From positions 1 to 62,449 of the forward strand of contig DATFKK010000019.1 of the NCBI GenBank assembly GCA_035268685.1: a stretch of DNA of 62,449 nt. Direction: 5' to 3'. Below, in pieces: positions 1 through 62,449 of this stretch. The notes under the pieces were generated by a model, which did not search any database, was not told the origin of the DNA, and saw nothing but the letters and a program-made list of their open reading frames with translations. Positions within the stretch are counted from its first letter, which is position 1. Each line of letters starts with the position of its first letter. Origin of the DNA: Candidatus Krumholzibacteriia bacterium. GTDB taxonomy: Bacteria; Krumholzibacteriota; Krumholzibacteriia; JAJRXK01. The position numbers and the translations under genes are program-made.

Positions 1-1179
1 GACTTCAATGCTCTGCCCGAGCGTTTCACCGCACCCCCCGTTGGTGATGCCGATCGCGTCGAGACCGCAAGTGCCTTCGTCTGGCGCAACGGAACGATCG
101 TGAGTCGCCCGACCGTCGAGTTCGAAGAAGGGCCCGAGGACATCGGGGTCGACCGAGCGGCAATCGATTGGGGAGTGGTGGAAGAAGGGGATGTCATCGG
201 GTACTCGACGATCATCTCCCAGCAAGAACCCTACATGGCCGTGGTCGAGCGAGCGGCCGACCTCTTTCCGACCGTGTACATGGCGATCAGTGTGGACGGC
301 GCCGACCAGTACGCCTACGAGCCGCACTGGCACGGCATCGAGGCCGACGAGCTGCAGATCAAGGAAGAGGACAGCCGCGACGGACGCCCCATGACCGTGA
401 AGATCAACGCGCGGGCGCGTGTGGCCTACGAGGATCCGCCCCGTCGTCGGCCGTTCCCCAGGGACTACCCTCACGTGGCCTTGGTGCTCGAGGAGCTGTA
501 CGTCGATCCCGACGACTCCGGTTTCGTGCAGGCGGGTTGGTTGGACATGACCGGCTGGAACAACTTCGCCGCCCAGTCCGCCGCCGCTGTCGCCGCCGTG
601 GCCGAGGACACCGACGGACTCGACATCACCCTGTCGGCCATCACGACCGGCAAGAAGACCGAGCACGAGAAGGCCGCGGCGATCACCGCGTGGGTGCGTG
701 ACGACATCGAACTGCTCGAGGGTCCCATGATCTCCGAAAGCAGTGTTCGCGACGAGCTGCGCGACGTGGTACGGGAGCGGCAGGGTACCGAGGTCGAGAA
801 GATCATGCTGGCTGCCGTCATGATGGAGCAGGCCGACGTACCGGTGACCATCGCCCGGTTCCGCGATCCCGCTCTCGGCCCGCTCGACGAGGACTGGGAG
901 CACTTCATACAGATCACCGACTCCGTGCTCCGGGTCGACGCCGACGGAGAGGTCCGCTACTACGCTCCACAGTGCGCCGGCTGCGAGCCGGGGACGATTC
1001 CGGCGGCGTGGACCGGCGTGCAGGCCCTGGTCTACGACTACGGCCTGGCGAAGAAGGCCGAGGCCTTCCAGAAGAAGATCCAGGGGGAAGCCGCGGCGGA
1101 TGGTGCGATCAACCTGGCCGCGCTGCGCGAGCGGGTGGCCGGCGAGGACTGGGCGCGGTTCGAGACATTGCAGAACTGA
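1..1179 (+). CDS. DUF3857/transglutaminase-fold protein, 5' end outside window
   Basis: The frame is open from the first base, so the gene begins upstream; 392 residues are visible. The order of segments matches the DUF3857 plus transglutaminase-like proteins at 12.1-14.2 kb and 45.99-48.09 kb: a beta-rich domain containing EEGDVIGYS, a helical region, then a transglutaminase-like core. Where active members have GDCK, this one reads GTEVEKIML, so the nucleophilic Cys is absent and the core is probably non-catalytic. The family is usually exported; no signal peptide can be judged because the N-terminus is missing. It converges on the GH30 gene. The function is unknown; a structural or binding role outside the cytoplasm is an inference. 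Confidence 0.75.
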   Translation, partial: DFNALPERFTAPPVGDADRVETASAFVWRNGTIVSRPTVEFEEGPEDIGVDRAAIDWGVVEEGDVIGYSTIISQQEPYMAVVERAADLFPTVYMAISVDGADQYAYEPHWHGIEADELQIKEEDSRDGRPMTVKINARARVAYEDPPRRRPFPRDYPHVALVLEELYVDPDDSGFVQAGWLDMTGWNNFAAQSAAAVAAVAEDTDGLDITLSAITTGKKTEHEKAAAITAWVRDDIELLEGPMISESSVRDELRDVVRERQGTEVEKIMLAAVMMEQADVPVTIARFRDPALGPLDEDWEHFIQITDSVLRVDADGEVRYYAPQCAGCEPGTIPAAWTGVQALVYDYGLAKKAEAFQKKIQGEAAADGAINLAALRERVAGEDWARFETLQN

Positions 1180-1248
1180 TGCCCGACTTCCGCCCCCTCG
1201 ACGAGGGCGAACCGGAGAGGTCCTGCTGCCGTTCGTCGTCGTGGAGGG

Positions 1249-1267
1249 CGGGCCGTGTCGTGGCCCG
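1249..1267. terminator. Short GC hairpin between convergent genes
   Basis: A 6-bp perfect stem (CGGGCC/GGCCCG) with a 7-nt loop lies just beyond the end of the GH30 gene. There is no T tract. It may be a weak bidirectional terminator. Confidence 0.25.
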
Positions 1268-1268
1268 G

Positions 1269-2927
1269 TCACTCCATCTCGAACCGCACCGTCTGCATCG
1301 CGTTCGCCGGCACGTCGATCGCGGCAACGCTCAGGTCGACCTCCAGATCGACGCGTAGCGGATCCTTCGTGGTGTTCAGCAGTTGCACCGTGACCGTTCC
1401 GTCGTCGGCGCGGGTCGCACAGGCGTGCAGGTCGTCGCTGCCGAGGCCGCCGAGGGTGCGTTCGGTCGTCAAGACGCGGTCGCCCGGGCGGATCGTTCGG
1501 CTGAACTGCGACAGCACGTGGAAGATCGGCGTGAAATGGATCTTCTGCGTCTCGGTGTCGATCATGATCGGCGCGCCGCAGAAGTTGCCCACGTGGTTCG
1601 GTCCGCCATGGCGGTCGAGCACCACGTTCCAGTCGATCCATCCACTCAGGCCGTGGTCGAGGCCCACGATCACGTCGCGTGCGTAGCGGTGGACGGGTAC
1701 GTACATGGGGTGGTCGGCCGCACTCTCGCCGGCCCAGGTGGCGGTGTAGGCCCAGTCGGTGGCGTTGCGGTTCCACCACCAGGTGTCGTTGTCGAACCAG
1801 CCCTCTTCCTCGAAACCGTCCGGATCCTCGATCCCCGGCCCGGCCTCCTGTCCGAGATCGTCGATGCAGCCCTCGGTGTGCAACAGCGTGTAGCGTAGAT
1901 ACTCGGCACGGACTCGCGCGATCGTGTCCTCGTACACGTCGACCGTGCTCGAGTACCAGTGCACCGCGACGCCGTCGACGTATTCGCGCGAGCGGGGGTC
2001 GGTCAAGATCACCTGGGCCCATTTCTCGAGACCGTCACGGTTCTGGTCGTACACGAAGAGCTTCGTGTCGCCGAAGCCGCGGATCTGCAGCACGGGGCCG
2101 AGGTGGACGTTGACGAACGTGTTCTGTTCCTGCGGCGTGAAGTGCATCGACTCCCAGAATCCACCGTTGCCATGGGGTTCGTTGACGGGTGTGATTCCCC
2201 AGATCGGGACACCGGCCGCGCGGTAGGCGTCGAGATAGCGGACGAGGTAGTCGGCGTAGGTGCCGTAGTGCTGCGGCAGCAGTGAGCCACCGGTTCCCTG
2301 CCAGTCGTTCTCCTCGCTGCTGGGAATGAACCATTCCCCGGTGTTCTTCATCCACGGTGGGGCCGTCCACGCGGATGCCACGATCCGGAGCGCGTCGCCC
2401 TGCGCGTTCTTGATGGCCAGCGCCTCTCGGATCATCGGCAACAGGTCGTAGTCGGGATCGACCACGCCGGCGTGGCGATCGGGATCGAAGCCGGCCCGGT
2501 CGGGCGCGATGGAGAACGACGACAGGTCGTCGTCGCCGGGTTCGGGAGCATAGGAGTACTTGCCCTCGACCGTGAAGTCACACGAGCCGATGTGCGTCCG
2601 CGTCATCGAGAAGTTCGCCCCCTCGTGGCCCCAGATCCGGGCCATGACTTCGCGGCGCCGCTGCGGATCGAGGTGGGCGAGGACGAAGGCCGACGACTCG
2701 GTGATCGACGAGCCGATGCCCTCGACCGCGTGCCGCGCGCGTCGTGGGTACACGCGGATCGACGGTCCTTTCGCGTCGCGCTCGACGAAATCGACGTTCT
2801 CGAGCGGGGCGAGAGCGCGTCCGTCTTCGGCGGTGACCAGGATCTCGGTGGTCGTCGTCACGGTGGCGTGGGTGGTCGTGGCGATGGCCGCGACCAGGGC
2901 GAGGGTCAGGACGGCGAGGCGTTTCAC
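1269..2927 (-). CDS. GH30-family glycoside hydrolase, exported
   Basis: A 552-residue retaining glycosidase of the GH30 (glucosylceramidase/xylanase-like) type. A GTG start at 2927 is chosen because GGAGG lies about 9 nt upstream and the next residues (MKRLAVLTLALVAAIATTTH) form a signal peptide; longer in-frame extensions have no such features. The TIM barrel carries the expected acid/base Glu in TPVNEP (about residue 250) and the nucleophile Glu in HTEGC (about 352). WTAPPWMK, a typical GH30 substrate-cleft motif, is at about 188. It probably cleaves a polysaccharide or glycoside outside the cytoplasm; the substrate cannot be told from sequence. It diverges from the M16 operon, and no sugar transporter lies nearby. 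Confidence 0.85.
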   Translation of the reverse strand: MKRLAVLTLALVAAIATTTHATVTTTTEILVTAEDGRALAPLENVDFVERDAKGPSIRVYPRRARHAVEGIGSSITESSAFVLAHLDPQRRREVMARIWGHEGANFSMTRTHIGSCDFTVEGKYSYAPEPGDDDLSSFSIAPDRAGFDPDRHAGVVDPDYDLLPMIREALAIKNAQGDALRIVASAWTAPPWMKNTGEWFIPSSEENDWQGTGGSLLPQHYGTYADYLVRYLDAYRAAGVPIWGITPVNEPHGNGGFWESMHFTPQEQNTFVNVHLGPVLQIRGFGDTKLFVYDQNRDGLEKWAQVILTDPRSREYVDGVAVHWYSSTVDVYEDTIARVRAEYLRYTLLHTEGCIDDLGQEAGPGIEDPDGFEEEGWFDNDTWWWNRNATDWAYTATWAGESAADHPMYVPVHRYARDVIVGLDHGLSGWIDWNVVLDRHGGPNHVGNFCGAPIMIDTETQKIHFTPIFHVLSQFSRTIRPGDRVLTTERTLGGLGSDDLHACATRADDGTVTVQLLNTTKDPLRVDLEVDLSVAAIDVPANAMQTVRFEME

Positions 2928-3265
2928 GGGTGAGCATCCTCCGGGAGGCGGAACGAGGCCGCAGGATAGCACTCGGGGCTGAGCGGCCAAGCCCGGAACG
3001 GAGCCGCCGGCGATCCGCCCCCCCTCACGCTGCCAGGATCGACCGGGGCGAAGGCGGAAACAGCCGTCCGGTGCTCGTCCCCGGTGGTCACCGGCCCCCT
3101 GCCGGGCCGGGTTCGCCCCTGGAAAACCGTCTCGCCCTTCCCTACAATCCCGGGGCTGCCGACCTCCTGGAGCGATCCGGATCGCCGTCGAACGCGGTGC
3201 TCCGTCCTTCCAGGGGGTCTTCGTCGTCCTGTTCCACGAATCCATCCCCGTCGGAAAGGCCCGTC
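2928..3265. other. Divergent intergenic region (338 nt)
   Basis: This non-coding stretch separates the GH30 gene (left) from the M16 pair (right). It holds the GH30 Shine-Dalgarno, an inverted repeat CCGGTG-GT-CACCGG at 3081-3094 that could be an operator, and a -10-like TACAAT at 3143-3148. No convincing small ORF was seen. Confidence 0.5.
3120..3148 (+). promoter_or_regulatory. Candidate promoter for the M16 pair
   Basis: TACAAT (3143-3148) is a good -10 hexamer in a GC-rich region. The hexamer 17 nt upstream, TGGAAA, is a poor -35. It would give a leader of about 110 nt before the ATG at 3266. Confidence 0.35.
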
Positions 3266-4675
3266 ATGCGCTTCGCACGACCGACCTGGACCTTCGTCGC
3301 CGCTCTGGCGCTCGCCGCTCTACCGGCGACCCCGGCGACGTCCAGCGAGGTGGAGACCCATACCGGGTTCTTCCCCTACCCCGTCCACCGCGAGATCCTG
3401 CCGAACGGCCTGCACGTCCTGGCCATCGAGATGCCCGAATTCGCCGACGTGCTCAGCTACAACGCCATGGTGCTGGCCGGTGCGCGCAACGAGACCATCG
3501 AGGGCCAGTCGGGTCTCGCGCACCTCTTCGAGCACATCATGTTCCGCCACATGTACGGCGACGAGGTCGGTGGCTACGACAAGGCCATCGGGGACATGGG
3601 CGCCTTCAACAACGCCTGGACCTGGTTCGACGTGACCTTCTACCACCCCGTCACCTTCAAGTCGAACTTCGAGATGCTGCACGATCTCGAGCAGGGACGC
3701 TTCAAGGACCTGCAGTTCACCGAGAAGATCTTCGAGACCGAGGCGGGCGCGGTGCTCGGCGAGTACCGCAACAACGCCGCCGACCCGTCGCTGCGGGTGT
3801 CCGAGGTGCAGTTGGCCGCCATGTACGGTGAGTACGGCTACGGCCACACGGCCATGGGCTACCTCGAGGACGTCAAGGACATGCCCAACGAGTACGAGGC
3901 GGCCGTGACGTTCTACGAGGAGTTCTACCGGCCGAACAACACGTTGCTGGTGATGAGCGGTGACGTCACGCGCGACGAGGTCTTCGACGCCGCGCGCGAG
4001 GGTTACGGTGACTGGGAGAGGGGCGAGATTCCCTCGGCCGGCGAGGCCCCGCCCGTGAACGGCCCCAAGCGCGAGCGCGTGGACTGGCCGGCCGAGATCC
4101 CGCCGCGTGTGCAACTCACCTATCGGATGCCGCCGCACCGCACGGGCAGCGTGGAGACCGCCGTGGGTCAGGTCCTGCCCGAGCTGCTGGTGAGCGAGAC
4201 GGCACCGTTGTACCAGACACTGCGCTCGGAGAAGCAGATCGCCTCGTCCCTGTCGTTGGGCAAGGCCCAGTACGAGTCCTTCGGGCCCGGCCCCTTCGTC
4301 CTGCAGTCGGTGCTGTTCCTGTCGGATCACCAGGAACGTGGGCAGGAAGTGATCGAGGAAGCGCTGACCGACATGGAGTCGGCGGTGGAGGACCTGAAGT
4401 GGTTCTCGCAGCGGGACGACGCCGAGGAGGTGCTGGAACGGCTGAAGAGCAAGTACCAGTACGACCTGCTGTCGCGGATCAGCAGTCCGGCCGACGCCGC
4501 GTCGACCTTCGCCTGGTACTACCGCTTCGAACGCGATCTGGCCGTGTTCGACGAGCTGGTGGCCAGCGTGAAGGCGCTGACCCCCGAGGACGTCGACCGC
4601 TTCGCGCAGCAGTACTTCGTCGACGGCAATCAGGTCGTCGTGACCCTCGTCGGTGGCGCCGAGGGCGCGCGCTAG
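3266..4675 (+). CDS. M16 zinc metallopeptidase, catalytic partner, exported
   Basis: A 469-residue M16 (pitrilysin/insulinase, bacterial M16B-like) peptidase. The ATG at 3266 follows GGAAAGG and opens a signal peptide (MRFARPTWTFVAALALAALP), so the enzyme probably works in the periplasm. The inverted zinc motif HLFEH is at residues 86-90, and the third ligand is Glu166 in GEYRN, 77 residues after Glu89, which is the expected spacing. A second, inactive-type M16 domain follows. The next gene starts 13 nt downstream and encodes a second M16 protein without zinc ligands, so the two very likely form one heterodimeric peptidase, as in other split M16B pairs. Confidence 0.9.
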   Translation: MRFARPTWTFVAALALAALPATPATSSEVETHTGFFPYPVHREILPNGLHVLAIEMPEFADVLSYNAMVLAGARNETIEGQSGLAHLFEHIMFRHMYGDEVGGYDKAIGDMGAFNNAWTWFDVTFYHPVTFKSNFEMLHDLEQGRFKDLQFTEKIFETEAGAVLGEYRNNAADPSLRVSEVQLAAMYGEYGYGHTAMGYLEDVKDMPNEYEAAVTFYEEFYRPNNTLLVMSGDVTRDEVFDAAREGYGDWERGEIPSAGEAPPVNGPKRERVDWPAEIPPRVQLTYRMPPHRTGSVETAVGQVLPELLVSETAPLYQTLRSEKQIASSLSLGKAQYESFGPGPFVLQSVLFLSDHQERGQEVIEEALTDMESAVEDLKWFSQRDDAEEVLERLKSKYQYDLLSRISSPADAASTFAWYYRFERDLAVFDELVASVKALTPEDVDRFAQQYFVDGNQVVVTLVGGAEGAR

Positions 4676-4688
4676 GAAGGAGACCACG

Positions 4689-6338
4689 ATGACCGTTCCA
4701 GAGTTCCGGCACGTCGTTGCCCTGTTCCTGCTGATCCTCGCGCCGGCTGCGTTCGGGCAGACCGCCGACGGACCGCAGGTCGTCACGCTCGACTCGAGTT
4801 CCCCGCTGATCGAAGTGCGGATCATGGTGAAGGCCGGATCGATGCACGACCCCGTGGGCAAGGAAGGTCTGGCCTCGATCACCGCCGATGCGCTGCTCGA
4901 GGGCGGCTTCGGGCCCTCCGACGCCATCGTCACCAAGGAAGAGTTGGCCCGCCGCACGAGTGCTTGGGGTGGGGCCGCGAACCCCTCGGTGAGCGCCGGC
5001 AAGGAGACCACGACTTTCTCCATGGTGATCCCCCGCGACGTGCTCGATCGCTACGTCACCGAGGTCCTGCGGCCGCTCTTCGCGTCGCCGCGCTTCGATG
5101 CCGACGAGATCGCGCGTCTGAAGAACGAGGCCTCTACCTACCTGACCAGTGCTCTCCGCTACACCCAGACCGAGATGGTGGGCCTCGAGGCGCTGGACAA
5201 CTACGTGTTCGGGGGCACGCCGCGTGGCCATGCCGTGTCGGGAACGGTACAGGGGGTCACCGCCATCGAGGCGGCCGATGTCCGGGGCTTCTTCAACGCG
5301 CACTACCGACCCGCGAACATGATCGTGGGCATGTCGACCACCGACGAGACGGTGATCGACACCGTGGTCGGCGCCCTCGCCGGCAGCGGCAACGCCCGCG
5401 GCGCCCTGAACGAGCCGGAGACGCCACAGCCGCTCCCGGCGCCCGCGATCGAGGGCCGCGAGGCGGTCGTGGTGAAGGTGGCCGACTCCGGCGCCACCGG
5501 CGTGCACTTCGCCCATCCGCTGCCCGTCGACCGCCGCGACGAGGACTTCTGGCCGCTGTGGGTGGCCAACGTGCACCTCGGCACGCACCGCGACTCGCAC
5601 GGCGTCCTGTACAAGCAGATCCGCGAGGAGCGCGGCTACAACTACGGCGACTACTCCTACGTGGAGCACTTCCCGTACCGGCCGTACGCGCTGTTCCCGC
5701 CGTTCAACTTCCCGCGCACGGAGAACTACTTCAGCGTGTGGATCCGCCCGGTCTCGAGCGATCACGCCCATCACCTGCTGAAGGCCGCGGTCTACGAGTA
5801 CGAGCGGATGATCGCGGAGGGCCTGACCGAGGAGCAGGTCGAGGCCTCGAAGAACAAGGCCCGCGTGCTGTACCTGAACTACGCCGAGACCGCCTCGCGA
5901 CTGCTCGCGGCGAAGGTCGACGACGCCTACTTCGGGATGGAGCCGGGCTACCTCGAGGGCTACCTCGACCGCATCGACGCCATCACCACCGAACAGGTGA
6001 ACGCGGCCATCCGCCGTTACATGTCGACCGACGACCTCAAGATCCTGCTGGTGGCCGAGGGAAGCCGGGCCGGGGATCTCGCGCAGAGCATCCGTGAGGA
6101 CGGCGTGGTCTACGGCAAGCAGCCGGCCGACTACCGGCTCGAGTCCACCGAGCTCGACGACGGCACCACCCTGTGGGAAGTGCCCGAGAACCGCCTCGAG
6201 ACCCTGCGTCTCGACGCGGTGTGGGCGCACCATCGCCTCGACGTCGATCCCGACCGCGTGCGGGTCGTGCCCGTGCGGGCGCTGTTCGAGTCGCGGGACT
6301 TCATCGACGAGGAGGCCGCGCAGCCCGACGCGCGGTGA
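4689..6338 (+). CDS. M16-family protein lacking the zinc motif, partner subunit, exported
   Basis: A 549-residue M16-fold protein. The ATG at 4689 has AGGAAGGA just upstream and a signal peptide (LFLLILAPAAFGQ). At the place of HxxEH it reads SITAD (residues 63-67), so it cannot bind catalytic zinc. It keeps the REERGYNYG region (about residue 311), which in inactive M16 subunits supplies Arg/Tyr residues contacting substrate. The natural reading is the non-catalytic half of the peptidase encoded by the preceding gene. An extra C-terminal part of about 80 residues extends beyond the usual fold. Confidence 0.88.
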   Translation: MTVPEFRHVVALFLLILAPAAFGQTADGPQVVTLDSSSPLIEVRIMVKAGSMHDPVGKEGLASITADALLEGGFGPSDAIVTKEELARRTSAWGGAANPSVSAGKETTTFSMVIPRDVLDRYVTEVLRPLFASPRFDADEIARLKNEASTYLTSALRYTQTEMVGLEALDNYVFGGTPRGHAVSGTVQGVTAIEAADVRGFFNAHYRPANMIVGMSTTDETVIDTVVGALAGSGNARGALNEPETPQPLPAPAIEGREAVVVKVADSGATGVHFAHPLPVDRRDEDFWPLWVANVHLGTHRDSHGVLYKQIREERGYNYGDYSYVEHFPYRPYALFPPFNFPRTENYFSVWIRPVSSDHAHHLLKAAVYEYERMIAEGLTEEQVEASKNKARVLYLNYAETASRLLAAKVDDAYFGMEPGYLEGYLDRIDAITTEQVNAAIRRYMSTDDLKILLVAEGSRAGDLAQSIREDGVVYGKQPADYRLESTELDDGTTLWEVPENRLETLRLDAVWAHHRLDVDPDRVRVVPVRALFESRDFIDEEAAQPDAR

Positions 6339-6348
6339 TCCCGCTCGG

Positions 6349-6377
6349 GGGCGGGCCGGTGCACGGCCGGTCCGCCC
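6349..6377. terminator. Bidirectional GC-rich hairpin
   Basis: An 11-bp stem (one G-U wobble) with a 7-nt loop fills the gap between the convergent M16 and glycosyltransferase genes. No U tract follows on either strand. Confidence 0.5.
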
Positions 6378-7901
6378 TCATCTCCCCGTTACGCCGGTGG
6401 GCCGCACCCACAGGACCGCTCCCTGCTCGGTCCGGGCGCGCACCTCGAAGCCCGCGCGCTCCAGTCGCTCCTCCACGTCGCCTTCGAAGCGCGGTTCGAC
6501 GCCCGAGAGGAAGGCGGTGACCCGCGGCGTGATCTCGAGCAGGTCGCTGCCGCCGGCGTCGTGGCGTTCCTGTACGGGATCCATCAGGTCGCGCACGCGC
6601 ACGAGGAAGGGTCCGCTGGTGCTGCGCGGATCGACGGGGAGCCCGGCCTCGAGGACGTGGAGCGGTGACAGAGTGGTCACCGGTCCGCCCGGGTCGACGT
6701 CGGACAGGGGCGCGACCGTGTGTTCGAAACGCGACGTCCGCCAGGTCTCCGGATCGAACAGACGACCCACGACGGCCGCCTCGTACCGCAGGGGACCGAC
6801 CGCGGCGAGGAGCGCGGCGACCAGCAGCAGGGAGTCGAACAGGCGGTGTTCGATCCGCGCGGTGAACACGACGGTGGCCACCGCCAGTCCGACCAGGAAG
6901 ATCGCCGCGTGCTGCGGCCACCACGGCGACGGAGCCACCGTCGCCAGTCCCACGCCCAGGCAGAGCACGCCGAAGGCCAGTGCCCGCGGCCACCCACCGA
7001 TCCCGGCACGCAGCCGGAGCCCGAGGGCGACCAGCGCGACCGCCATCGCCGCCGGCAGCGCGGGGTCGGTCGTCTCGGCGCGCAACCACCGCAGGAAGGC
7101 CCCGCGGCCGGTGTCGAAGGGTTCGACGCCCGTCGCCCACGCGCGGTTCAGCGCGTGGTAGCCCAGGTTCTGGAACAGGAATTCCTGCGGTGCCTGGACC
7201 CACGCCACGACCACGGGCACGAGGGCGACGGCGAATCCGAGCACGGCCGGCCCGAGCAGCGACCGATGCCGTGACCGCGGATCGATCATCGCCGCGGCCA
7301 GCGCACCGATGGCCACGATCGCCCAGGTCAGCCGCGTGCCCACCGCCAGGCCCACCAGCAGGCCCACGACCGCTGCGCGCCACGGGGGCCGTCGCGGCCC
7401 ACACGTGGTCGCCACCACCAGCGCCGCGAGCGCGAAGGACACCGGCAGCAGATGATTGCTCGCGTGCGCGGCCACGAACGCGAAGGCCGGCTGCAAGGCG
7501 AGCAACACCGCCAGTGCGAGTCCGCGTCCCGCCCCCGCCCCGAAGCGCATCGACAGCACGACGAGCAGGCCCAGGCAGACCGTCGCCACACTCGCCGTGA
7601 ACACACGACCGGTCCGCAGCACCGAGCGCGAGGTGGCGTCGTCGAGCAACGGCGACAGGATCCACGCCGCGTAGGGCATCTGGAGGAAGGGGAGGTCTTC
7701 GTACAGCGCGTGGTCGTCGGCGAGGGCGCCGGCCGTGAGGTACATCGACTCGTCGCGGTCGAGCTCGGCGTCGAGCGCGCGCGCGAACACGAGGGCGACC
7801 AGGGCCGCGGCCACCACGACCAGGAGTCCGCGACCGGCGATCGAAACTGCGTGCGGAGTCGTGGAACCGGAGGGCACGGTCGGGTCCTCTTCGCCGGGCA
7901 C
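6378..7901 (-). CDS. GT-C fold membrane glycosyltransferase (GT39/GT83-like)
   Basis: A 507-residue integral membrane protein with roughly ten hydrophobic segments over the first 360 residues and a soluble C-terminal domain. The first luminal loop carries ELDRDESMYLTAG, the acidic Asp/Glu motif that GT-C enzymes (ArnT, PMT and relatives) place right after the first membrane helix. Such enzymes move sugars from polyprenyl-phosphate donors to lipids or proteins on the outer face of the inner membrane. Acceptor and sugar are unknown. It stands alone between the M16 pair and the lipoprotein operon. Confidence 0.7.
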   Translation of the reverse strand: MPGEEDPTVPSGSTTPHAVSIAGRGLLVVVAAALVALVFARALDAELDRDESMYLTAGALADDHALYEDLPFLQMPYAAWILSPLLDDATSRSVLRTGRVFTASVATVCLGLLVVLSMRFGAGAGRGLALAVLLALQPAFAFVAAHASNHLLPVSFALAALVVATTCGPRRPPWRAAVVGLLVGLAVGTRLTWAIVAIGALAAAMIDPRSRHRSLLGPAVLGFAVALVPVVVAWVQAPQEFLFQNLGYHALNRAWATGVEPFDTGRGAFLRWLRAETTDPALPAAMAVALVALGLRLRAGIGGWPRALAFGVLCLGVGLATVAPSPWWPQHAAIFLVGLAVATVVFTARIEHRLFDSLLLVAALLAAVGPLRYEAAVVGRLFDPETWRTSRFEHTVAPLSDVDPGGPVTTLSPLHVLEAGLPVDPRSTSGPFLVRVRDLMDPVQERHDAGGSDLLEITPRVTAFLSGVEPRFEGDVEERLERAGFEVRARTEQGAVLWVRPTGVTGR

Positions 7902-7981
7902 GCCGTGCGTGCTCCGTGGGCGTCGGGAAGATCCGTGCCAGCGAACCCGGCAACGGGGCCGCCGTCAAGTCGCGGTGCGCG

Positions 7982-9853
7982 TCAGTCGAAGAACAACCGC
8001 ACGCCCTCGAGTCCTCCGTAGGTGAAGCGGATGTCCAACCGGGCCGCGCGGCCGCTGCTCGCATCGAGCTCGAGCGTCTCGGCCCCGCTCAGCAGCGAAC
8101 CCTGCACGTCGATCAACTGGTCCTGTGCGTCGTACAGGAAGGCCACCGTGCGCGATCCGAGTCCGCCGTCGCAGCCGTCGTCGCAGAAGTCCACGACATC
8201 GATCTCCACGCAGCCGAGCGTGCGGGCGTCGCCGCTCAGGTCGATCGACACCCGGCTGCAGTTCTCGAAGAACAGGAAGGTGTCGGCGCCGCGGGCGGTG
8301 CCGTCGATCGAACCGTTGCACGGCGACTGCGATGTGTCGCAGTCGAAGAAGTCGCCGGCCTGTGCCGGGAGCACTTCACGTACGCTCACCGGGAAGCCCC
8401 GTACGGTGCGGCTCGCGTTGCAGTCGAGCGTGGAGGTGGCTCCGCTGCTCGCCCGGAAGTCGAGGAACACGTCGGCCGTGCCGCTGCAGTCGCCGCTGCC
8501 CCCGGTGCCCGGGTCGGACACGCCCGGATGGGTGAAGATCCCCTCGGCACCGACGAAGGCCAGCGTGGTGTCGTCGTGGGCCCACACGTCGTAGAGGTTC
8601 GCGTTGGTCTGCACGATCTGTGGCGCGAAGAAGGCCGTCTCCTCGAGCAGCGTTCCCCGCGTGCCCACGGCGAAGGTGCGGTTCGCGCTGCCCCACACGC
8701 CGTTCAGCAGGCCCGAAAGCGATGCGCCCGGCTGCTCGACCGTCCACGCCGTACCGTCGAAGTGCAGCACGATCGGCTCGCGCGGCTGACCGGGGACGGT
8801 CTCCCACCCCACGGCATGGACGTCGTCGGCTGCTCGGGCCCATAGCCCGCGGACCGTGAAGCGCGCCGTGAGTTCGTTGCCGAGGTCGACGACCGACCAC
8901 GCGCCGTCGCTGCGCTCGAGCAGGACGTCGTCGCCTCCGGCGAAGGCCTCGCCCGGGCCGGTGACCACGACGGCGTGCAGGGGACGGGGGACGGGGAAAC
9001 CGGGAACCGTCGGCACACCGGTCGCGGCGGTCCACGCGCTGCCATCGTTCTCGACGATGGTCTGGCCGTAGCCCGCGGCGATCCGCCAGGCCCCGTTGCC
9101 GTGGATCGCGAGCAGGGCCTCCGGATTCGTGGCGACCTCCGTCCACGTCGTGCCGTCGGGGCTGCGCAGGATCCGCCCCGTGCCGTCGTAGGCCAGGGCG
9201 AAGTGTTCGTCGGGTGCCGCGCCCCAGCCGTCGAAGAAGCGGCCGCCGGCCACGGTGTGGGCGGTGGCGACGTCGTTGCCGTTCCAGTGCACGATGCGTC
9301 CGTCGCCGTCGGACTCGCGGCCGTAGGCGTACACGTCGTCGGGGCCGAAGCCGAAGGTGCCGTAGAAGGTGTTCACGCCGTCGACGCGCGCGGCCGCGTA
9401 GGTCGAGAAGTGTTGCAACGGAACGGTCAGCGTGCCGTTGCTCGCACTGCCGGCGGCTTCCACCAGGGCGCCCTCGACCACCGTCCAGCCGCCGTCGTCC
9501 CACCTGAGCAGGGCCAGCTCGTGGGGCAACGTGGCGTCGGCCAGATCGCCGGCCAGGAAGTCGAAGCGGAACTCGACCGGCTCGGCGAACTGCGCACCGC
9601 TCGGACCGAACTCGTAGGCGCGGCCGATCACGTCGGCCGGAGCCCGGGAGGCCTCGCGGATGGTCACGGTGGTGGCGTCGGACAGTGAGCCCGGCGGGAA
9701 CTCGAGGGTGATCCCGTCGTCGGGAACGCGCAGGGTCCCCCCGCTGGCGTCGACGACCTCTTCGGCCAGCGGTGGTGCGAGGGGTGCGTTCTCGTCGTCG
9801 CCCGAGCATCCGGCGACCACCAGCAGGGTGGCGAGGATCAGGATGCGGTTCAC
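7982..9853 (-). CDS. Lipoprotein with ZU5-like domain and beta-propeller
   Basis: A 623-residue predicted lipoprotein: a short signal ends in the lipobox VAGC. Residues about 30-130 resemble a ZU5-type domain (GGTLRVP, then a LEFPPGSLSD segment). Next come about 300 residues of repeated units of the W-G-S/A-x-D-V-x-A-V-G kind, as in BNR/Kelch-like propellers, and then a Cys-rich C-terminal domain. The GTG start overlaps the stop of the Kelch gene (GTGA), with GGAGGTGACC upstream, so translation is probably coupled. It is probably a surface or periplasmic protein; binding partner unknown. Confidence 0.75.
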   Translation of the reverse strand: MNRILILATLLVVAGCSGDDENAPLAPPLAEEVVDASGGTLRVPDDGITLEFPPGSLSDATTVTIREASRAPADVIGRAYEFGPSGAQFAEPVEFRFDFLAGDLADATLPHELALLRWDDGGWTVVEGALVEAAGSASNGTLTVPLQHFSTYAAARVDGVNTFYGTFGFGPDDVYAYGRESDGDGRIVHWNGNDVATAHTVAGGRFFDGWGAAPDEHFALAYDGTGRILRSPDGTTWTEVATNPEALLAIHGNGAWRIAAGYGQTIVENDGSAWTAATGVPTVPGFPVPRPLHAVVVTGPGEAFAGGDDVLLERSDGAWSVVDLGNELTARFTVRGLWARAADDVHAVGWETVPGQPREPIVLHFDGTAWTVEQPGASLSGLLNGVWGSANRTFAVGTRGTLLEETAFFAPQIVQTNANLYDVWAHDDTTLAFVGAEGIFTHPGVSDPGTGGSGDCSGTADVFLDFRASSGATSTLDCNASRTVRGFPVSVREVLPAQAGDFFDCDTSQSPCNGSIDGTARGADTFLFFENCSRVSIDLSGDARTLGCVEIDVVDFCDDGCDGGLGSRTVAFLYDAQDQLIDVQGSLLSGAETLELDASSGRAARLDIRFTYGGLEGVRLFFD

Positions 9854-10689
9854 CGGTCACCTCCGGGGGCCCAGATCCAGGTGTCGTTCCGCACGGAGCC
9901 GAGGCCGTCGGTTCCGCCGAAGATCATGCACACGATGTCGCTGCCGCGACGGAAGCTCACGCTGGCGTGGCGGCCGCGGGCGGAAGGACGCACGTCGTCG
10001 AAGCCCGTGACCACACGACTGCCGGTGAGATCGCCGCCGACGTTGCCGAACATCCAGGTGTCGTCGGTGAACTCCTGCCGCGGTCCCTGGCCGGCCAGGC
10101 CACCGAACAGCAGCAGGCGATTCGTCCGGTCCGCCCGGCTCGACACCCGCTCGAACGAGGCGTGGGCGACCGGTCCCGGTCCCCCGAATCCGAACGTCCC
10201 CTCGTTCCAGGAGTTTTGCGTTCCACCCACGTACCGGTAGTGGCCGTAGAGGTCACTCGTCGAACCGTCGGCGTACAGACCGCCGTACACGTAGGCGTGA
10301 CCTCCCGTTCCGGCGGCGGCCGCGAAGCCGCGGAAACGCGCGGCGGGGATGTCGACGGGGTCGGTCAGGTCGGTCCACTCGTTGGTGGCCGCGTCATAGA
10401 TCCACCATTCGGCGTAGGTCCCGTTCGTCGGGCCGAATCCTCCGTACAGGAGGAAGTGGTCGGAGTCGAGCGCGACGAAGCTCGCACCGTAGCGCGCGCC
10501 GGGCATGCGGCCGTTCGAGGCGGTGGTGCTCGGCGACAACGGGATCCAGTCGGACACCGCCGAGTCGAAGAGGTACAGGTCGTCGTGGACGTTCGGCGGG
10601 GTCGCGTCGTCGCGGCCGCCGAACAGGAACAGGCGCTGGGTCGACGGCGCCGACGCGGCGATGCCGTCGGGGCACTGGGAACATGCTGT
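9850..10689 (-). CDS. Kelch-repeat propeller protein, 5' end unresolved (possibly truncated)
   Basis: About 280 residues made of five Kelch units, each with a hydrophobic strand and FGG or YGG (for example RLFLFGG, FLLYGG, AYVYGG, LLLFGG, CMIFGG). A closed Kelch propeller normally has six or seven. The frame stays open upstream to about 10959, but no ATG, GTG or TTG lies in it between about 10690 and the opposite-strand permease gene. The only ATG nearby (10684) is in another frame, and no signal peptide is visible. The coding region may have lost its 5' part by deletion or frameshift. Its stop overlaps the next gene's start, so it belongs to the same operon as the lipoprotein. Confidence 0.6.
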   Translation of the reverse strand, partial: TACSQCPDGIAASAPSTQRLFLFGGRDDATPPNVHDDLYLFDSAVSDWIPLSPSTTASNGRMPGARYGASFVALDSDHFLLYGGFGPTNGTYAEWWIYDAATNEWTDLTDPVDIPAARFRGFAAAAGTGGHAYVYGGLYADGSTSDLYGHYRYVGGTQNSWNEGTFGFGGPGPVAHASFERVSSRADRTNRLLLFGGLAGQGPRQEFTDDTWMFGNVGGDLTGSRVVTGFDDVRPSARGRHASVSFRRGSDIVCMIFGGTDGLGSVRNDTWIWAPGGDR

Positions 10690-10816
10690 GGGCCTCTCGC
10701 TGCTGGAAGGAATCGATCGAGGTGGGCACCGACGAACGGCCGGACCGCGCGGCGAAGGCGTAACCCCTCGAGCTCCGTGGACGTCCTGTCGGCACCCCCA
10801 CTCGAGGTGATCGCCG

Positions 10817-12049
10817 ATGGTCCGCCCGCTCGTCCGCCACGTCGTCGTCGACGCCGCCCGGTCGCTCGCCCAGCACCGTCTGCGGACCTCCCTGGCCACG
10901 CTGGGCATCGTGATCGGGGTGGCCGCCCTGAGCGCCGTGCTGGCCGTGGGCGACGGCATCGAGGCCTACGTCCGGGCCCAGATCGACGCCTCGACCTCGC
11001 TGGCCATGGTGGTGCTCGAACCGCGGACGCACACCACGGTCGACGGCCGTCGCGTGCCCCTGCGCGAGGCGCGTCGCTTCGTCCTGTCGCCGGCCGACGT
11101 GCGGTCCCTCGCCGACGACGTCGACAACCTGCGCGGCGCGGCGTCGTTCCATCGGACGCACGGCGAGATCGAGAATCACAACGGCGGGACCGATCCGGTC
11201 GCGCTGCTCGGGGTGACGCCGGGGGCGATCGGCCTGGGTCCGTCCGGATTGCGCACCGGGCGCGACTTCACGGTCGCCGACCTCGAGAACGAACGCGACG
11301 TGGCCCTGGTGACCCCGGCCGTGTTCCCGGACACCCCCGCCGACTCCGTTCCCGGCCGCGAATTGGTCATCGAGGGACGGACCCTGACCGTGATCGGTGT
11401 GGTCGAGACCGGCAGCGACACGCCGGCGGTCATCGTCCCGCTACCGCTGTCGGCGCAGCTCGACATCGACCCCTCCGAGCGGGTGCTCGCACAGACGGTG
11501 CTCGAGATCGACCGCATGGAGCGCTCCGAGTCGACCCTGGCCGCGATCGAGGCGTGGCTCGACGACGCCCATCCCGAGTGGCGCGAGGGCGCCACCCTGG
11601 ACGCCAACCTGGGCCGTCTGCGGCAGGCCCAGCAGGGGATCCTGCTGTTCAAGGCGTTCATGGGGGCGATCACCGGCATCGCCCTTCTCGTGGGCGGCAT
11701 CGGGATCATGAACGTGTTGCTGGTGTCGGTGGTCGAGCGAACGCGCGAGATCGGCGTGCGGCGGGCGGTGGGGGCGCGGGGTTCGGACATCCGCCTGCAA
11801 CTACTGACCGAGTCGGTGTTGCTGTGTGCGGGTGGGAGTCTTCTCGGGGTCGTGTTCGGAGTGGCCGGGGCCTACCTGGCCACGTACGTCATGCGTGCGA
11901 TCAGCGCCGCCGACGTCTACGCCGCCGTCACGCTTCCCTCTCTGGCCTTCGCGGTGGCCACGGCCACGGTCGTCGGACTGGTCTTCGGCGTGGTCCCTGC
12001 CGGCCGTGCGGCTCGTCTGTCGCCGGTCGAGGCCATGCGCACCGAGTGA
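10817..12049 (+). CDS. MacB/FtsX-type ABC transporter permease
   Basis: A 410-residue permease with the MacB layout: an N-terminal membrane helix (about 22-45), a large periplasmic domain (about 50-265), then three C-terminal helices with the signature VGGIGIMNVLLVSV followed by ERTREIGVRRAVGAR. The ATG follows GAGGTGAT. These permeases act in lipoprotein or peptide export, or as mechanotransmitters, together with a MacB/LolD ATPase and often a membrane fusion protein. Neither partner is in the window, so it must work with an ATPase encoded elsewhere. Confidence 0.9.
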   Translation: MVRPLVRHVVVDAARSLAQHRLRTSLATLGIVIGVAALSAVLAVGDGIEAYVRAQIDASTSLAMVVLEPRTHTTVDGRRVPLREARRFVLSPADVRSLADDVDNLRGAASFHRTHGEIENHNGGTDPVALLGVTPGAIGLGPSGLRTGRDFTVADLENERDVALVTPAVFPDTPADSVPGRELVIEGRTLTVIGVVETGSDTPAVIVPLPLSAQLDIDPSERVLAQTVLEIDRMERSESTLAAIEAWLDDAHPEWREGATLDANLGRLRQAQQGILLFKAFMGAITGIALLVGGIGIMNVLLVSVVERTREIGVRRAVGARGSDIRLQLLTESVLLCAGGSLLGVVFGVAGAYLATYVMRAISAADVYAAVTLPSLAFAVATATVVGLVFGVVPAGRAARLSPVEAMRTE

Positions 12050-12058
12050 ACCCCGGGG

Positions 12059-14212
12059 TCAGGGCGAGTCCGCAGTCGACCGCAGGACGATCGGTGAGTC
12101 CTCGAACGCGAGGATCGAGGCGACGATCGCGTCGAGATCGTGGAGATCGTCGCCTTCGACCGTTCCCGCTCGCAGCACGAGTTGCCGTTCGAGGACCACC
12201 GCCGCCTTTCCGCCGACCATCCAGGCGCGGTAGTGCACCGCATCGTGGTCGAAGCTCACGGGGTCGACCGGAGCCACGCCCTTCCAGTTCGCGGGCAGCG
12301 GCAAGGACACCGACCACCGGTACTCGCGGGTCCGGTCGAAGGTCACGGGAAGACGTCGGGGCGACGTCCATTCGTGCAGCGGGCCGTGTCCGTAGACGGA
12401 CGAGGGATCGATCTCCCAGGGTGCGCCCCCCGTCGGGTGTCGGGCATCGAGAGCCAGCGTCGTGGCGAGTGGTGTCGTGCTGTCGGCGGCCGAAGGGAAG
12501 CGACGTGCCCAGTAGGCGTGCGGGTCGAACGCGGGTGCCATGCGGACGTCGGCGGCGGCCGCGACGGCTCGTGGGCCGAATCGCAGGACCTCGACCAGTG
12601 TCTGGACGGGCAGGGTCTCTCCCGCCGGCGTCCTGAGTGTTCGCGTCCACGTCTCGCGACCCATGGCCGCGAGGTAGCGAGGAATCACACGTTCCGGGAC
12701 CCTGCCCTCGGCGCGCCAGACGGTGTTCCAGAGGCTGCGCATCTGCTCGTCGATCGTCGGATCCACGAAGAGTACGGGGACACGGCGGAGACCGCGCCCC
12801 AGCCTTCCCGCCGGAAGATCCTCGCGGGACGGGCAGTACCACCGTTGTGCGATGCGGTCGGCGCCGAGGAGGGTGACGAGGGCGTCGGTGAACTGCCATC
12901 GGCCGGTCGCCTCGACATCGACGGGTCCGAGGCGGTCGTCGCGCGCGAATCCGATCAGAGCGTCCAGTCCCGCCGCGCGGATCAGGCTCGCCAGGACGGC
13001 GGCGCGTTCCAACCCGTTCCCCTGCCCCGAGGCGATCACCTCGTCGACCGGCCGCACGGTGGCCGGACGGTCGTACCGGCCCATGTGCGGGTCTCCGGTG
13101 ACCTCGTTCGTCTCCCACTCGAAAGGCGGACGCCATCCGTAGAAGCTCGACGGCCCCTCGTTCAACTCGAGTGCATCCTCGAGTCCGAGCGGGTCGAGGT
13201 TCAGCGTCCGGTCGGCGTCCTCGAAGACCGATGCCGGGAAGGGCGAGCGTTCCAGTCGGATGTTCTGGACGACCCAGGCGTACAGGGCGTCGGCGCGGTC
13301 GATCTCGGTGCCTCCGCGGGCGGTCAGCTCGGAGGCGAGCCGGCGCGTCTCGACGCCGTCGTCGAGCCAGACCCTCGGCGAACCCATCTCGAGTGCCGCC
13401 CACACGTCCCAGTCGTTCTGCAGGACCCACGATCCCAGTTCGCGATAGAACCGTCCGCGGCGCACCACGCGCACGAAGGGCTCGTGGACCACGGGATGCG
13501 GGGCGAACACGGCCTCGCGGTGCGCGGGGATCGGTCCGGCGTCGACCTGGTACCAGGAGGGGTGGCCGTCGCGTCGCTCGCGGACCTCGACGGCCACCGG
13601 CAGGTCGTCGCAGTGGACGGCTTCGACGCGGTAGCTCAGGTGCCGCGCGCTCCGGACGTGGATCCGGGTGCGCAGCGTGGGCCAGCGTTGCGAGAGGTGT
13701 TCCGCCCGGTGCTCCACCCCGAAGGGCAGCGCGCTGGTCACCGTCCAGCCGAAGGCGTCCCCGGGGCCGAGGTCGCCGAACTCCAGCGCGAGGGGACGAT
13801 CGTCCTCGAGAGCGGCGTCCGCGTCCGGCCCGCCGAGCTCGGGTGTGCGTTCGAAGCGGCCGTCGGCTCGAAGGATCCAACCGCGTGCCCGTTCCACGAA
13901 ACGGGAATCGACCGGGAGCACCGAGCGGGCAGGAGCCGTCGTGTCGCGCCGGACGAGGTGGATCCGGTTCTCGGTGCGGCTCGCGTCGAAGCGATCGAAT
14001 TCGTAGAGCATGGTCCGTGCGAGCGTGACCACACCGCGATCGAACTCTCCGGACAGGTCGTCGGTGTCGGCGGCCAGGGAGCCGACCAGTCCCCGGATGG
14101 TCGCCGCGTCCCGGTCCGCGATCGCGAAGCTCGGGTTCGCGCCGGCGCGCGGGGCGCCGAAGAGGCTCGCGGCGGCAACGAGGACGACGACGAGCCGCCG
14201 ATGGAGGAGCAT
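12059..14212 (-). CDS. DUF3857/transglutaminase-like protein, catalytic Cys missing, exported
   Basis: A 717-residue protein. The ATG at 14212 is preferred over one 33 codons upstream because it starts a clean signal peptide (MLLHRRLVVVLVAAASLFGA) and has AGAAGG nearby. It has a DUF3857-like beta domain (about 40-250), a transglutaminase-like core (about 330-500) and a C-terminal beta domain. The position normally occupied by GDCKD reads GQGNGLERAAVL, so the nucleophile is absent. It is a paralogue of the genes at 1, 44057 and 45994. It ends 9 nt from the convergent permease gene and diverges from the NUDIX gene. Confidence 0.8.
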   Translation of the reverse strand: MLLHRRLVVVLVAAASLFGAPRAGANPSFAIADRDAATIRGLVGSLAADTDDLSGEFDRGVVTLARTMLYEFDRFDASRTENRIHLVRRDTTAPARSVLPVDSRFVERARGWILRADGRFERTPELGGPDADAALEDDRPLALEFGDLGPGDAFGWTVTSALPFGVEHRAEHLSQRWPTLRTRIHVRSARHLSYRVEAVHCDDLPVAVEVRERRDGHPSWYQVDAGPIPAHREAVFAPHPVVHEPFVRVVRRGRFYRELGSWVLQNDWDVWAALEMGSPRVWLDDGVETRRLASELTARGGTEIDRADALYAWVVQNIRLERSPFPASVFEDADRTLNLDPLGLEDALELNEGPSSFYGWRPPFEWETNEVTGDPHMGRYDRPATVRPVDEVIASGQGNGLERAAVLASLIRAAGLDALIGFARDDRLGPVDVEATGRWQFTDALVTLLGADRIAQRWYCPSREDLPAGRLGRGLRRVPVLFVDPTIDEQMRSLWNTVWRAEGRVPERVIPRYLAAMGRETWTRTLRTPAGETLPVQTLVEVLRFGPRAVAAAADVRMAPAFDPHAYWARRFPSAADSTTPLATTLALDARHPTGGAPWEIDPSSVYGHGPLHEWTSPRRLPVTFDRTREYRWSVSLPLPANWKGVAPVDPVSFDHDAVHYRAWMVGGKAAVVLERQLVLRAGTVEGDDLHDLDAIVASILAFEDSPIVLRSTADSP

Positions 14213-14304
14213 GGTTCGCCTTCTGTCCAGCAAAGGGACGAACGGAAGAGCTACTGTGCAAGGTGCATGGAAGCCGATGTCCGCGTCAACCGGACGGCGG
14301 TCCG

Positions 14305-14333
14305 TTGGCAACGCTCCGGGGGGCTGCTAGTCT
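14305..14333 (+). promoter_or_regulatory. Promoter of the NUDIX gene
   Basis: TTGGCA (14305-14310), a 17-nt spacer and TAGTCT (14328-14333): near-ideal sigma-70 spacing about 30 nt before the ATG. An inverted repeat CGGAC-GGCG-GTCCG touches the -35 element. Confidence 0.6.
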
Positions 14334-14362
14334 GGCCGTCCCCCCCGACCGGGAGGTTGCCG

Positions 14363-14932
14363 ATGCCGCGCCACGAAGGAGTCGAGTCCGCCCCGGGCGT
14401 CGTCGTGCACGGAGAGCATCGCGTCTTCGACGGCCGGCTGCTGAAGATCGACGAGGCCGCTGTCGGCCTCCCCGGGGGTAGCCGCGCCACGCTCGAGTCC
14501 ATCCGCCATCCCGGGGCTGCGGCGGCGCTCCCCTTCGTCGATGACGACACCGTGTTGTTGGTGCGGCAGTACCGCCACGCGATGGGCGGCTACATCCTCG
14601 AGGTCCCGGCCGGCAAGATCGACGACGAGGAGCCCCCGGCGGTCTGTGCCCGGCGCGAGGTGCAGGAGGAGGTCGGGCACCTCCCCGGACGGCTGGAGCC
14701 GCTCGGAGCGATCTTCACGACCCCGGGGTTCACCGACGAGGTGATCTGGTTGTTCGAGGCCCACGATCTCGTGGACACGGGGACCGCCCACGAGGAGGAC
14801 GAAGTGATCGAGGTGCAGTCGTGGCGCTTCGATCAGGCCATCCAGGCTGTCGAGGACGGTCGGATCCGCGATGCCAAGTCGGTGGCCGCGATCCTCCACT
14901 CGGCTCTGCGGCGGGTCCGGGAGGACGGTTGA
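14363..14932 (+). CDS. NUDIX hydrolase, ADP-ribose pyrophosphatase type
   Basis: A 189-residue enzyme with a complete NUDIX box starting at Gly84: G-x5-E-x7-REVQEEVGH, which gives the Mg2+-binding glutamates Glu99, Glu102 and Glu103. The preceding LLVRQYRHA and VPAGKID motifs are typical of ADP-ribose pyrophosphatases (NudF-like), which split ADP-ribose into AMP and ribose 5-phosphate in the cytoplasm. The ATG at 14363 follows GGGAGG. The next gene begins 1 nt after its stop, so the two are cotranscribed. Confidence 0.9.
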   Translation: MPRHEGVESAPGVVVHGEHRVFDGRLLKIDEAAVGLPGGSRATLESIRHPGAAAALPFVDDDTVLLVRQYRHAMGGYILEVPAGKIDDEEPPAVCARREVQEEVGHLPGRLEPLGAIFTTPGFTDEVIWLFEAHDLVDTGTAHEEDEVIEVQSWRFDQAIQAVEDGRIRDAKSVAAILHSALRRVREDG

Positions 14933-14933
14933 C

Positions 14934-15497
14934 GTGGATCTCGGGATCGGGCTCGCGCATCTGATCTGGCCGGCGACCTTCGAGGTCGTTGGTGCGTACG
15001 CATTCCTCGTCGTGGCGGGTACCCTGTCCGTCCAGGTCCCGGTGTTGAAGTTCGCGCTCCCTGTACGGTGGGACGACGTCTTCGGGGCGGTGTTCCTGGC
15101 GCACGCCGGTGTCCTGCTCGCCCTGGTGGCGATCGGAATACCCTTCACGGCGTCCTTCTCCGAAGGCACGGCGATCGACGTCACCGGTGACGCCTGGTGG
15201 TCGGCGTGGTGGGCGCGGTTGCGGTGGTTGGCCGTGGGCCTGCCCGCTCTTCTGGTCCCCGCCGGCCGTGAGTCGCTCGCCTGGCCGGGGTCCGGGACTC
15301 CGGCCTTGGCCCTGAGTGCCGGCGTGACCGTGCTGGTGCAGCTGTTGGTCGTCCGTTCGGTCTGCGACCTTCGCTGGAACCTGCGCAACGTGGGAACCAT
15401 TCTCGCCGTGGCGTCGGTGACCGCCGGAGTGTTGATCCTGCTCGTACGGTGGCCCTTCGGAGCCGTGGAGGACGCCGAGACCGCAGGCGCTGCCTGA
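14934..15497 (+). CDS. Small integral membrane protein, unknown
   Basis: A 187-residue protein with about five hydrophobic segments (around residues 8-30, 38-62, 82-100, 115-140 and 152-172). The GTG at 14934 is 1 nt beyond the NUDIX stop, and GGGAGG at 14919-14924 lies inside the end of the NUDIX gene. No family motif was recognised. High GC at third positions and the coupling to the NUDIX gene support a real gene. It ends 11 nt from the convergent SpoIIAA-like gene. Confidence 0.65.
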   Translation: MDLGIGLAHLIWPATFEVVGAYAFLVVAGTLSVQVPVLKFALPVRWDDVFGAVFLAHAGVLLALVAIGIPFTASFSEGTAIDVTGDAWWSAWWARLRWLAVGLPALLVPAGRESLAWPGSGTPALALSAGVTVLVQLLVVRSVCDLRWNLRNVGTILAVASVTAGVLILLVRWPFGAVEDAETAGAA

Positions 15498-15508
15498 CCA
15501 CCGCGCGT

Positions 15509-15871
15509 TCAGCCGGCCAGCCAGGTCTCGGCCGCGGCCGATTCCTCGAAGAGTTCGAACTCGTCGGACGCGTTCGTGCACGCGTCATGGGCGATCGGAC
15601 GCCACCGCTCGGCCTGCCCCGGGGGGACGACCACGGCCACGCGGTGGCCCGGGCGCTGGGGGTGGTTCAGGACGAACTCGGTGAGCATTCGCACCAGCTC
15701 GGGAGTGCGCTCGGCGAGCGAGGTCGAGGCGCGGAGGTCGATCAGCAGCTCGGCGTCGCGGGCCGCATGCTCGAAGGCCCGGTGGAACATGGCGTACACG
15801 TCACGCGTTGCGGTCGCGCCCTCGAACACGAAGCGTACCCAGCGATCCTCGGTCTCGACGTGCAGGCCCAT
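15509..15871 (-). CDS. SpoIIAA/STAS-like small protein
   Basis: A 120-residue protein with the alternating beta-alpha pattern of SpoIIAA-like (STAS-related) domains: a short beta hairpin, an AMFHRAFEHAA helix, the LLIDLRAS strand, a helix, AVVVPPG, and a final helix ending AETWLAG. Members often act as small regulatory or lipid-binding modules; the partner here is unknown. A strong promoter with a palindromic spacer lies immediately upstream, so expression is probably controlled by a dimeric repressor or activator. Confidence 0.6.
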   Translation of the reverse strand: MGLHVETEDRWVRFVFEGATATRDVYAMFHRAFEHAARDAELLIDLRASTSLAERTPELVRMLTEFVLNHPQRPGHRVAVVVPPGQAERWRPIAHDACTNASDEFELFEESAAAETWLAG

Positions 15872-15915
15872 CGCTCGCGTCCTCTCTGAGCATTCCGATT
15901 CGGAGTTCGGGCGTC

Positions 15916-15944
15916 AGCCTAGCCCGCGCGATCGCGCGGGACAA
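15916..15944 (-). promoter_or_regulatory. Promoter of the SpoIIAA-like gene
   Basis: On the minus strand TTGTCC (15944-15939), a 17-nt spacer, then TAGGCT (15921-15916). The start would be about 37 nt before the ATG at 15871. Confidence 0.55.
15923..15940. promoter_or_regulatory. Perfect 18-bp palindrome in promoter spacer (operator candidate)
   Basis: CCCGCGCGATCGCGCGGG is a perfect palindrome that fills the -35/-10 spacer of the promoter above and lies between two divergent genes. That is the usual place for a dimeric transcription factor site. Confidence 0.5.
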
Positions 15945-16019
15945 GCTCCGTCGCATCCAACAGCCCGAACCGATCGATGGAAACGGTACGACCGCCGTGT
16001 CTCGTTCCGAGGAGATGTC

Positions 16020-16697
16020 ATGACCGACTCCACCGTTCTCGTCGTCGGCGCCGGGTCCGCGATTGCGCAGGATCTGAGCACCCGGCTCGGGGATCGAGGT
16101 ACCCGACTCGTGCAGTGGTCCCGGCAGGAAGGCTTCGACGCCGTCGTCGACGTGGTCGCCGACGAGAGTCTTCCCGACTTGCCCGAGACGCTGGAGGGGC
16201 TGGTCTATTTCCCCGGCACGATCGAACTGGCGCCGTTCCCTCGTCTGGACATGGGCACGTTCCGTCGTGACTGGGAGATCAACGTCGGCGGGCTCGTCCG
16301 TGTGCTGCACCACGCGATCGGCTCTCTGCAGAAGTCCGAAGCAGCGTCGGTGGTCGGTGTGAGCACGGTGGCGGCGGGTCACGGACTCGGCTTCCACGCC
16401 TCGATCGCCGCGGCCAAAGCGGGGGTGGAAGGGCTCATGCGAACGCTCGCGGCCGAATACGCCCCTCGCGGTGTGCGATTCAATTGCGTGGCGCCATCCT
16501 TGACCGACACGCCGCTGGCGTCGGGGCTCATCGACAGCGACGCCAAACGCAAGCGCATGGACGACCGGCACCCGCTCGGTCGGATCGGTCGGCCCCGCGA
16601 CGTCGCCGCCGCGATCGACTACTTGTTGTCGGACGACGCGAGCTGGGTCACCGGTCAGGTGCTGGCCGTCGACAGTGGCTACGGCATCTGTCACTGA
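16020..16697 (+). CDS. SDR-family oxidoreductase with altered active site
   Basis: A 225-residue short-chain dehydrogenase/reductase. The ATG at 16020 has GAGGAG 5 nt upstream. The N-terminal nucleotide-binding loop is shortened (VVGAGSAIAQ), and the C-terminal half has the usual substrate loop and GQVLAVDSGYG. At the active site the classical Tyr of YxxxK is replaced: the segment reads HASIAAAK, with Ile where Tyr is expected while Lys is kept. A Ser in VVGVSTVA remains. The chemistry may differ from classical SDRs, or another residue may act as the acid. The substrate is unknown. Confidence 0.85.
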   Translation: MTDSTVLVVGAGSAIAQDLSTRLGDRGTRLVQWSRQEGFDAVVDVVADESLPDLPETLEGLVYFPGTIELAPFPRLDMGTFRRDWEINVGGLVRVLHHAIGSLQKSEAASVVGVSTVAAGHGLGFHASIAAAKAGVEGLMRTLAAEYAPRGVRFNCVAPSLTDTPLASGLIDSDAKRKRMDDRHPLGRIGRPRDVAAAIDYLLSDDASWVTGQVLAVDSGYGICH

Positions 16698-16777
16698 GAA
16701 CGCTGGGCGCTTGATTCGTCGGGGGGCTTCGCGAACAATGCGTCGGCGGGTCCTTCCCCCGAGGCCCCACCGACGTC

Positions 16778-17581
16778 ATGAGCCTACGCAACCGTATTCA
16801 CGAAGTCGTCTTCGAAGCAGACACACCCGCAGGGCGTGCCTTCGACGTTGCGTTGTTCGTGAGCATCGTCGTGAGCGTCACGGCCGTCATGCTCGACAGC
16901 GTCGATTCTATCCGGGCCGAACACGGGATCCTGCTCCGCACGATCGAGTGGTTCTTCACCGTGCTCTTCACGGTCGAGTACGCCGTCCGGCTCGCGGTGA
17001 TCGGACGGCCCTGGCGCTATGCCGTCAGCACGTTCGGCGTGATCGACCTGCTGGCGATCCTGCCCACCTACCTGAGTGTCGTGTTCGCCGGTTCACAGTC
17101 CCTGTTGGTGATCCGTGCACTGCGCCTCATGCGCGTGTTCCGCGTCTTGAAGATGGTCCGCTTCGTCGGCGAGGCCGATGTGCTGAGCTCGGCGATCCGT
17201 GAGAGTGCGCGGAAGATCATCGTGTTCCTGACCTTCGTCCTCACGGTGGTGTTGATCGTCGGCGCGGCCATGTATCTGATCGAGGGCGACGCGAGCGGCT
17301 TCACGAACATCCCTCAGAGCATGTACTGGGCGATCGTGACCATGACCACGGTCGGGTACGGCGACATCGCCCCACAGACGATCCTGGGCAAGGCTCTGGC
17401 TTCGCTCGTGATGATCCTGGGCTACGGCGTGATCGCGGTCCCGACCGGGATCGTGACGGTGGAGCTGGGCCTGGCGGGTCGGAGACACGCGCAGGTCAGT
17501 ACACAGGCGTGTCCGAGCTGCGCGGCGGAGGGCCACGATCCCGATGCGCGGTTCTGCAAGTACTGTGGCGAGGCGCTGTAG
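16778..17581 (+). CDS. Voltage-gated-type K+ channel with C-terminal zinc ribbon
   Basis: A 267-residue six-helix channel subunit. Segments S1-S3 are followed by an Arg-rich S4 (VIRALRLMRVFRVLKMVRF, residues 111-129), S5, a pore helix, the selectivity filter TTVGYGD (190-196), and S6. The cytoplasmic tail ends in a zinc ribbon with Cys245, Cys248, Cys260 and Cys263 (CPSC, then CKYC). The channel fold is well known; the appended zinc ribbon is less common and might sense metal or redox state, which is inference. The next gene converges behind a strong hairpin. Confidence 0.92.
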   Translation: MSLRNRIHEVVFEADTPAGRAFDVALFVSIVVSVTAVMLDSVDSIRAEHGILLRTIEWFFTVLFTVEYAVRLAVIGRPWRYAVSTFGVIDLLAILPTYLSVVFAGSQSLLVIRALRLMRVFRVLKMVRFVGEADVLSSAIRESARKIIVFLTFVLTVVLIVGAAMYLIEGDASGFTNIPQSMYWAIVTMTTVGYGDIAPQTILGKALASLVMILGYGVIAVPTGIVTVELGLAGRRHAQVSTQACPSCAAEGHDPDARFCKYCGEAL

Positions 17582-17611
17582 GGGCGCCGGCCGCCATACG
17601 GCCGACGCCCC
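17581..17611. terminator. Bidirectional hairpin between K+ channel and globin genes
   Basis: A 13-bp GC-rich stem with one mismatch and loop CCATA begins at the stop codon of the channel gene. It lacks a U tract. Confidence 0.5.
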
Positions 17612-17622
17612 GCTGTCGTGGC

Positions 17623-18036
17623 TCAGGCGACGCTCGCCTGGCTCTCGAGGGCGATTCCCGAGATCAGCGAGTAGGCGTCGATCCAGGCCTCCTGGGTGGC
17701 GGCGTCGAACTCCGGCCCCAACTGGTGGCGCAGGGAGTTGATCAGGGCGATGCCGATCGTACTGAAGTCCCGATCGCGCACGCCCCGTCGTTCGTAGTGC
17801 TCGGCGAAGTCCCGGAGTACGGGGGTGAGTTCGTCGACCTGGTCGAGCATGCGGACTGCGGTCGAGATCACGCTGAACAGCCGTTTGCCCTCGCGATCCA
17901 GGTCCTCGGGAAAGGTCATGCGCAGACCGGGATCCACGGCGAAGAGGGTCTTGAAGTACAGGTCGACCGCCTCGGGCGTGGCGGGCTCGACCTTCTTCCA
18001 ACTCTGCAGGACGAGTGTCTTCTGCTCGGGGCTCAC
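17623..18036 (-). CDS. Single-domain bacterial globin
   Basis: A 137-residue globin of the flavohaemoglobin-type (Vitreoscilla-like) branch without a reductase domain. The GTG at 18036 has AGAGGAGA just upstream. The CD1 Phe lies in the MTFPEDL region, and the proximal His is in FAEHYERRGV, followed by the expected H-helix region. It should bind haem and O2 or NO in the cytoplasm; oxygen delivery or NO/oxidative stress defence are the usual roles. Confidence 0.85.
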   Translation of the reverse strand: MSPEQKTLVLQSWKKVEPATPEAVDLYFKTLFAVDPGLRMTFPEDLDREGKRLFSVISTAVRMLDQVDELTPVLRDFAEHYERRGVRDRDFSTIGIALINSLRHQLGPEFDAATQEAWIDAYSLISGIALESQASVA

Positions 18037-18348
18037 GAAGTCTCCTCTGCTGGAGCGAAGTCGAGGCCGGGATCGGCGAATGAACGGAGCGCTTGCGAAT
18101 CGGTACCGCGGATTGCGAGTCCCCGACGTTCGATTCCGTCGGGTCGTCGAATTGCCGCTCGGTTCGGGGTGGGCCGAGTGGTGTCCCGGGGTTGCGCGGG
18201 ATTCCCGCCCGGCGTCGTCGCGGGTCTCATGGCCCGGGGCTGGTGCAACGGCCGGACCAGCGGGTCCGATGCACCGCGCTGGCCCTGACGACCGTGGATG
18301 CCCTACACTGTGCGATTCCTTTTCCCCTTCTCGGCTGGAACGAACGAC
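18037..18348. other. Divergent intergenic region (312 nt)
   Basis: It separates the globin gene from the amidohydrolase pair. It contains TACACT at 18304-18309, a -10 candidate about 40 nt before the ATG at 18349, and small inverted repeats, but no clear -35 and no small ORF I can support. Confidence 0.4.
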
Positions 18349-19686
18349 ATGATCCGATCCGAGTCCCGCGCCGGACGGCGGTGGTCCGTGGTGGCCATCG
18401 CGCTGCCGGTGCTCCTGCTGATGGCTCCGCCGGCCACGGCTCAGGACCGTGCGCAGGCCTTCACCGGCGCGCGTATCCTGACCATGGCCGGCGAGACGAT
18501 CGAGAACGGCACACTGGTGGTGCACGACGGCGTGATCGCGCACGTCGGAGAGTCCGACGACGTCGACCTTCCGGCCGCGGCCGACGTCCACGAACTCGAC
18601 GGCGCCACGATCATCCCCGGCCTCGTCGACACGCACAGCCATCTGGGCGGTCCGTGGGCGGCCGACGGCAGCGAGCCGATCCAGCCCGAGTGCCGCGCGC
18701 TCGACGCGATCGACGTGCGCGACGCCGGCTTCCAGAAGGCCCAGGCCGGAGGCGTGACCACCGCCAACGTCATGCCCGGCTCGGGCCATCTGCTGAGCGG
18801 GCAGACGCTCTACCTGAAGCTGCGCGACGGTGGCACCATCGACGACCTGTTGATCATGGACGACGGCATGGTCGCCGGCGGCGTGAAGATGGCCAACGGC
18901 ACCAACAGCCAGAAGGCGAAGCCCTTCCCCGGCACACGTGGCAAGGCCGCGGCCCTGGTGCGCGAGGCCTTCGTCGCTGCCCAGGACTACCGCCGGAAGA
19001 TCGAGGCGGCTGACGGCGATCCCGCGAAGATGCCGCCCCGCGACCTGGGCATGGAGACCCTGCTCGACGTGCTCGACGGCGCGCGCGTGGTCCATCACCA
19101 CACGCACCGGCACGACGACGTGCTCACCGTGCTGCGCCTGCAGGAGGAGTTCGGATTCCGCGTGGTGCTGCACCACGTGAGCGAGGCCTGGAAGGTGGCC
19201 GACGAGATCGCCGCGGCCGACGTGCCCTGTTCGATCATCCTTCTGGACAGTCCGGGCGGCAAGCACGAGGCGGTCGATCTGGTCTGGAAGACCGGAGGCG
19301 TGCTCGAGGACGCCGGCGTGAGCGTGTCGATCCACACCGACGACCCGATCACCGACAGCCGGTGGTTCCTGCGCTCGGCCGCCTTCGCCGTGCGCGCGGG
19401 CATGAGCCGCGAGGCGGCACTGCGCGCGCTGACGATCGAGGCGGCGAAGCACCTCGACCTCGCCGATCGCATCGGTTCGCTGGAAGTGGGCAAGGACGCG
19501 GACTTCGCGATCCTGAGCGGAGATCCCCTGGCCCTGCGCACGCGCGTGCTCGAGACCTGGGTCGAGGGCGAGCGCGTGTTCGACCTCGACGACGAGGACG
19601 ATCGTCTGTGGGCCGAGGGCGGCTACGGTGCCAGCCGGCCGCAGGCCCTGACCTGGTGCTGCCACGGAAGCCTGGAGGCGAAGTGA
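18349..19686 (+). CDS. Amidohydrolase-superfamily enzyme, metal ligands intact, exported
   Basis: A 445-residue imidazolonepropionase-related amidohydrolase. The ATG at 18349 is preferred over 18298 because a TACACT -10 element lies between them and it begins a signal peptide (VVAIALPVLLLMAPPATA). The metal-binding HxH is present in DTHSHLG, further ligand histidines occur in HHHTHRHDD and LHHVSEAW, and the catalytic Asp region reads SIHTDDP. VMPGSGHLLSG is a typical family segment. The enzyme should hydrolyse a cyclic amide or peptide-like substrate in the periplasm; the substrate is unknown. The next gene overlaps it and encodes a degenerate paralogue. Confidence 0.85.
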   Translation: MIRSESRAGRRWSVVAIALPVLLLMAPPATAQDRAQAFTGARILTMAGETIENGTLVVHDGVIAHVGESDDVDLPAAADVHELDGATIIPGLVDTHSHLGGPWAADGSEPIQPECRALDAIDVRDAGFQKAQAGGVTTANVMPGSGHLLSGQTLYLKLRDGGTIDDLLIMDDGMVAGGVKMANGTNSQKAKPFPGTRGKAAALVREAFVAAQDYRRKIEAADGDPAKMPPRDLGMETLLDVLDGARVVHHHTHRHDDVLTVLRLQEEFGFRVVLHHVSEAWKVADEIAAADVPCSIILLDSPGGKHEAVDLVWKTGGVLEDAGVSVSIHTDDPITDSRWFLRSAAFAVRAGMSREAALRALTIEAAKHLDLADRIGSLEVGKDADFAILSGDPLALRTRVLETWVEGERVFDLDDEDDRLWAEGGYGASRPQALTWCCHGSLEAK

Positions 19687-20888
19687 TGAGGACACCCCTG
19701 ATCGTGTTGCTGCTGCTCTTCGTCTCGTCGTCCGCCCACGCCCAACTCGCCGTACGCGGGGCGACCGTGCACACCATGGCGGGTGATCCGATCGCCGACG
19801 GCGTGGTCCTGATCGAGGACGGCAGGGTCGTGCGCGTGGGCCCGGTGTCGGAGATCGACGTGCCGAGCGACTACGAGGTGCTCGAGGCCGAGGTCGTCCT
19901 GCCCGGCCTGATCGACGCCCGCTCGGTGGTGGGCCTGGCCGGACAGTTCAACGTGGACGCCGACCAGGACCAGCTCGAGGCGAGCGAGGCGATCCAGCCC
20001 GAGTTGCGGGCGATCGACGCCTTCAACATCCGCGAGCGTCTGGTGTCGTGGGTGCGCGACCTGGGCGTGACCACGCTGCACACCGGCCACGGTCCGGGCA
20101 AGGTCGTGAGCGGCCGGACCATGGTGGTGAAGACCGCCGGCGAGAACGCCGACGCCGCCGCGCTGGCCACCGGCGTGATGGTCGCCGCCACCCTCGGCGA
20201 CGGGGCCACCGAATCGGGCCGCACGGTGCCCGGCACCCGCAGCAAGGCGGTGGCGATCCTCCGCCAGGCCCTGATCGACGCGCGCGAGCACGCCGAGAAG
20301 GACGATCCCGACCGCAACCTGCGGCTCGAGACCCTGGCGCGAGTGCTCGACGGCGAGGTTCCGCTGATGATCACCGCCCATCGTCACCAGGACATCCTGT
20401 CGGCGCTGCGGCTGCAGCGGGAGTTCGGATTCCGTCTGGTCCTCGACGGCGCCTCCGATGCGCACCTGGTGCTCGACGAGATCGCCGAGGCCGGCGTGCC
20501 GGTCGTCGTGCATCCCACGATGACGCGTCCGGGGCGGCCGGGTTCGGTGTCGGAGACCGAGAACGTCACCGTGACGATGCCCGCGCAACTCGCCGCGGCG
20601 AACATTCCCTTCGCCTTCCAGAGCGGATTCGAGAGCTACGTGCCGAAGACCCGCGTGGTGCTGTTCGAGGCGGCGATGGCCGTGGCCTACGGACTCGACG
20701 AGGAGGTCGCCCTGCGGGCGCTGACGATCGTCCCCGCCTCGATCCTCGGCGTGGACGACCGCGTGGGGTCGCTCGAGCCGGGCAAGGACGCCGACCTGGC
20801 GCTGTACGACGGCGATCCCTTCGAGTACACGACGCACTGCGTCGGCGTGGTGATCGACGGGGAGATCGTGAGCCGGCAGGCGAAGTGA
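19686..20888 (+). CDS. Amidohydrolase paralogue lacking the HxH and catalytic Asp, exported
   Basis: A 400-residue exported protein (signal MRTPLIVLLLLFVSSSAHA). Its ATG overlaps the previous stop (TGATG). The beta-barrel frame is the same as its neighbour's, including GVTTLHTGHGPGKVVSGRT and the C-terminal LEPGKDADLALYDGDP. The metal-binding HSH is replaced by ARS in PGLIDARSVVG, and the DDP segment by SGFESY. It is therefore probably not an independent hydrolase and may be a non-catalytic partner of the upstream enzyme. The tight coupling suggests equal amounts of both proteins. Confidence 0.82.
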   Translation: MRTPLIVLLLLFVSSSAHAQLAVRGATVHTMAGDPIADGVVLIEDGRVVRVGPVSEIDVPSDYEVLEAEVVLPGLIDARSVVGLAGQFNVDADQDQLEASEAIQPELRAIDAFNIRERLVSWVRDLGVTTLHTGHGPGKVVSGRTMVVKTAGENADAAALATGVMVAATLGDGATESGRTVPGTRSKAVAILRQALIDAREHAEKDDPDRNLRLETLARVLDGEVPLMITAHRHQDILSALRLQREFGFRLVLDGASDAHLVLDEIAEAGVPVVVHPTMTRPGRPGSVSETENVTVTMPAQLAAANIPFAFQSGFESYVPKTRVVLFEAAMAVAYGLDEEVALRALTIVPASILGVDDRVGSLEPGKDADLALYDGDPFEYTTHCVGVVIDGEIVSRQAK

Positions 20889-21043
20889 ACGACGGGGCGG
20901 GTTCCGGACCGGGGTCTGGGGCCCGTGCCGTTCGACACACGCTCGGCGCAGCGGGTATCCGCGACCATGGGGATCCGCCCGGGGGCCGGTGCCGCGCACA
21001 CGATGTAGGGTGCCGGTACGAACGCCAAGGGGAGGTCGCCGTC

Positions 21044-21748
21044 ATGCCGAGGATCCCGATCCTGCTGGGAATGCTCACGATCGCAGTGTCGTCGCTCGTC
21101 GTCGCGGGCGAGTCCTACCGCGAGCGCCGCATGCAGATGGTCACCGAACAGATCGCCGCGCGCGGCGTGGAGGACCAGACCGTGCTGCGGGCCATGCGCA
21201 CCGTGCAGCGGCATCACTTCGTACCCGAGCCGTTGCGCGACCAGGCCTACACCGATCGACCGCTGCCGATCGGGCGGGAGCAGACGATCTCGCAGCCCTA
21301 CATCGTGGCCTTCATGACCGAGGCGCTCGACCTGGGTCCGCACCATCGCGTGTACGAACTCGGAACCGGTTCGGGATACCAGGCCGCGGTGCTGGCCGAG
21401 ATCGTCGAGGAGGTCTACACGGTCGAGATCGTGTCCGAACTGGCCCGGCGCGCGCGCACCACGCTCCAGGAGCTGGGTTACGACGACGTGCACGTGCGCG
21501 CGGGCGACGGCTGGGCGGGCTGGCCCGAGGCCGCGCCCTTCGATCGCATCATCGTGACGGCCGCCGCGCCGGAGCTGCCGCAGACCCTGCTCGACCAGCT
21601 GGTCGCCGGAGGCAAGATGATCCTGCCGCTCGGGCCGGACGGCGGAGCGCAGGAATTGATCCTCGTGGAGAAGACCGAGGACGGGCGCGTGAAGACCCGG
21701 GAGCTGTTGCCGGTGCGCTTCGTGCCGGTCACGCGGGATCCGCGCTGA
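21044..21748 (+). CDS. pcm: Protein-L-isoaspartate O-methyltransferase, exported form
   Basis: A 234-residue SAM-dependent repair enzyme that methylates L-isoaspartyl residues in damaged proteins. The ATG at 21044 follows GGGGAGGT. Motif I is ELGTGSGYQAAVLA, and the REQTISQPYIVA segment is diagnostic of the family. Unusually, the mature domain is preceded by a hydrophobic signal-like stretch (ILLGMLTIAVSSLVVAG), which suggests a periplasmic or membrane location. SAM is normally absent there, so the address is an open question. It ends one base before the convergent thiamine operon. Confidence 0.88.
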   Translation: MPRIPILLGMLTIAVSSLVVAGESYRERRMQMVTEQIAARGVEDQTVLRAMRTVQRHHFVPEPLRDQAYTDRPLPIGREQTISQPYIVAFMTEALDLGPHHRVYELGTGSGYQAAVLAEIVEEVYTVEIVSELARRARTTLQELGYDDVHVRAGDGWAGWPEAAPFDRIIVTAAAPELPQTLLDQLVAGGKMILPLGPDGGAQELILVEKTEDGRVKTRELLPVRFVPVTRDPR

Positions 21749-22501
21749 TCAGTCCAGCAGCTCGCCGAGTCGCTCGCGCATGCGGTCGTAGTGCGAGCCG
21801 CGCCAGTACACGCGCCCGCATCCCGAACACCGCGTGAACTCGTCGTGTTCGGCGAAGATCTTCGGCGGGACCTCGTCGTGCACCGTCACCCGGGCCACGG
21901 CCTCGAGTTCTCCGTTGCACTCGCGACACCGGGTGAAGAGTTCGATCGAGTCCTTCAGGTCGAGTGCACGGACCACCTCGACGACCTGTGCCTCCGGGTC
22001 GGTCGTGCGGATCCAGTGCCCGTGGGTCACGGCGCGGCGGTCGAGGATGCCACGGTCCCGGGTGAGCACGATGCGGTGTTCGTCGACGGCGCGGGCGACG
22101 ATCTCGTCGTCGGTGAGCTCGCGCTCGTACGACGTGTCGAAGCCGAGCGTGCGCAGGTCGCGGGCCAGGTGACCGAGGTGCACGTCGCAGACGAAGCGCG
22201 GCTCGCGCAATGGCTCGGGCCGCAGTCGCGTGACCGAGGACACGTCGAAGCGCTCGAAGGTCGGGTACACGGCGATGCGTTCGCCGCCCTCGACGCGATG
22301 GTCGAAGCCGACCGACTCGCCGTCGACGAGGATCACGTCGATCTCGGTGTGCGGCACGCCGAGGGCCTGGATCAGGTCCAGGACCGAGCGGGAGCCGTGG
22401 AAGGTGGTCTCGAAGGACCGCTTCCGCTGCTCGGGCGGGAGGAAGTCGTTCAACTCCTCGTAGAATCGGATCTCGGCGCGGCGGGTGGGTGCTTCGTGCA
22501 C
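21749..22501 (-). CDS. Ubiquitin-like domain plus Mut7-C RNase-type protein
   Basis: A 250-residue two-domain protein. The first 80 residues match the Mut7-C-associated ubiquitin/ThiS-like fold (beta grasp ending in RIAVYPTFE). The rest is a Mut7-C PIN-like nuclease domain: FVCDVHLGHLARDLRTLGFD, DDEIVARA, RIVLTRDRGIL, then a zinc module with CREC and CSGC. The GTG at 22501 is preceded by AGGAGGT. Family members are presumed RNases. It is the last gene of the TPP-riboswitch operon, 20 nt after ThiE; its link to thiamine is not understood. Confidence 0.82.
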   Translation of the reverse strand: MHEAPTRRAEIRFYEELNDFLPPEQRKRSFETTFHGSRSVLDLIQALGVPHTEIDVILVDGESVGFDHRVEGGERIAVYPTFERFDVSSVTRLRPEPLREPRFVCDVHLGHLARDLRTLGFDTSYERELTDDEIVARAVDEHRIVLTRDRGILDRRAVTHGHWIRTTDPEAQVVEVVRALDLKDSIELFTRCRECNGELEAVARVTVHDEVPPKIFAEHDEFTRCSGCGRVYWRGSHYDRMRERLGELLD

Positions 22502-22521
22502 GGCGACCTCCTGCGCTGACC

Positions 22522-23196
22522 CTACCCGATCCCCCCGGGGGCCTGTCGAGGGGGTGCGTCGATGGCGGTACGCAGCGCACGCACGGCGGCCGCGACGTCG
22601 TCGGCCGAGACCACGGCGCTGATCACGGCCACGCAGTCGGCGCCGGCGGCGATGACCGAGGCGGCGCTGTCGTGGTCGATGCCACCGATCGCCACGAGCG
22701 GCAGACCGCAGTGTCGCCGGATCTCGGCCAGGCCCTCGAGGCCGAGGGGCTGCGCCGCGTCGGCCTTGGTGGCACGGGCGTCGAAGACCGGACTCACGCC
22801 CACGTAGTCGGCGCCGTCGTCGACCGCGCGCCGGGCGTCGTCCAACGACTCGGCCGACACGCCCAGGATGCGATCGTCGCCGATGAGCCGTCGCGTTTCC
22901 CGGGCTGTGAGATCCGACTGGCCCACGTGTACGCCCTCGGCATCGACGGCCACGGCCACCGACACGCGATCGTTCACGATCAGCGGCACGCCGGCGGGCC
23001 GGGTGATCCGCAGCAACGCACGGGCGCTCCGGAGGAAATCGTCGTCCGAGGCCTCCTTGTCGCGCAGCTGGATCACGTCGGCCCCGCCGGACACGGCTGC
23101 TGCGACGATCTCGGCGTGGGACCGTCCTCGCGAGAGGCCGGCGTCGGTCACCACGTACACCCGCCAGTCCCTCAGGCGGGAACGATCGACGGCCAC
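22522..23196 (-). CDS. thiE: Thiamine-phosphate synthase
   Basis: A 224-residue TIM-barrel enzyme that joins HMP-pyrophosphate and thiazole phosphate into thiamine monophosphate. Motifs seen in order: YVVTDAGL, DVIQLRDKEAS, IVNDRV, GVHVGQSDL, VGVSPVF, and AIGGI at the phosphate site. The GTG at 23196 (GGAGG about 9 nt upstream) lies inside the end of tenA, a 25-nt overlap in another frame, so the two are translationally linked. It belongs to the TPP-riboswitch operon. Confidence 0.92.
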   Translation of the reverse strand: MAVDRSRLRDWRVYVVTDAGLSRGRSHAEIVAAAVSGGADVIQLRDKEASDDDFLRSARALLRITRPAGVPLIVNDRVSVAVAVDAEGVHVGQSDLTARETRRLIGDDRILGVSAESLDDARRAVDDGADYVGVSPVFDARATKADAAQPLGLEGLAEIRRHCGLPLVAIGGIDHDSAASVIAAGADCVAVISAVVSADDVAAAVRALRTAIDAPPRQAPGGIG

Positions 23197-23855
23197 GTCT
23201 CGCGCCTCCAGGCCATGTCGAAGAACAACAGTTCGTAGCGGGCGCTCGTACGGTAGCGGTCGAGCCAGCGCACGCGGGCCGCCTCGCTCGCCTCGGCGCC
23301 CATCGCATCGACGCGTTCGCTCAGCCACTCGACGAGTTCGACCATCGACGGATCGGTGTAGGTCTCGATCCATTCACGGTAGTGCTCGACGTCGGGCAGA
23401 CCGCGTTCCCGGAGCCGCTGGGCGATCTCGACGTAGCCGGCCGCGCACGGCAGCAGCACGGCCAGGATGTCGGTCATCGAGCCCTCGTAGCAGGTGCGCA
23501 GCAGGTAGCTGGTGTAGGCCGAGGTCACCAGGCCGGGCTCGGTGCGTTCGAGTTCGTCGGACGTGATGCCGAAGGCCGCGCACGTGCGGCGGTGCATCTC
23601 CATCTCCTCCTCGAGCGTCAGCGCGAGCAGGCCGCCCAGACGGCGCATGTCGTCGAGCGACTCCGCCTTGGCCGCGGCCACCGCGAGCACGCGCGCGAAG
23701 CCGTCGAGGTAGGCATGGTCCTGGGCCAGGTAGAAGGTGAACACTTCGGTCGGCAGCGTGCCGTCGCCGATGCCGGTGACGAAGGGATGCGCGTGGACGG
23801 CGTCCCAGACGGACGCCGTCCTTTCGCGCAGCTGCCGGGCGAAGCCGGTCGACAC
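23172..23855 (-). CDS. tenA: TenA-family thiaminase II
   Basis: A 227-residue all-helical TenA protein, normally a salvage enzyme that hydrolyses aminopyrimidine breakdown products to HMP in the cytoplasm. The catalytic Cys is Cys137 in LLPCAAGYVEI; the acidic and Tyr residues of the pocket are in FYLAQDHAYL and TSYLL. The closing helix YELLFFDMAW is typical. Sixth-nucleotide spacing from the AIR-synthase-like gene and overlap with thiE place it in the middle of the operon. Confidence 0.9.
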   Translation of the reverse strand: MSTGFARQLRERTASVWDAVHAHPFVTGIGDGTLPTEVFTFYLAQDHAYLDGFARVLAVAAAKAESLDDMRRLGGLLALTLEEEMEMHRRTCAAFGITSDELERTEPGLVTSAYTSYLLRTCYEGSMTDILAVLLPCAAGYVEIAQRLRERGLPDVEHYREWIETYTDPSMVELVEWLSERVDAMGAEASEAARVRWLDRYRTSARYELLFFDMAWRRETWPSIVPA

Positions 23856-23861
23856 CGCCGA

Positions 23862-24929
23862 TCACCCGCCCTTGGCCTGTTCGGCCGCCTTGCCGAAGGC
23901 CGCCCAGAAGGGATCGACCTGCGGATGCACGAGATCGTGCTCGACGCCGTTGTCGAAGTAGCGGGTGCCCTCGGACGGATCGGTCACCTCGCCGACGATC
24001 GACGCCGCGATGCCCTTGTCCTTCAGCCGCTGCACGGCCTCGTCGGCCTTGTGCGGGCGGCAGGTGATCAGCAGCGTGCCCTCGCTGATCGAGGTCATGG
24101 GATCGATGTCGAACATCGAGCAGATCTTGTCGACCCGGTCGTCGACGATGATCTCGCTCTTCTGGATGTTCATGCCGACCTCCGACGCAGCGGCGATCTC
24201 GGCCAGACCGCCCCAGACACCGCACTCGGTGGCGTCGTGCATCGAGGTGATGCCGTCGTCGCGCACGCCGACCTCGACGGCGGTCATGGCGTCCTCGACC
24301 ACCGACATCTGCCAGAACACGTCCTCGGCCCGGCGGGCGAAGTCGTCGCCGTGCTCGGCGGCGATCCGATCGGGGAAGGTCACCGCGAACAGGCCGGTGG
24401 CCTCGATCGCCGCGCCCTTGGTGACGATCACCTTGTCGCCGGGACGCGCCATGGTCGGGGTGAGGTAGCGATCCTTCGAGCCGATCGAGATCACCGTGGC
24501 GCCGCCGATCATGGGGTAGTTGGTGCCCTCGTAGCGGCCGGTGTGCCCCGACACGATGGCCATGCCGATCTTGTCGCACTCGCGATGGATCGTGCTCCAC
24601 AGCGCCTCGAGGTCCTCGCGCTGGATCGACATGGGCAGGTTGAGGTCGATGGTCAGGTAGCCCGGCGCGATGCCCGCGGTGACGGCGTCCGACGCGAGGA
24701 TGTGCACGGCGAACCAGGCCGAGCGCTCCCAACCGTAGGGCGGCACCACGAAGACGGGATCGGTGGTGGTGATCATCACCTGATCGTTGCCGATGTCGAC
24801 GACGCCGACGTCGACACCGTTCTGCGGGCCGACGACCACTTCGTCGCGTCGGCGCCCGAGTTGCGGGTAGATGATCTCCTCGAACACGCCCGACGAGATC
24901 TTGCCGATGGTCGGCAGTTCTGCAGCCAT
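23862..24929 (-). CDS. AIR synthase/HypE-like ATP-binding protein, thiamine-operon member
   Basis: A 355-residue member of the PurM/HypE/ThiL/SelD superfamily, closest in layout to HypE-type AIR-synthase-related proteins. Visible features: an N-terminal glycine-rich strand, TDPVFVVPPYGWERSA, an acidic NLPMSIQREDLEA segment, SGHTGRYEG, GDKVIVTKGAAIEATGL, and the C-terminal HDATECGVWGGLAEIA. HypE's terminal Cys is absent (it ends KGG), so it is not a hydrogenase maturation protein. ThiL, which phosphorylates thiamine phosphate, is in the same superfamily; a kinase or ATP-dependent role in thiamine salvage is a reasonable but unproven inference. ATG with AGGAGGT upstream. Confidence 0.78.
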   Translation of the reverse strand: MAAELPTIGKISSGVFEEIIYPQLGRRRDEVVVGPQNGVDVGVVDIGNDQVMITTTDPVFVVPPYGWERSAWFAVHILASDAVTAGIAPGYLTIDLNLPMSIQREDLEALWSTIHRECDKIGMAIVSGHTGRYEGTNYPMIGGATVISIGSKDRYLTPTMARPGDKVIVTKGAAIEATGLFAVTFPDRIAAEHGDDFARRAEDVFWQMSVVEDAMTAVEVGVRDDGITSMHDATECGVWGGLAEIAAASEVGMNIQKSEIIVDDRVDKICSMFDIDPMTSISEGTLLITCRPHKADEAVQRLKDKGIAASIVGEVTDPSEGTRYFDNGVEHDLVHPQVDPFWAAFGKAAEQAKGG

Positions 24930-24938
24930 GTCGACCTC

Positions 24939-25640
24939 CTACTTGCGTGCGCGGATCGCCACGTAGCCGCCGCGCTCGAATCCTGGGATCGGCTCCTCGA
25001 CCTGGTCGTCCGAGAAGCGCGGGTGGGTGGTCAGAGTCTGCTGGTACTGGGGATCGCCGAAGCCGGCGTCGCGCATGGCGGCGACGACCTCTTCGGTGGT
25101 GCGCCAGTTCGCACCCCCGACGAATTCCACCGGGTAGGGATGGGCCGGGGCGATCTTCGCCAGACGCTCGTCGTCCCAGGTCCCCACCTTCGCGGCGAGC
25201 TGGTAGAGCATGCCGTAGCCGCTGCTCGCGGGTACGTCGGCGACCACCACGTGGCCGCCGGGCTTCAGCACGCGATGGGCTTCGCGGAAGGCGCCCGAAA
25301 GGTCGGTCAGGTAGCCCGGTGTGCCGTTCATGAGGACGGTGTCGAAGATGCCGTCTTCGTGCGGCAGGTCCTCGGCCGGGGCGATCTTCACGTCGAGGCC
25401 GCGCTCGCGGGCGATGGTGGCCATGCCCTCGGCCGGCTCGACGCCGTCGCGGATGGTGATCCCGTGGTCCCGGGCGAGGATCGACTCGAAGAGTCCACTG
25501 CCGCAGCCCACGCTGAGGGTGCGGCCGGGATCCCCGAGTGCGGCCTTCACCAGAAGGACCTCGGAGCCGAGCACGGCGGTGTTCTTCATGAACCAGCCGT
25601 CGTACTCGTTGGCGTGTTCGTCGAATGCAGGTCTGCTCAC
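24939..25640 (-). CDS. Class I SAM-dependent methyltransferase, first gene of TPP-riboswitch operon
   Basis: A 233-residue Rossmann methyltransferase: motif I LSVGCGSGLFE, the acidic strand-2 region DGVEPAEGM, motif for adenine contact APAEDLPHEDG, and motif IV FDTVLMNGTPGYL, followed by HRVLKPGGHVVVADVP. The GTG at 25640 has GGGAGG upstream. It is the gene immediately behind the TPP riboswitch and lies 9 nt from the AIR-synthase-like gene. No thiamine-pathway methylation is standard, so its substrate is a real question. Confidence 0.82.
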   Translation of the reverse strand: MSRPAFDEHANEYDGWFMKNTAVLGSEVLLVKAALGDPGRTLSVGCGSGLFESILARDHGITIRDGVEPAEGMATIARERGLDVKIAPAEDLPHEDGIFDTVLMNGTPGYLTDLSGAFREAHRVLKPGGHVVVADVPASSGYGMLYQLAAKVGTWDDERLAKIAPAHPYPVEFVGGANWRTTEEVVAAMRDAGFGDPQYQQTLTTHPRFSDDQVEEPIPGFERGGYVAIRARK

Positions 25641-25718
25641 GGCGACCTCCCATGGGGTTGCCGCGGCTCCACGCGGTGAGGAACAGGGTGAGGAGAGTGC
25701 CGGTGGCCGGATTCCTCA

Positions 25719-25832
25719 GGTGTTTCCCTACGCCGGTGTGAGCCGGGTCAGGTTCGAAGGGTATGATCTCAGCCCGTGTCGTCGGCCACGGCGCGGACCG
25801 CCGCGTGCGTCGACACGAACACCCCCAACACG
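25719..25832 (-). ncRNA. TPP (THI-box) riboswitch
   Basis: Reading the minus strand, P1 is GUGUU (25831-25827) with AACAC (25724-25720), and P2 is GGGGGU (25826-25821) with AUACCC. P3 is CGUGUCG with CGACACG, bearing an extra GC-rich P3a arm. The conserved cores CUGAGA (25772-25767), ACCCUUCGAACCUGA and GUAGGGAAA (25731-25723) are intact. The downstream 78 nt up to the GTG lack a U-run terminator, so control of translation by masking the GGGAGG is more likely than attenuation. It should repress the five-gene operon when TPP is plentiful. Confidence 0.93.
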
Positions 25833-25853
25833 TCGGGTGGGACGTTCCCCTTC

Positions 25854-25882
25854 ACGGTAACCCGACTTCGCGTGAGTGACCA
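25854..25882 (-). promoter_or_regulatory. Candidate promoter of the thiamine operon
   Basis: Minus strand TGGTCA (25882-25877), 17-nt spacer, TACCGT (25859-25854). The hexamers are imperfect, but transcription would start about 15 nt before riboswitch helix P1, which fits well. Confidence 0.3.
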
Positions 25883-26006
25883 GTGGATCTGGACCTCCGT
25901 GTCGTCTTCGGGCAGGATCGAACCCCCACCCCAGTCTTCACCCGCGATCGGAATGACCTCGATGGCTGCCGGACCGCCCCCGCCCGGTTCCACGAAGAGT
26001 TCACGC

Positions 26007-27605
26007 GTGACCCGTAGCTGGGGCGGTCGTTTCCTCACCCACGGCAGCGGTCGCGAGCAGATCGTCGAAGACGTCCACCGGGAGGGCGCGTTCCGCCTGG
26101 GGATCCATGGCCTGGTCACCGTCCTGATCTGGCTCGCCACGACCCTGGTGTACCGCGTGTTGTTCCCGGCGCTCGAGCCCGCGGGCGCGACGGGCCACAC
26201 CCCGGTGACCGACGTGGTGGCCACCTCGTGGCACCAGTTCACGTCCGTGGCCGGGGTCGTGCTCGGGCTCTCCATGTTCGCGCTGACTCGTTGGAGTCCG
26301 TGGTCTCCGCGCCGCCTTCTCGATCTGGGCTTCGCCTACTACGTCCTGGGTGGCGCGCTCGTGGCCCTGATCGGAGCCGTCTACGACGTGCTCCCGGACG
26401 GCGATCTGCAGGTGCTGGGGATCACATGGACCTGTGTCTGGATCCTGAGCTATTCGATGACGGTTCCGGCTCCGCAGGGGCGTATGCTGTTGGCCGCCCT
26501 GGTGGTGGCCTCTCTGGACCCCCTGTTCGCCTTCGGCCGGGTCCACGCCATCATCGGTTCCTTTCCTCCTGCGAGTGAGCTGGTCGTCTGGGCGCCCACG
26601 TACATCTGTGCGTTGCTGGCGGTGGTGCCCGCCAGGATCCAGTGGAGGCTGCACACGAAGCTGCGGCAGGCACGCGAGCTGGGCAGCTACCATCTCACCG
26701 AACACATCGGTCAGGGAGGCATGGGGGAGGTGTGGCGTGCCGATCACCGCTACCTGGCGCGCCCGGCCGCGGTGAAGCTCATCCGCCCCGAGCAGATCGG
26801 AGCCAGCGGCCCGGACGGCCGCCGGCTCGCCAGGCGGTTCGAGCGGGAGGCCCAGGCCACGGCTGCGCTCGAGTCGCCGCACAGCATCGACCTCTTCGAC
26901 TTCGGTGTCCGGCGGGACGGGACGTTCTACTACGTCATGGAGCTGCTCGACGGCTTCGATCTCGAGAGCTTCGTGCAGTCCTTCGGCCCCATGCCCTCGG
27001 GGCGCGTCGCGCACCTGCTGCTGCAGATCTGCGATTCGCTCACCGACGCGCACGAGAAGGGCCTGATCCATCGCGACGTCAAGCCGGCCAACGTGTTCCT
27101 GTGCCGGCGAGGACTCCGCGAGGACTTCGCCAAGGTGCTCGACTTCGGCCTGGTCAAGGGGCTGGGACACGACGAGACCGAGACGATGGTCACCGTCGAG
27201 GGCGTGACCACCGGGACGCCGGCCTTCATGTCGCCCGAACAGGCGCGTGGGGTCGGAGAGATCGATGCCCGTAGCGACCTGTACTCGTTGGGCTGTGTGG
27301 CGTACTGGCTGTTGACCGGTGAGCTGGTCTTCTCCGGTCGTTCGGCTCTGGAGATGGTCGCCGCCCACCTGCGCGACGTTCCGCCGGCACCGTCGGAGGC
27401 CTTCGAGGGCCGGTTCGACCGGCAGCTCGAGGTACTGGTGATGCAGTGCCTGTCGAAGCAGCCCGACGATCGCCCCTCCAGTGCGAGGTCACTGGCCGGG
27501 GTTCTGGCGGGCCTACCGGTGTCGAAGGAATGGACGGCCGCCGACGCCGAGCGTTGGTGGGACCTCCACGCCCCGGGTGGAGCGTCGGAGCTCGTTCGGA
27601 ACTGA
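26007..27605 (+). CDS. Membrane Ser/Thr protein kinase, six N-terminal helices
   Basis: A 532-residue Hanks-type kinase. After a short cytoplasmic start come six hydrophobic segments (within about residues 30-210), then a kinase domain from about 226 to 505: GQGGMGEV loop, AVKLI lysine, HRDVKPANVF catalytic loop, DFGLVKG and TPAFMSPEQA activation segment. All catalytic residues are present. The GTG at 26007 is chosen because of GAAGAG upstream and because the frame before it overlaps the riboswitch and is not protein-like; ATG 25959 is an alternative. The membrane part replaces the usual extracellular sensor, so it may sense a membrane or redox signal. Confidence 0.82.
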   Translation: MTRSWGGRFLTHGSGREQIVEDVHREGAFRLGIHGLVTVLIWLATTLVYRVLFPALEPAGATGHTPVTDVVATSWHQFTSVAGVVLGLSMFALTRWSPWSPRRLLDLGFAYYVLGGALVALIGAVYDVLPDGDLQVLGITWTCVWILSYSMTVPAPQGRMLLAALVVASLDPLFAFGRVHAIIGSFPPASELVVWAPTYICALLAVVPARIQWRLHTKLRQARELGSYHLTEHIGQGGMGEVWRADHRYLARPAAVKLIRPEQIGASGPDGRRLARRFEREAQATAALESPHSIDLFDFGVRRDGTFYYVMELLDGFDLESFVQSFGPMPSGRVAHLLLQICDSLTDAHEKGLIHRDVKPANVFLCRRGLREDFAKVLDFGLVKGLGHDETETMVTVEGVTTGTPAFMSPEQARGVGEIDARSDLYSLGCVAYWLLTGELVFSGRSALEMVAAHLRDVPPAPSEAFEGRFDRQLEVLVMQCLSKQPDDRPSSARSLAGVLAGLPVSKEWTAADAERWWDLHAPGGASELVRN

Positions 27606-27611
27606 GCCGCT

Positions 27612-27636
27612 CGGGGCCTTCGTGCTCGCGGCCCCG
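27612..27636. terminator. Hairpin between convergent genes
   Basis: A 7-bp stem CGGGGCC/GGCCCCG with an 11-nt loop sits between the kinase and dehydrogenase stops. No U tract. Confidence 0.3.
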
Positions 27637-27653
27637 CCGTCAGTCGAGGGACG

Positions 27654-28514
27654 TCAATCCCCGTCCGGCGGATCGATCGTCTCGGCCACCGCCGAGAAAT
27701 CGTCGTCGGCGTGGCCGTCGTCGACAGCGCGCTCGAGCATCGTGCGCAGCAGGTCCAGTCCTTCCGCGTCGAGTCCCACCGACCGAGCGTGCTCCAGGCC
27801 CAGGCGGACGTCCTTCAACAGGTGGCGCGTGGGAAAGGTCGGCGGGGTGTGCTCCCGCGTGCGCAGGTTCTCGAGCTTGATGTCGAAGAGGGGTGGACAG
27901 ATCACGCTGCCGTGCAGCACCTCCATCCACTGGTCGACGTCGAGGCCACTGCGCCGGACCATGCCCAGGCTCAGCGCGAAGGACGTCAGCTCGGCGCCGA
28001 TCAGGTGATTGCAGGCCAGCTTCATGGCCGCACCGGCGCCGACCGGGCCGACCCGGCGCGGCTCGCCGAAGACCTGCAGGTAGGATTTCGCCCGCTCGAA
28101 GTCCTCGGGATCACCCCCGGCCATCACCATGAGCTTCCCGCCCGCGGCCTGCGGCGTGCTGCCGAGCACCGGCGCCTCGAGGAAGCGTCCACCGCGCGCA
28201 CCGACCGACCGCGCCAGTTCGCGGTTCTGCTCGGGGGCGACGGTGGACATGTTCACGACCAGGCGGTGGTCGAGGGGCTCGTGGCCGTCGCTGAGCACGG
28301 CGCGACAGGCCTCGGCGTCGCTGAGCATGACGAAGGTCAGGTCGCACGCCACCAGGCAGGTCTCGGCACTCGCGGCGAGCCTGGCGCCGCGCTCCACGAG
28401 TCCTCCGGTCTTCGACACCGTCCGGTTGAACACGGTCACCGTGTGTCCGGCGTCGAGCAGACGCGCCGCCATGGGCTCACCCATCAGTCCGGTTCCGACG
28501 AAGCCGAGTTCCAC
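27654..28514 (-). CDS. Beta-hydroxyacid dehydrogenase-family NAD(P)-dependent oxidoreductase
   Basis: A 286-residue enzyme of the 3-hydroxyisobutyrate dehydrogenase/GLYR family. The N-terminal Rossmann motif is GFVGTGLMGEPMA, with NRT after strand 2 suggesting NADP preference. The substrate motif VNMSTVAPE, the glycine-rich FLEAPVLGSTPQA segment and the catalytic Lys in GAAMKLACNHLIG are all present. It reduces or oxidises a small beta-hydroxyacid or semialdehyde; which one cannot be told. The GTG at 28514 is preceded by AGGAGG. It stands alone. Confidence 0.88.
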   Translation of the reverse strand: MELGFVGTGLMGEPMAARLLDAGHTVTVFNRTVSKTGGLVERGARLAASAETCLVACDLTFVMLSDAEACRAVLSDGHEPLDHRLVVNMSTVAPEQNRELARSVGARGGRFLEAPVLGSTPQAAGGKLMVMAGGDPEDFERAKSYLQVFGEPRRVGPVGAGAAMKLACNHLIGAELTSFALSLGMVRRSGLDVDQWMEVLHGSVICPPLFDIKLENLRTREHTPPTFPTRHLLKDVRLGLEHARSVGLDAEGLDLLRTMLERAVDDGHADDDFSAVAETIDPPDGD

Positions 28515-28588
28515 GGCGGGCCTCCTGTGCAGTGGGGATCGTCGGTCCCGACGTTAACGCGCCTGTCCGGTCGTCGCGACGGACTTCG

Positions 28589-28617
28589 TGAACTCTCTGG
28601 CGGGGCTCTGCTAACCT
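28589..28617 (+). promoter_or_regulatory. Candidate promoter of the ECF sigma/kinase pair
   Basis: TGAACT (28589-28594), 17-nt spacer, TAACCT (28612-28617), about 36 nt before the TTG start. The -35 match is weak; an ECF-type autoregulated promoter is possible instead. Confidence 0.3.
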
Positions 28618-28652
28618 CGTGGGATCGGATTCCCATCGGCCGGGACGGTCCC

Positions 28653-29228
28653 TTGGAGCCTCGAGACGACGTGACGCGCCTGCTGCGCGCATGGAGCGAC
28701 GGTGACGACGGCGCCTTCGACGCGCTGGTCCCGCTCGTGTACGACGATCTGCGCCGCATCGCGCGGCAGCACCTGCGCCGGCGGGGTGGAGCCCTCACGC
28801 TCGACACGACGGCGCTGGTGCACGAGGCCTGGCTCCGCCTGGTCGACCACGACCGGGTGGAATGGGAGGACAGGGGGCATTTCCTGGCCGTGTACAGCGT
28901 GGTGACCCGAAACCTCCTGGTGGACCTCGCGCGGCGTCGGGCCGCGAACAAGCGCGGGGGCGGACGCAAGCGTGTCGATCTCGATCGGATCGAGCTGTCG
29001 GTCGACGAGCAGGCCGATCTGATCCTGGCCCTCGACTCGGCGCTGCAGCGTCTGGGTGACTTCGATCCCCGCCTGGCGCGGGTGGTCGAGTGCCGCTTCT
29101 TCGCAGGGCTCACCGAGGACGAGACGGCCCGGGCCATGGACTGCACCGAGCGCACGGTGCGTCGCTACTGGGTCAAGGCCCGAGCGCTCCTGCAGGACCT
29201 GCTCGAGGACGAGGAGTCGCGCCCGTGA
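28653..29228 (+). CDS. ECF-type sigma factor coupled to a TPR kinase
   Basis: A 191-residue sigma-70-family factor of the group often found beside Ser/Thr kinases (the SigX6-like, ECF-like type). Region 2 covers DVTRLLRAWSDGDDGAFDAL to about residue 95, and region 4 ends with ECRFFAGLTEDETARAM and TERTVRRYWVKARALL, the helix-turn-helix for -35 contact. TTG 28653 gives the best fit to family length; GTG 28671 is an alternative. Its stop overlaps the kinase start (GTGA). No anti-sigma gene is seen, so the kinase probably controls it. Confidence 0.85.
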   Translation: MEPRDDVTRLLRAWSDGDDGAFDALVPLVYDDLRRIARQHLRRRGGALTLDTTALVHEAWLRLVDHDRVEWEDRGHFLAVYSVVTRNLLVDLARRRAANKRGGGRKRVDLDRIELSVDEQADLILALDSALQRLGDFDPRLARVVECRFFAGLTEDETARAMDCTERTVRRYWVKARALLQDLLEDEESRP

Positions 29229-31885
29229 ATCGCTTCGATCCGACCCGCTGGCCCGAGGTCGAGACCCACTTCGACCGACTGTGCGACGCCTCCCCGGACG
29301 AGCGCCGCACATCGCTGGCCGCTCTGCGCGCACGCGACGCGGAACTCGCGCACCAGGTCGAAGGTCTGCTCGAGGCGACGGAGACGACCGCGCGGGCCCT
29401 CGAGGCCAACGCCCCCGGCCTGGCCGCCGACCTCGTCGCCGACGAGGCGGAGGAACCGGCCACCGAGGCCGGGCGGATCGGGCGCTGGCGACTGGGAGAA
29501 CGGCTCGGCGCGGGGGGCATGGGAGTGGTCCACCGCGTCGAGCGCGCGGATGCAGCTTTCGAACAGACCGGCGCCATGAAGCTCCTGCGGTGGACCGGAG
29601 ACGACCCGGTCCTCCTCGAGCGCTTCCGCCAGGAGCGTCGGATCCTGGCCTCGCTGGAGCATCCGAACGTCGCACGTCTGCTCGACGGCGGCATCGCCCC
29701 CGACGGACGGCCCTTCCTGGTGATGGAGTACGTCGAGGGGCGGCCGATCACCGACCACTGCCGCGACGAGGAGCTCTCGGCGCCCGCGTGCCTGGACCTG
29801 GTGCGTGCGGTGTGCGATGCGGTCGACGCGGCGCACCGTCGTCTCGTGGTCCACCGCGATCTCAAGCCCGCGAACATCCTCGTGACCGACGACGGGACCG
29901 TGAAGTTGCTCGACTTCGGGGTGGCCAAGCTGTTGGACGACGCCGTCGAGGTGAATTCCGAGCTGACGATGGCGGGGGGATCCCCGCTCACGCCCAGTTA
30001 CGCTGCGCCCGAACAGAAGCAGGCGGCCCCGGTGACGACGGCCAGCGACGTCTACGCGCTCGGAGTCCTGATCCACGAGCTCGTCACCGGAACGGTGCCC
30101 TCCCGAGGGGACGGCTCGGTCGCGTCGATCTCCGGTGATCTGGCCCTGGTCGTGGCCCGGTGTCTGCACGAGGATCCCGAACGCCGCTACGCGTCCGCCC
30201 ACGAACTGTCCGAGGATCTCCGGCGCGCCCTGCAGGGCCGGCCGGTCGAAGCCGGTCCCGACTCCGCGATCTACCGTTTCCGGCGGTTGGTGTCCCGCAA
30301 CCGGGCCACCGCGGCGGCGTCGGCGCTGGCCCTGCTCACGCTGTTCGGAGGGCTGGCCGCAACCACCGTCCAATCGCGGATCGCGGCGCACGAGCGCGAC
30401 CTCGCGCGCGCCGAGGCCCGCCGTGCCCAGTCGGTGACCGAGTTCCTGGCCGAGATCTTCCACAGTTCCGACCCGCTGCGGGCCGACGCGTCCAATCCCA
30501 CCGCTCGCGCACTGCTCGCCCGCGGTGTCGAGCGGATCGAGACCGAACTGGCCGACGCGCCGGCGCTCCGGGCCGACATCCTGAGTGCGATCTCGCACTC
30601 GTACTTCAATCTCGGTCAGATCGAGCAGGCCCTGGACACGGCCGAGGCTGCTCTGGCGATCCGCGAGGCCGATCCCACGACCGATCCGCTGGATCTCGCC
30701 CGGGCCCTCTTCGACGTGGTGTCTCCCCTGAGCACGCGCGGATCGGTCGAGCGGGCCGATTCACTGGCGACCCGCTCGCTCGCGCTGCGACGCGCTCACC
30801 TCGAGGCGCCCCATGAGGAGATCGCCCAGTCGGTGTCGGCTCTCGGCGGCGTGCGCCACGACCAGGGGCGCATCGACGAGGCCCATGCCCTGTACCGCGA
30901 GGCGCTGGACATGCGTCGCACGCTGTGGGGCGAGGCCCACGAAAAGGTCGCCTTGAGCTGGAACAACCTGGCATCGACCCTGGGACGACTCGGGCGGCAC
31001 GAGGAGGCCGAGCGCGCGCAGCAAAGGGCCGACGAGATCTGGGTCGATCTCTTCGGTCCGCGCTATCCGTCGCGTGTACAGGTCCTGAACAATCTCGCCC
31101 TTTCGGCGTCGATCCGTCACGACCTGCCGGCGGCCGAGACCTACCTGCGCGAAGCCATCGGACTGGCCGAGGAGCTCGGTCTGGGCGAGGGCGCAGCCGC
31201 GGCGAACGCGCGCAACTCACTGGGGAAGGTGTTGATCGATCGTGGTGCGTACGACCAGGCGCTGGGCGTGCTGCGGCGCTCATTGCGGGACAACGTCGAG
31301 ACCACCGGTCCCTCCAGCCTGCAGACCGGTGCGGCGCACCTCACCCTGGGCCAGGCCCTGGTCGGCAGGGGTGACGTGACCGCCGGACTCGACCATCTCC
31401 GGCGGGGCCACGGGGCCTTCGAGTTGTCCCTGGGGCCCGATCATCCGTTCACGGCCGCCGCGGTCGGGCTGGTCGGGTGGGGCGAGCTGCGCGGTGGATC
31501 CCTCGACTCGGCAGCGGTCCGACTGGAGGCTTCGATCCGCGGACAGCGGGCAGGACTGCCGGCGACGACCCGCCGACTGGGCCGAACCCTCACGGACGCG
31601 GCCGAGCTCAGGATACGGATGGGGGACCACGCAGCGGCCGATCGCCATCTGTCCGAGGCCGATTCGCTACTCCGGGCCCGGGACGAGGAACTCGCGAGCT
31701 GGGAGCGGGCCAGGATCCACTCGCTCCGCGCCGAGTGCTTCCTGGAACTCGGGCGCGATCCGCACCGGGCGCTCGGCTGGGCAGAGGCCGCGGTGGAGGT
31801 GCTGGAGCGCGTTCGTGTCCCCGGGGACGACCTGCTCCGGGCCGCGAAGGCCCGCGCGGAACGGGCGCGCGCCCGGTCGCGCTGA
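29225..31885 (+). CDS. Ser/Thr protein kinase with TPR sensor domain
   Basis: An 886-residue Hanks kinase. The N-terminal 85 residues are helical; the kinase domain (about 88-345) has GAGGMGVV, Lys119, HRDLKPANI (from His210) and DFG (230-232). One membrane helix lies near residues 362-382, followed by about 500 residues of tetratricopeptide repeats (for example NNLASTLGRLGRHEEAERAQ). The TPRs would lie outside the membrane and could sense a protein or peptide. The GTG start overlaps the sigma factor stop, so both are made together, and phosphorylation control of the sigma factor is likely. Confidence 0.9.
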   Translation: MNRFDPTRWPEVETHFDRLCDASPDERRTSLAALRARDAELAHQVEGLLEATETTARALEANAPGLAADLVADEAEEPATEAGRIGRWRLGERLGAGGMGVVHRVERADAAFEQTGAMKLLRWTGDDPVLLERFRQERRILASLEHPNVARLLDGGIAPDGRPFLVMEYVEGRPITDHCRDEELSAPACLDLVRAVCDAVDAAHRRLVVHRDLKPANILVTDDGTVKLLDFGVAKLLDDAVEVNSELTMAGGSPLTPSYAAPEQKQAAPVTTASDVYALGVLIHELVTGTVPSRGDGSVASISGDLALVVARCLHEDPERRYASAHELSEDLRRALQGRPVEAGPDSAIYRFRRLVSRNRATAAASALALLTLFGGLAATTVQSRIAAHERDLARAEARRAQSVTEFLAEIFHSSDPLRADASNPTARALLARGVERIETELADAPALRADILSAISHSYFNLGQIEQALDTAEAALAIREADPTTDPLDLARALFDVVSPLSTRGSVERADSLATRSLALRRAHLEAPHEEIAQSVSALGGVRHDQGRIDEAHALYREALDMRRTLWGEAHEKVALSWNNLASTLGRLGRHEEAERAQQRADEIWVDLFGPRYPSRVQVLNNLALSASIRHDLPAAETYLREAIGLAEELGLGEGAAAANARNSLGKVLIDRGAYDQALGVLRRSLRDNVETTGPSSLQTGAAHLTLGQALVGRGDVTAGLDHLRRGHGAFELSLGPDHPFTAAAVGLVGWGELRGGSLDSAAVRLEASIRGQRAGLPATTRRLGRTLTDAAELRIRMGDHAAADRHLSEADSLLRARDEELASWERARIHSLRAECFLELGRDPHRALGWAEAAVEVLERVRVPGDDLLRAAKARAERARARSR

Positions 31886-31904
31886 ACCAGGAGCGGAACC
31901 GGGA

Positions 31905-32903
31905 TCAGTCGCCGGCTGCCCGGGGTGCCCACAGACGACCGATCACACGGGCGATCGGGGGATCGGCGAGCGCGAAGTCGCGTCCGGCGGACCTCGGGTG
32001 CGGGAACCACTTCCACAGGAAGCTGCCGATCACGCGGTGCTCGCGCTCGATCTCCTCGAGCGCCACGCGCAGGCACAGGGCCTGGAGCCCGATGGCGTCC
32101 GGCCCGTCGGTGCGCGGATCCCAGGGCCGCGCGGCGGCGTCGTGGCTGCGATTGTATCCCAGTTCGGTGAAGACGACGTGGCGGTCGAGCTTCCGTCCGA
32201 AGGTTCCCACGTCGTCGAGGATCCGGCGCCATGCGCTCCGGATCTCGGATTCCGTGGGTGGAGTGCTGTCGGTCAGCGGGAAGTAGGCCTGGATCCCGAT
32301 GACGTCGAGCGCGTCCCAGAATCCGACCTCGCGGTAATGCGTCCAGTTCGCGGCATAGCTCAGGGGCGCGGGAGTGACGTCCCGGACCGCGGCGACGATG
32401 GCGCGCCAGGCCTCCTCGTGGTCGAGGGTGCGGTCGAGCTCGGTGCCCACGCAGAAGCCGTCGGCGTCGCGCGTGGCCGCGGCCAGCGCCGTGATCCACG
32501 CCCGGTAGCTGCGGAAGAAGCGTTCCCAGGCGGTTGGATCGTCGAACGCGATCTCGCCCCGCCAGGAGAAGCGCGAGCCCCAGTAGCCCAGATGTGGCTT
32601 CACGAACACCTTCAGACCGCGCGCCTGGGCCTCGGTGATCGGGCGGTCCAGCCAGGCGGGGCGCCGCTCGGGGTCGATCGGTCGGAACCCCACGCGACCG
32701 TCGTCGCGGATCCAGGCGTAGGGGTGGATCGCGATCCAGTCGGCTCCCACCTCGATCATGGCGTCCAGGGAGGGTTCGAGCCCCGGGCCGGCCCAGTCGC
32801 GCCCGTCGGTGTGCGTACTGAGGGTGATTCCGTGGATCCGCTGTGCGGAGACCGGAGCGGCCATCACGCCGAGGAGGACCAGGATCAGGATGGTGCGGGT
32901 CAT
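31905..32903 (-). CDS. GH113-like glycoside hydrolase, exported
   Basis: A 332-residue TIM-barrel hydrolase with a signal peptide (ILILVLLGVMAAPVSA). The start of the barrel (HGITLSTHTDGRDW), the phrase GADWIAIHPYAW, the acid/base Glu in VGTELDRT (about 153) and the nucleophile Glu in VFTELGYN (about 249) match GH113, whose known members include beta-mannanases. The activity is inferred and could be on another beta-linked glycan. It converges on the TPR kinase and diverges from bioD. Confidence 0.75.
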   Translation of the reverse strand: MTRTILILVLLGVMAAPVSAQRIHGITLSTHTDGRDWAGPGLEPSLDAMIEVGADWIAIHPYAWIRDDGRVGFRPIDPERRPAWLDRPITEAQARGLKVFVKPHLGYWGSRFSWRGEIAFDDPTAWERFFRSYRAWITALAAATRDADGFCVGTELDRTLDHEEAWRAIVAAVRDVTPAPLSYAANWTHYREVGFWDALDVIGIQAYFPLTDSTPPTESEIRSAWRRILDDVGTFGRKLDRHVVFTELGYNRSHDAAARPWDPRTDGPDAIGLQALCLRVALEEIEREHRVIGSFLWKWFPHPRSAGRDFALADPPIARVIGRLWAPRAAGD

Positions 32904-32959
32904 GGCTCGGAGTCCCGGGAGGAGAGGGTGCCGGACCTGCTGTCCGGCCCGGTCCGCAT

Positions 32960-32965
32960 TATGAT
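32960..32965 (+). promoter_or_regulatory. -10 element upstream of bioD
   Basis: TATGAT, close to consensus and rare in this GC-rich DNA, lies 97 nt before the bioD start. No good -35 is present. Confidence 0.3.
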
Positions 32966-33061
32966 GTTCGCATCGAACCCGATCTGGATTCCACGTTCGG
33001 ACCGAGGACGTCCGATTCCGGTCCGGTCCTGCGCCGGGCCGCCCTCGCGGAGGCCGCTTCC

Positions 33062-33808
33062 ATGTCCCGTCCCGACTCTCCCGGACTCGCCCTGCTCATC
33101 ACCGGAACCGACCTGGGGGTCGGTAAGACCTACGTCGCCGCGGGCCTGGCCCGTCTGCTCAAGGACCGGGGAATCGACGTCGGGGTGATGAAGCCCGTCG
33201 AAGTCGGCTGGCCGAAGGACACCGGACAGTGGCCTCCCGATGCCGATCGCCTGCGCGAGGCGGCGGGCAGCGACGATCCGATCGAGGACGTCGTACCCTA
33301 CGCCTACGAGGAGATGGTGGCTCCCCAGGTGGCCGCCGATCAGCACCACGATCCCGTGGAACCCCAGGTGCTGAAGGCGGCGCTCGACCGTCTGCGCGCC
33401 AGGCACCAGATCGTGATCGTGGAAGGGGCCGGCGGTCTGGCCGTACCGCTGGACGACGGTTTCGACATGGCGTCGTTCGCACACATGTGCGCCATGCCCG
33501 TGCTCGTAGTCTGCCGGGCGCACGTGGGCACCTTGAACCACACCTTCCTCACGGTGCACTACGCGCGATCGCGCGGTCTCGAGGTGGCCGGGATCGTGGC
33601 CAATCGTCTCGACCGCACTCTGCACGATCCTTCGGTCGACACCAATGCCCGCATGATGGAGCGCATGTGCGGAGCGCCGGTCCTGGGCATGGTGCCCTTC
33701 CGGCCGGAGTCCGACACGCTCGAGGACGTGGTCGACACGTGCAATTCGTGTTTCGACATGGACGCATTCATGAACCGGGTGGGTCTGACCACGACGTCGA
33801 AGGGCTGA
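33062..33808 (+). CDS. bioD: Dethiobiotin synthetase
   Basis: A 248-residue ATP-dependent carboxylase that closes the ureido ring of biotin (DAPA plus CO2 to dethiobiotin). The P-loop GTDLGVGKT is at residues 15-23, the substrate loop VMKPVEVG follows, and VEGAGGLAVPL is the second phosphate/Mg2+ motif. The ATG at 33062 has GGAGG 8 nt upstream. No other biotin gene is present here, so bioD is separated from the rest of the pathway. Confidence 0.93.
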   Translation: MSRPDSPGLALLITGTDLGVGKTYVAAGLARLLKDRGIDVGVMKPVEVGWPKDTGQWPPDADRLREAAGSDDPIEDVVPYAYEEMVAPQVAADQHHDPVEPQVLKAALDRLRARHQIVIVEGAGGLAVPLDDGFDMASFAHMCAMPVLVVCRAHVGTLNHTFLTVHYARSRGLEVAGIVANRLDRTLHDPSVDTNARMMERMCGAPVLGMVPFRPESDTLEDVVDTCNSCFDMDAFMNRVGLTTTSKG

Positions 33809-33860
33809 TCCGGCTGGTGCTGGCCACGGATCGCCGGGAACCGTAACGTGGGCCGCCGTC

Positions 33861-35243
33861 ATGGCGGCCCTTCTCCTATTCCATCTGGCTGGTGCGGTGC
33901 TCGTCGCGGGCTTCCGCTTCGGCCACGACGTCGACCTGGCCCTGGGGCTCGGTCCGCGCAGTTGGCCCATGCTCGCGGCCGTCACCACCGGACTGGCGGT
34001 GCTCGCGCTGCGCCGGCAGGCCCTGGCCGGCCGTGCGCCGTGGTCGTCCTTCGATCGCGCCGCGCTGTGGTCGCTGGTGGGCGTTGGACCCGTCGTCCTG
34101 TGGGCGATCGGCGACCGGGAGGCCTTCCGCGGCGTCGACACCTTCGTGTTCGCGGTCATGCTGGCGATCGGCGCGGCGGTGCTGGTCCGGCACCGGGTCC
34201 GCTGGACCCGCACGCGCCCCTGGTTCGGCACGGGTGGAAAGGCGGGCCGCTGGCTGTTGGCGGGCACGCTCGTCGCGGCGGTCCTGCTGGGGGGCGTGAT
34301 CGCCGTCGGTGCACGCGGCGAGTCGGTGGACGGCATCGGCGGTTGGTTGCTCGCGCTGTCGACCTATCCGCTCTATGCCCTCGTGCAGCTGGGGGCCGCG
34401 CTCGCACTGCCGGTCTTCGTCTGGCGGCGCGACGGAGCGCCTCCGGCCGTCGTCGTTCTCGCCTGTTCCGTGCTCTTCGCGCTGATCCACGCACCCAACC
34501 CGGCGGCCGTCGTGCTCACGGGACTGGGCATGGCGGGGTGGGCCGCGGCGTACCAGCGGGGTGTCGGAATCGTGTGGACGGCCCTCTCCATGGGGCTGCT
34601 CGGCGCTCTCGCCGCCCAGGGGCTGCCGGAGCCCGTGAGCCGGAACATGCGGGTGAACGCGGGCTACGTGCTCGCTCTGCAGACCGAGCGGCACGTCGAG
34701 GCCTACGACGCGCGCGTGGCACGGTTGGCCTCGGAGTCCTTCCTCGAGGACCACGGAGGTCGCCTGCGGCCCTGGCTCGTGGCGGTCGCGCGCGAGGCCA
34801 CGGGTGACGAGCCGGCTCCTGGGGTGCTCGACGACTGGGAACGACGGATCCGCCACGCCAATCGCGATCGGATCCTGCGGATGTTCCTCGAGAGTCAGGA
34901 GTTCCGCCGCCGGCACGGAATCGACCGTGTCTTCGAGGGCCGGGACCGGTCCTTGCTCTTCACGACCTTCGAACCCTGGCATCCGGCGCACGTGGCCTAC
35001 GACAGCCTGCGCGCAGCGGATCCCGGCGCACGGGTCGATCTGTCCTTCGACGACTTCCTGCGCCGGGCGTACAGGGAGCTCCTGGGCCGTGAGGCCTCGC
35101 CGGAGGAGTTGCAGGGATGGTCACCCCGTCTGCCGCGGCGCGCTCGTGTGGAGGTCGTGAGGGTCGTTCTGCAACGGGCCGGGATCGAGGACCCCGCGCC
35201 GTGGAGGCGACCGGAATCCTGGCCCCCGTGGGCAGTTCCTTGA
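33861..35243 (+). CDS. Membrane protein with CPBP-like helices and DUF4214-like C-terminus
   Basis: A 460-residue protein. Eight or so hydrophobic segments fill the first 260 residues; VLFALIHAPNP and GMAGWAAAYQR resemble motifs 2 and 3 of CPBP (Abi) intramembrane proteases. The first motif (EExxxR) is missing, so a protease role is doubtful. The C-terminal 90 residues contain FDDFLRRAYRELLGREASP and a W-L-R pattern typical of DUF4214, a domain common in surface and exopolysaccharide-related proteins. A Wzz-like gene follows 94 nt later, so a role in surface polysaccharide is possible. Confidence 0.6.
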   Translation: MAALLLFHLAGAVLVAGFRFGHDVDLALGLGPRSWPMLAAVTTGLAVLALRRQALAGRAPWSSFDRAALWSLVGVGPVVLWAIGDREAFRGVDTFVFAVMLAIGAAVLVRHRVRWTRTRPWFGTGGKAGRWLLAGTLVAAVLLGGVIAVGARGESVDGIGGWLLALSTYPLYALVQLGAALALPVFVWRRDGAPPAVVVLACSVLFALIHAPNPAAVVLTGLGMAGWAAAYQRGVGIVWTALSMGLLGALAAQGLPEPVSRNMRVNAGYVLALQTERHVEAYDARVARLASESFLEDHGGRLRPWLVAVAREATGDEPAPGVLDDWERRIRHANRDRILRMFLESQEFRRRHGIDRVFEGRDRSLLFTTFEPWHPAHVAYDSLRAADPGARVDLSFDDFLRRAYRELLGREASPEELQGWSPRLPRRARVEVVRVVLQRAGIEDPAPWRRPESWPPWAVP

Positions 35244-35337
35244 CCCTTCTCGGCCCTCGCCACCGGCGACGCCTGGCCCTAGAATGGCGCCGCACCGCGG
35301 ATCCGGTGTGGCCACGATCACGAGGACGCGAGAACCG

Positions 35338-36621
35338 ATGAGCAGCGAACCCGACACGACATCCGGAGCCACAACGGGCGATGGCGAGATCAGTCTCGCG
35401 TCGGTGTTGAACATCCTGTGGCGCCGTCGCTGGATCGTGATCGCACTCCCCGCTCTGGGCCTGATCGCGGGGATCGTCTACGGCCAGGTCGTCACGCCAC
35501 TCTACAAGGCCACGGCGAGCATCCGTCCCGGCATCACGGCGTTCGACCGCAACGGCGGCGGCCGGCGCGAGTGGCGTCTGAAGGACCTGACCCGCTGGTT
35601 CGACAGCGGCATGTATCGTCCGTACACCGGGGAGCTCATGGGTCGCGACCCCAGCGACGTTCCGCTGGTGCGTGCCGACTTCATCCAGCGTGGCCTGCAG
35701 AACATCCAGGGTGGCAACGTGATCACGCTGTCGGTGCTCGACGCCTCGCCCGAGAACGCGGTCGACGGACTGCAGGCGAGCCTGGCCGCCTTCACCGAGT
35801 ACGCCATGAGCGACACGCTGTCGAACTCGATCGTCCTGACCCAGCGGGGTCTGGAGATCCAGATCGACGAATTGCGGCGCTATCAGTCGGTCCTGGAGGC
35901 CCGGGTCGACAGCGTGAACGCCGACCTGGCCGTGGCCCGGGTCGAGAGTCTGCAGATCGACGACGAAGAAGCGCGACTCGCCTTCGACATCACGCGGCTC
36001 CACGACAAGCGCGAGGTCATGACGCAGAGGAAGGTGGCGCTGGAACGGCGTCTGGTGCGGCTCGAGGACAACCGCGAGGAATTGATGCGCACGCGGGCTC
36101 GTGTGCGCGAGCGGGTGGCTCCCGACGCCTCGGAGGCGCCGTCCGGCGTGCGTCCGCAGGCGATGATCACCGACGCCGAGGTCCTGCGCGGCCTGGTGGC
36201 CAGCACTGCCCAGCTGGATCGCGAAGCGGCGGCCGTCTTCAGCCGGATCGACAGCCTGCAGCGCGAGATCGGCTCGGCCGAGCGCGAGGCCGTGTTCCTG
36301 GAGACCCGCAACCGTACGCTGGTCGCCTTCCAGCGCGCCGAAGCCGGCCGCCTCATGCACGACCTGCGAATGACACGTGACTTCGAGGTGCCCAACGCCA
36401 TCCGCTCGGTGCAGCTGCGGATCCGCGAGAAGCTCGGTCAGCTCTATGCGCTGTCCCCGATCGAGAAGATCGGCCGGGTGCGGGTGACCGACGAACCCGT
36501 CCGCCCGCGGAAGAAACGCGCGATCACCATCCTCACCTTCCTCGGACTGGTCGGTGGGGTCGCCGGAGCCTACGTGTTCGACTACCTCTGGACCCACCGG
36601 CGGCGGATCTTCCACGACTGA
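35338..36621 (+). CDS. Wzz/polysaccharide co-polymerase-like protein
   Basis: A 427-residue inner-membrane protein with two membrane helices, one near residues 28-50 (WIVIALPALGLIAGIVYGQV) and one at about 397-417, and a long periplasmic part rich in heptad coiled coil (about 150-370). This is the Wzz/PCP layout that sets polysaccharide chain length. No cytoplasmic BY-kinase domain is present. The ATG at 35338 has GAGGA about 15 nt upstream, and TAGAAT (35280-35285) is a possible -10. It converges on an O-antigen-ligase-like gene 3 nt away. Confidence 0.75.
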   Translation: MSSEPDTTSGATTGDGEISLASVLNILWRRRWIVIALPALGLIAGIVYGQVVTPLYKATASIRPGITAFDRNGGGRREWRLKDLTRWFDSGMYRPYTGELMGRDPSDVPLVRADFIQRGLQNIQGGNVITLSVLDASPENAVDGLQASLAAFTEYAMSDTLSNSIVLTQRGLEIQIDELRRYQSVLEARVDSVNADLAVARVESLQIDDEEARLAFDITRLHDKREVMTQRKVALERRLVRLEDNREELMRTRARVRERVAPDASEAPSGVRPQAMITDAEVLRGLVASTAQLDREAAAVFSRIDSLQREIGSAEREAVFLETRNRTLVAFQRAEAGRLMHDLRMTRDFEVPNAIRSVQLRIREKLGQLYALSPIEKIGRVRVTDEPVRPRKKRAITILTFLGLVGGVAGAYVFDYLWTHRRRIFHD

Positions 36622-36624
36622 TCC

Positions 36625-37839
36625 TCAGGCGGCGGACGCGACGTGTGGCCGGCGTGTTCGCTCCAGACGATCCGCGCTGGCCGCGATCAACCAGCTCGCG
36701 AGCACCAGGAAGGTCGGGTTGTTCAGGTGTTCCTCGAACAGGAACAGCCCGGTGAGGTGTACGGCGAGCAGGGCCAGGAACCACTGCTCGGACTGCGCTC
36801 CGCGGTTCAGGCCCCAGGCCAGGTGCGCGAAGGCCACGACCAGGGCCAGCGCGAGCGGCACACCGAAGAACAGGCCGGCCTGGACGAAGGCGTTGTGCGT
36901 GGCCGTGAGCGCCGTCTCGTCGATCATCCGTCGTCGTGCTTCGCTCTGTCCCAGTCCCAGTGGGTGCTCCACGCTCAGCGCGAAGCCCACCCATGTACTG
37001 CGCACGCGCTCGAGCGCATTGGCCTGGAACGACGCGGTGTCGGACCAGCGCACCGCTCCGCCGGGCGGACCGATCGCGATCAGTGCAGGAATGGCGACCG
37101 CGGCCAGGAGTGCGCTGATCGCGACGCTTCGCCGTGGAGAGCGTGCGGTGGCCACTGCTGCCAGCACCGCCACGGCTGCGACCACGAGCGGGGATCGCGT
37201 GAAGGTCAGGTGCAGCGTGACGGCCAGTCCGGCGAGTGCGACCAACGGCAACCACAGTCCGTGGCGACCACGCAGGTAGAACCACAGGGCCGGAGGGAGG
37301 ATGAGGCTGGTGACGGCCGAGGTCGCGCCGTAGTGCCGGTGCAGACCGGGTAGACGTGTCTGCTTGCCGACCCACGTGGCCATGTCCTGATCGCCGACCG
37401 ACATGCCGAAGGGGCGCAGCAGCGCGTCGATCTGCAGGAACTGCATGAGCACCACGACGACGTTCGCACCGCAGCCCACGAGGAGGCCCCAGGCGAAGCG
37501 ATCGAGGGCGCCGCGGTCTCGCAGCATCTCGACCAGCGCGATCGCCCACGGGATCGACAGCAACCAGCGCGCGGCCAGCACCGACGTCCCCCGGTCGCCG
37601 TCGAGGTAGGAGAAGAACAGCCAGATCAGGGGGAGCAGGTTCGCCGCTGCGAGCACCGCGAGGGGCAGCGCGCGCACGCCACGGTGATGGGCGCGGACCA
37701 GGACCCAGACCGCCAGCCCCGCGGCGATCAGGTCGGTGCCCCGCGGCGACGTTCCCGAGCCGGGAATCAGGTAGAGGTTCACGACCAGCAGGAATCCCAG
37801 CCACCAGGGAGCGGAGCGGATCCAGGTGGGAGTCGTCAT
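36625..37839 (-). CDS. O-antigen ligase/polymerase-like membrane protein
   Basis: A 404-residue protein with about eleven hydrophobic segments and the features of the Wzy/WaaL family: a large loop in the last third (GGAVRWSDTASFQANALERV) and HPLGLGQSEARRRMID followed by ATHNAFVQAG. These enzymes join or polymerise lipid-linked glycans on the periplasmic face. The ATG at 37839 starts a first helix (WWLGFLLVVNLYLIPG). The neighbouring Wzz-like gene supports a role in surface polysaccharide, although glycosyltransferases are not beside it. Confidence 0.75.
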   Translation of the reverse strand: MTTPTWIRSAPWWLGFLLVVNLYLIPGSGTSPRGTDLIAAGLAVWVLVRAHHRGVRALPLAVLAAANLLPLIWLFFSYLDGDRGTSVLAARWLLSIPWAIALVEMLRDRGALDRFAWGLLVGCGANVVVVLMQFLQIDALLRPFGMSVGDQDMATWVGKQTRLPGLHRHYGATSAVTSLILPPALWFYLRGRHGLWLPLVALAGLAVTLHLTFTRSPLVVAAVAVLAAVATARSPRRSVAISALLAAVAIPALIAIGPPGGAVRWSDTASFQANALERVRSTWVGFALSVEHPLGLGQSEARRRMIDETALTATHNAFVQAGLFFGVPLALALVVAFAHLAWGLNRGAQSEQWFLALLAVHLTGLFLFEEHLNNPTFLVLASWLIAASADRLERTRRPHVASAA

Positions 37840-37915
37840 GCAGAGCTTCCCGGGTGCAGGTCGTGGACCGCGGCAGTATCCGTTCGGCGTCGACCGTGGG
37901 TCAAGCGATGGGCGA

Positions 37916-38698
37916 TCACCAGAAGCCGGGCTCGGGTGCACGGCGCAGGCCCGGCGGACCGATTTCGTCGACGGGAACGAACCACGGCACCTCGACCGGC
38001 TCTCGCGTCATCTCCAGGGCCCGCAGGATCACGGCCGACTGCCCATCGGGGTCGTCGGGTTCACCGAGTGGATACCCGAGATGCACGTCGCGCACCAGCA
38101 CCCGCGGGGGGCGCACCTTGCGGCTCACGGGTTCGAGCGTGCTGATCGAAACGGTCGGGATCCCCGCTCGCTCCACCACGCTCTGGATCAGTCCCACGGA
38201 CTGATGGCACAGGGGTCACACCGGCGTCAGCAGGACCAGGTCGGCCCGCGCCGTTTCGAGCGCGCGAACGATCGCTGGTGCCGAGCGCTGGATCAGCCGT
38301 GCCGGCGCGGAGATCGACCCCATGAAGCTGAAGTGCACCGGCGAGACGTCGCCGATCGCTCCCGCGGCGGCCAGGTCCTCGAGCCGCTGCAGGGGCAACG
38401 CGACGTTCGGATCGCGCTCGATTCCCGCCGTATCGAAGGCGTTGCTCTTGTGCGCGCTGCGGAGGGTGGCGAGGTCGGTGCCGCGTTCGATCACGCGGTA
38501 GCTGACGTCGCCTCCCTTTTCCTCGAGGTCGAAGGGTTCCTGGTCCGGGCCGTGGAAGGCGGCCGTGGTGATCGTCGCGACCCGGCTGTCACGGACCGGC
38601 TGCCGGAGACGCGCCCCCGGCCGCCAGTCCACCGAGCGGTAGCGATAGGTCCGCATGAGCACCTGGTGTCGTACGGACAGGTCCGAGAGTCGGGCCAC
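37916..38698 (-). CDS. Selenoprotein of the GrdB/PrdB reductase family (in-frame UGA = Sec161)
   Basis: Two same-frame open stretches are separated only by TGA at 38218-38216. Read through, they give one 260-residue protein of the glycine/sarcosine/betaine/D-proline reductase selenoprotein B family, from GTG 38698 (GGGAG about 10 nt upstream). The UGA falls in TPV-U-PLCHQS, a UxxC redox pair, exactly where the family has Sec or Cys, and the reading continues without loss into VGLIQSVVERAGIPTVS. A hairpin follows 10 nt after the UGA. The short oxidoreductase probably reduces a small thiol or disulfide substrate; the true substrate is unknown. A nonsense mutation is the alternative but is unlikely given the position. 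Confidence 0.85.
38187..38205 (-). promoter_or_regulatory. Bacterial SECIS hairpin for Sec161
   Basis: An 8-bp perfect stem, AUCAGUCC with GGACUGAU, and a GUG loop (or 7 bp with loop CGUGG) begins 10 nt after the UGA; the loop is 18 nt from it, within the known bSECIS range. It lies inside the coding sequence. Confidence 0.7.
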
Positions 38699-38732
38699 TC
38701 GATTCGCTCCCGCTCGGTGTGGCGATCTTCGT

Positions 38733-40871
38733 TCAGCGGCTCGAACCCACGAGTCCGCGGCGTTCGAGCAGCGGCCGGATCTCGGGCTCGCGCCCGCGGA
38801 AGTCAACGTACAGCTCCATGCCCGGTGCCGTGCCTCCGCGCGACAGCAGCGTGCGGAAGCGCCCGGCCATCTCGCGGTCGAACAGATCGCCCTGCTCGAA
38901 GGCCGTGAAGGCGTCGGCGTCGAGCACCTCGCTCCACAGGTAGCTGTAGTAGCCCGACGAATAACCACCCGCGAAGACGTGTGCGAAGTAGGTATTGCGG
39001 TAGCGGGGGATGATCTCGTCGATCAGACCGATGCGGTCCATCTCGGCCTGCTCGAAGGCCACTGGATCGGCGACCTTCGCGGTGCCGTGTTCGAGGGTGT
39101 GCCAGGCCAGGTCGAGGTAGCTGGCGGCCAGGTACTCGGCGGTGGCGAAACCCTGGTTGAAGTTCGCCGCGGCCCGGATCTTCTCGATCAGCGCGTCCGG
39201 GATCGGTTCGCCGGTCTCGTAGTGGCGGGCGAACATCCGGAGCGTCTCGGGCTCGCCGAACCAGTTCTCCATGACCTGCGACGGAAACTCGACGAAGTCG
39301 CGCGGTACGTTCGTGCCGCTGAGCGAGGCGTAGGTCACGTCGCTCAGCAGGCCGTGCAGACCGTGCCCGAACTCGTGGAAGAGGGTCTTCGACTCGCTGA
39401 ACGACAGGAGCGAGGGCCCGTCCTCGGTCGGCGGCGGGAAGTTGAAGTTGTTCGTCACGATGGGCGACACGTCACCGGTGAGCTTCTGCTGCATGACCAG
39501 CTCGTTCATCCAGGCACCACCGCTCTTGCTCTCGCGGGCGAAGAAGTCCAGGTAGATGATCCCGATGTGGGTGCCGTCGGCCTCGACGACCTCGAAGGCC
39601 TGCTGGTCGGGATGCCACTTCGGCATGTCCTCGAGTTCGACGAGGCGGATGCCGAAGAGCTTCTCGGCCACGGCGAAGCAGCCGTCGCGGACCGCGGTGA
39701 ACTCGAAGTACGGGCGCGTCTCCTCTTCGTCGAGGTCGAAGCGCGCCTTGCGGACCTTGTTGGCGTAGTAGCGCCAGTCCCAGCCGCGGAGCCGGTCGTC
39801 GATCCCGTCGGCCCGCATCATCTCCTGCAGGGCCGCCCGTTCCTCCTTCGCCACGCGCAGGGCGGGTTCCCAGACCTGGTCGAGAAGGTCGAGGACGCGG
39901 TCGGGGGTCTCGGCCATGTTGTCGCTCAGGACGTAGTGGGCGTGCGTGGGGTATCCCAGCAGCCGGGCGCGCTCGGCGCGCAGTTCGGCCATGCGGGTGA
40001 GCAGCGGGTTGTTGTCGTGCTCGTTGCCACGGTTGGCGCGCATGGCGTAGCCCTCGAAGACCTTCCGGCGCATCTCGCGGTTCGGCGAGTACTCCAGGAA
40101 GGGATTGCAGCTCGGGCGCTGCAGCGTGAAGACCCAGCCCTCTTCGTAGCCGCGACGCCTCGCCTCGGCCGCGGCAGTGCCGCGCAGGCTGCCGGGCAGG
40201 TTGCCCAGGTCGTCCTCGTCGGTCACGCGCAGCTCGAAGGCGTTGGTCTCCTCGAGCAGGTTGTCGCCGAACTGCTGGCTGAGCGAGGCGAGCTCGGCGT
40301 TGATCTCTCGCAGGCGCTCCTGCGCGGTGTCGTCGAGGGCCGCGCCGCTGCGCACGAAGCGCTTGTGGGTCTCCTCGAGCAGCTTGGCCTGTTCGCCCGT
40401 CAGGTCGAGGCCGTCGCGCTGGTCGTACACGGCCTTCACGCGCTCGTACAGGCGCGGATCGAGCACGATGGCGTCGGAGTGACGCGCGAGTTCGGGCGAG
40501 ATCACGCGGTTCGTCTCGCGCAACGTGTCGTCGGTGTTCGCCGCCTCGACGGCGTGGAAGACGTTCGACACGCGCTGCAGGTCGGCGCCGGCACGCTCGA
40601 GCGCCTCGATCGTGTTGGCGAAGGTCGCGGGCTCGGTCGACGCGGCGAGGGTCTCGATCTCGGCGCGATGGCGCTGCATGGCCTCGCGGAAGGCCGGCAG
40701 GTAGTCGTCACTGTCGATCGCGTCGAAGGGGGGAACGCCGAAGGGGGTGTCCCATTCCGCCAGGAGCGGATTGTCGGAACCGGTCATCGTGGAATCCGCC
40801 TGGGCAGGGGCGAGGAGCGCGCACGCGATGATCGTGCACGCGAGCGCGAGGAGGGTTCTCTGGCAACGCAT
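38733..40871 (-). CDS. M3-family zinc oligopeptidase (Dcp/PrlC-like), exported
   Basis: A 712-residue metallopeptidase of the M3 (thimet oligopeptidase/dipeptidyl carboxypeptidase) family. The zinc motif is HEFGH (His499-His503), with the third ligand Glu in the VEFPSQVMENW segment about 28 residues on. GYSSGYYSYLWSEVLDADAF near the end is diagnostic. A signal peptide (LLALACTIIACALLAPAQA) puts it in the periplasm, where it would degrade short peptides. The selenoprotein gene follows 34 nt later on the same strand and is probably cotranscribed. Confidence 0.92.
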   Translation of the reverse strand: MRCQRTLLALACTIIACALLAPAQADSTMTGSDNPLLAEWDTPFGVPPFDAIDSDDYLPAFREAMQRHRAEIETLAASTEPATFANTIEALERAGADLQRVSNVFHAVEAANTDDTLRETNRVISPELARHSDAIVLDPRLYERVKAVYDQRDGLDLTGEQAKLLEETHKRFVRSGAALDDTAQERLREINAELASLSQQFGDNLLEETNAFELRVTDEDDLGNLPGSLRGTAAAEARRRGYEEGWVFTLQRPSCNPFLEYSPNREMRRKVFEGYAMRANRGNEHDNNPLLTRMAELRAERARLLGYPTHAHYVLSDNMAETPDRVLDLLDQVWEPALRVAKEERAALQEMMRADGIDDRLRGWDWRYYANKVRKARFDLDEEETRPYFEFTAVRDGCFAVAEKLFGIRLVELEDMPKWHPDQQAFEVVEADGTHIGIIYLDFFARESKSGGAWMNELVMQQKLTGDVSPIVTNNFNFPPPTEDGPSLLSFSESKTLFHEFGHGLHGLLSDVTYASLSGTNVPRDFVEFPSQVMENWFGEPETLRMFARHYETGEPIPDALIEKIRAAANFNQGFATAEYLAASYLDLAWHTLEHGTAKVADPVAFEQAEMDRIGLIDEIIPRYRNTYFAHVFAGGYSSGYYSYLWSEVLDADAFTAFEQGDLFDREMAGRFRTLLSRGGTAPGMELYVDFRGREPEIRPLLERRGLVGSSR

Positions 40872-41111
40872 GGTCCACGGCCTTTCGTCCGGGCCGGTGT
40901 CCGGTCCGGGCTCGTGAGACGGTATGGTGACTGCCGGGAACGACCCGACACCGTACACCAAACGTTCGGGGCCGGCGATGGTGCCTCCGTGATGTGCGGC
41001 GCGGCGCGGCTTCCGTGTCGATTCCGTGATCCGGGCCCGGTGTGAAGCATTCGAACCATTCAGATCGTCCACCGCGCGGGTGCCGACTCCAGCGGCGCCG
41101 ACGAGGAAGTC

Positions 41112-41564
41112 ATGGAGAACTCCGGTGGGGAGTGCATCGTCGAGCGCTGTGCCGGTCCCACCGCCGTGCAGGGCTTCGCCGCCGGCCTGCTCGGTCGAGA
41201 AGTGGATCTGCAGTACCGCAGGGACATCACCGTCGACGCCTTGCCCACCCAGGAACTGCAGTTCGGATTCTCGCAGAGCGAGACCGAGGAGACCGTCGTC
41301 GAGACCCAGCAGATGGACGAGTGGGTCTACGAGTTCCGCGTGGTCGGCGACAGTGGGTTCCGCGACCGCATGGCTTTCGACACCGTGGATCCGGACGACC
41401 CATGGGGTCACCTGACCCAGGTCTTCGGGCCGGACTTCGGCGACGCGGGTTCGACCTTCGACGCCGAACACGAGGCGCTGTGTCCGGAGGACCAGATGTT
41501 CTGGTTCGACGACATGACGGCGGGGCTGTTGACGTCGCCGTTCGGGGAGGCGTTGACGCAGTAG
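41112..41564 (+). CDS. Hypothetical acidic protein, unknown
   Basis: A 150-residue acidic protein with strong GC bias at third codon positions, which supports coding. No family recognised. It has several aromatic pairs (EWVYEFRVV, MFWFDD) and three Cys but no signal peptide or membrane segment. The ATG at 41112 has GAGGAAG closely upstream, though the spacing is short. The frame is open to a TGA at 41043 with protein-like sequence containing ATT codons, so a rare ATT start is conceivable. A strong hairpin lies 40 nt past its stop. Confidence 0.6.
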   Translation: MENSGGECIVERCAGPTAVQGFAAGLLGREVDLQYRRDITVDALPTQELQFGFSQSETEETVVETQQMDEWVYEFRVVGDSGFRDRMAFDTVDPDDPWGHLTQVFGPDFGDAGSTFDAEHEALCPEDQMFWFDDMTAGLLTSPFGEALTQ

Positions 41565-41604
41565 GTTCGCAGGCCGGCCTCGGTGCCGGTGATGGATTCG
41601 TGAG

Positions 41605-41635
41605 AGCCCGCGCGGTGGCAGCCGTGCGGGCTTTC
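41605..41635 (+). terminator. Hairpin terminator after the hypothetical gene
   Basis: An 11-bp stem with one G-U wobble and a 6-nt loop, followed by CTTTC: the closest thing here to an intrinsic terminator. Confidence 0.6.
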
Positions 41636-41639
41636 GTGT

Positions 41640-42024
41640 GGGTGGTGCAGCGAACGGCAGTGGGGCGTGCGTCACTTCCGCGGCGGAAGCGTTCCTGGTC
41701 GTGGGGACGGAGTGGGGACGTTCCGCGTCGGAACCCCGGAGTACGGTCGGCCGCTTCGTTTGGTGCCTCGAACACGAGCGCCGGTTTTCGCCGTATCTCA
41801 CGTTTCGTTCCGTTCGCGCACACGTTTCGTCACGGAACCGGGGTCGAAGTGCTCGGGTGGGGTTGCGATACTCCAGAACTCCTCTCCGATGCTTCGTCTC
41901 GGGGCACCGCGCCGTCGCTTCCCCTTCGTGCGCCCCGACATGGCTCCCTCACGAACGTCTACGGATCCCGGTTCGATGGACCGCGGTCCGTCACCATGAT
42001 CCACATTGCAAAGGTGGTTGTTCC
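41640..42024. other. Long leader/intergenic region (385 nt)
   Basis: Upstream of the cohesin/dockerin gene. It holds the ribosome-binding AAGGTGG at 42011-42017, a small perfect hairpin CTTCCG-CGG-CGGAAG near 41675, and a GATACT hexamer near 41870 that might be a -10. I see no small gene in it. Confidence 0.4.
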
Positions 42025-43836
42025 GTGAAGAGTCTGATGAAGACGGCGCTCGCATGCGTCGTGATCGCGGCCCTGGTGCCATCGGTGCACGCGCAGCCGG
42101 GTGGCGATGTCGGCATCTACTTCGACGAAGAAGGCACGGTGCGGGGGCGCAACGTCGTCCCCGGAGTTCAGTTCGACGTCTACGTCGTCGCGGATCAGAT
42201 CGTCGGTGGCCTGAAAGCCTACGAATTGTCGGTGAGTGGGGTGGAAGAGGCCGGCCTGTTCCAGCTCGGCTTTTCGCTCTACGGGCCCGCGCCCTTGAAC
42301 ATCGGCGACGCTCAGGCCCAGAACTTCATCGTCGGAACCGGTGCTTGCATGCCGGAGACGACCGCGACGCTCGTGACACTCACCCTCCTGGCGGTCCAAG
42401 ACGTGCCGGACGACTCGAGGCTCTGCGTCGGCCCCGCGAATCCGACCAGCTTCGACCCACCCGGGCCCGGCTACTCGGACTGCAACAACCAGATCGGAAC
42501 GTTCACGCTGGTCGGTGACGGTTGCGCCGTCCTCGATCCCACCCAGCCCCCCGACTACGAGGTCGAACTCTCGCTCGACACCGTCAACGCGCAGATCGGC
42601 GGCACGGTAAGCATGCCCGTCGGCGTGTCCCAGATCCCCGTGGCCAAGTCGGACCCGTCGCAGCTCGCCGGGATCGACCTGGAGCTGCATTGGGATCCGG
42701 TCTTCGCCGCACTCGAGGACGTGCGGGTCACCGGGACCACGCACGACTGGCTCGTGGAGTTCAACGCCGGGTCCGGCACGGCGGACATCTCGGCGGCGAG
42801 CACGAGTCCGGTCTCGATTCCGGTGGATGTCGAGGAGCCGGTGCTCGAACTCGACTTCCGCGGCGGCAATGTCGAAGGCTTCACCGACGTCACCATCACG
42901 TCCAGCCGGCTCTTCGACATCGGTCAGGGGGCAATCCCCCACGTCACCGATGGGGGCCGTATCTTCGTCGGCTGCGACAAGGGCGACCCGGTCGAGGACG
43001 ACGAGATCAACTCGGCCGATGCGATCCGCACGCTGCTCATCGCGCTGGGCTCGTACGATCCCACGCCGCTGCAGTTCTGTGCGTCCGACATGGACTCCGA
43101 CAACACCGTCGACGTCGGCGATGCCGTCCTCGTGCTGCAGACCGCCGTCGGCCTCCTCACGCCGGACCGGCAACGGGGCCAGGAGCCGGACCTCTTCCTG
43201 CGCGGTGGCAGCGAGCCCGGCGAGGTCTTCCTGCAGTACAGCGCGGCCGCGGGTGCGGACATGCTCTTCGCCTACGATCCCGAGCGCGTTGCCTTCGAAT
43301 CGGCGACGGTCGTGGAGGGCAACGGCCTGGTCGCCAGCAACGACGAGAAGAGTGGCGTTCTCCGCCTGGGCTTCGCGTCGGCCCGCGCCGGCCACGGAAC
43401 CGTGCGCCTGCAGTTCGACGTGGCGGAGTTCGGCGAGACGATGGCGGTGAAGTACGCCGCGGCCTACGACGAGTTCGCCGACCGTCACCTGGTGCCGCTC
43501 GACGACCACGAGTTCGTGTTCGGGGTGACCGGGGTGGACGACGTTCCGGGTCTCGGGCGCGGGATCGACTTCGTCGGCGGCCGGCCGAATCCGTTCAACC
43601 CCGCCACGGAGCTCCGCTTCGAGCTGGCCGCGCCGGGTGCGGTGCAGGTGTCGATCTTCGACGCCGCGGGTCGCCGGGTGCGGACGATCGACGTCGACCC
43701 GCTTCCCGCCGGTGAGCACGGCGTGCGCTGGGACGGCACCGACGACCAGGGCCGCGTGGCCGCGAGCGGCGTGTACCAGGTGCTCGTCGAATCGTCGGTG
43801 GGGGCGGATCGTGGGCGCGTCATCATGTTGAAGTAA
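42025..43836 (+). CDS. Cohesin-dockerin surface protein with FlgD-like C-terminal domain
   Basis: A 603-residue exported protein. GTG 42025 follows AAGGTGG and gives a signal peptide (MKTALACVVIAALVPSVHA). Order of parts: an N-terminal beta domain with Cys pairs (about 25-175); a cohesin-type domain (about 180-315, ELSLDTVNAQIGG); a dockerin-type segment (about 325-380) with two Ca2+ loops, CDKGDPVEDDEINSADAIRT and SDMDSDNTVDVGDAVLVLQT; a second beta domain; and a C-terminal FlgD-like Ig domain (RPNPFNPATELRFEL) that marks secretion sorting in FCB-group bacteria. Having cohesin and dockerin in one chain suggests self-assembly or mixed surface arrays; no scaffold genes lie nearby. Confidence 0.85.
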   Translation: MKSLMKTALACVVIAALVPSVHAQPGGDVGIYFDEEGTVRGRNVVPGVQFDVYVVADQIVGGLKAYELSVSGVEEAGLFQLGFSLYGPAPLNIGDAQAQNFIVGTGACMPETTATLVTLTLLAVQDVPDDSRLCVGPANPTSFDPPGPGYSDCNNQIGTFTLVGDGCAVLDPTQPPDYEVELSLDTVNAQIGGTVSMPVGVSQIPVAKSDPSQLAGIDLELHWDPVFAALEDVRVTGTTHDWLVEFNAGSGTADISAASTSPVSIPVDVEEPVLELDFRGGNVEGFTDVTITSSRLFDIGQGAIPHVTDGGRIFVGCDKGDPVEDDEINSADAIRTLLIALGSYDPTPLQFCASDMDSDNTVDVGDAVLVLQTAVGLLTPDRQRGQEPDLFLRGGSEPGEVFLQYSAAAGADMLFAYDPERVAFESATVVEGNGLVASNDEKSGVLRLGFASARAGHGTVRLQFDVAEFGETMAVKYAAAYDEFADRHLVPLDDHEFVFGVTGVDDVPGLGRGIDFVGGRPNPFNPATELRFELAAPGAVQVSIFDAAGRRVRTIDVDPLPAGEHGVRWDGTDDQGRVAASGVYQVLVESSVGADRGRVIMLK

Positions 43837-43857
43837 CGCGCCGGCGATTCCCACCAC

Positions 43858-43895
43858 GCAGAGGCCCATCCGGATCCAGCCGGGTGGGCCTCTGC
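43858..43895 (+). terminator. Strong hairpin after the cohesin/dockerin gene
   Basis: A 16-bp stem with one G-U wobble and a 6-nt loop, starting 21 nt past the stop. No U tract follows. Confidence 0.6.
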
Positions 43896-43992
43896 GCACC
43901 CTCGAGCCCACGGGTGGAGGGGTCCGTGGTCCACCGCGTCTCGAGCGTTGCGGTCCCGCCGTTCCGAAAGTGAGATGTCGTTCGTGCGCTGG

Positions 43993-44020
43993 TTGTCTCC
44001 GCGACGGCGTCTGGTAGTCT
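43993..44020 (+). promoter_or_regulatory. Promoter of the DUF3857 pair
   Basis: TTGTCT (43993-43998), 16-nt spacer, TAGTCT (44015-44020), 37 nt before the ATG. The -10 is identical to that of the NUDIX gene. Confidence 0.5.
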
Positions 44021-44056
44021 CGGGTCGGGCTCCCGTAGCCCGAGGTTGGCCCGTTC

Positions 44057-45997
44057 ATGAGCAGAAAACGACCGCGACCGTCAGCGATGGTCGCGGCCTT
44101 CATCGCCCTGGCCCTCCTCCTGCCGGTCTTGCCGCGCGGAGCGACGGCGGCCACCGTCCACGACCACTGGACCACCGAACTCGACCTGCGCTACCACGCC
44201 GGTGACGACGCCGTCCGCGGGCGTTGGACCGAGCGTCTGTCGGTGACGGTGGGCGACGACGTCGACATCGGTGAGATCGCACGGGTGACGGTCGTCGACG
44301 AACCCTACCAAAAGCTTCACGGCTTCCGGGCCACGCTCACCCGACCCGACGGGACCACTCGGACCTTCCGACGCGATGATCTGGGTTGGGCCACCTGGAG
44401 CGCTGGCTCCCGGATGCTGGTCCGTGTCGAATCGCGGATGCGCTCGACGTTGATCCCGTCGGTCCGCGTCGGCGATCGACTCGACGTCCGCATCGATTAC
44501 GTCGTCGACCGTCTACACGGGATTCCCCCGGTCGGTCTCCACGACACGGGACACCCCACGCGGGAACGGACGCTGCGCGTCCGGCATCCGAACGACCACC
44601 GTCTGCTGTGGTCGGTGCGGGGACCGGATCCGTTGCTTCGAACGGTCGAGGTCGACAGCACGCAACAGGACGACGCCGTGGTCGTTCGCTGGACGCTGCG
44701 AGACCTTCGGCCGCACCCGGCCGAGGCGCTCGCGCTCGGACCACCGGGTGGAGGACTGCAGTGGACGGCGGCGTTCGCCGAGACGAGCGAGACCGCGCGC
44801 GCCGATGCCTTCGCGGCGGGTCCTGCCTGGTTCACGGTCGGCAAGGGCTACGCGCGGCGCATCGCGCCCACCCTCGAAGCCAACGACGAGATCGTGGCTG
44901 CTGCCCGCGAAGTGGTCGTGGGAGCGACGAGCAACGCCGAACGCATCGAACGCCTGTACCGCCACGTCCAGTCGAGTTGTCGATATCTGGGTCTGTTCGA
45001 GGGCCTCGGTGGGATCCTTCCCGAACCAGCGTCCACGACCTTCGAGCGTCGCTACGGCGACTGCAAGGGACTGGGGACGCTGCTGATCGCGATGCTGCGC
45101 GCGGTGGACGTCGAGGCGCACCCGGTGCTGGTAGCGGCCGATCGCTGGATCGATCCCGACGTCCCGAACATGACGCAGTTCAATCATTTCGCGGTGTGGG
45201 CGGAAGACGGTCGAGGCGGTGTGTGGCTGGACCCGACCTACGACGGCCTTCCGGCCGGTCTGTTTCCCACGCGGAACGTGGTGTCGCCGGTCCTGGTCCT
45301 CCGGCCTGGAGCGGTGCGCTTGGTCGAGGTGCCGGCCGACGTTGCCCGACGTGGTCGCGTCGAGGTCGAGATCGACGGTCGGATCGATGCGGACGGTCGG
45401 TGGCAGATCTCGCTCCGTGAGACGCGGACCGACAACGCACGCCTGATGGCGACGCTGGCGGAACGTGAGCACACGACCGAGGAGCGACGTCAGCTCCACG
45501 CCGATCGTCTGCTCGACCGCGGGCTGCGCGCGGCCGTCGCCTCCGTCGACGTTCAGGGCCGCGACGACTGGGGCGCACCGCTACGTGTCCACGTCGAGGC
45601 GCTGGCCCGGACACCGCTGCCGCGCGCCGGGCGGCGCATGTTCTTCCCGCGGCGGATCCTCCCCGTGCGTCGCTTCGATCTGAGGCCGGCCACGCGTCGG
45701 ACACCCGTCGACCTGCGGTCTCTTCCCGACCGCGTCGAGCGCTGGCGACTGCAGCTGCCTCCCGGCACAACGGTGACGGCCGATTCCCTCGAGGCCGAAG
45801 GTGCCGGATCGCGTGTGCGCACGAGGTGGTGGGTCGACGGCGATGTCCTGTTCCTCGAACGTCACCTGCAGCTCCGACCGCGCGTCGTGCCCGCCGACAG
45901 TGTGTCCTCCCTCGCAACCGTCCTCGACACCGTCCGCGACAGCGAGGCCGGCCATGTCGAGATCCGTTTCCCCGAAGCCTCGGAGTCCGAACGATGA
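44057..45997 (+). CDS. DUF3857/transglutaminase-like protein with intact Cys-His-Asp, exported
   Basis: A 646-residue protein with a signal-like N-terminus (MVAAFIALALLLPVLPRGA). DUF3857 beta domain (about 35-240), transglutaminase-like core (about 275-400), C-terminal beta domain. The catalytic triad is visible: Cys336 in YGDCKG, His377 in QFNHFAVW and Asp392 in WLDPTYD. It could crosslink or cleave amide bonds in the periplasm or at the surface. The downstream gene overlaps by ATGA and encodes a paralogue without the triad. Confidence 0.85.
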   Translation: MSRKRPRPSAMVAAFIALALLLPVLPRGATAATVHDHWTTELDLRYHAGDDAVRGRWTERLSVTVGDDVDIGEIARVTVVDEPYQKLHGFRATLTRPDGTTRTFRRDDLGWATWSAGSRMLVRVESRMRSTLIPSVRVGDRLDVRIDYVVDRLHGIPPVGLHDTGHPTRERTLRVRHPNDHRLLWSVRGPDPLLRTVEVDSTQQDDAVVVRWTLRDLRPHPAEALALGPPGGGLQWTAAFAETSETARADAFAAGPAWFTVGKGYARRIAPTLEANDEIVAAAREVVVGATSNAERIERLYRHVQSSCRYLGLFEGLGGILPEPASTTFERRYGDCKGLGTLLIAMLRAVDVEAHPVLVAADRWIDPDVPNMTQFNHFAVWAEDGRGGVWLDPTYDGLPAGLFPTRNVVSPVLVLRPGAVRLVEVPADVARRGRVEVEIDGRIDADGRWQISLRETRTDNARLMATLAEREHTTEERRQLHADRLLDRGLRAAVASVDVQGRDDWGAPLRVHVEALARTPLPRAGRRMFFPRRILPVRRFDLRPATRRTPVDLRSLPDRVERWRLQLPPGTTVTADSLEAEGAGSRVRTRWWVDGDVLFLERHLQLRPRVVPADSVSSLATVLDTVRDSEAGHVEIRFPEASESER

Positions 45998-48090
45998 ACG
46001 CCCCACGAACCCGATTGCCGAGCGCTCCCGTTCTCGCCCTGATCCTGTTGACCTGCTTCGTGACCGAGGGGTCGACCGCCGACCGCGACTTCATGCTGAG
46101 TCAGCGTGGCGACGACGCGCTGCGAGCCTACTGCGAGAAGGTGATCCCCTTCGCCGAGCAGGCGCGCGAGGAAGGAACCACGGGCGCCGTCATCCTGGTC
46201 GACACGCACCTCCTGGACATCCAGGATGAGCACAGCACGTTCCAGAACAACCGCCTGCTCACCCGTCTGGACGAACTCGACGAGGACGTTGCAACGCAAG
46301 CGATCCCGGTGCAGGGGATCGAGGTCGAGAAGGTCGAGGCCTTCGTCGTGCGACGTGATGGCTCGATCGAGCGCTTCGATCTCGAGGACGACAAGATCCG
46401 TCTGACCGAGGAGGAGGTCGACCTCGGCCGCCGTGTCGTGATCGGGTTTCCCCAGGTCGAACCCGGGGACGTGTTCGGCTACAGCCTGCAGACACGTCTC
46501 GACTCGAAGCTCTACCAGAAGCGCATCGATCTCGCGGACGAATGGCCCGTCCGGTACGGGCAGATCCACGTGCTGACGGGCAATCGCCTCGCCTACAACG
46601 TCTGTCCGCAGAACATCGACGCCGACGAGTACCGTCTCGAGGCGGTCGAGAAGGACCGGACGTATCCCACGTTGTCGAAGTTCACGTGGGCCCGGCAGGC
46701 CGCCGTCGGTGACGATCCGATGGCTCCGCCCCGCGACATCCGCACGCCCCATGTGTGGATCGCCCACTACGGTGACTACGACCTGGATTGGGCGAGCTGG
46801 TTCATCAACAACAACTGGAACACCTGGGCCACGTCGCTGTGGGCGTCGACCATGCTGGACGACGAGATCCACGACGACGTGGTCGCCCTGGCCGAAGAGG
46901 TCACGGAGGGGATCGAGGACCCGATCGGGCGGGCCGACGCCCTGCACACGTGGGTGCAGGACGAGATCGTCCTCGCCGACGCGCTGGAGATCGGGTCGGA
47001 GGCCGGATTCACGCCGTCGGAGGAGATCGTCGAGCGTCGAACCGCCACCGGACTCGAGAAGTCCATGCTCCTGAACGATCTCATGCGCGGAGTCGACCTC
47101 GAACCCGTGCCGATGCTCCTGCGCGCCGCCTCCCTGGGCGGGTTGGACGCGGCGAATCCGGGACTTTGGCAGTTCAGTCACCTGGCGCTGGTCCTTGCCG
47201 GCGAATTCGAGTCATCGGCGGATCAATGGTACTGCCCAGCCGCCCCGGGGTGTCCACCCCGAGCCCTTCCGCCGGACCTGCGCGGTGTGCAGGCCTTGCA
47301 CGTGGTGAAGGATCCCCAGGAGGTCTACGACGATGCGATCTCCGCGGCGGTGCGCTCGAGTTCGGTTCCCGAGACCCAGATGAGGAATTTCCAGAGGCAC
47401 ATTGCTGCATCGGGCATCGCGCGCTTCGTCCGGACGCCCGGCGATCCCGACGAGACGGTCGGGCACACGACGGAGATCCTGCAACTCGATCCCGTTCGTG
47501 AGGTCTTTCGGGCGGAGGTCGTGGCCGACGGCTTCACCGCGCTGACCCGGCACCGCACGGTCGACGACCTGCACGGCACCGCCGAGACATGGTGGTCGAA
47601 CCGCTTCCCGGACGACGAGATCACCGTAGCCGGGGTCGATCGTGATCTGTCGACGCCGGGTCGGATCCGGCTCGAGGTGTCGTCCGAGCTCGAGGCCGGT
47701 CCGATCCCCGAGGCGCAGGGGGACGTGTGGATCCTGGACGTGGCTTCGTTCTTCGGTGAGACGCCGCTCTCCGGTCTGCAGCTCGGAAGTCGCCGCTCGT
47801 CGCTCTGGATTCCCCGCAGCGAGGAGTTCGTCTTCGAGACCTGGCTCCCGCTTCCGGACGGATGGTCGTCGGCCCGGCTCGCGGCTCCGGCCACCGTCGA
47901 GGGTGAGACCTTCGGCTATTCCCTGGGCGTCGCGGTCGACGAGGGTCGTGTGTGTGTACGGCGGGAGATCCGTTTGCGGCGCAGCGATCTCGAACCCGAC
48001 GACTTCGACACCGAACGCGAGGCCTGGCGGAAGGCGATGGACCTCGAGTCGACCCCCCTCGTGCTGGAGCGGATGGACACGGGGAAGTAG
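45994..48090 (+). CDS. DUF3857/transglutaminase-like protein, catalytic Cys missing, exported
   Basis: A 698-residue exported paralogue (signal LPSAPVLALILLTCFVTEG), starting at ATG 45994 that overlaps the preceding stop. Domain order as in its neighbour: DUF3857-like beta domain with VEPGDVFGYSLQTRL, degenerate transglutaminase core, C-terminal beta domain. At the GDCK position it reads TATGLEKSML, so no nucleophile is present, as in the genes at 1 and 12059. It is likely a non-enzymatic partner of the upstream gene. Extra Cys residues occur in a short PAAPGCPPRALPP segment. Confidence 0.8.
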   Translation: MNAPRTRLPSAPVLALILLTCFVTEGSTADRDFMLSQRGDDALRAYCEKVIPFAEQAREEGTTGAVILVDTHLLDIQDEHSTFQNNRLLTRLDELDEDVATQAIPVQGIEVEKVEAFVVRRDGSIERFDLEDDKIRLTEEEVDLGRRVVIGFPQVEPGDVFGYSLQTRLDSKLYQKRIDLADEWPVRYGQIHVLTGNRLAYNVCPQNIDADEYRLEAVEKDRTYPTLSKFTWARQAAVGDDPMAPPRDIRTPHVWIAHYGDYDLDWASWFINNNWNTWATSLWASTMLDDEIHDDVVALAEEVTEGIEDPIGRADALHTWVQDEIVLADALEIGSEAGFTPSEEIVERRTATGLEKSMLLNDLMRGVDLEPVPMLLRAASLGGLDAANPGLWQFSHLALVLAGEFESSADQWYCPAAPGCPPRALPPDLRGVQALHVVKDPQEVYDDAISAAVRSSSVPETQMRNFQRHIAASGIARFVRTPGDPDETVGHTTEILQLDPVREVFRAEVVADGFTALTRHRTVDDLHGTAETWWSNRFPDDEITVAGVDRDLSTPGRIRLEVSSELEAGPIPEAQGDVWILDVASFFGETPLSGLQLGSRRSSLWIPRSEEFVFETWLPLPDGWSSARLAAPATVEGETFGYSLGVAVDEGRVCVRREIRLRRSDLEPDDFDTEREAWRKAMDLESTPLVLERMDTGK

Positions 48091-48322
48091 CGATCGAGTG
48101 TGGCGTCTGCGGTCGCAGAGGCTGCCCGCCAGGTGCCTTCGGGTCCGGTGCACCGGCCTGTCCGGGCATTGGCACCACGGTCTGCCGGGCGCGCCCAGAC
48201 CGCCGACCCGTGAAGCCCCGATGGTCGGCTCGGCGGCGCTCGCCTAGCTCACGCTCCGAGCGCACGATCCGACCGTCCGGGCCCGTGGGACCGGGCGGAT
48301 GCCCCCGACTGAGGAGGACCCC

Positions 48323-49093
48323 ATGCCACGCCTGAAGGACAAGGTCGCCCTGGTCACCGGCGGCGCCCTCGGGATCGGCCGCGAGAGCTGTCTCGCGCTG
48401 GCCCGCGAAGGTGCCGCCGTGGCCGTCACCGACGTCAAGACCGACGAGATCGAAGAAGTGGCCGCCACGATCGGCGACGAAGGCGGTACGGCCGCCGCCT
48501 GGGAGCTCGACGTGAGCGACGAGGAGCAGGTGCAGAAGGTCTTCGCCGCGGTCGTCGAGGAGTTCGGCAGGCTCGACGTGGTCGTGAACAACGCCGGGAT
48601 CGCCGGACCCAACAAGCCCACGCACGAGATCGAACCGGAGGAATGGGATCAGCTCATGGCCGTGAACGTGCGCGGCGTGTACCTGTGCACGCGCGCGGCG
48701 ATTCCGCATCTGCGCTCGGCCGGCGGCGGATCGATCATCAATCTGTCGTCGATCTACGGAATCGTCGGGGCTCCGGATCTTCCGCCCTACCACGCGTCGA
48801 AGGGCGCGGTCCGGCTCATGACGAAGACCGACGCCCTGCTCTACGCCGAGGACTCGATCCGTGTGAACAGCGTGCACCCGGGCTACATCTGGACACCGCT
48901 CGTCGAGGAGCTGGGCAAGGAGCACCCGGACGGTGTCGAGGCCTTCCGGCGCGAACTCGACGCGAAGCATCCGATCGGTCACGTCGGAGAGCCGGCGGAC
49001 ATCGCCCACGGCATCGTCTACCTGGCCTCGGACGAGTCGAAGTTCGTCACCGGCAGCGAGCTGGTGATCGACGGCGGCTACACGGCGCAGTGA
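48323..49093 (+). CDS. Classical SDR oxidoreductase
   Basis: A 256-residue NAD(P)-dependent dehydrogenase with all classical motifs: TGGALGIGR cofactor loop, NNAGI, the catalytic Ser in INLSSIYG, YHASK (Tyr/Lys), and PGYIWTPL. The Asp in VTDVKTD after strand 2 suggests NAD preference. The ATG at 48323 has GAGGAGG upstream. The substrate is not determinable; relatives act on cyclic alcohols, sugars or ketoacids. Confidence 0.92.
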   Translation: MPRLKDKVALVTGGALGIGRESCLALAREGAAVAVTDVKTDEIEEVAATIGDEGGTAAAWELDVSDEEQVQKVFAAVVEEFGRLDVVVNNAGIAGPNKPTHEIEPEEWDQLMAVNVRGVYLCTRAAIPHLRSAGGGSIINLSSIYGIVGAPDLPPYHASKGAVRLMTKTDALLYAEDSIRVNSVHPGYIWTPLVEELGKEHPDGVEAFRRELDAKHPIGHVGEPADIAHGIVYLASDESKFVTGSELVIDGGYTAQ

Positions 49094-49248
49094 TCGAGCA
49101 GGTGTGGGCTGGGGAGATCCCCCGGCTCCGCGCACGGACCGTCCCCGCGCCGCCCGCCACGCGGCATCGCTAGGCTGTGCACTCCCCGGCCGGCGACCGA
49201 CGATCGCGACCTGGATCGCCGGCAGGCCCCGACGCAAGGAGGTCCCCC

Positions 49249-49563
49249 GTGGACATTCCCCGCATCGAACCGACGGTTGCGCACCAGCACGCCTCGGAAG
49301 GCGATGCCCTGATCGTGTGCGCCTACGACGACGAGAAGAAGTGCGACGACCTCGGCGTCTCCGGCGCGATCTCGCTCCACGAGTTCGAGGATCGTGCCGA
49401 GGACCTCGACCGTCGTCGCGAGATCATCTTCTACTGCAACTGACCCAACGACGAGAGCTCCGCCCGTGCGGCGGACCGATTCGCCGAGCAGGGGTTCGAG
49501 AACGTCGAAGTCGTCGCTGGCGGCTACGACGCGTGGGAGAAGGCAGAGCTGCCCACGACCTGA
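49249..49563 (+). CDS. Selenocysteine rhodanese-like protein (in-frame UGA = Sec65)
   Basis: GTG 49249 follows AAGGAGGT. A 64-residue open stretch stops at TGA 49441-49443 in IIFYCN-TGA-PNDESSARAA, and the same frame continues 39 codons to TGA 49561. Rhodaneses have the active-site loop YCxCPN with catalytic Cys at this very codon, so the full 104-residue product is a rhodanese domain with Sec65 as nucleophile; the tail VVAGGYDAWEKAELP is typical of the fold. A hairpin follows 15 nt after the UGA. It likely moves sulfane sulfur or selenium; Sec would make it a more reactive or redox-active form. Stop-codon pseudogene is the alternative. Confidence 0.85.
49459..49475 (+). promoter_or_regulatory. 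Bacterial SECIS hairpin for Sec65
   Basis: Stem UCCGCC/GGCGGA with loop CGUGC, inside the coding region. The GUG of the loop is 22 nt after the UGA. It shares the CGUG loop with the other SECIS hairpin. Confidence 0.7.
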
Positions 49564-49624
49564 GCTCGACGACCCCGGCCGGCCGGTCTCCGGTCGGCCG
49601 GGAGTCAACCCAGGAGGTGCCCCC

Positions 49625-50086
49625 ATGGCCACCGAGGCCTTCGCCATGACGAGTCCCGCGTTCGCCGAGGGCGCGATGATCCCCACGCGCTACACCTGCG
49701 ACGGTGAGGACGTCTCACCCCCGCTCGACTGGGGCTTTGCGCCTCCCGGGACACGCAGCTACGCCCTCATCGTCGACGACCTCGACGCCCCGTCGGGAAT
49801 CTTCACCCACTGGCTGCTCTTCGACCTCCCTGCCGAAGCCGACGGACTGATCGAGAACGTCCACGAGCTCGGCACCGAGGGCCGCAACGACTTCCAGAAG
49901 AAGGGCTACGGCGGTCCGTGCCCGCCCACCAAGGAAGGCGACCACCGCTACCGCTTCCGCCTGCTGGCCCTCGACGTCGACGAGCTCGACGTGTCGAAGG
50001 GCACCGACCGCGCCAGCCTCGAGGTGGCCATGCGCGGACACGTGCTCGACGAGACGGTGCTCATGGGTCGGTACGCGCGCGGCTGA
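49625..50086 (+). CDS. YbhB/YbcL (Raf-kinase-inhibitor-like, PEBP) protein
   Basis: A 153-residue PEBP-fold protein. Family motifs: YTCDGEDVSPPLDW, the ligand pocket ALIVDDLDAPSGIFTHWLLF and GYGGPCPP, HRYRFRLLALD. ATG 49625 has AGGAGGTG upstream. Bacterial members are usually cytoplasmic, with an unclear role in phospholipid or small-molecule binding. It directly follows the selenorhodanese gene and may be in one transcript. Confidence 0.93.
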   Translation: MATEAFAMTSPAFAEGAMIPTRYTCDGEDVSPPLDWGFAPPGTRSYALIVDDLDAPSGIFTHWLLFDLPAEADGLIENVHELGTEGRNDFQKKGYGGPCPPTKEGDHRYRFRLLALDVDELDVSKGTDRASLEVAMRGHVLDETVLMGRYARG

Positions 50087-50117
50087 CCAGGCAGTCGACG
50101 CCGGCCGATCGACCGAC

Positions 50118-52013
50118 CTATCCGAGGAAGCGCCAGCCCGCGATCACGCCGAACGCGATCAGCGTCAGCGTGAACGGGAGCATGAGCGGCAACCGGGCCC
50201 GGTCCTCGTCGTAGCCGGGTTCGTCCGATTCCACCCGCTCGGGCCAACCGGGGATCCAGTCGGTCGGATCCCGGAAGGCCGCAGCGAGACGCGAGGCCAG
50301 CGCGTGTACCCGGGCGTGCGCCCCGTCGAAGACCGCGCCCACTCCGTGCACGAACACCGCGCGCACCGCCGGAGCGGGCTTGCGGTAGAGGACGTCGGTG
50401 TCCATCGAGATCGTCGGTTGGCCGCCGAGCTTCGGGATGAACAGGTAGAAGACGAAGAAGGTGAACAGGAGCATCTGCACCGCCTCCATCACGTGCGGTG
50501 CGGTCCACGGATCCCAGTGCACCTCGTAGGGCAGATGGGCGTAGAGCAACCCGGGGGCCACGCCCATGATCGTGCAGAAGAAGGCCGCCACGGCCATGGC
50601 CACGACCATGTTCACCGGCGCCGGCTTCGGCCGGATCCCGTGGTCCTCGCCCATCCACGTGCCGTAGGGCAGCTTCAGGCCGGTGTGCAGGAAGGTCCCG
50701 ACACTCGCCAGCATGAGCAGCAGGAACGCCCAGTCCCAGTGCAGCTCGCCGGCGGCGGCCACCACCATGCTCTTGCTGATGAAGCCGTTCCAGAGCGGGA
50801 ATCCGGAGATCGAGAAGGCGCCGATCATGTACAGGCCGAACACCAGTTTCTGGCGTTTCCAGAATCCGCCGAGTTCGGTGAGCTTCTCCCGCCCCGTGGT
50901 GTGGATCACCACGCCGGCGCCCATGAACAGCAGCGCCTTGTACAGGATGTGGCTCACGGCGTGGGCGGCCGCGCCGTTGACGGCCATCGCCGTGCCGATC
51001 CCCACGCCGGCGACCATGTAGCCCACCTGGCTGATGATGTGGTAGCCGAGCAATTCGCGGATGTCGTTGGCCAGCACGGCGTAGACCACGCCGTACAGCG
51101 CCATCACCACGCCGGCCACGGCCAGGATCTCCCAGCCGGTGAAGCCGCGGATCAGCGTGTACACGGCGGTCTTGGTGGTCAGGGCCGAGCAGAAGATGGC
51201 GCCGGTGACCGTGGCCCGGGGGTAGGCGTCGGGCAGCCAGGGCCCCAGCGGTGGTACCGCGGCGTTCAGGCAGAAACCGATCAGGATCAGCCAGGCGGCC
51301 AGACCGCCCTCGCCGGGCGCGAAGCGCTCGAAGGCGATCGAGCCGGTGGCGTCGAGGTGCAGCAGCACGCCCCCCAGCAACACCGCGCCGCCCACGAGAT
51401 GGACCAGGATGTAGCGCCGGCCCGCGGCCTCGCTCTCGGGATTGCGGCGGGCCCAGATCAGCACCACCGAGCTGACGGCCATCAGCTCCCAGAACACGTA
51501 CAGCGTCAGGTAGTCGCCGGCGAAGGTCACCCCCAGCGCACCGGCGTTGTACAACAGTGCGGCCACCTGCTGGCGGGTGTCGCGCTGGTGCAGGGCGTAG
51601 ATCCCCGCGATGATCCCGATCAACGAGAAGATCTTGCCGAAGACCAGCGACAGCCGGTCGACGCGCAGCAGCGTGAGGTCCTGCCCGCCGACGCCCACGA
51701 CCAGACGCGCGCCGTCGGGGAGGTTCCACACGTACCACAGCGTGATCGCCGACAGGATCACGGCCGCGTACCCGCGGATGCGGGACGGCAGGAGCAGGAT
51801 GCCCACCCCACCGATCACCAGGATCGCGGCGGGCGGCCAGGAGTCGGTGGCGAAGGTGTCGGGATGCAGGACGGGGGCCAGGATGCGCCCATGCTCGCCG
51901 CCGTGACCGCCGCCCTCGGTGGCGGCCATGGCCACCATCGATCCGGCCAGCAGGACGAAGGTCACGACCACCAACAGTCGAGCCGCGGTCGAGGACGCCA
52001 GGAATCTACTCAT
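50118..52013 (-). CDS. Mrp/complex I-type proton-translocating subunit (antiporter D-like), 631 aa
   Basis: A 631-residue NuoL/M/N-type membrane subunit with about 14-16 helices. The channel-forming motifs are present: VFWELMAVSSVVLIW (Glu in helix 5), GPWLPDAYPRATVTGAI, the Lys in SALTTKTAVYTLIR, and LLGYHIISQVGYM. A signal-like N-terminus and an extra C-terminal tail of about 100 residues lengthen it beyond the usual 500. It is the last gene of the antiporter operon and overlaps the 75-residue gene by 8 nt. It is the third D-like subunit in this operon. Confidence 0.85.
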   Translation of the reverse strand: MSRFLASSTAARLLVVVTFVLLAGSMVAMAATEGGGHGGEHGRILAPVLHPDTFATDSWPPAAILVIGGVGILLLPSRIRGYAAVILSAITLWYVWNLPDGARLVVGVGGQDLTLLRVDRLSLVFGKIFSLIGIIAGIYALHQRDTRQQVAALLYNAGALGVTFAGDYLTLYVFWELMAVSSVVLIWARRNPESEAAGRRYILVHLVGGAVLLGGVLLHLDATGSIAFERFAPGEGGLAAWLILIGFCLNAAVPPLGPWLPDAYPRATVTGAIFCSALTTKTAVYTLIRGFTGWEILAVAGVVMALYGVVYAVLANDIRELLGYHIISQVGYMVAGVGIGTAMAVNGAAAHAVSHILYKALLFMGAGVVIHTTGREKLTELGGFWKRQKLVFGLYMIGAFSISGFPLWNGFISKSMVVAAAGELHWDWAFLLLMLASVGTFLHTGLKLPYGTWMGEDHGIRPKPAPVNMVVAMAVAAFFCTIMGVAPGLLYAHLPYEVHWDPWTAPHVMEAVQMLLFTFFVFYLFIPKLGGQPTISMDTDVLYRKPAPAVRAVFVHGVGAVFDGAHARVHALASRLAAAFRDPTDWIPGWPERVESDEPGYDEDRARLPLMLPFTLTLIAFGVIAGWRFLG

Positions 52014-52233
52014 AGAAGTCCTCGTCCTTCTGCAGGAAGACGTGGCCCAGCCACTTGCTCACGATCACGATCGCCGCGCAGCCGGCGGCCCCGAAGAGTG
52101 ACCACCAGCCCGGAATGGCGCTCCACCAGCCGTGGTGCTCGCCGTGCGGCAGGAAGTAGGGCAGCGCGATCACGATCGCGCCGCTGGCGGCGGCGAAGAT
52201 CCAGCCGCGCGTGCTCGGAGTCTTCAGCTTCAC
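52006..52233 (-). CDS. Small two-helix membrane protein of the antiporter operon
   Basis: A 75-residue protein with two hydrophobic segments (FAAASGAIVIALPYFL and LFGAAGCAAIVIVSKWLG) and an acidic tail (QKDEDFYE). GTG 52233 overlaps the previous stop (GTGA) and is preceded by GGGAGG, so translation is coupled between two D-like subunits. No named family recognised. It may be a small accessory subunit that holds the complex together. Confidence 0.7.
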   Translation of the reverse strand: MKLKTPSTRGWIFAAASGAIVIALPYFLPHGEHHGWWSAIPGWWSLFGAAGCAAIVIVSKWLGHVFLQKDEDFYE

Positions 52234-53744
52234 GACGTACCTCCCGTGACGGCCGCCGAGATCGAGCGCGCCAGGTCCCAGGCGTGCACGCCGAAGTTCG
52301 GGGCCACGCCCAGGACCACCGAGATGATCGCGGTCAGCGCGAGTGGCACCACCATGAGCGGCGAAGCCTCGCCGAAGCGGTCGAATTCCTCGTTGCGGCG
52401 GAAGAAGGCCACGTGGACGATCGGGAAGAAATAGGCAGCGTTCAGCACGCCGCTGAGCAGCAACAGACCCATGAAGATCGTCTGGTCGGCCTGCATCGAA
52501 CCCACGGCCAGGTACCACTTGCTCACGAAGCCGTTCACGCCGGGCACTCCGGCCAGTCCCAGGCTGCCCACGGCGAAGGCGAGCATGGTGATCGGCATCT
52601 GCCGGCCGATCCCGTGCATGTCGCTGATGTTCTCCTTGTGTGCGCGCACGTAGATCGCACCGGCGCAGAAGAACAGGGTGATCTTCATGGTGGCGTGGAA
52701 CATCAGGTGCATCACGGCACCCGACCAGCTCGCGCTGGTGAGCAGCGCGGCGCCCAACACGATGTAGCTCAGGTGCGCCACCGTGCTGTAGGCAAGCCGT
52801 CGCTTCAGATTGTCCTGCCGCAGGGCGAGCAGCGAACCCACCGTCAGCGTGATGGCGGCCGCCCAGGCCAGCACCGTCCACACGTCGATCTCGCGTAGCA
52901 GTTCGGGGCCGAACACGTAGCCGGTCACGCGCAGCACACCGAACACGCCGGCCTTCACCACGGCCACGGCGTGCAGCAGCGCACTCACCGGCGTGGGTGC
53001 GGCCATGGCGGCGGGCAGCCACGAGTGCAGCGGCATGATCCCCGCCTTCACGCCCACCGCGAGCACGAAGAGCAGGAACAGCCAGCGCAGGCTGGTCTCC
53101 GACAGGTCCGTGGCGCCCAGGAACCCGCCGGGCACGAAGTCGGTGTTGCCGCCGGTGGCCGACACCGACCAGGCCACGGCGAGCAGGAGAGCCAGGCCGG
53201 CGGGCAGGGTGTAGGAGAGGTACTTCCGGGCGGCCGTGATCGCCGCCGGGGTCTCCTTGTGGATCACCAGCGGGTAGGTGGCCAGCGTGAGGATCTCGAA
53301 GAAGACCACGAAGGTCAGCAGGTTCGCCGAGAAGCAGATCCCGATGGTGGCCGACAGACACAGCGCGAAGCTGGCGAAGTAGCGGGTCTGTTTCTTCTCG
53401 CCCGCGCCCCGGACGTAGCCGATCGAGTAGAAGCTGGTGAGGAACCACAGCACCGACGCCACCACGGCGAACACATAGCCCAGCGTGTCGACGCGCAGCG
53501 CCAGTTCGATGCCCGGCGAGATCTCCCAGAGCTGCACCACCGCCTGCTCGCCCGCGAGCACCCACGGCAGCATCGACAGCACCAGCACCGCCTTGATCGC
53601 CGCGGCGACCAGCGTGAAGGCCTCGCGCAGGTTCGGACGGCGGTCGCTGGCCACGATCAACGGGATCGCGATCAACGACACCAGGACCGCCCAGAGCGGG
53701 CGTACCGATTCGATCGTGGTGGGGGAGACGACGTCGATGGGCAT
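52230..53744 (-). CDS. Mrp/complex I-type proton-translocating subunit (antiporter D-like), 504 aa
   Basis: A 504-residue NuoM/MrpD-type subunit with about 14 helices: FVVFFEILTLATYPLV (Glu in helix 5), GIMPLHSWLPAAMAAPTPVSALLHA loop, AVVKAGVFGVLR (Lys), NLKRRLAYSTVAHLSYI, and GFVSKWYLAVG near helix 12. All charges of the proton path are kept. The operon also encodes E, F, G, B and C homologues, so it belongs to a Mrp/Mbh-type complex. Confidence 0.88.
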   Translation of the reverse strand: MPIDVVSPTTIESVRPLWAVLVSLIAIPLIVASDRRPNLREAFTLVAAAIKAVLVLSMLPWVLAGEQAVVQLWEISPGIELALRVDTLGYVFAVVASVLWFLTSFYSIGYVRGAGEKKQTRYFASFALCLSATIGICFSANLLTFVVFFEILTLATYPLVIHKETPAAITAARKYLSYTLPAGLALLLAVAWSVSATGGNTDFVPGGFLGATDLSETSLRWLFLLFVLAVGVKAGIMPLHSWLPAAMAAPTPVSALLHAVAVVKAGVFGVLRVTGYVFGPELLREIDVWTVLAWAAAITLTVGSLLALRQDNLKRRLAYSTVAHLSYIVLGAALLTSASWSGAVMHLMFHATMKITLFFCAGAIYVRAHKENISDMHGIGRQMPITMLAFAVGSLGLAGVPGVNGFVSKWYLAVGSMQADQTIFMGLLLLSGVLNAAYFFPIVHVAFFRRNEEFDRFGEASPLMVVPLALTAIISVVLGVAPNFGVHAWDLARSISAAVTGGTS

Positions 53745-53753
53745 CAGGTGACC

Positions 53754-55331
53754 TCAGAGTGGCCAGGGCAGATCGGCGGGCAGGGCCAGGCGCAGGATCG
53801 TCGACACCAGCCAGGCGTTGGCCAGGCCGAGCGCGAGGACGCCGACGCCGAGCACGAGCACCGGCGCCCGCATGGACAGGGGCGGATCGACCACTGCCGT
53901 CACGGGGGCGCCGTCCTCGCCCTCGGGAGCGGGGCGGGCGTAGATCCGCTCGAGCACGCGGAAGAAGTAGACCGCGGTCAGCAGACTACTCGCGAGGATC
54001 AGCACGACCACGACCCATTGCCCGGCCGCGATGCCGCCGAGCACCAGGTACCACTTGCTGAAGAAGCCGTTCGTGGGTGGGACGCCCACCATGGCCAGCG
54101 CGGCCAGGGTGAAGGCGGCGAAGGTCCAGGGCATCCTGCGGCCCAGACCGGTGTAGTCGCGCAGGCGCACGGTGTCGGCCTGCAGTTGCACGCTCCCGGT
54201 CACCAGGAACAGGCAGGACTTCATGATCGCATGGTTCAGGATGTGCAGCATGGCGCCCACCAGCGCCAGGGGCGTGGCCAGGCCGATGCCGACGCCGATG
54301 TAGCCGACCTGCGCGATCGAGCTGTAGGCCAGCATGCGTTTGGCGTCCTTCTGCGCGATCGCCATGACGCTGCCCACCACGATCCCCGCGAGTGCCATCC
54401 AGGTGATCGCCGGTCCCAGGCCACCGGCACCGTGGAGCGACCACTCGTGGCCGTAGACGAAGTACAGCACGCGGATCATCACGTAGGCGCTGACCTTGGT
54501 CATGAGCGGCGCGATGATTGCCGTGCTGGTGCTGCTGGCGTAGGTGTAGGCGTCGGGCAGCCAGAGGTGCATGGGGAACAGGGCCATCTTCAGGCCCAGC
54601 CCGCCGACCATGAACACCACCGAGATCCACAGGGCCGGGTTCGACTGGAGTTCGCCCAGTCGCCCCGCGACGTCGAACATGTTCAGGCTGCCGGTGAGCA
54701 CGTAGAGGTAGCCCACACCCAGCAGGTAGAACGAGGCCCCGAGCGTTCCCAGCAGCAGGTACCGGAACGCCGACACCGGGGCCTTCTTGTGTCCCACGGC
54801 CATGAGCGCATAGCCGGCCAGGCTACTGACCTCGAACCACACGTACAGATTGAAGAGGTCGGCCGTGATCACCATGCCGGTCAGGCCCAGCAGCATGACC
54901 AGGAGCATGCCGTAGAAGGTCGACTCGCGCTCGGGGTTCTCGCGGCGGACGGCCGTGCCGGCGTAGACGCACACCAGCAGCGACACGAGTGCGATCATGG
55001 TGATCACGAAGGCGCTGAGGGCATCGAGGTTCAGTTCGATGCCCACCGGCGGTTCCCAGCCCGCCATGCGGTAGTGGAGCGGACCGAGCGTGAGCACGCG
55101 CTCGAGTCCGTAGATCGCGGTGCCCAGGAAGGTGAGCAGCGTGAGCAGCGTGGCCGGATACGCCAACCGGCGCTTCCAGTAGCCGAGGGCGGCCACGAGG
55201 AACGCCCCCACCATCACCACCAGCAGGCCCAGCGCCGGTGCCTGGTGGTCCATCGTCGGCCCGAAGGCCTGGGCGGCGTCCCGCGGTGCGCGCGAGACCT
55301 CGGCGGCGAGTGAGAGCAACACCGACTCCAT
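53754..55331 (-). CDS. Mrp/complex I-type proton-translocating subunit (antiporter D-like), 525 aa
   Basis: A 525-residue D-like subunit, the closest of the three to MnhD/MbhH. Motifs: LYVWFEVSSLAGYALMA, MALFPMHLWLPDAYTYAS, MTKVSAYVMIRVLY (Lys), DAKRMLAYSSIAQVGYI and GFFSKWYLVLGG. About 14 helices. It follows mnhC by 15 nt, which is the usual B-C-D order of such operons. Confidence 0.9.
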   Translation of the reverse strand: MESVLLSLAAEVSRAPRDAAQAFGPTMDHQAPALGLLVVMVGAFLVAALGYWKRRLAYPATLLTLLTFLGTAIYGLERVLTLGPLHYRMAGWEPPVGIELNLDALSAFVITMIALVSLLVCVYAGTAVRRENPERESTFYGMLLVMLLGLTGMVITADLFNLYVWFEVSSLAGYALMAVGHKKAPVSAFRYLLLGTLGASFYLLGVGYLYVLTGSLNMFDVAGRLGELQSNPALWISVVFMVGGLGLKMALFPMHLWLPDAYTYASSTSTAIIAPLMTKVSAYVMIRVLYFVYGHEWSLHGAGGLGPAITWMALAGIVVGSVMAIAQKDAKRMLAYSSIAQVGYIGVGIGLATPLALVGAMLHILNHAIMKSCLFLVTGSVQLQADTVRLRDYTGLGRRMPWTFAAFTLAALAMVGVPPTNGFFSKWYLVLGGIAAGQWVVVVLILASSLLTAVYFFRVLERIYARPAPEGEDGAPVTAVVDPPLSMRAPVLVLGVGVLALGLANAWLVSTILRLALPADLPWPL

Positions 55332-55346
55332 CCCGATCCTTCCCGA

Positions 55347-55727
55347 CTACTCGGACCGCAGGCGGCGCAGGAGTTCGTCTTCTTCCAGGGTTCCGAAGCG
55401 GCGGTGGATCACGGTGAGCAGCGTCAGGGCCACGCCGGTGGTCGCGACCGACACGACGATCGCGGTCAGCATGAGGCCGTGCGGGATCGGATTCATGTAC
55501 TGCTCGGCCTCGCTGCCGACCTCGGCGGAGTACACCGGTACGCTCGCACCCGTCTTGTAGGCATGCACGATGAAGAACAGGATGATCGCACCCTGGAAGA
55601 TGTTCATTCCGATGAGCTTCTTCACCAGGTTGTGCTTGAAGACCATCCCCCACAGTCCGATCAGGATCAGGACCGAGGTGGCCACGTAGGGCCAGCGGTC
55701 GACGAACAGGGCCTGGAGTTCGCTCAT
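55347..55727 (-). CDS. mnhC: Cation antiporter subunit C (NuoK-like)
   Basis: A 126-residue protein with three membrane helices in the NuoK/MrpC pattern: ATSVLILIGLWGMVF, KKLIGMNIFQGAIILFFIV and LMLTAIVVSVATTGVALTLL. The Gly-Met-Asn of helix 2 is characteristic. Its ATG overlaps the mnhB stop by 4 nt. Confidence 0.92.
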   Translation of the reverse strand: MSELQALFVDRWPYVATSVLILIGLWGMVFKHNLVKKLIGMNIFQGAIILFFIVHAYKTGASVPVYSAEVGSEAEQYMNPIPHGLMLTAIVVSVATTGVALTLLTVIHRRFGTLEEDELLRRLRSE

Positions 55728-56206
55728 CGAAGGGTCTCCTCTTCCGTTCCGGCCGCGGCGTCCGTCTGCGACTGCGGGCGATGACTGATCACGAGTTCGT
55801 CGAAGATCGACACCAGCGCGCCCATCACGGCGAAGGCGATTCCGATCTCCACGAGCAGGATGCCCGTGTTGTGCAACCAGTCGGGCGCCATGCCGAAGGG
55901 CAGCATGTCGTACTCGAGAAAGTTGCCCCCGAACGGCATGTCGCCCAGGCCGGTGATCAGGTACAGGAGGATGCCCGTGATCGCGAAGGGCATGGCCAGT
56001 CCGCGCCGGAAGCTCGGCTGGGAGCGTTCCTGCCCCAGCACCACCCGCTGCAGCAACACGCTGGCCGCGAGCAGGGCCCCGCCCTGGAATCCGCCCCCCG
56101 GGCTGTAGTGCCCGTGGAAGATCACGTACAGGGCGAAGATCTGGATCACGGGGACCATGATCCGGACCACCACGTCCATGATGATGCTCGGGTGCCGGGT
56201 GATCAC
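55724..56206 (-). CDS. mnhB: Cation antiporter subunit B
   Basis: A 160-residue membrane protein of the MnhB/MbhF family with the family signature FHGHYSPGGGFQGG and four helices. A GTG start overlaps the mbhE-like stop. Together with E, F, G, C and D homologues it makes the core of the antiporter. Confidence 0.93.
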   Translation of the reverse strand: MITRHPSIIMDVVVRIMVPVIQIFALYVIFHGHYSPGGGFQGGALLAASVLLQRVVLGQERSQPSFRRGLAMPFAITGILLYLITGLGDMPFGGNFLEYDMLPFGMAPDWLHNTGILLVEIGIAFAVMGALVSIFDELVISHRPQSQTDAAAGTEEETLR

Positions 56207-56490
56207 GAGGGGTCCTTCCGGTGGCGGCTGCCCTTCAACAGGAGGAAACAGGCGAAGGCCGCGGCGAAGACCACGATTCCCTCGCCGAGGGTGTCGAAGG
56301 AGCGGTAGTCGCCGATCATCACCGTGACCATGTTCGGTGTGTGGGCGTCGGTGTAGGCGTGCTCGATGAAGTAGTCGCTCACGTGCTCCGCCGCGGGCGC
56401 GTGCGGATCGCCGAAGGCCGGCAGTCCGAGGCCCGCGTAGAGCATGGTCGCCCCCAGGATCACCAGCACGGCCGCGGCAACGCCTCGCAT
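56203..56490 (-). CDS. MbhE-like subunit (MnhA C-terminal piece)
   Basis: A 95-residue protein with an N-terminal helix, a short loop with the conserved DYRSFDTLGEGIVVF, and a second helix. In MrpA this part is fused to a larger protein, while in Mbh/Mbs-type modules it is a separate gene. That division is seen here. Confidence 0.82.
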   Translation of the reverse strand: MRGVAAAVLVILGATMLYAGLGLPAFGDPHAPAAEHVSDYFIEHAYTDAHTPNMVTVMIGDYRSFDTLGEGIVVFAAAFACFLLLKGSRHRKDPS

Positions 56491-56501
56491 GCGGATCCTC
56501 C

Positions 56502-56747
56502 TCAGTCGCGGGACTTGCGTTGGGTGTTGAAGATCGCCACCACGAACAGCACGCCGGTCACGCCGGCTCCGAGCACGGCTTCGTTGAAGCCCACGTCGAC
56601 CGCGCCGAGCGACACGTACAGGAGTGCGGCCAGGAAGCTGAACAGGCTGAGCACGACGGCGGCCGCCAGCAGGTCCTTGACCCGCAGCGCCACCACGGCC
56701 GCCACGGCCGCCAGGAAGAAGAAGAACGCGATCAGGACTTCGCTCAT
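56502..56747 (-). CDS. MbhD-like subunit (DUF4040)
   Basis: An 81-residue protein with three helices: LIAFFFFLAAVAAVVAL, LLAAAVVLSLFSFLAALLYV, and a third with VGFNEAVLGAGVTGVLFVVA. The NEAVLGAG segment is typical of the DUF4040/MbhD part of MrpA. The ATG overlaps the mnhG stop by 4 nt. Confidence 0.82.
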   Translation of the reverse strand: MSEVLIAFFFFLAAVAAVVALRVKDLLAAAVVLSLFSFLAALLYVSLGAVDVGFNEAVLGAGVTGVLFVVAIFNTQRKSRD

Positions 56748-57055
56748 CCGTTGCTCCGATCCCGGCGCAGCCACGGCACCTGACGGTTCAGGATCGCTGC
56801 GCGTCCCAGGGCATGGGCGGCAGCGGGATTGGCCACGGCCACCAGCACCACGATCAGCAGCAGCTTCGCCGTGCTCAGATCGACGCCCTCGTAGAAGGCC
56901 AGGCCGGTCATGACCAGCATCAGGCCGAGGGTGTCGGGCTTGCCCGAGGCGTGCGAGCGCGTGAAGAAGTCCGGCAGGCGGTTCACGCCCACGCTGCCCA
57001 CCAGAACCGTCCCCGTGCCCACCGCGATCAGGGCGTAGGAGATCCACTCGAGCAT
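56744..57055 (-). CDS. mnhG: Cation antiporter subunit G
   Basis: A 103-residue three-helix protein of the MnhG/PhaG family. RLPDFFTRSHASGKPDTLG and the following helix are the family signature. ATG 57055 overlaps the mnhF stop (TGATG), and its own stop overlaps the next start. Confidence 0.92.
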   Translation of the reverse strand: MLEWISYALIAVGTGTVLVGSVGVNRLPDFFTRSHASGKPDTLGLMLVMTGLAFYEGVDLSTAKLLLIVVLVAVANPAAAHALGRAAILNRQVPWLRRDRSNG

Positions 57056-57324
57056 CAGCGGCCTCCCGTGCCGGAGCGTTCCAGGTACTTTCCCACCACG
57101 AGCGCGCCCACGAAGTTCAGCATGGCGTAGGCGATCGCGATGTCCACGAACATGTCGATGCGCCCGTAGAGGAAGCCGGCCAGGCAGATCAGGATGACGG
57201 TCTTGGTCCCCGCCACCGTGACGCCGACCATGCGGTCGTAGACCGTGGGGCCGCGCAGCACCCGGTACAGGGGCAGGATCAGCGCGAATCCGATGATGAT
57301 CGTGATCACGCTCAGGAAGACCAC
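57055..57324 (-). CDS. mnhF: Cation antiporter subunit F
   Basis: An 89-residue three-helix protein of the MnhF/PhaF family: RVLRGPTVYDRMVGV signature loop, AYAMLNFVGALVVGKYLE at the end. It overlaps mnhE by 13 nt. Confidence 0.92.
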   Translation of the reverse strand: MVFLSVITIIIGFALILPLYRVLRGPTVYDRMVGVTVAGTKTVILICLAGFLYGRIDMFVDIAIAYAMLNFVGALVVGKYLERSGTGGR

Positions 57325-57911
57325 CGTTCGACCTCCTCTCGGACGGCGTCCGGGTCGTCCAGCAGCGTCGCTTCGATGTCGTCGGGCAGTTCCTCGCCGA
57401 ACAGGGCGGCCACCTTGCGCGGCATGGTGCCGTCGAGCAGGCCACCGGCCAGGTTCTCGTGGATCGTGTGCACGAGGAAATGGTCGTCGCGGATGTGCAG
57501 CGTGAAGGTTCCCGGTGTCAGCGTGATCGAGTTGCCCAGGACCGTCTTGGCCAGCGAGCTCTTCATGCCCGTGCGGAAGTGGATCAGGGCGGGCTTCACC
57601 GGCGGGCCCGGTCGCAGGATCAGGATGGTGACCTGCACGTTGGCGACGATGATCTGGGCGATGAGCCAGAAGGTGTAGGTGATCACCCGGAGCCAGTGGA
57701 GGCGGCCGATGTACTGGTTCTCGACGGGTTCCCGGTGTGCGATCACCAGGTTGCGCGACAGCAGGACCACCAGGACGATCGACAGCACCCCGTACGAGAG
57801 ATGGACGACGTCGGTCTTGCCCGAGAAGGCCATCCAGAGAACGGCCAGGACGACGACCAGGAGCACCGTGTGGCGCGTGGTGCCGCGGCTTCGGGTGGCA
57901 GGTGGTTGCAT
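57312..57911 (-). CDS. mnhE: Cation antiporter subunit E, first gene of the operon
   Basis: A 199-residue MnhE-type protein: two N-terminal helices, the RPGPPVKPALIHFRTGMKSS stretch, LGNSITLTPGTFTL and a C-terminal amphipathic part. The family has no known catalytic motif. ATG 57911 opens the antiporter operon, whose promoter lies about 70-95 nt upstream. All eleven genes have overlaps or gaps of at most 15 nt apart from the D-like junction. Confidence 0.9.
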   Translation of the reverse strand: MQPPATRSRGTTRHTVLLVVVLAVLWMAFSGKTDVVHLSYGVLSIVLVVLLSRNLVIAHREPVENQYIGRLHWLRVITYTFWLIAQIIVANVQVTILILRPGPPVKPALIHFRTGMKSSLAKTVLGNSITLTPGTFTLHIRDDHFLVHTIHENLAGGLLDGTMPRKVAALFGEELPDDIEATLLDDPDAVREEVERWSS

Positions 57912-57945
57912 CGTGTCGGGGGTCCTGCGGTCGGCTGGAAGGTCA

Positions 57946-57963
57946 CGGGCGCGGCCGCGCCCG
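57946..57963. promoter_or_regulatory. Perfect 18-bp palindrome in the antiporter leader
   Basis: CGGGCGCGGCCGCGCCCG lies just after the predicted start point, about 35 nt before the mnhE ATG. It could be an operator or fold as a 5' hairpin. Confidence 0.45.
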
Positions 57964-57977
57964 GCACAATCGGCCGC

Positions 57978-58006
57978 AGTGTAGTGTTCCGACCGGGCGC
58001 CCACAA
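57978..58006 (-). promoter_or_regulatory. Promoter of the antiporter operon
   Basis: Minus strand TTGTGG (58006-58001), 17-nt spacer, TACACT (57983-57978): good sigma-70 layout. Confidence 0.6.
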
Positions 58007-58123
58007 GATCTAGGTCCGTGAACGGGCGCCGGTCATCACGAACTCGATCGGGCCGCACGCACGACGGGCCGACCCGACCGGGCCGGCCCACGTGATCCGC
58101 CTCGCGAGAGGGACGAACGGGGA

Positions 58124-61100
58124 CTACTCGGCGTCGAGCTCCTCGAGCAGGACCCGCACCGCTTCGGCGACCTGTGGGTCCTCGCCGGCGGCGTGCTGCT
58201 CGGGCGTGATCGCCACGCGGTGGTCGGGCTCGAGCTGCTGGTTCTCGAGGTAGTTCGTGGTGCCCAGCTCCACGATCCCCACCTGGGGGATCCCGAACAC
58301 CAGGTCGCCGGTGTGCAGGCGCTCCCACCAGACGGCCGTCGCCGTGCCCGCCACGGGCATGCCCACGGTGGGCCCGATGTCGAGGTGGTCGTAGACCCAC
58401 GGGAAGAAGTGGGCGTCGGAGTAGTTGGCCTCGTTCATCACCACCGCGCTCGGCTTCCACCACCGCTTGCCGGGCTCGCCGTGGAAGCGCTGGCCGGGAA
58501 CGGCCTGGTTGCGGGGCATGAAGTCCACGTAGGCCTCGCCCCCGAGCAGCACCACGAGGTCGTCGTGCAGCCAGCCGCCGCCGTTGAAGCGCGTATCGAC
58601 CACGATCGCGTCCTTGTCGAAGTTGCGTCCCATGACCTCGGCGTAGGCCACACGGAAGCTGCGGTCGTTCATGCCCTGCACATGGACGTAGCCGATCCGG
58701 CCGTCGCTCAGCTCGTCGACCTGTGCGCGGCGCTGCTGCACCCAGCGGTCGTAGCGCATGCGGCCCTCGGCCCCGGGACCGATCGGTTCGATCACGCGCT
58801 CGAAGTCGTCGCCGCGCGGCGGGTCGAAGCGCAGGCGGACGCGCTCGCCGGACTTGTTGTTCAGCAGGCGGTGGAAATTGACCTCGCCGTCGAGTTCGAC
58901 GCCGTCGACCGCCGTGATCACGGTGCCGGGCTCGATGCCCAGCTCGGCCTCGGCCAGCGGCCCTCGGGGCAGGATCTCGGCGATCCGCATGCCGTCGCCG
59001 TCGTACTCGCGGTCGTAGTACACGCCCAGGCTGGCCGTACGCTCGGGGTCGTCGGGACGGCCGAAGTAGCGACCGCCGGTGTGGCTGGCGTTCAGCTCTC
59101 CGAGGATCTCGCTGAGCACCTCGGCGAAGTCACGGTTGTGGCGGATCCCGGCGAGTTTCGGCTCGTACTGCTCCCGGTAGAACTCCCAGTCCACACCGTG
59201 CAGTTCGGGGTCGTAGAACTTCTGCTGCACCTGCCGCCAGACGTGCTCGAACAGGTAGCCGCGCTCGGCATCGGGGCGGACGTTCATCTCGGGGTCGAAG
59301 GACACCATGTCCTTCTCGCCGGTGCTCGTGCCCTCGTCGCCGGTCTTCAGGCCGATCTTCTGGATCTTGCCGTCGGCGAGGACGAACACGGTCTTGCCGT
59401 CGGGCGTCATCTGCATCGACGCCCGGTTCGCGCCGAGCTTGACCTCGAGCTTCGTGGACTCCTCGACGAAGTCGTGGATCCACAGGTCGTGGCCGTCTTC
59501 GAACTCGGCCAGGTAGACCAGGGCGCGGCCGTCGGGGGTCATGGCGAAGCCGCCGAGGTCGCTGGAGTGGATGGTCAGGCGCACGGTGCGATCCTCGATC
59601 CCGTCCCAGTCGATCTCGACCGGCTCGGTCTCCGTTTCTTCGTCGTCCTCCGATTCGGCCTCGGAGTCGTCGGAATCGGCGTCCTTCTTCCCCTTCTTCG
59701 GTTCCCGGCCCTCGGCGAGCTGGCGCTCCTCCTTGGTCATGGTGAAGCGGTCATAGGTCTCCTGATCGAGGAAGGCGCCCAGGACGTCGGTCTCGCCGCC
59801 CCAGCTGCCGTGGCTCTTCTCGCCGTAGCGATCGGTGGCCCAGATCACCAGGCCGCCGTCCATGGCGAAGTGCGGGGTCCAGTTCGCGTAGCCGCTGTTG
59901 GTGATGTCGATCGGGTCCTGGCTGCCGTCGGCCTTCACCAGGCCCACGGCGTCGGCGTAGTAGCGGCCGCGGCTGAGGAACTGCACGGCCAGCCACTCGC
60001 CGTCGGGCGACCACTCGAACCACTGGTCGCCGTCGCTGTAGCTGTAGGCGTAGCGGCCGGGCATCACGGTGCGGCTGCGGCCGGATTCGCGGTCGTGGAC
60101 CTTCAGCACCGTGCGCTCGGCCAGATAGGCGATCTCGGTGCCGTCGGGCGAGAAGCGGGGCTGGAACTCCTCTTCGTCGGTGGCGACCACGGCCTCTTCC
60201 TCGAGCGCGGTCGCGGCGTAGAACCACTCCTCGTCCTCGTCGGCGAGGGTCGTGGTGTACAGATTCCAGCTCCCGTCGCGCTCGCCGGCGTACAGCAGCG
60301 TGCGGCCGTCGGGCGAGAAACTCACGCTGCGTTCCTGCTCGGGCGTGTCGGTGATGCGCTTGGTGCGCGAGAAGTCGACCGAGGTCACGAAGACCTCCCC
60401 GCGCGAGACGAAGGCCACCTCCTGGCCGTCGGGTGACACCGCGAACCCGGTCACGCCGCGGCGCATCTGTTCCACGGTCACCGGCGGCTGCTGGCGGTCG
60501 ACGCGGATCGTCACGTCGAGGCGCCGCGGGTCCTCGCCCGGCGCCATGGTGTACAGATCGCCGTGGAAGGAGAAGGCCATTGTGCCGTCGCGGGCCACGC
60601 TCAGGTGGCGCACCGGGTGGTGCTCGAAGAAGGTCAGCTGCTCGGGCTCGGCCGCCGGATCGAGGGCCTGGCGGAAGACGTTCATGTCACCGTTGCGTTG
60701 GCTCAGGTAGACGAACGCGTCCTCGCCGAGCACCCACCACGGATCGAGGTCCTCGCCGCCGAAGGTGGTGAGCCGCGTGTGTTCGCCCGACTGGAGGTCG
60801 ACCATCCACAGATCGCGCGTGACCGACGACACGTGGTGCTTGCGCAGCGAGTGCTCGTAGCCCTTACGGTCCTGGTAGAGCAGGCGATCGCCGCTCTCGT
60901 CGGGCCGCGCGTGTTCGGCCGGGATGGTCAGCACCTGCCGTGGCGTGCCGCCCTCCATGTCCACGGCGTAGAGCTCGCCCATGCGCCCGCTCGGGTACAT
61001 CGAGCTCTCGGGGGCGTCGATGCGCGAGGCGTAGAAGTAGATCGCCTCGCCGTCGGTGGCGAAGGCGCTCGGCAGGTCGTCGGACGAATGGAAGGTCAGG

Positions 61101-61414
61101 CGCGTCGCCTCGCCGCCGCCCGCGGGCATGACGAAGACGTCGCGGCTGCCGTGCCGGTCGCTGGCGAAGGCGATCCACTCGCCGTCGGGCGACCACACGG
61201 GCGCGCCGTCCCAGGCGTCGTCGAGCGTGAGCGGCGTGGCGAGACCGCCGTCGGCGTCCACGCGGTAGAGGTCGCCGCCGTGGGTGAACACGATCGTGGA
61301 GCCGTCGGGCGAGAGCGCCGGCGCGCGGAACCAGTTCGGGGTCACGTCGGCGGCGGTGGCCGGGACGGTGAGGAGCAGGAGCGCGAGGATCGCTCGGGTG
61401 CAGAGGGCGGTCAT
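58124..61414 (-). CDS. Tricorn-type S41 protease with beta-propeller, exported
   Basis: A 1096-residue protein with a signal peptide (ILALLLLTVPATA). The N-terminal ~600 residues are WD40-like/PD40 units (LSPDGSTIVF, WSPDGEWIAF, FSPDGRTLLY and others) forming one or two propellers. A low-complexity acidic/Lys linker (about 560-605) follows. Then come a Tricorn core domain, a PDZ domain (GIEPGTVITAVDGVELDGE) and the S41 catalytic part with Ser999 in NEANYSDAHFFP and a His in NASHTGG. It probably degrades peptides in the periplasm. ATG 61414 has GGAGAAG upstream. Confidence 0.93.
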   Translation of the reverse strand: MTALCTRAILALLLLTVPATAADVTPNWFRAPALSPDGSTIVFTHGGDLYRVDADGGLATPLTLDDAWDGAPVWSPDGEWIAFASDRHGSRDVFVMPAGGGEATRLTFHSSDDLPSAFATDGEAIYFYASRIDAPESSMYPSGRMGELYAVDMEGGTPRQVLTIPAEHARPDESGDRLLYQDRKGYEHSLRKHHVSSVTRDLWMVDLQSGEHTRLTTFGGEDLDPWWVLGEDAFVYLSQRNGDMNVFRQALDPAAEPEQLTFFEHHPVRHLSVARDGTMAFSFHGDLYTMAPGEDPRRLDVTIRVDRQQPPVTVEQMRRGVTGFAVSPDGQEVAFVSRGEVFVTSVDFSRTKRITDTPEQERSVSFSPDGRTLLYAGERDGSWNLYTTTLADEDEEWFYAATALEEEAVVATDEEEFQPRFSPDGTEIAYLAERTVLKVHDRESGRSRTVMPGRYAYSYSDGDQWFEWSPDGEWLAVQFLSRGRYYADAVGLVKADGSQDPIDITNSGYANWTPHFAMDGGLVIWATDRYGEKSHGSWGGETDVLGAFLDQETYDRFTMTKEERQLAEGREPKKGKKDADSDDSEAESEDDEETETEPVEIDWDGIEDRTVRLTIHSSDLGGFAMTPDGRALVYLAEFEDGHDLWIHDFVEESTKLEVKLGANRASMQMTPDGKTVFVLADGKIQKIGLKTGDEGTSTGEKDMVSFDPEMNVRPDAERGYLFEHVWRQVQQKFYDPELHGVDWEFYREQYEPKLAGIRHNRDFAEVLSEILGELNASHTGGRYFGRPDDPERTASLGVYYDREYDGDGMRIAEILPRGPLAEAELGIEPGTVITAVDGVELDGEVNFHRLLNNKSGERVRLRFDPPRGDDFERVIEPIGPGAEGRMRYDRWVQQRRAQVDELSDGRIGYVHVQGMNDRSFRVAYAEVMGRNFDKDAIVVDTRFNGGGWLHDDLVVLLGGEAYVDFMPRNQAVPGQRFHGEPGKRWWKPSAVVMNEANYSDAHFFPWVYDHLDIGPTVGMPVAGTATAVWWERLHTGDLVFGIPQVGIVELGTTNYLENQQLEPDHRVAITPEQHAAGEDPQVAEAVRVLLEELDAE

Positions 61415-61820
61415 GTCTTCTCCGGAGGCGATGGGTGCGGGCGAGAGCGAACGCCGGAATCTAGCCGGACCTGGTCCCGTACGACCACCTCCGTTCCCGG
61501 GTTCCGCTCGTGTATCGATTCACGCAACGCGGCCGAGACGCTTGCGGGACGGTGTCGCCAGCGGCTACTCTCTGGGCCGACAGCCGGCAAGAGTCCTCCC
61601 GATCGCATCCCGCCATTGCAATCCCGGCCCGGACCGATCTCCTGCCAGCCACACGTCTTCGGCGCGTTCCGTCGCGCCCCCGCTTCTCCCTCGTCGGAGG
61701 GAGTACGAGGGTTCCGCCGAGCCGGAAGCCTCGTCGTCCCGTCGCTCGTGGATTCCGGATGGGCCGGCCCACGCGTGGCGATCTGTCGGAGGCGGCCGCG
61801 CTTCCGTTGGAGAGAGCAAA
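61415..61820. other. Long leader/intergenic region upstream of the RRM gene (406 nt)
   Basis: It separates the divergent Tricorn and RRM genes. A promoter candidate is at 61542-61571, leaving a leader of about 245 nt before the GTG at 61821. A palindromic TGGGCCGGCCCA lies near 61760. Cold-shock-type RNA-binding genes often have long structured leaders; no ORF is supported here. Confidence 0.45.
61542..61571 (+). promoter_or_regulatory. Candidate promoter of the RRM gene
   Basis: TTGCGG (61542-61547), 18-nt spacer, TACTCT (61566-61571). Confidence 0.4.
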
Positions 61821-62108
61821 GTGAAGAAGTTGTACGTGGGGAATCTCCCCTTCCAAGCCACCGATGACGAAGTTCAGCAGCTGTTCGGCCAGCACGGCGA
61901 GGTCCACTCGGTCGCGCTGATCAACGACCGGGAGACCGGCCGCCCCCGTGGGTTCGGCTTCGTCGAGATGGACGACGAAGGCGCCACCAAGGCCATGCAG
62001 GCGCTCGACGGTTACGAGATGAGTGGCCGTGCGTTGCGTGTGAACGAGGCCCAGGAACGCCGGGGTGGCCCGCGCGGCGGTGGCGGTGGTGGCGGCGGCC
62101 GCTACTAG
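61821..62108 (+). CDS. RRM-domain RNA-binding protein with Gly-rich tail
   Basis: A 95-residue RNA-binding protein: RNP2 LYVGNL (residues 4-9) and RNP1 RGFGFVEM (about 43-50) in one RRM, then an Arg/Gly-rich tail (RRGGPRGGGGGGGGRY). GTG 61821 has GGAGAG upstream. Such proteins are common in cyanobacteria and several FCB lineages and are often cold-induced. It ends before a strong hairpin. Confidence 0.92.
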   Translation: MKKLYVGNLPFQATDDEVQQLFGQHGEVHSVALINDRETGRPRGFGFVEMDDEGATKAMQALDGYEMSGRALRVNEAQERRGGPRGGGGGGGGRY

Positions 62109-62208
62109 GTTCTCCCTCTCGCTGGTTCCGTACTTCGTGCGCGTCCGCTCCTGACGGTCGTCCCCACTCCGGGGAGGCACGTCCAGAACAGGTCCCGCAG
62201 TTCATGTC

Positions 62209-62240
62209 GAGGCCCCGCTCCGCTGCCGGAGCGGGGCCTC
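62209..62240. terminator. Strong perfect hairpin terminator
   Basis: A perfect 14-bp stem with a 4-nt loop (CTGC) between the convergent RRM gene and the partial gene at the window edge. Confidence 0.65.
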
Positions 62241-62246
62241 TCGGCG

Positions 62247-62449
62247 TCAATCGCGAGCGTGCGTGCCGGGGGCGCGCTCGTGTGCGATCCGCCCCGAGAC
62301 CAGCCCGGCTCCGAGGATCACCGCCGCGGGGACCCAGAACGCGGCGGCGATCGTGGGTCTGCTGCTGGGCGGCGTCCTGTACGACCGGTCGGGCGCGGCC
62401 GCACTGCCCGCTCCGGCGCCGTGCCCCTGGATCGCACCGCGGAAGCGGG
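62247..62449 (-). CDS. C-terminus of an unknown membrane protein, cut by window edge
   Basis: About 67 codons are visible, ending with a hydrophobic helix (TIAAAFWVPAAVILGAGLV) and a charged tail (SGRIAHERAPGTHARD). The gene begins outside the window. Support is codon bias and its place behind a convergent terminator; the family is unknown. Confidence 0.4.
   Translation of the reverse strand, partial: RFRGAIQGHGAGAGSAAAPDRSYRTPPSSRPTIAAAFWVPAAVILGAGLVSGRIAHERAPGTHARD

Follow-up and report, generated by a model that had tools for sequence, protein, structure and literature searches.

A predicted rhodanese-fold selenoprotein from a Krumholzibacteriia genome belongs to a widespread C-x-U family with candidate double-selenocysteine members

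Rhodaneses are usually sulfurtransferases, and GlpE has the classical rhodanese active-site loop. A CxU rhodanese selenoprotein has already been listed as form 2/form 3 (TKB26178.1) and tied to the NCBIfam model NF041203, rhodanese_LYCAU (PMC9312934, PMC13188914), and a rhodanese-like selenoprotein, form 1 (WP_010941598.1), is listed with the motif UxxS (PMC13188914). TsoB (NF045694), a rhodanese/DsbD fusion-like selenoprotein, is listed with two selenocysteine (Sec) residues (UxxxxU). Bacterial proteins listed with two nearby Sec residues are Prx-like, FmdB-like, and mercuric reductase proteins, each with the motif UxxU. Here, we analyzed a 62,449-nucleotide stretch of DNA (the window) from a Candidatus Krumholzibacteriia bacterium and describe a gene that joins the already known CxU rhodanese selenoproteins, in a subfamily that has no curated model.

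Positions 49249 to 49563 of the window read VDIPRIEPTVAHQHASEGDALIVCAYDDEKKCDDLGVSGAISLHEFEDRAEDLDRRREIIFYCN-TGA-PNDESSARAADRFAEQGFENVEVVAGGYDAWEKAELPTT-stop, with a single internal TGA, and the GTG start lies 5 bases 3' of a strong Shine-Dalgarno sequence. The features of the locus are as follows.

49236..49243, + strand: Shine-Dalgarno sequence AAGGAGGT, upstream of the GTG start (from sequence)
49249..49563, + strand: predicted rhodanese-fold selenoprotein gene, 104 residues, GTG start, TGA stop at 49561-49563 (from Pfam, AlphaFold2, and PDB rhodaneses)
49318..49320, + strand: codon of Cys24, nearly invariant in the family, in the motif LLVCAYDDE
49435..49437, + strand: codon of Cys63, the C of C-x-U, which is TGA (Sec) in U-x-U relatives
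49441..49443, + strand: in-frame TGA, predicted selenocysteine 65, conserved in relatives
49459..49475, + strand: putative apical stem-loop of a bacterial SECIS (from the window fold, family covariation, and the published bSECIS model)

The TGA falls within the rhodanese domain, in the context FYCN-U-PNDESS, and the read-through product matches Pfam Rhodanese (PF00581) at 34.3 bits (cut-off, 22.2). The frame runs on past the UGA through the rest of the domain, as the preliminary description had proposed, and ends at a normal stop. We predict that the gene encodes a real selenoprotein with a rhodanese fold and Sec in its active site and that the protein is small and free-standing, with no visible signal peptide. 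Ordinary annotation would truncate the gene at the internal stop codon. Reassignment of TGA to tryptophan was considered and is ruled out, as neighboring genes, and the gene itself, end in TGA as a normal stop.

The protein resembles those covered by NF041203 in being a small single rhodanese domain with a C-x-U (FYCNUP, against the YCxUPxEA motif of the model), yet it scores 58.5 bits, below the cut-off of 115. All 45 of the family members tested match NF041203 (best E value, 5.2e-20) and none reaches its cut-off, and we therefore place them in an uncurated, signal-less subfamily, which differs from NF041203 proper in starting at the domain and in having the LLVCAYDDE motif. By comparison, two proteins of genome G030 that scored above the NF041203 cut-off in the genome search have an N-terminal leader and form a separate branch. 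These two lie in tandem (contig C96, 4537-5380; locus L030) as C-x-U rhodanese selenoproteins of the NF041203 type, both with N-terminal leaders and above the family cut-off. Form 1 is likewise a rhodanese domain selenoprotein and is set apart by its listed motif alone, UxxS as opposed to CxU. TsoB shares the rhodanese part but differs in its 572-residue model and Sec spacing, and the window protein reaches 22.7 bits against the TsoB cut-off of 805. GlpE and other single-domain cysteine rhodaneses (1gmx, 3ilm, 6mxv) have the fold in common with the window protein (TM score, 0.77 to 0.81) but carry Cys in place of Sec and have no C-x-U pair.

The preliminary description had called for a search for Sec machinery. 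The complete set is present in the genome from which the window comes (4.59 Mb, 99% complete): a tRNA-Sec that exceeds the Rfam cut-off at 74.2 bits and that ARAGORN confirms (anticodon tca), together with SelB (335.7 bits), SelA (466 bits), and SelD (325 bits), each above its curated cut-off. The SelD gene (locus L018; genome G000, contig C87, 29957-30889) has one in-frame TGA of its own, near the N terminus, in the context SAAG-U-AAK, so that the active site reads G-U-A. We take this site to be where Sec-containing SelD proteins have their catalytic Sec, which makes SelD a second, independent Sec gene in the genome. Within the window, a weak SelD match at 24108-24902 on the minus strand (60 bits; cut-off, 125) is probably not SelD itself but a different protein of the AIR synthase/ThiL-like superfamily.

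The nearest relative, from a genome of the same class (G066; the same contig is L091), has 53% identity to the window protein; the figure is 56% (35/63) upstream of the TGA and 50% (18/36) downstream. Scanning genome contigs with the window protein by itself returned no relative, probably because peptide patterns cannot match the TGA and are too specific, whereas a two-row alignment of the window and G066 proteins recovered 45 loci in named genomes plus further loci. About 47 relatives have TGA at the same codon and conservation beyond it, and members come from Geomonas, Geobacter, Desulfobacterales, Desulfobulbaceae, Candidatus Brocadia, Acidobacteria, Planctomycetota, and Nitrospiraceae records, among others. 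Because these relatives retain the TGA and are conserved on both sides of it, the TGA is not a matter of chance; an early stop with nothing conserved behind it in relatives was looked for and is refuted.

Sixty-five loci were fetched, ten of which gave no row, mostly owing to weaker matches or other spacing. Extraction used a pattern that demanded Cys or Sec at positions 63 and 65, and with it the 56 rows read C-x-U in 47 cases, U-x-U in 7, and C-x-C in 2. All confirmed main-branch hits that were read fit this pattern, and in the main branch of 48 rows the second position is TGA in every case except one, a C-x-C paralogue of genome G095. Across 45 aligned proteins, positions 63 and 65 are Cys or Sec throughout, as the selecting pattern demanded; the invariant columns are C63, Sec65, A75, G91, and G92, and C24 is nearly so. 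A search of plasmids found no relatives. Genomes of the same genus or family as the window's (G001, G002, and G003; loci L035, L032, and L034) gave weak, ordinary rhodanese matches with no TGA; the Sec gene seems to be confined, within this family of genomes, to the window's genome, and it may have been recently gained or lost. Its neighbors in the window are an SDR gene, a phosphatidylethanolamine-binding-protein family gene, and Mrp/complex-I-like antiporter subunits, and across relatives no common neighborhood, selenium-related or other, was found beyond close Geomonas species.

Downstream of the TGA, the window RNA can form a hairpin (stem, UCCGCC/GGCGGA; loop, CGUGC; -10.4 kcal/mol) whose loop starts 21 bases after the TGA. 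The published bSECIS model has a loop of 3 to 9 bases, a G in the first two loop positions, a spacing of 16 to 37 bases from the UGA, and an energy of -7.5 or lower (PMC13188914), and the hairpin agrees with it in loop length, loop G, spacing, and energy. Taken alone, the window hairpin is not significant against shuffles (z = -0.60; synonymous-codon shuffles, P = 0.07), and the SECIS case therefore rests on covariation in the family. There, the third-codon bases at +21 and +33, numbered from the T of the TGA, are paired in 49 of 49 nonredundant genes compared with 36.2 expected (TA 28, CG 19, GC 1, TG 1). Their mutual information (0.98 bits) is the highest among 136 third-position pairs, the next being 0.40, and none of 100,000 permutations reached it. 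Relatedness inflates pair counts, so we also counted independent contrasts on supported branches: pairing there was nearly always concordant and never discordant, over three contrasts, a number kept low by the short proteins and the poor resolution of the tree. At +27, a third-codon base in the loop, 42 of the 49 genes have T and 7 have G, with no A or C, whereas a glycine codon further 3' uses all four third bases. This pattern at synonymous positions argues that selection acts on the RNA hairpin downstream of the TGA in its own right.

AlphaFold2, given the 45-row alignment with Sec modeled as Cys, predicts a complete rhodanese fold for the read-through protein (pLDDT, 96.7; pTM, 0.90). The best Foldseek matches are Alr3790, 6mxv, BH2092, GlpE, and rhodanese domains of persulfide-handling enzymes, with TM scores to PDB rhodaneses of up to 0.81. 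In the model, a strand ends at residue 62, residues 63 to 65 are coil, and a helix runs from 66, so the C-x-U sits at the helix start. The preliminary description had the UGA replacing the catalytic Cys codon of the rhodanese. Its placement in the domain (FYCN-U-PN) stands, whereas the exact correspondence is ambiguous by alignment: in HMM alignments the catalytic Cys of the classical C-X4-5-R/S loop falls opposite Cys63 in some cases and Sec65 in others, and 6mxv places the catalytic Cys of its domain 2 on Sec65 and that of its domain 1 on Cys63. Given this ambiguity, we regard the substitution of Sec for the catalytic Cys as likely rather than certain. A Cdc25-like back-door role for Cys24 was considered and dropped, as a gapless hand alignment puts Cys24 off the expected position.

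The read-through gene, its RNA element, and the Sec machinery have computational support, as do the predicted fold and the conserved C-x-U/U-x-U pair. The reading that we consider probable is a free-standing rhodanese-fold selenoprotein, made by read-through of one hairpin-directed UGA and using Cys63-x-Sec65 as a redox pair, with the chemistry being the part that we infer. SelB and tRNA-Sec would read through the UGA as directed by the hairpin just downstream, placing the Cys63-x-Sec65 active site at the end of a beta strand, directly before a helix. Sec65 would then attack an oxidized or sulfur-loaded substrate, which might be a persulfide, a polysulfide, a peroxide, or a selenium compound; Cys63 would close on Sec65, and the resulting selenenylsulfide may be re-reduced by thioredoxin, glutathione, or a similar thiol system. 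Cys63 has repeatedly been swapped for the costlier Sec, which speaks for direct participation of residue 63 in the chemistry next to Sec65 and suggests that residues 63 and 65 act as a redox pair, a selenenylsulfide (or diselenide) couple.

The main rival is plain sulfur transfer, in which Sec65, standing in for the catalytic Cys, would carry a persulfide-like Se-S group to an acceptor, with Cys63 auxiliary. The company that the protein keeps is in its favor, since its Pfam and PDB relatives are rhodaneses, including GlpE and the rhodanese domains of persulfide-handling proteins, and the catalytic Cys of 6mxv domain 2 aligns with Sec65. The classical C-X4-5-R/S loop looks altered, however, with the model helix starting at 66, straight after Sec65, and a one-residue carrier needs neither a Cys nor a Sec at position 63, which holds one or the other in all rows read and repeatedly Sec. 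The C-x-U/U-x-U motif thus favors a redox pair, and we consider classical sulfurtransferase activity unlikely. Far less likely is a selenium carrier, whose Sec or Cys pair would bind selenide or perselenide and hand it to SelD or to tRNA selenouridine synthase. According to a reference cited in PMC5877670, rhodanese can bind selenium as perselenide in vitro, and the gene is found in Sec-using bacteria; yet a carrier does not itself require Sec, and a neighboring gene common to relatives is absent beyond close Geomonas species. That the TGA marks a decaying gene, a sequencing error, or genome-wide recoding to another amino acid has a negligible probability: all that speaks for it is the presence of the TGA and the weak score of the hairpin in this one sequence, against the same TGA in dozens of genomes, the conservation after it, the Sec machinery, and the synonymous-site covariation. 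The interpretation in the preliminary description is supported, with the addition of a large family and of C-x-U/U-x-U as the relevant motif.

The first Cys is also TGA in G066, in a Deltaproteobacteria MAG (L101), in a Nitrospiraceae MAG (L128), in G095, in G110, and in two paralogues of G151. Parsimony, on a tree built with the motif residues masked, gives at least six changes to U-x-U, four of them in the main branch; the count is approximate, as the tree has few columns and many weak forks. U-x-U recurs in another species of the G151 genus (G387, L136) and in another genus of the G095 family (G390, L146), which argues against sequencing error; sampling is thin, as phylum-wide searches around G110, G151, G103, and G095 covered 1 to 10 genomes each. 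In U-x-U genes the two UGAs are six bases apart, and the hairpin loop lies about 21 and about 27 bases away, both within 16 to 37. It is likely, in our estimate, that these are true double-Sec rhodaneses that arose about six times independently from C-x-U, that one SECIS hairpin serves both UGAs, and that the two residues could pair as a diselenide within the rhodanese fold. Prx-like, FmdB-like, and mercuric reductase proteins likewise have two close UGAs in bacterial genes but belong to other families and have UxxU spacing. A U-x-U rhodanese was absent from the selenoprotein tables searched, and a term search of the open literature gave no rhodanese paper. In G095, two tandem rhodanese-like genes about 450 bases apart (L022/L087; contig C60, 78192-78917) provide a natural Cys/Sec pair within a single genome: one is C-x-C and lacks a TGA, and the other is U-x-U and has two.

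The family is widespread in bacteria and poorly catalogued; as it had no curated model at NCBI in June 2026, annotation probably truncates its members or misses them. The U-x-U genes let one ask whether one bacterial SECIS decodes two UGAs six bases apart, and the CxC, CxU, and UxU series in one fold is a ready set of proteins for asking what benefit Sec has over Cys.
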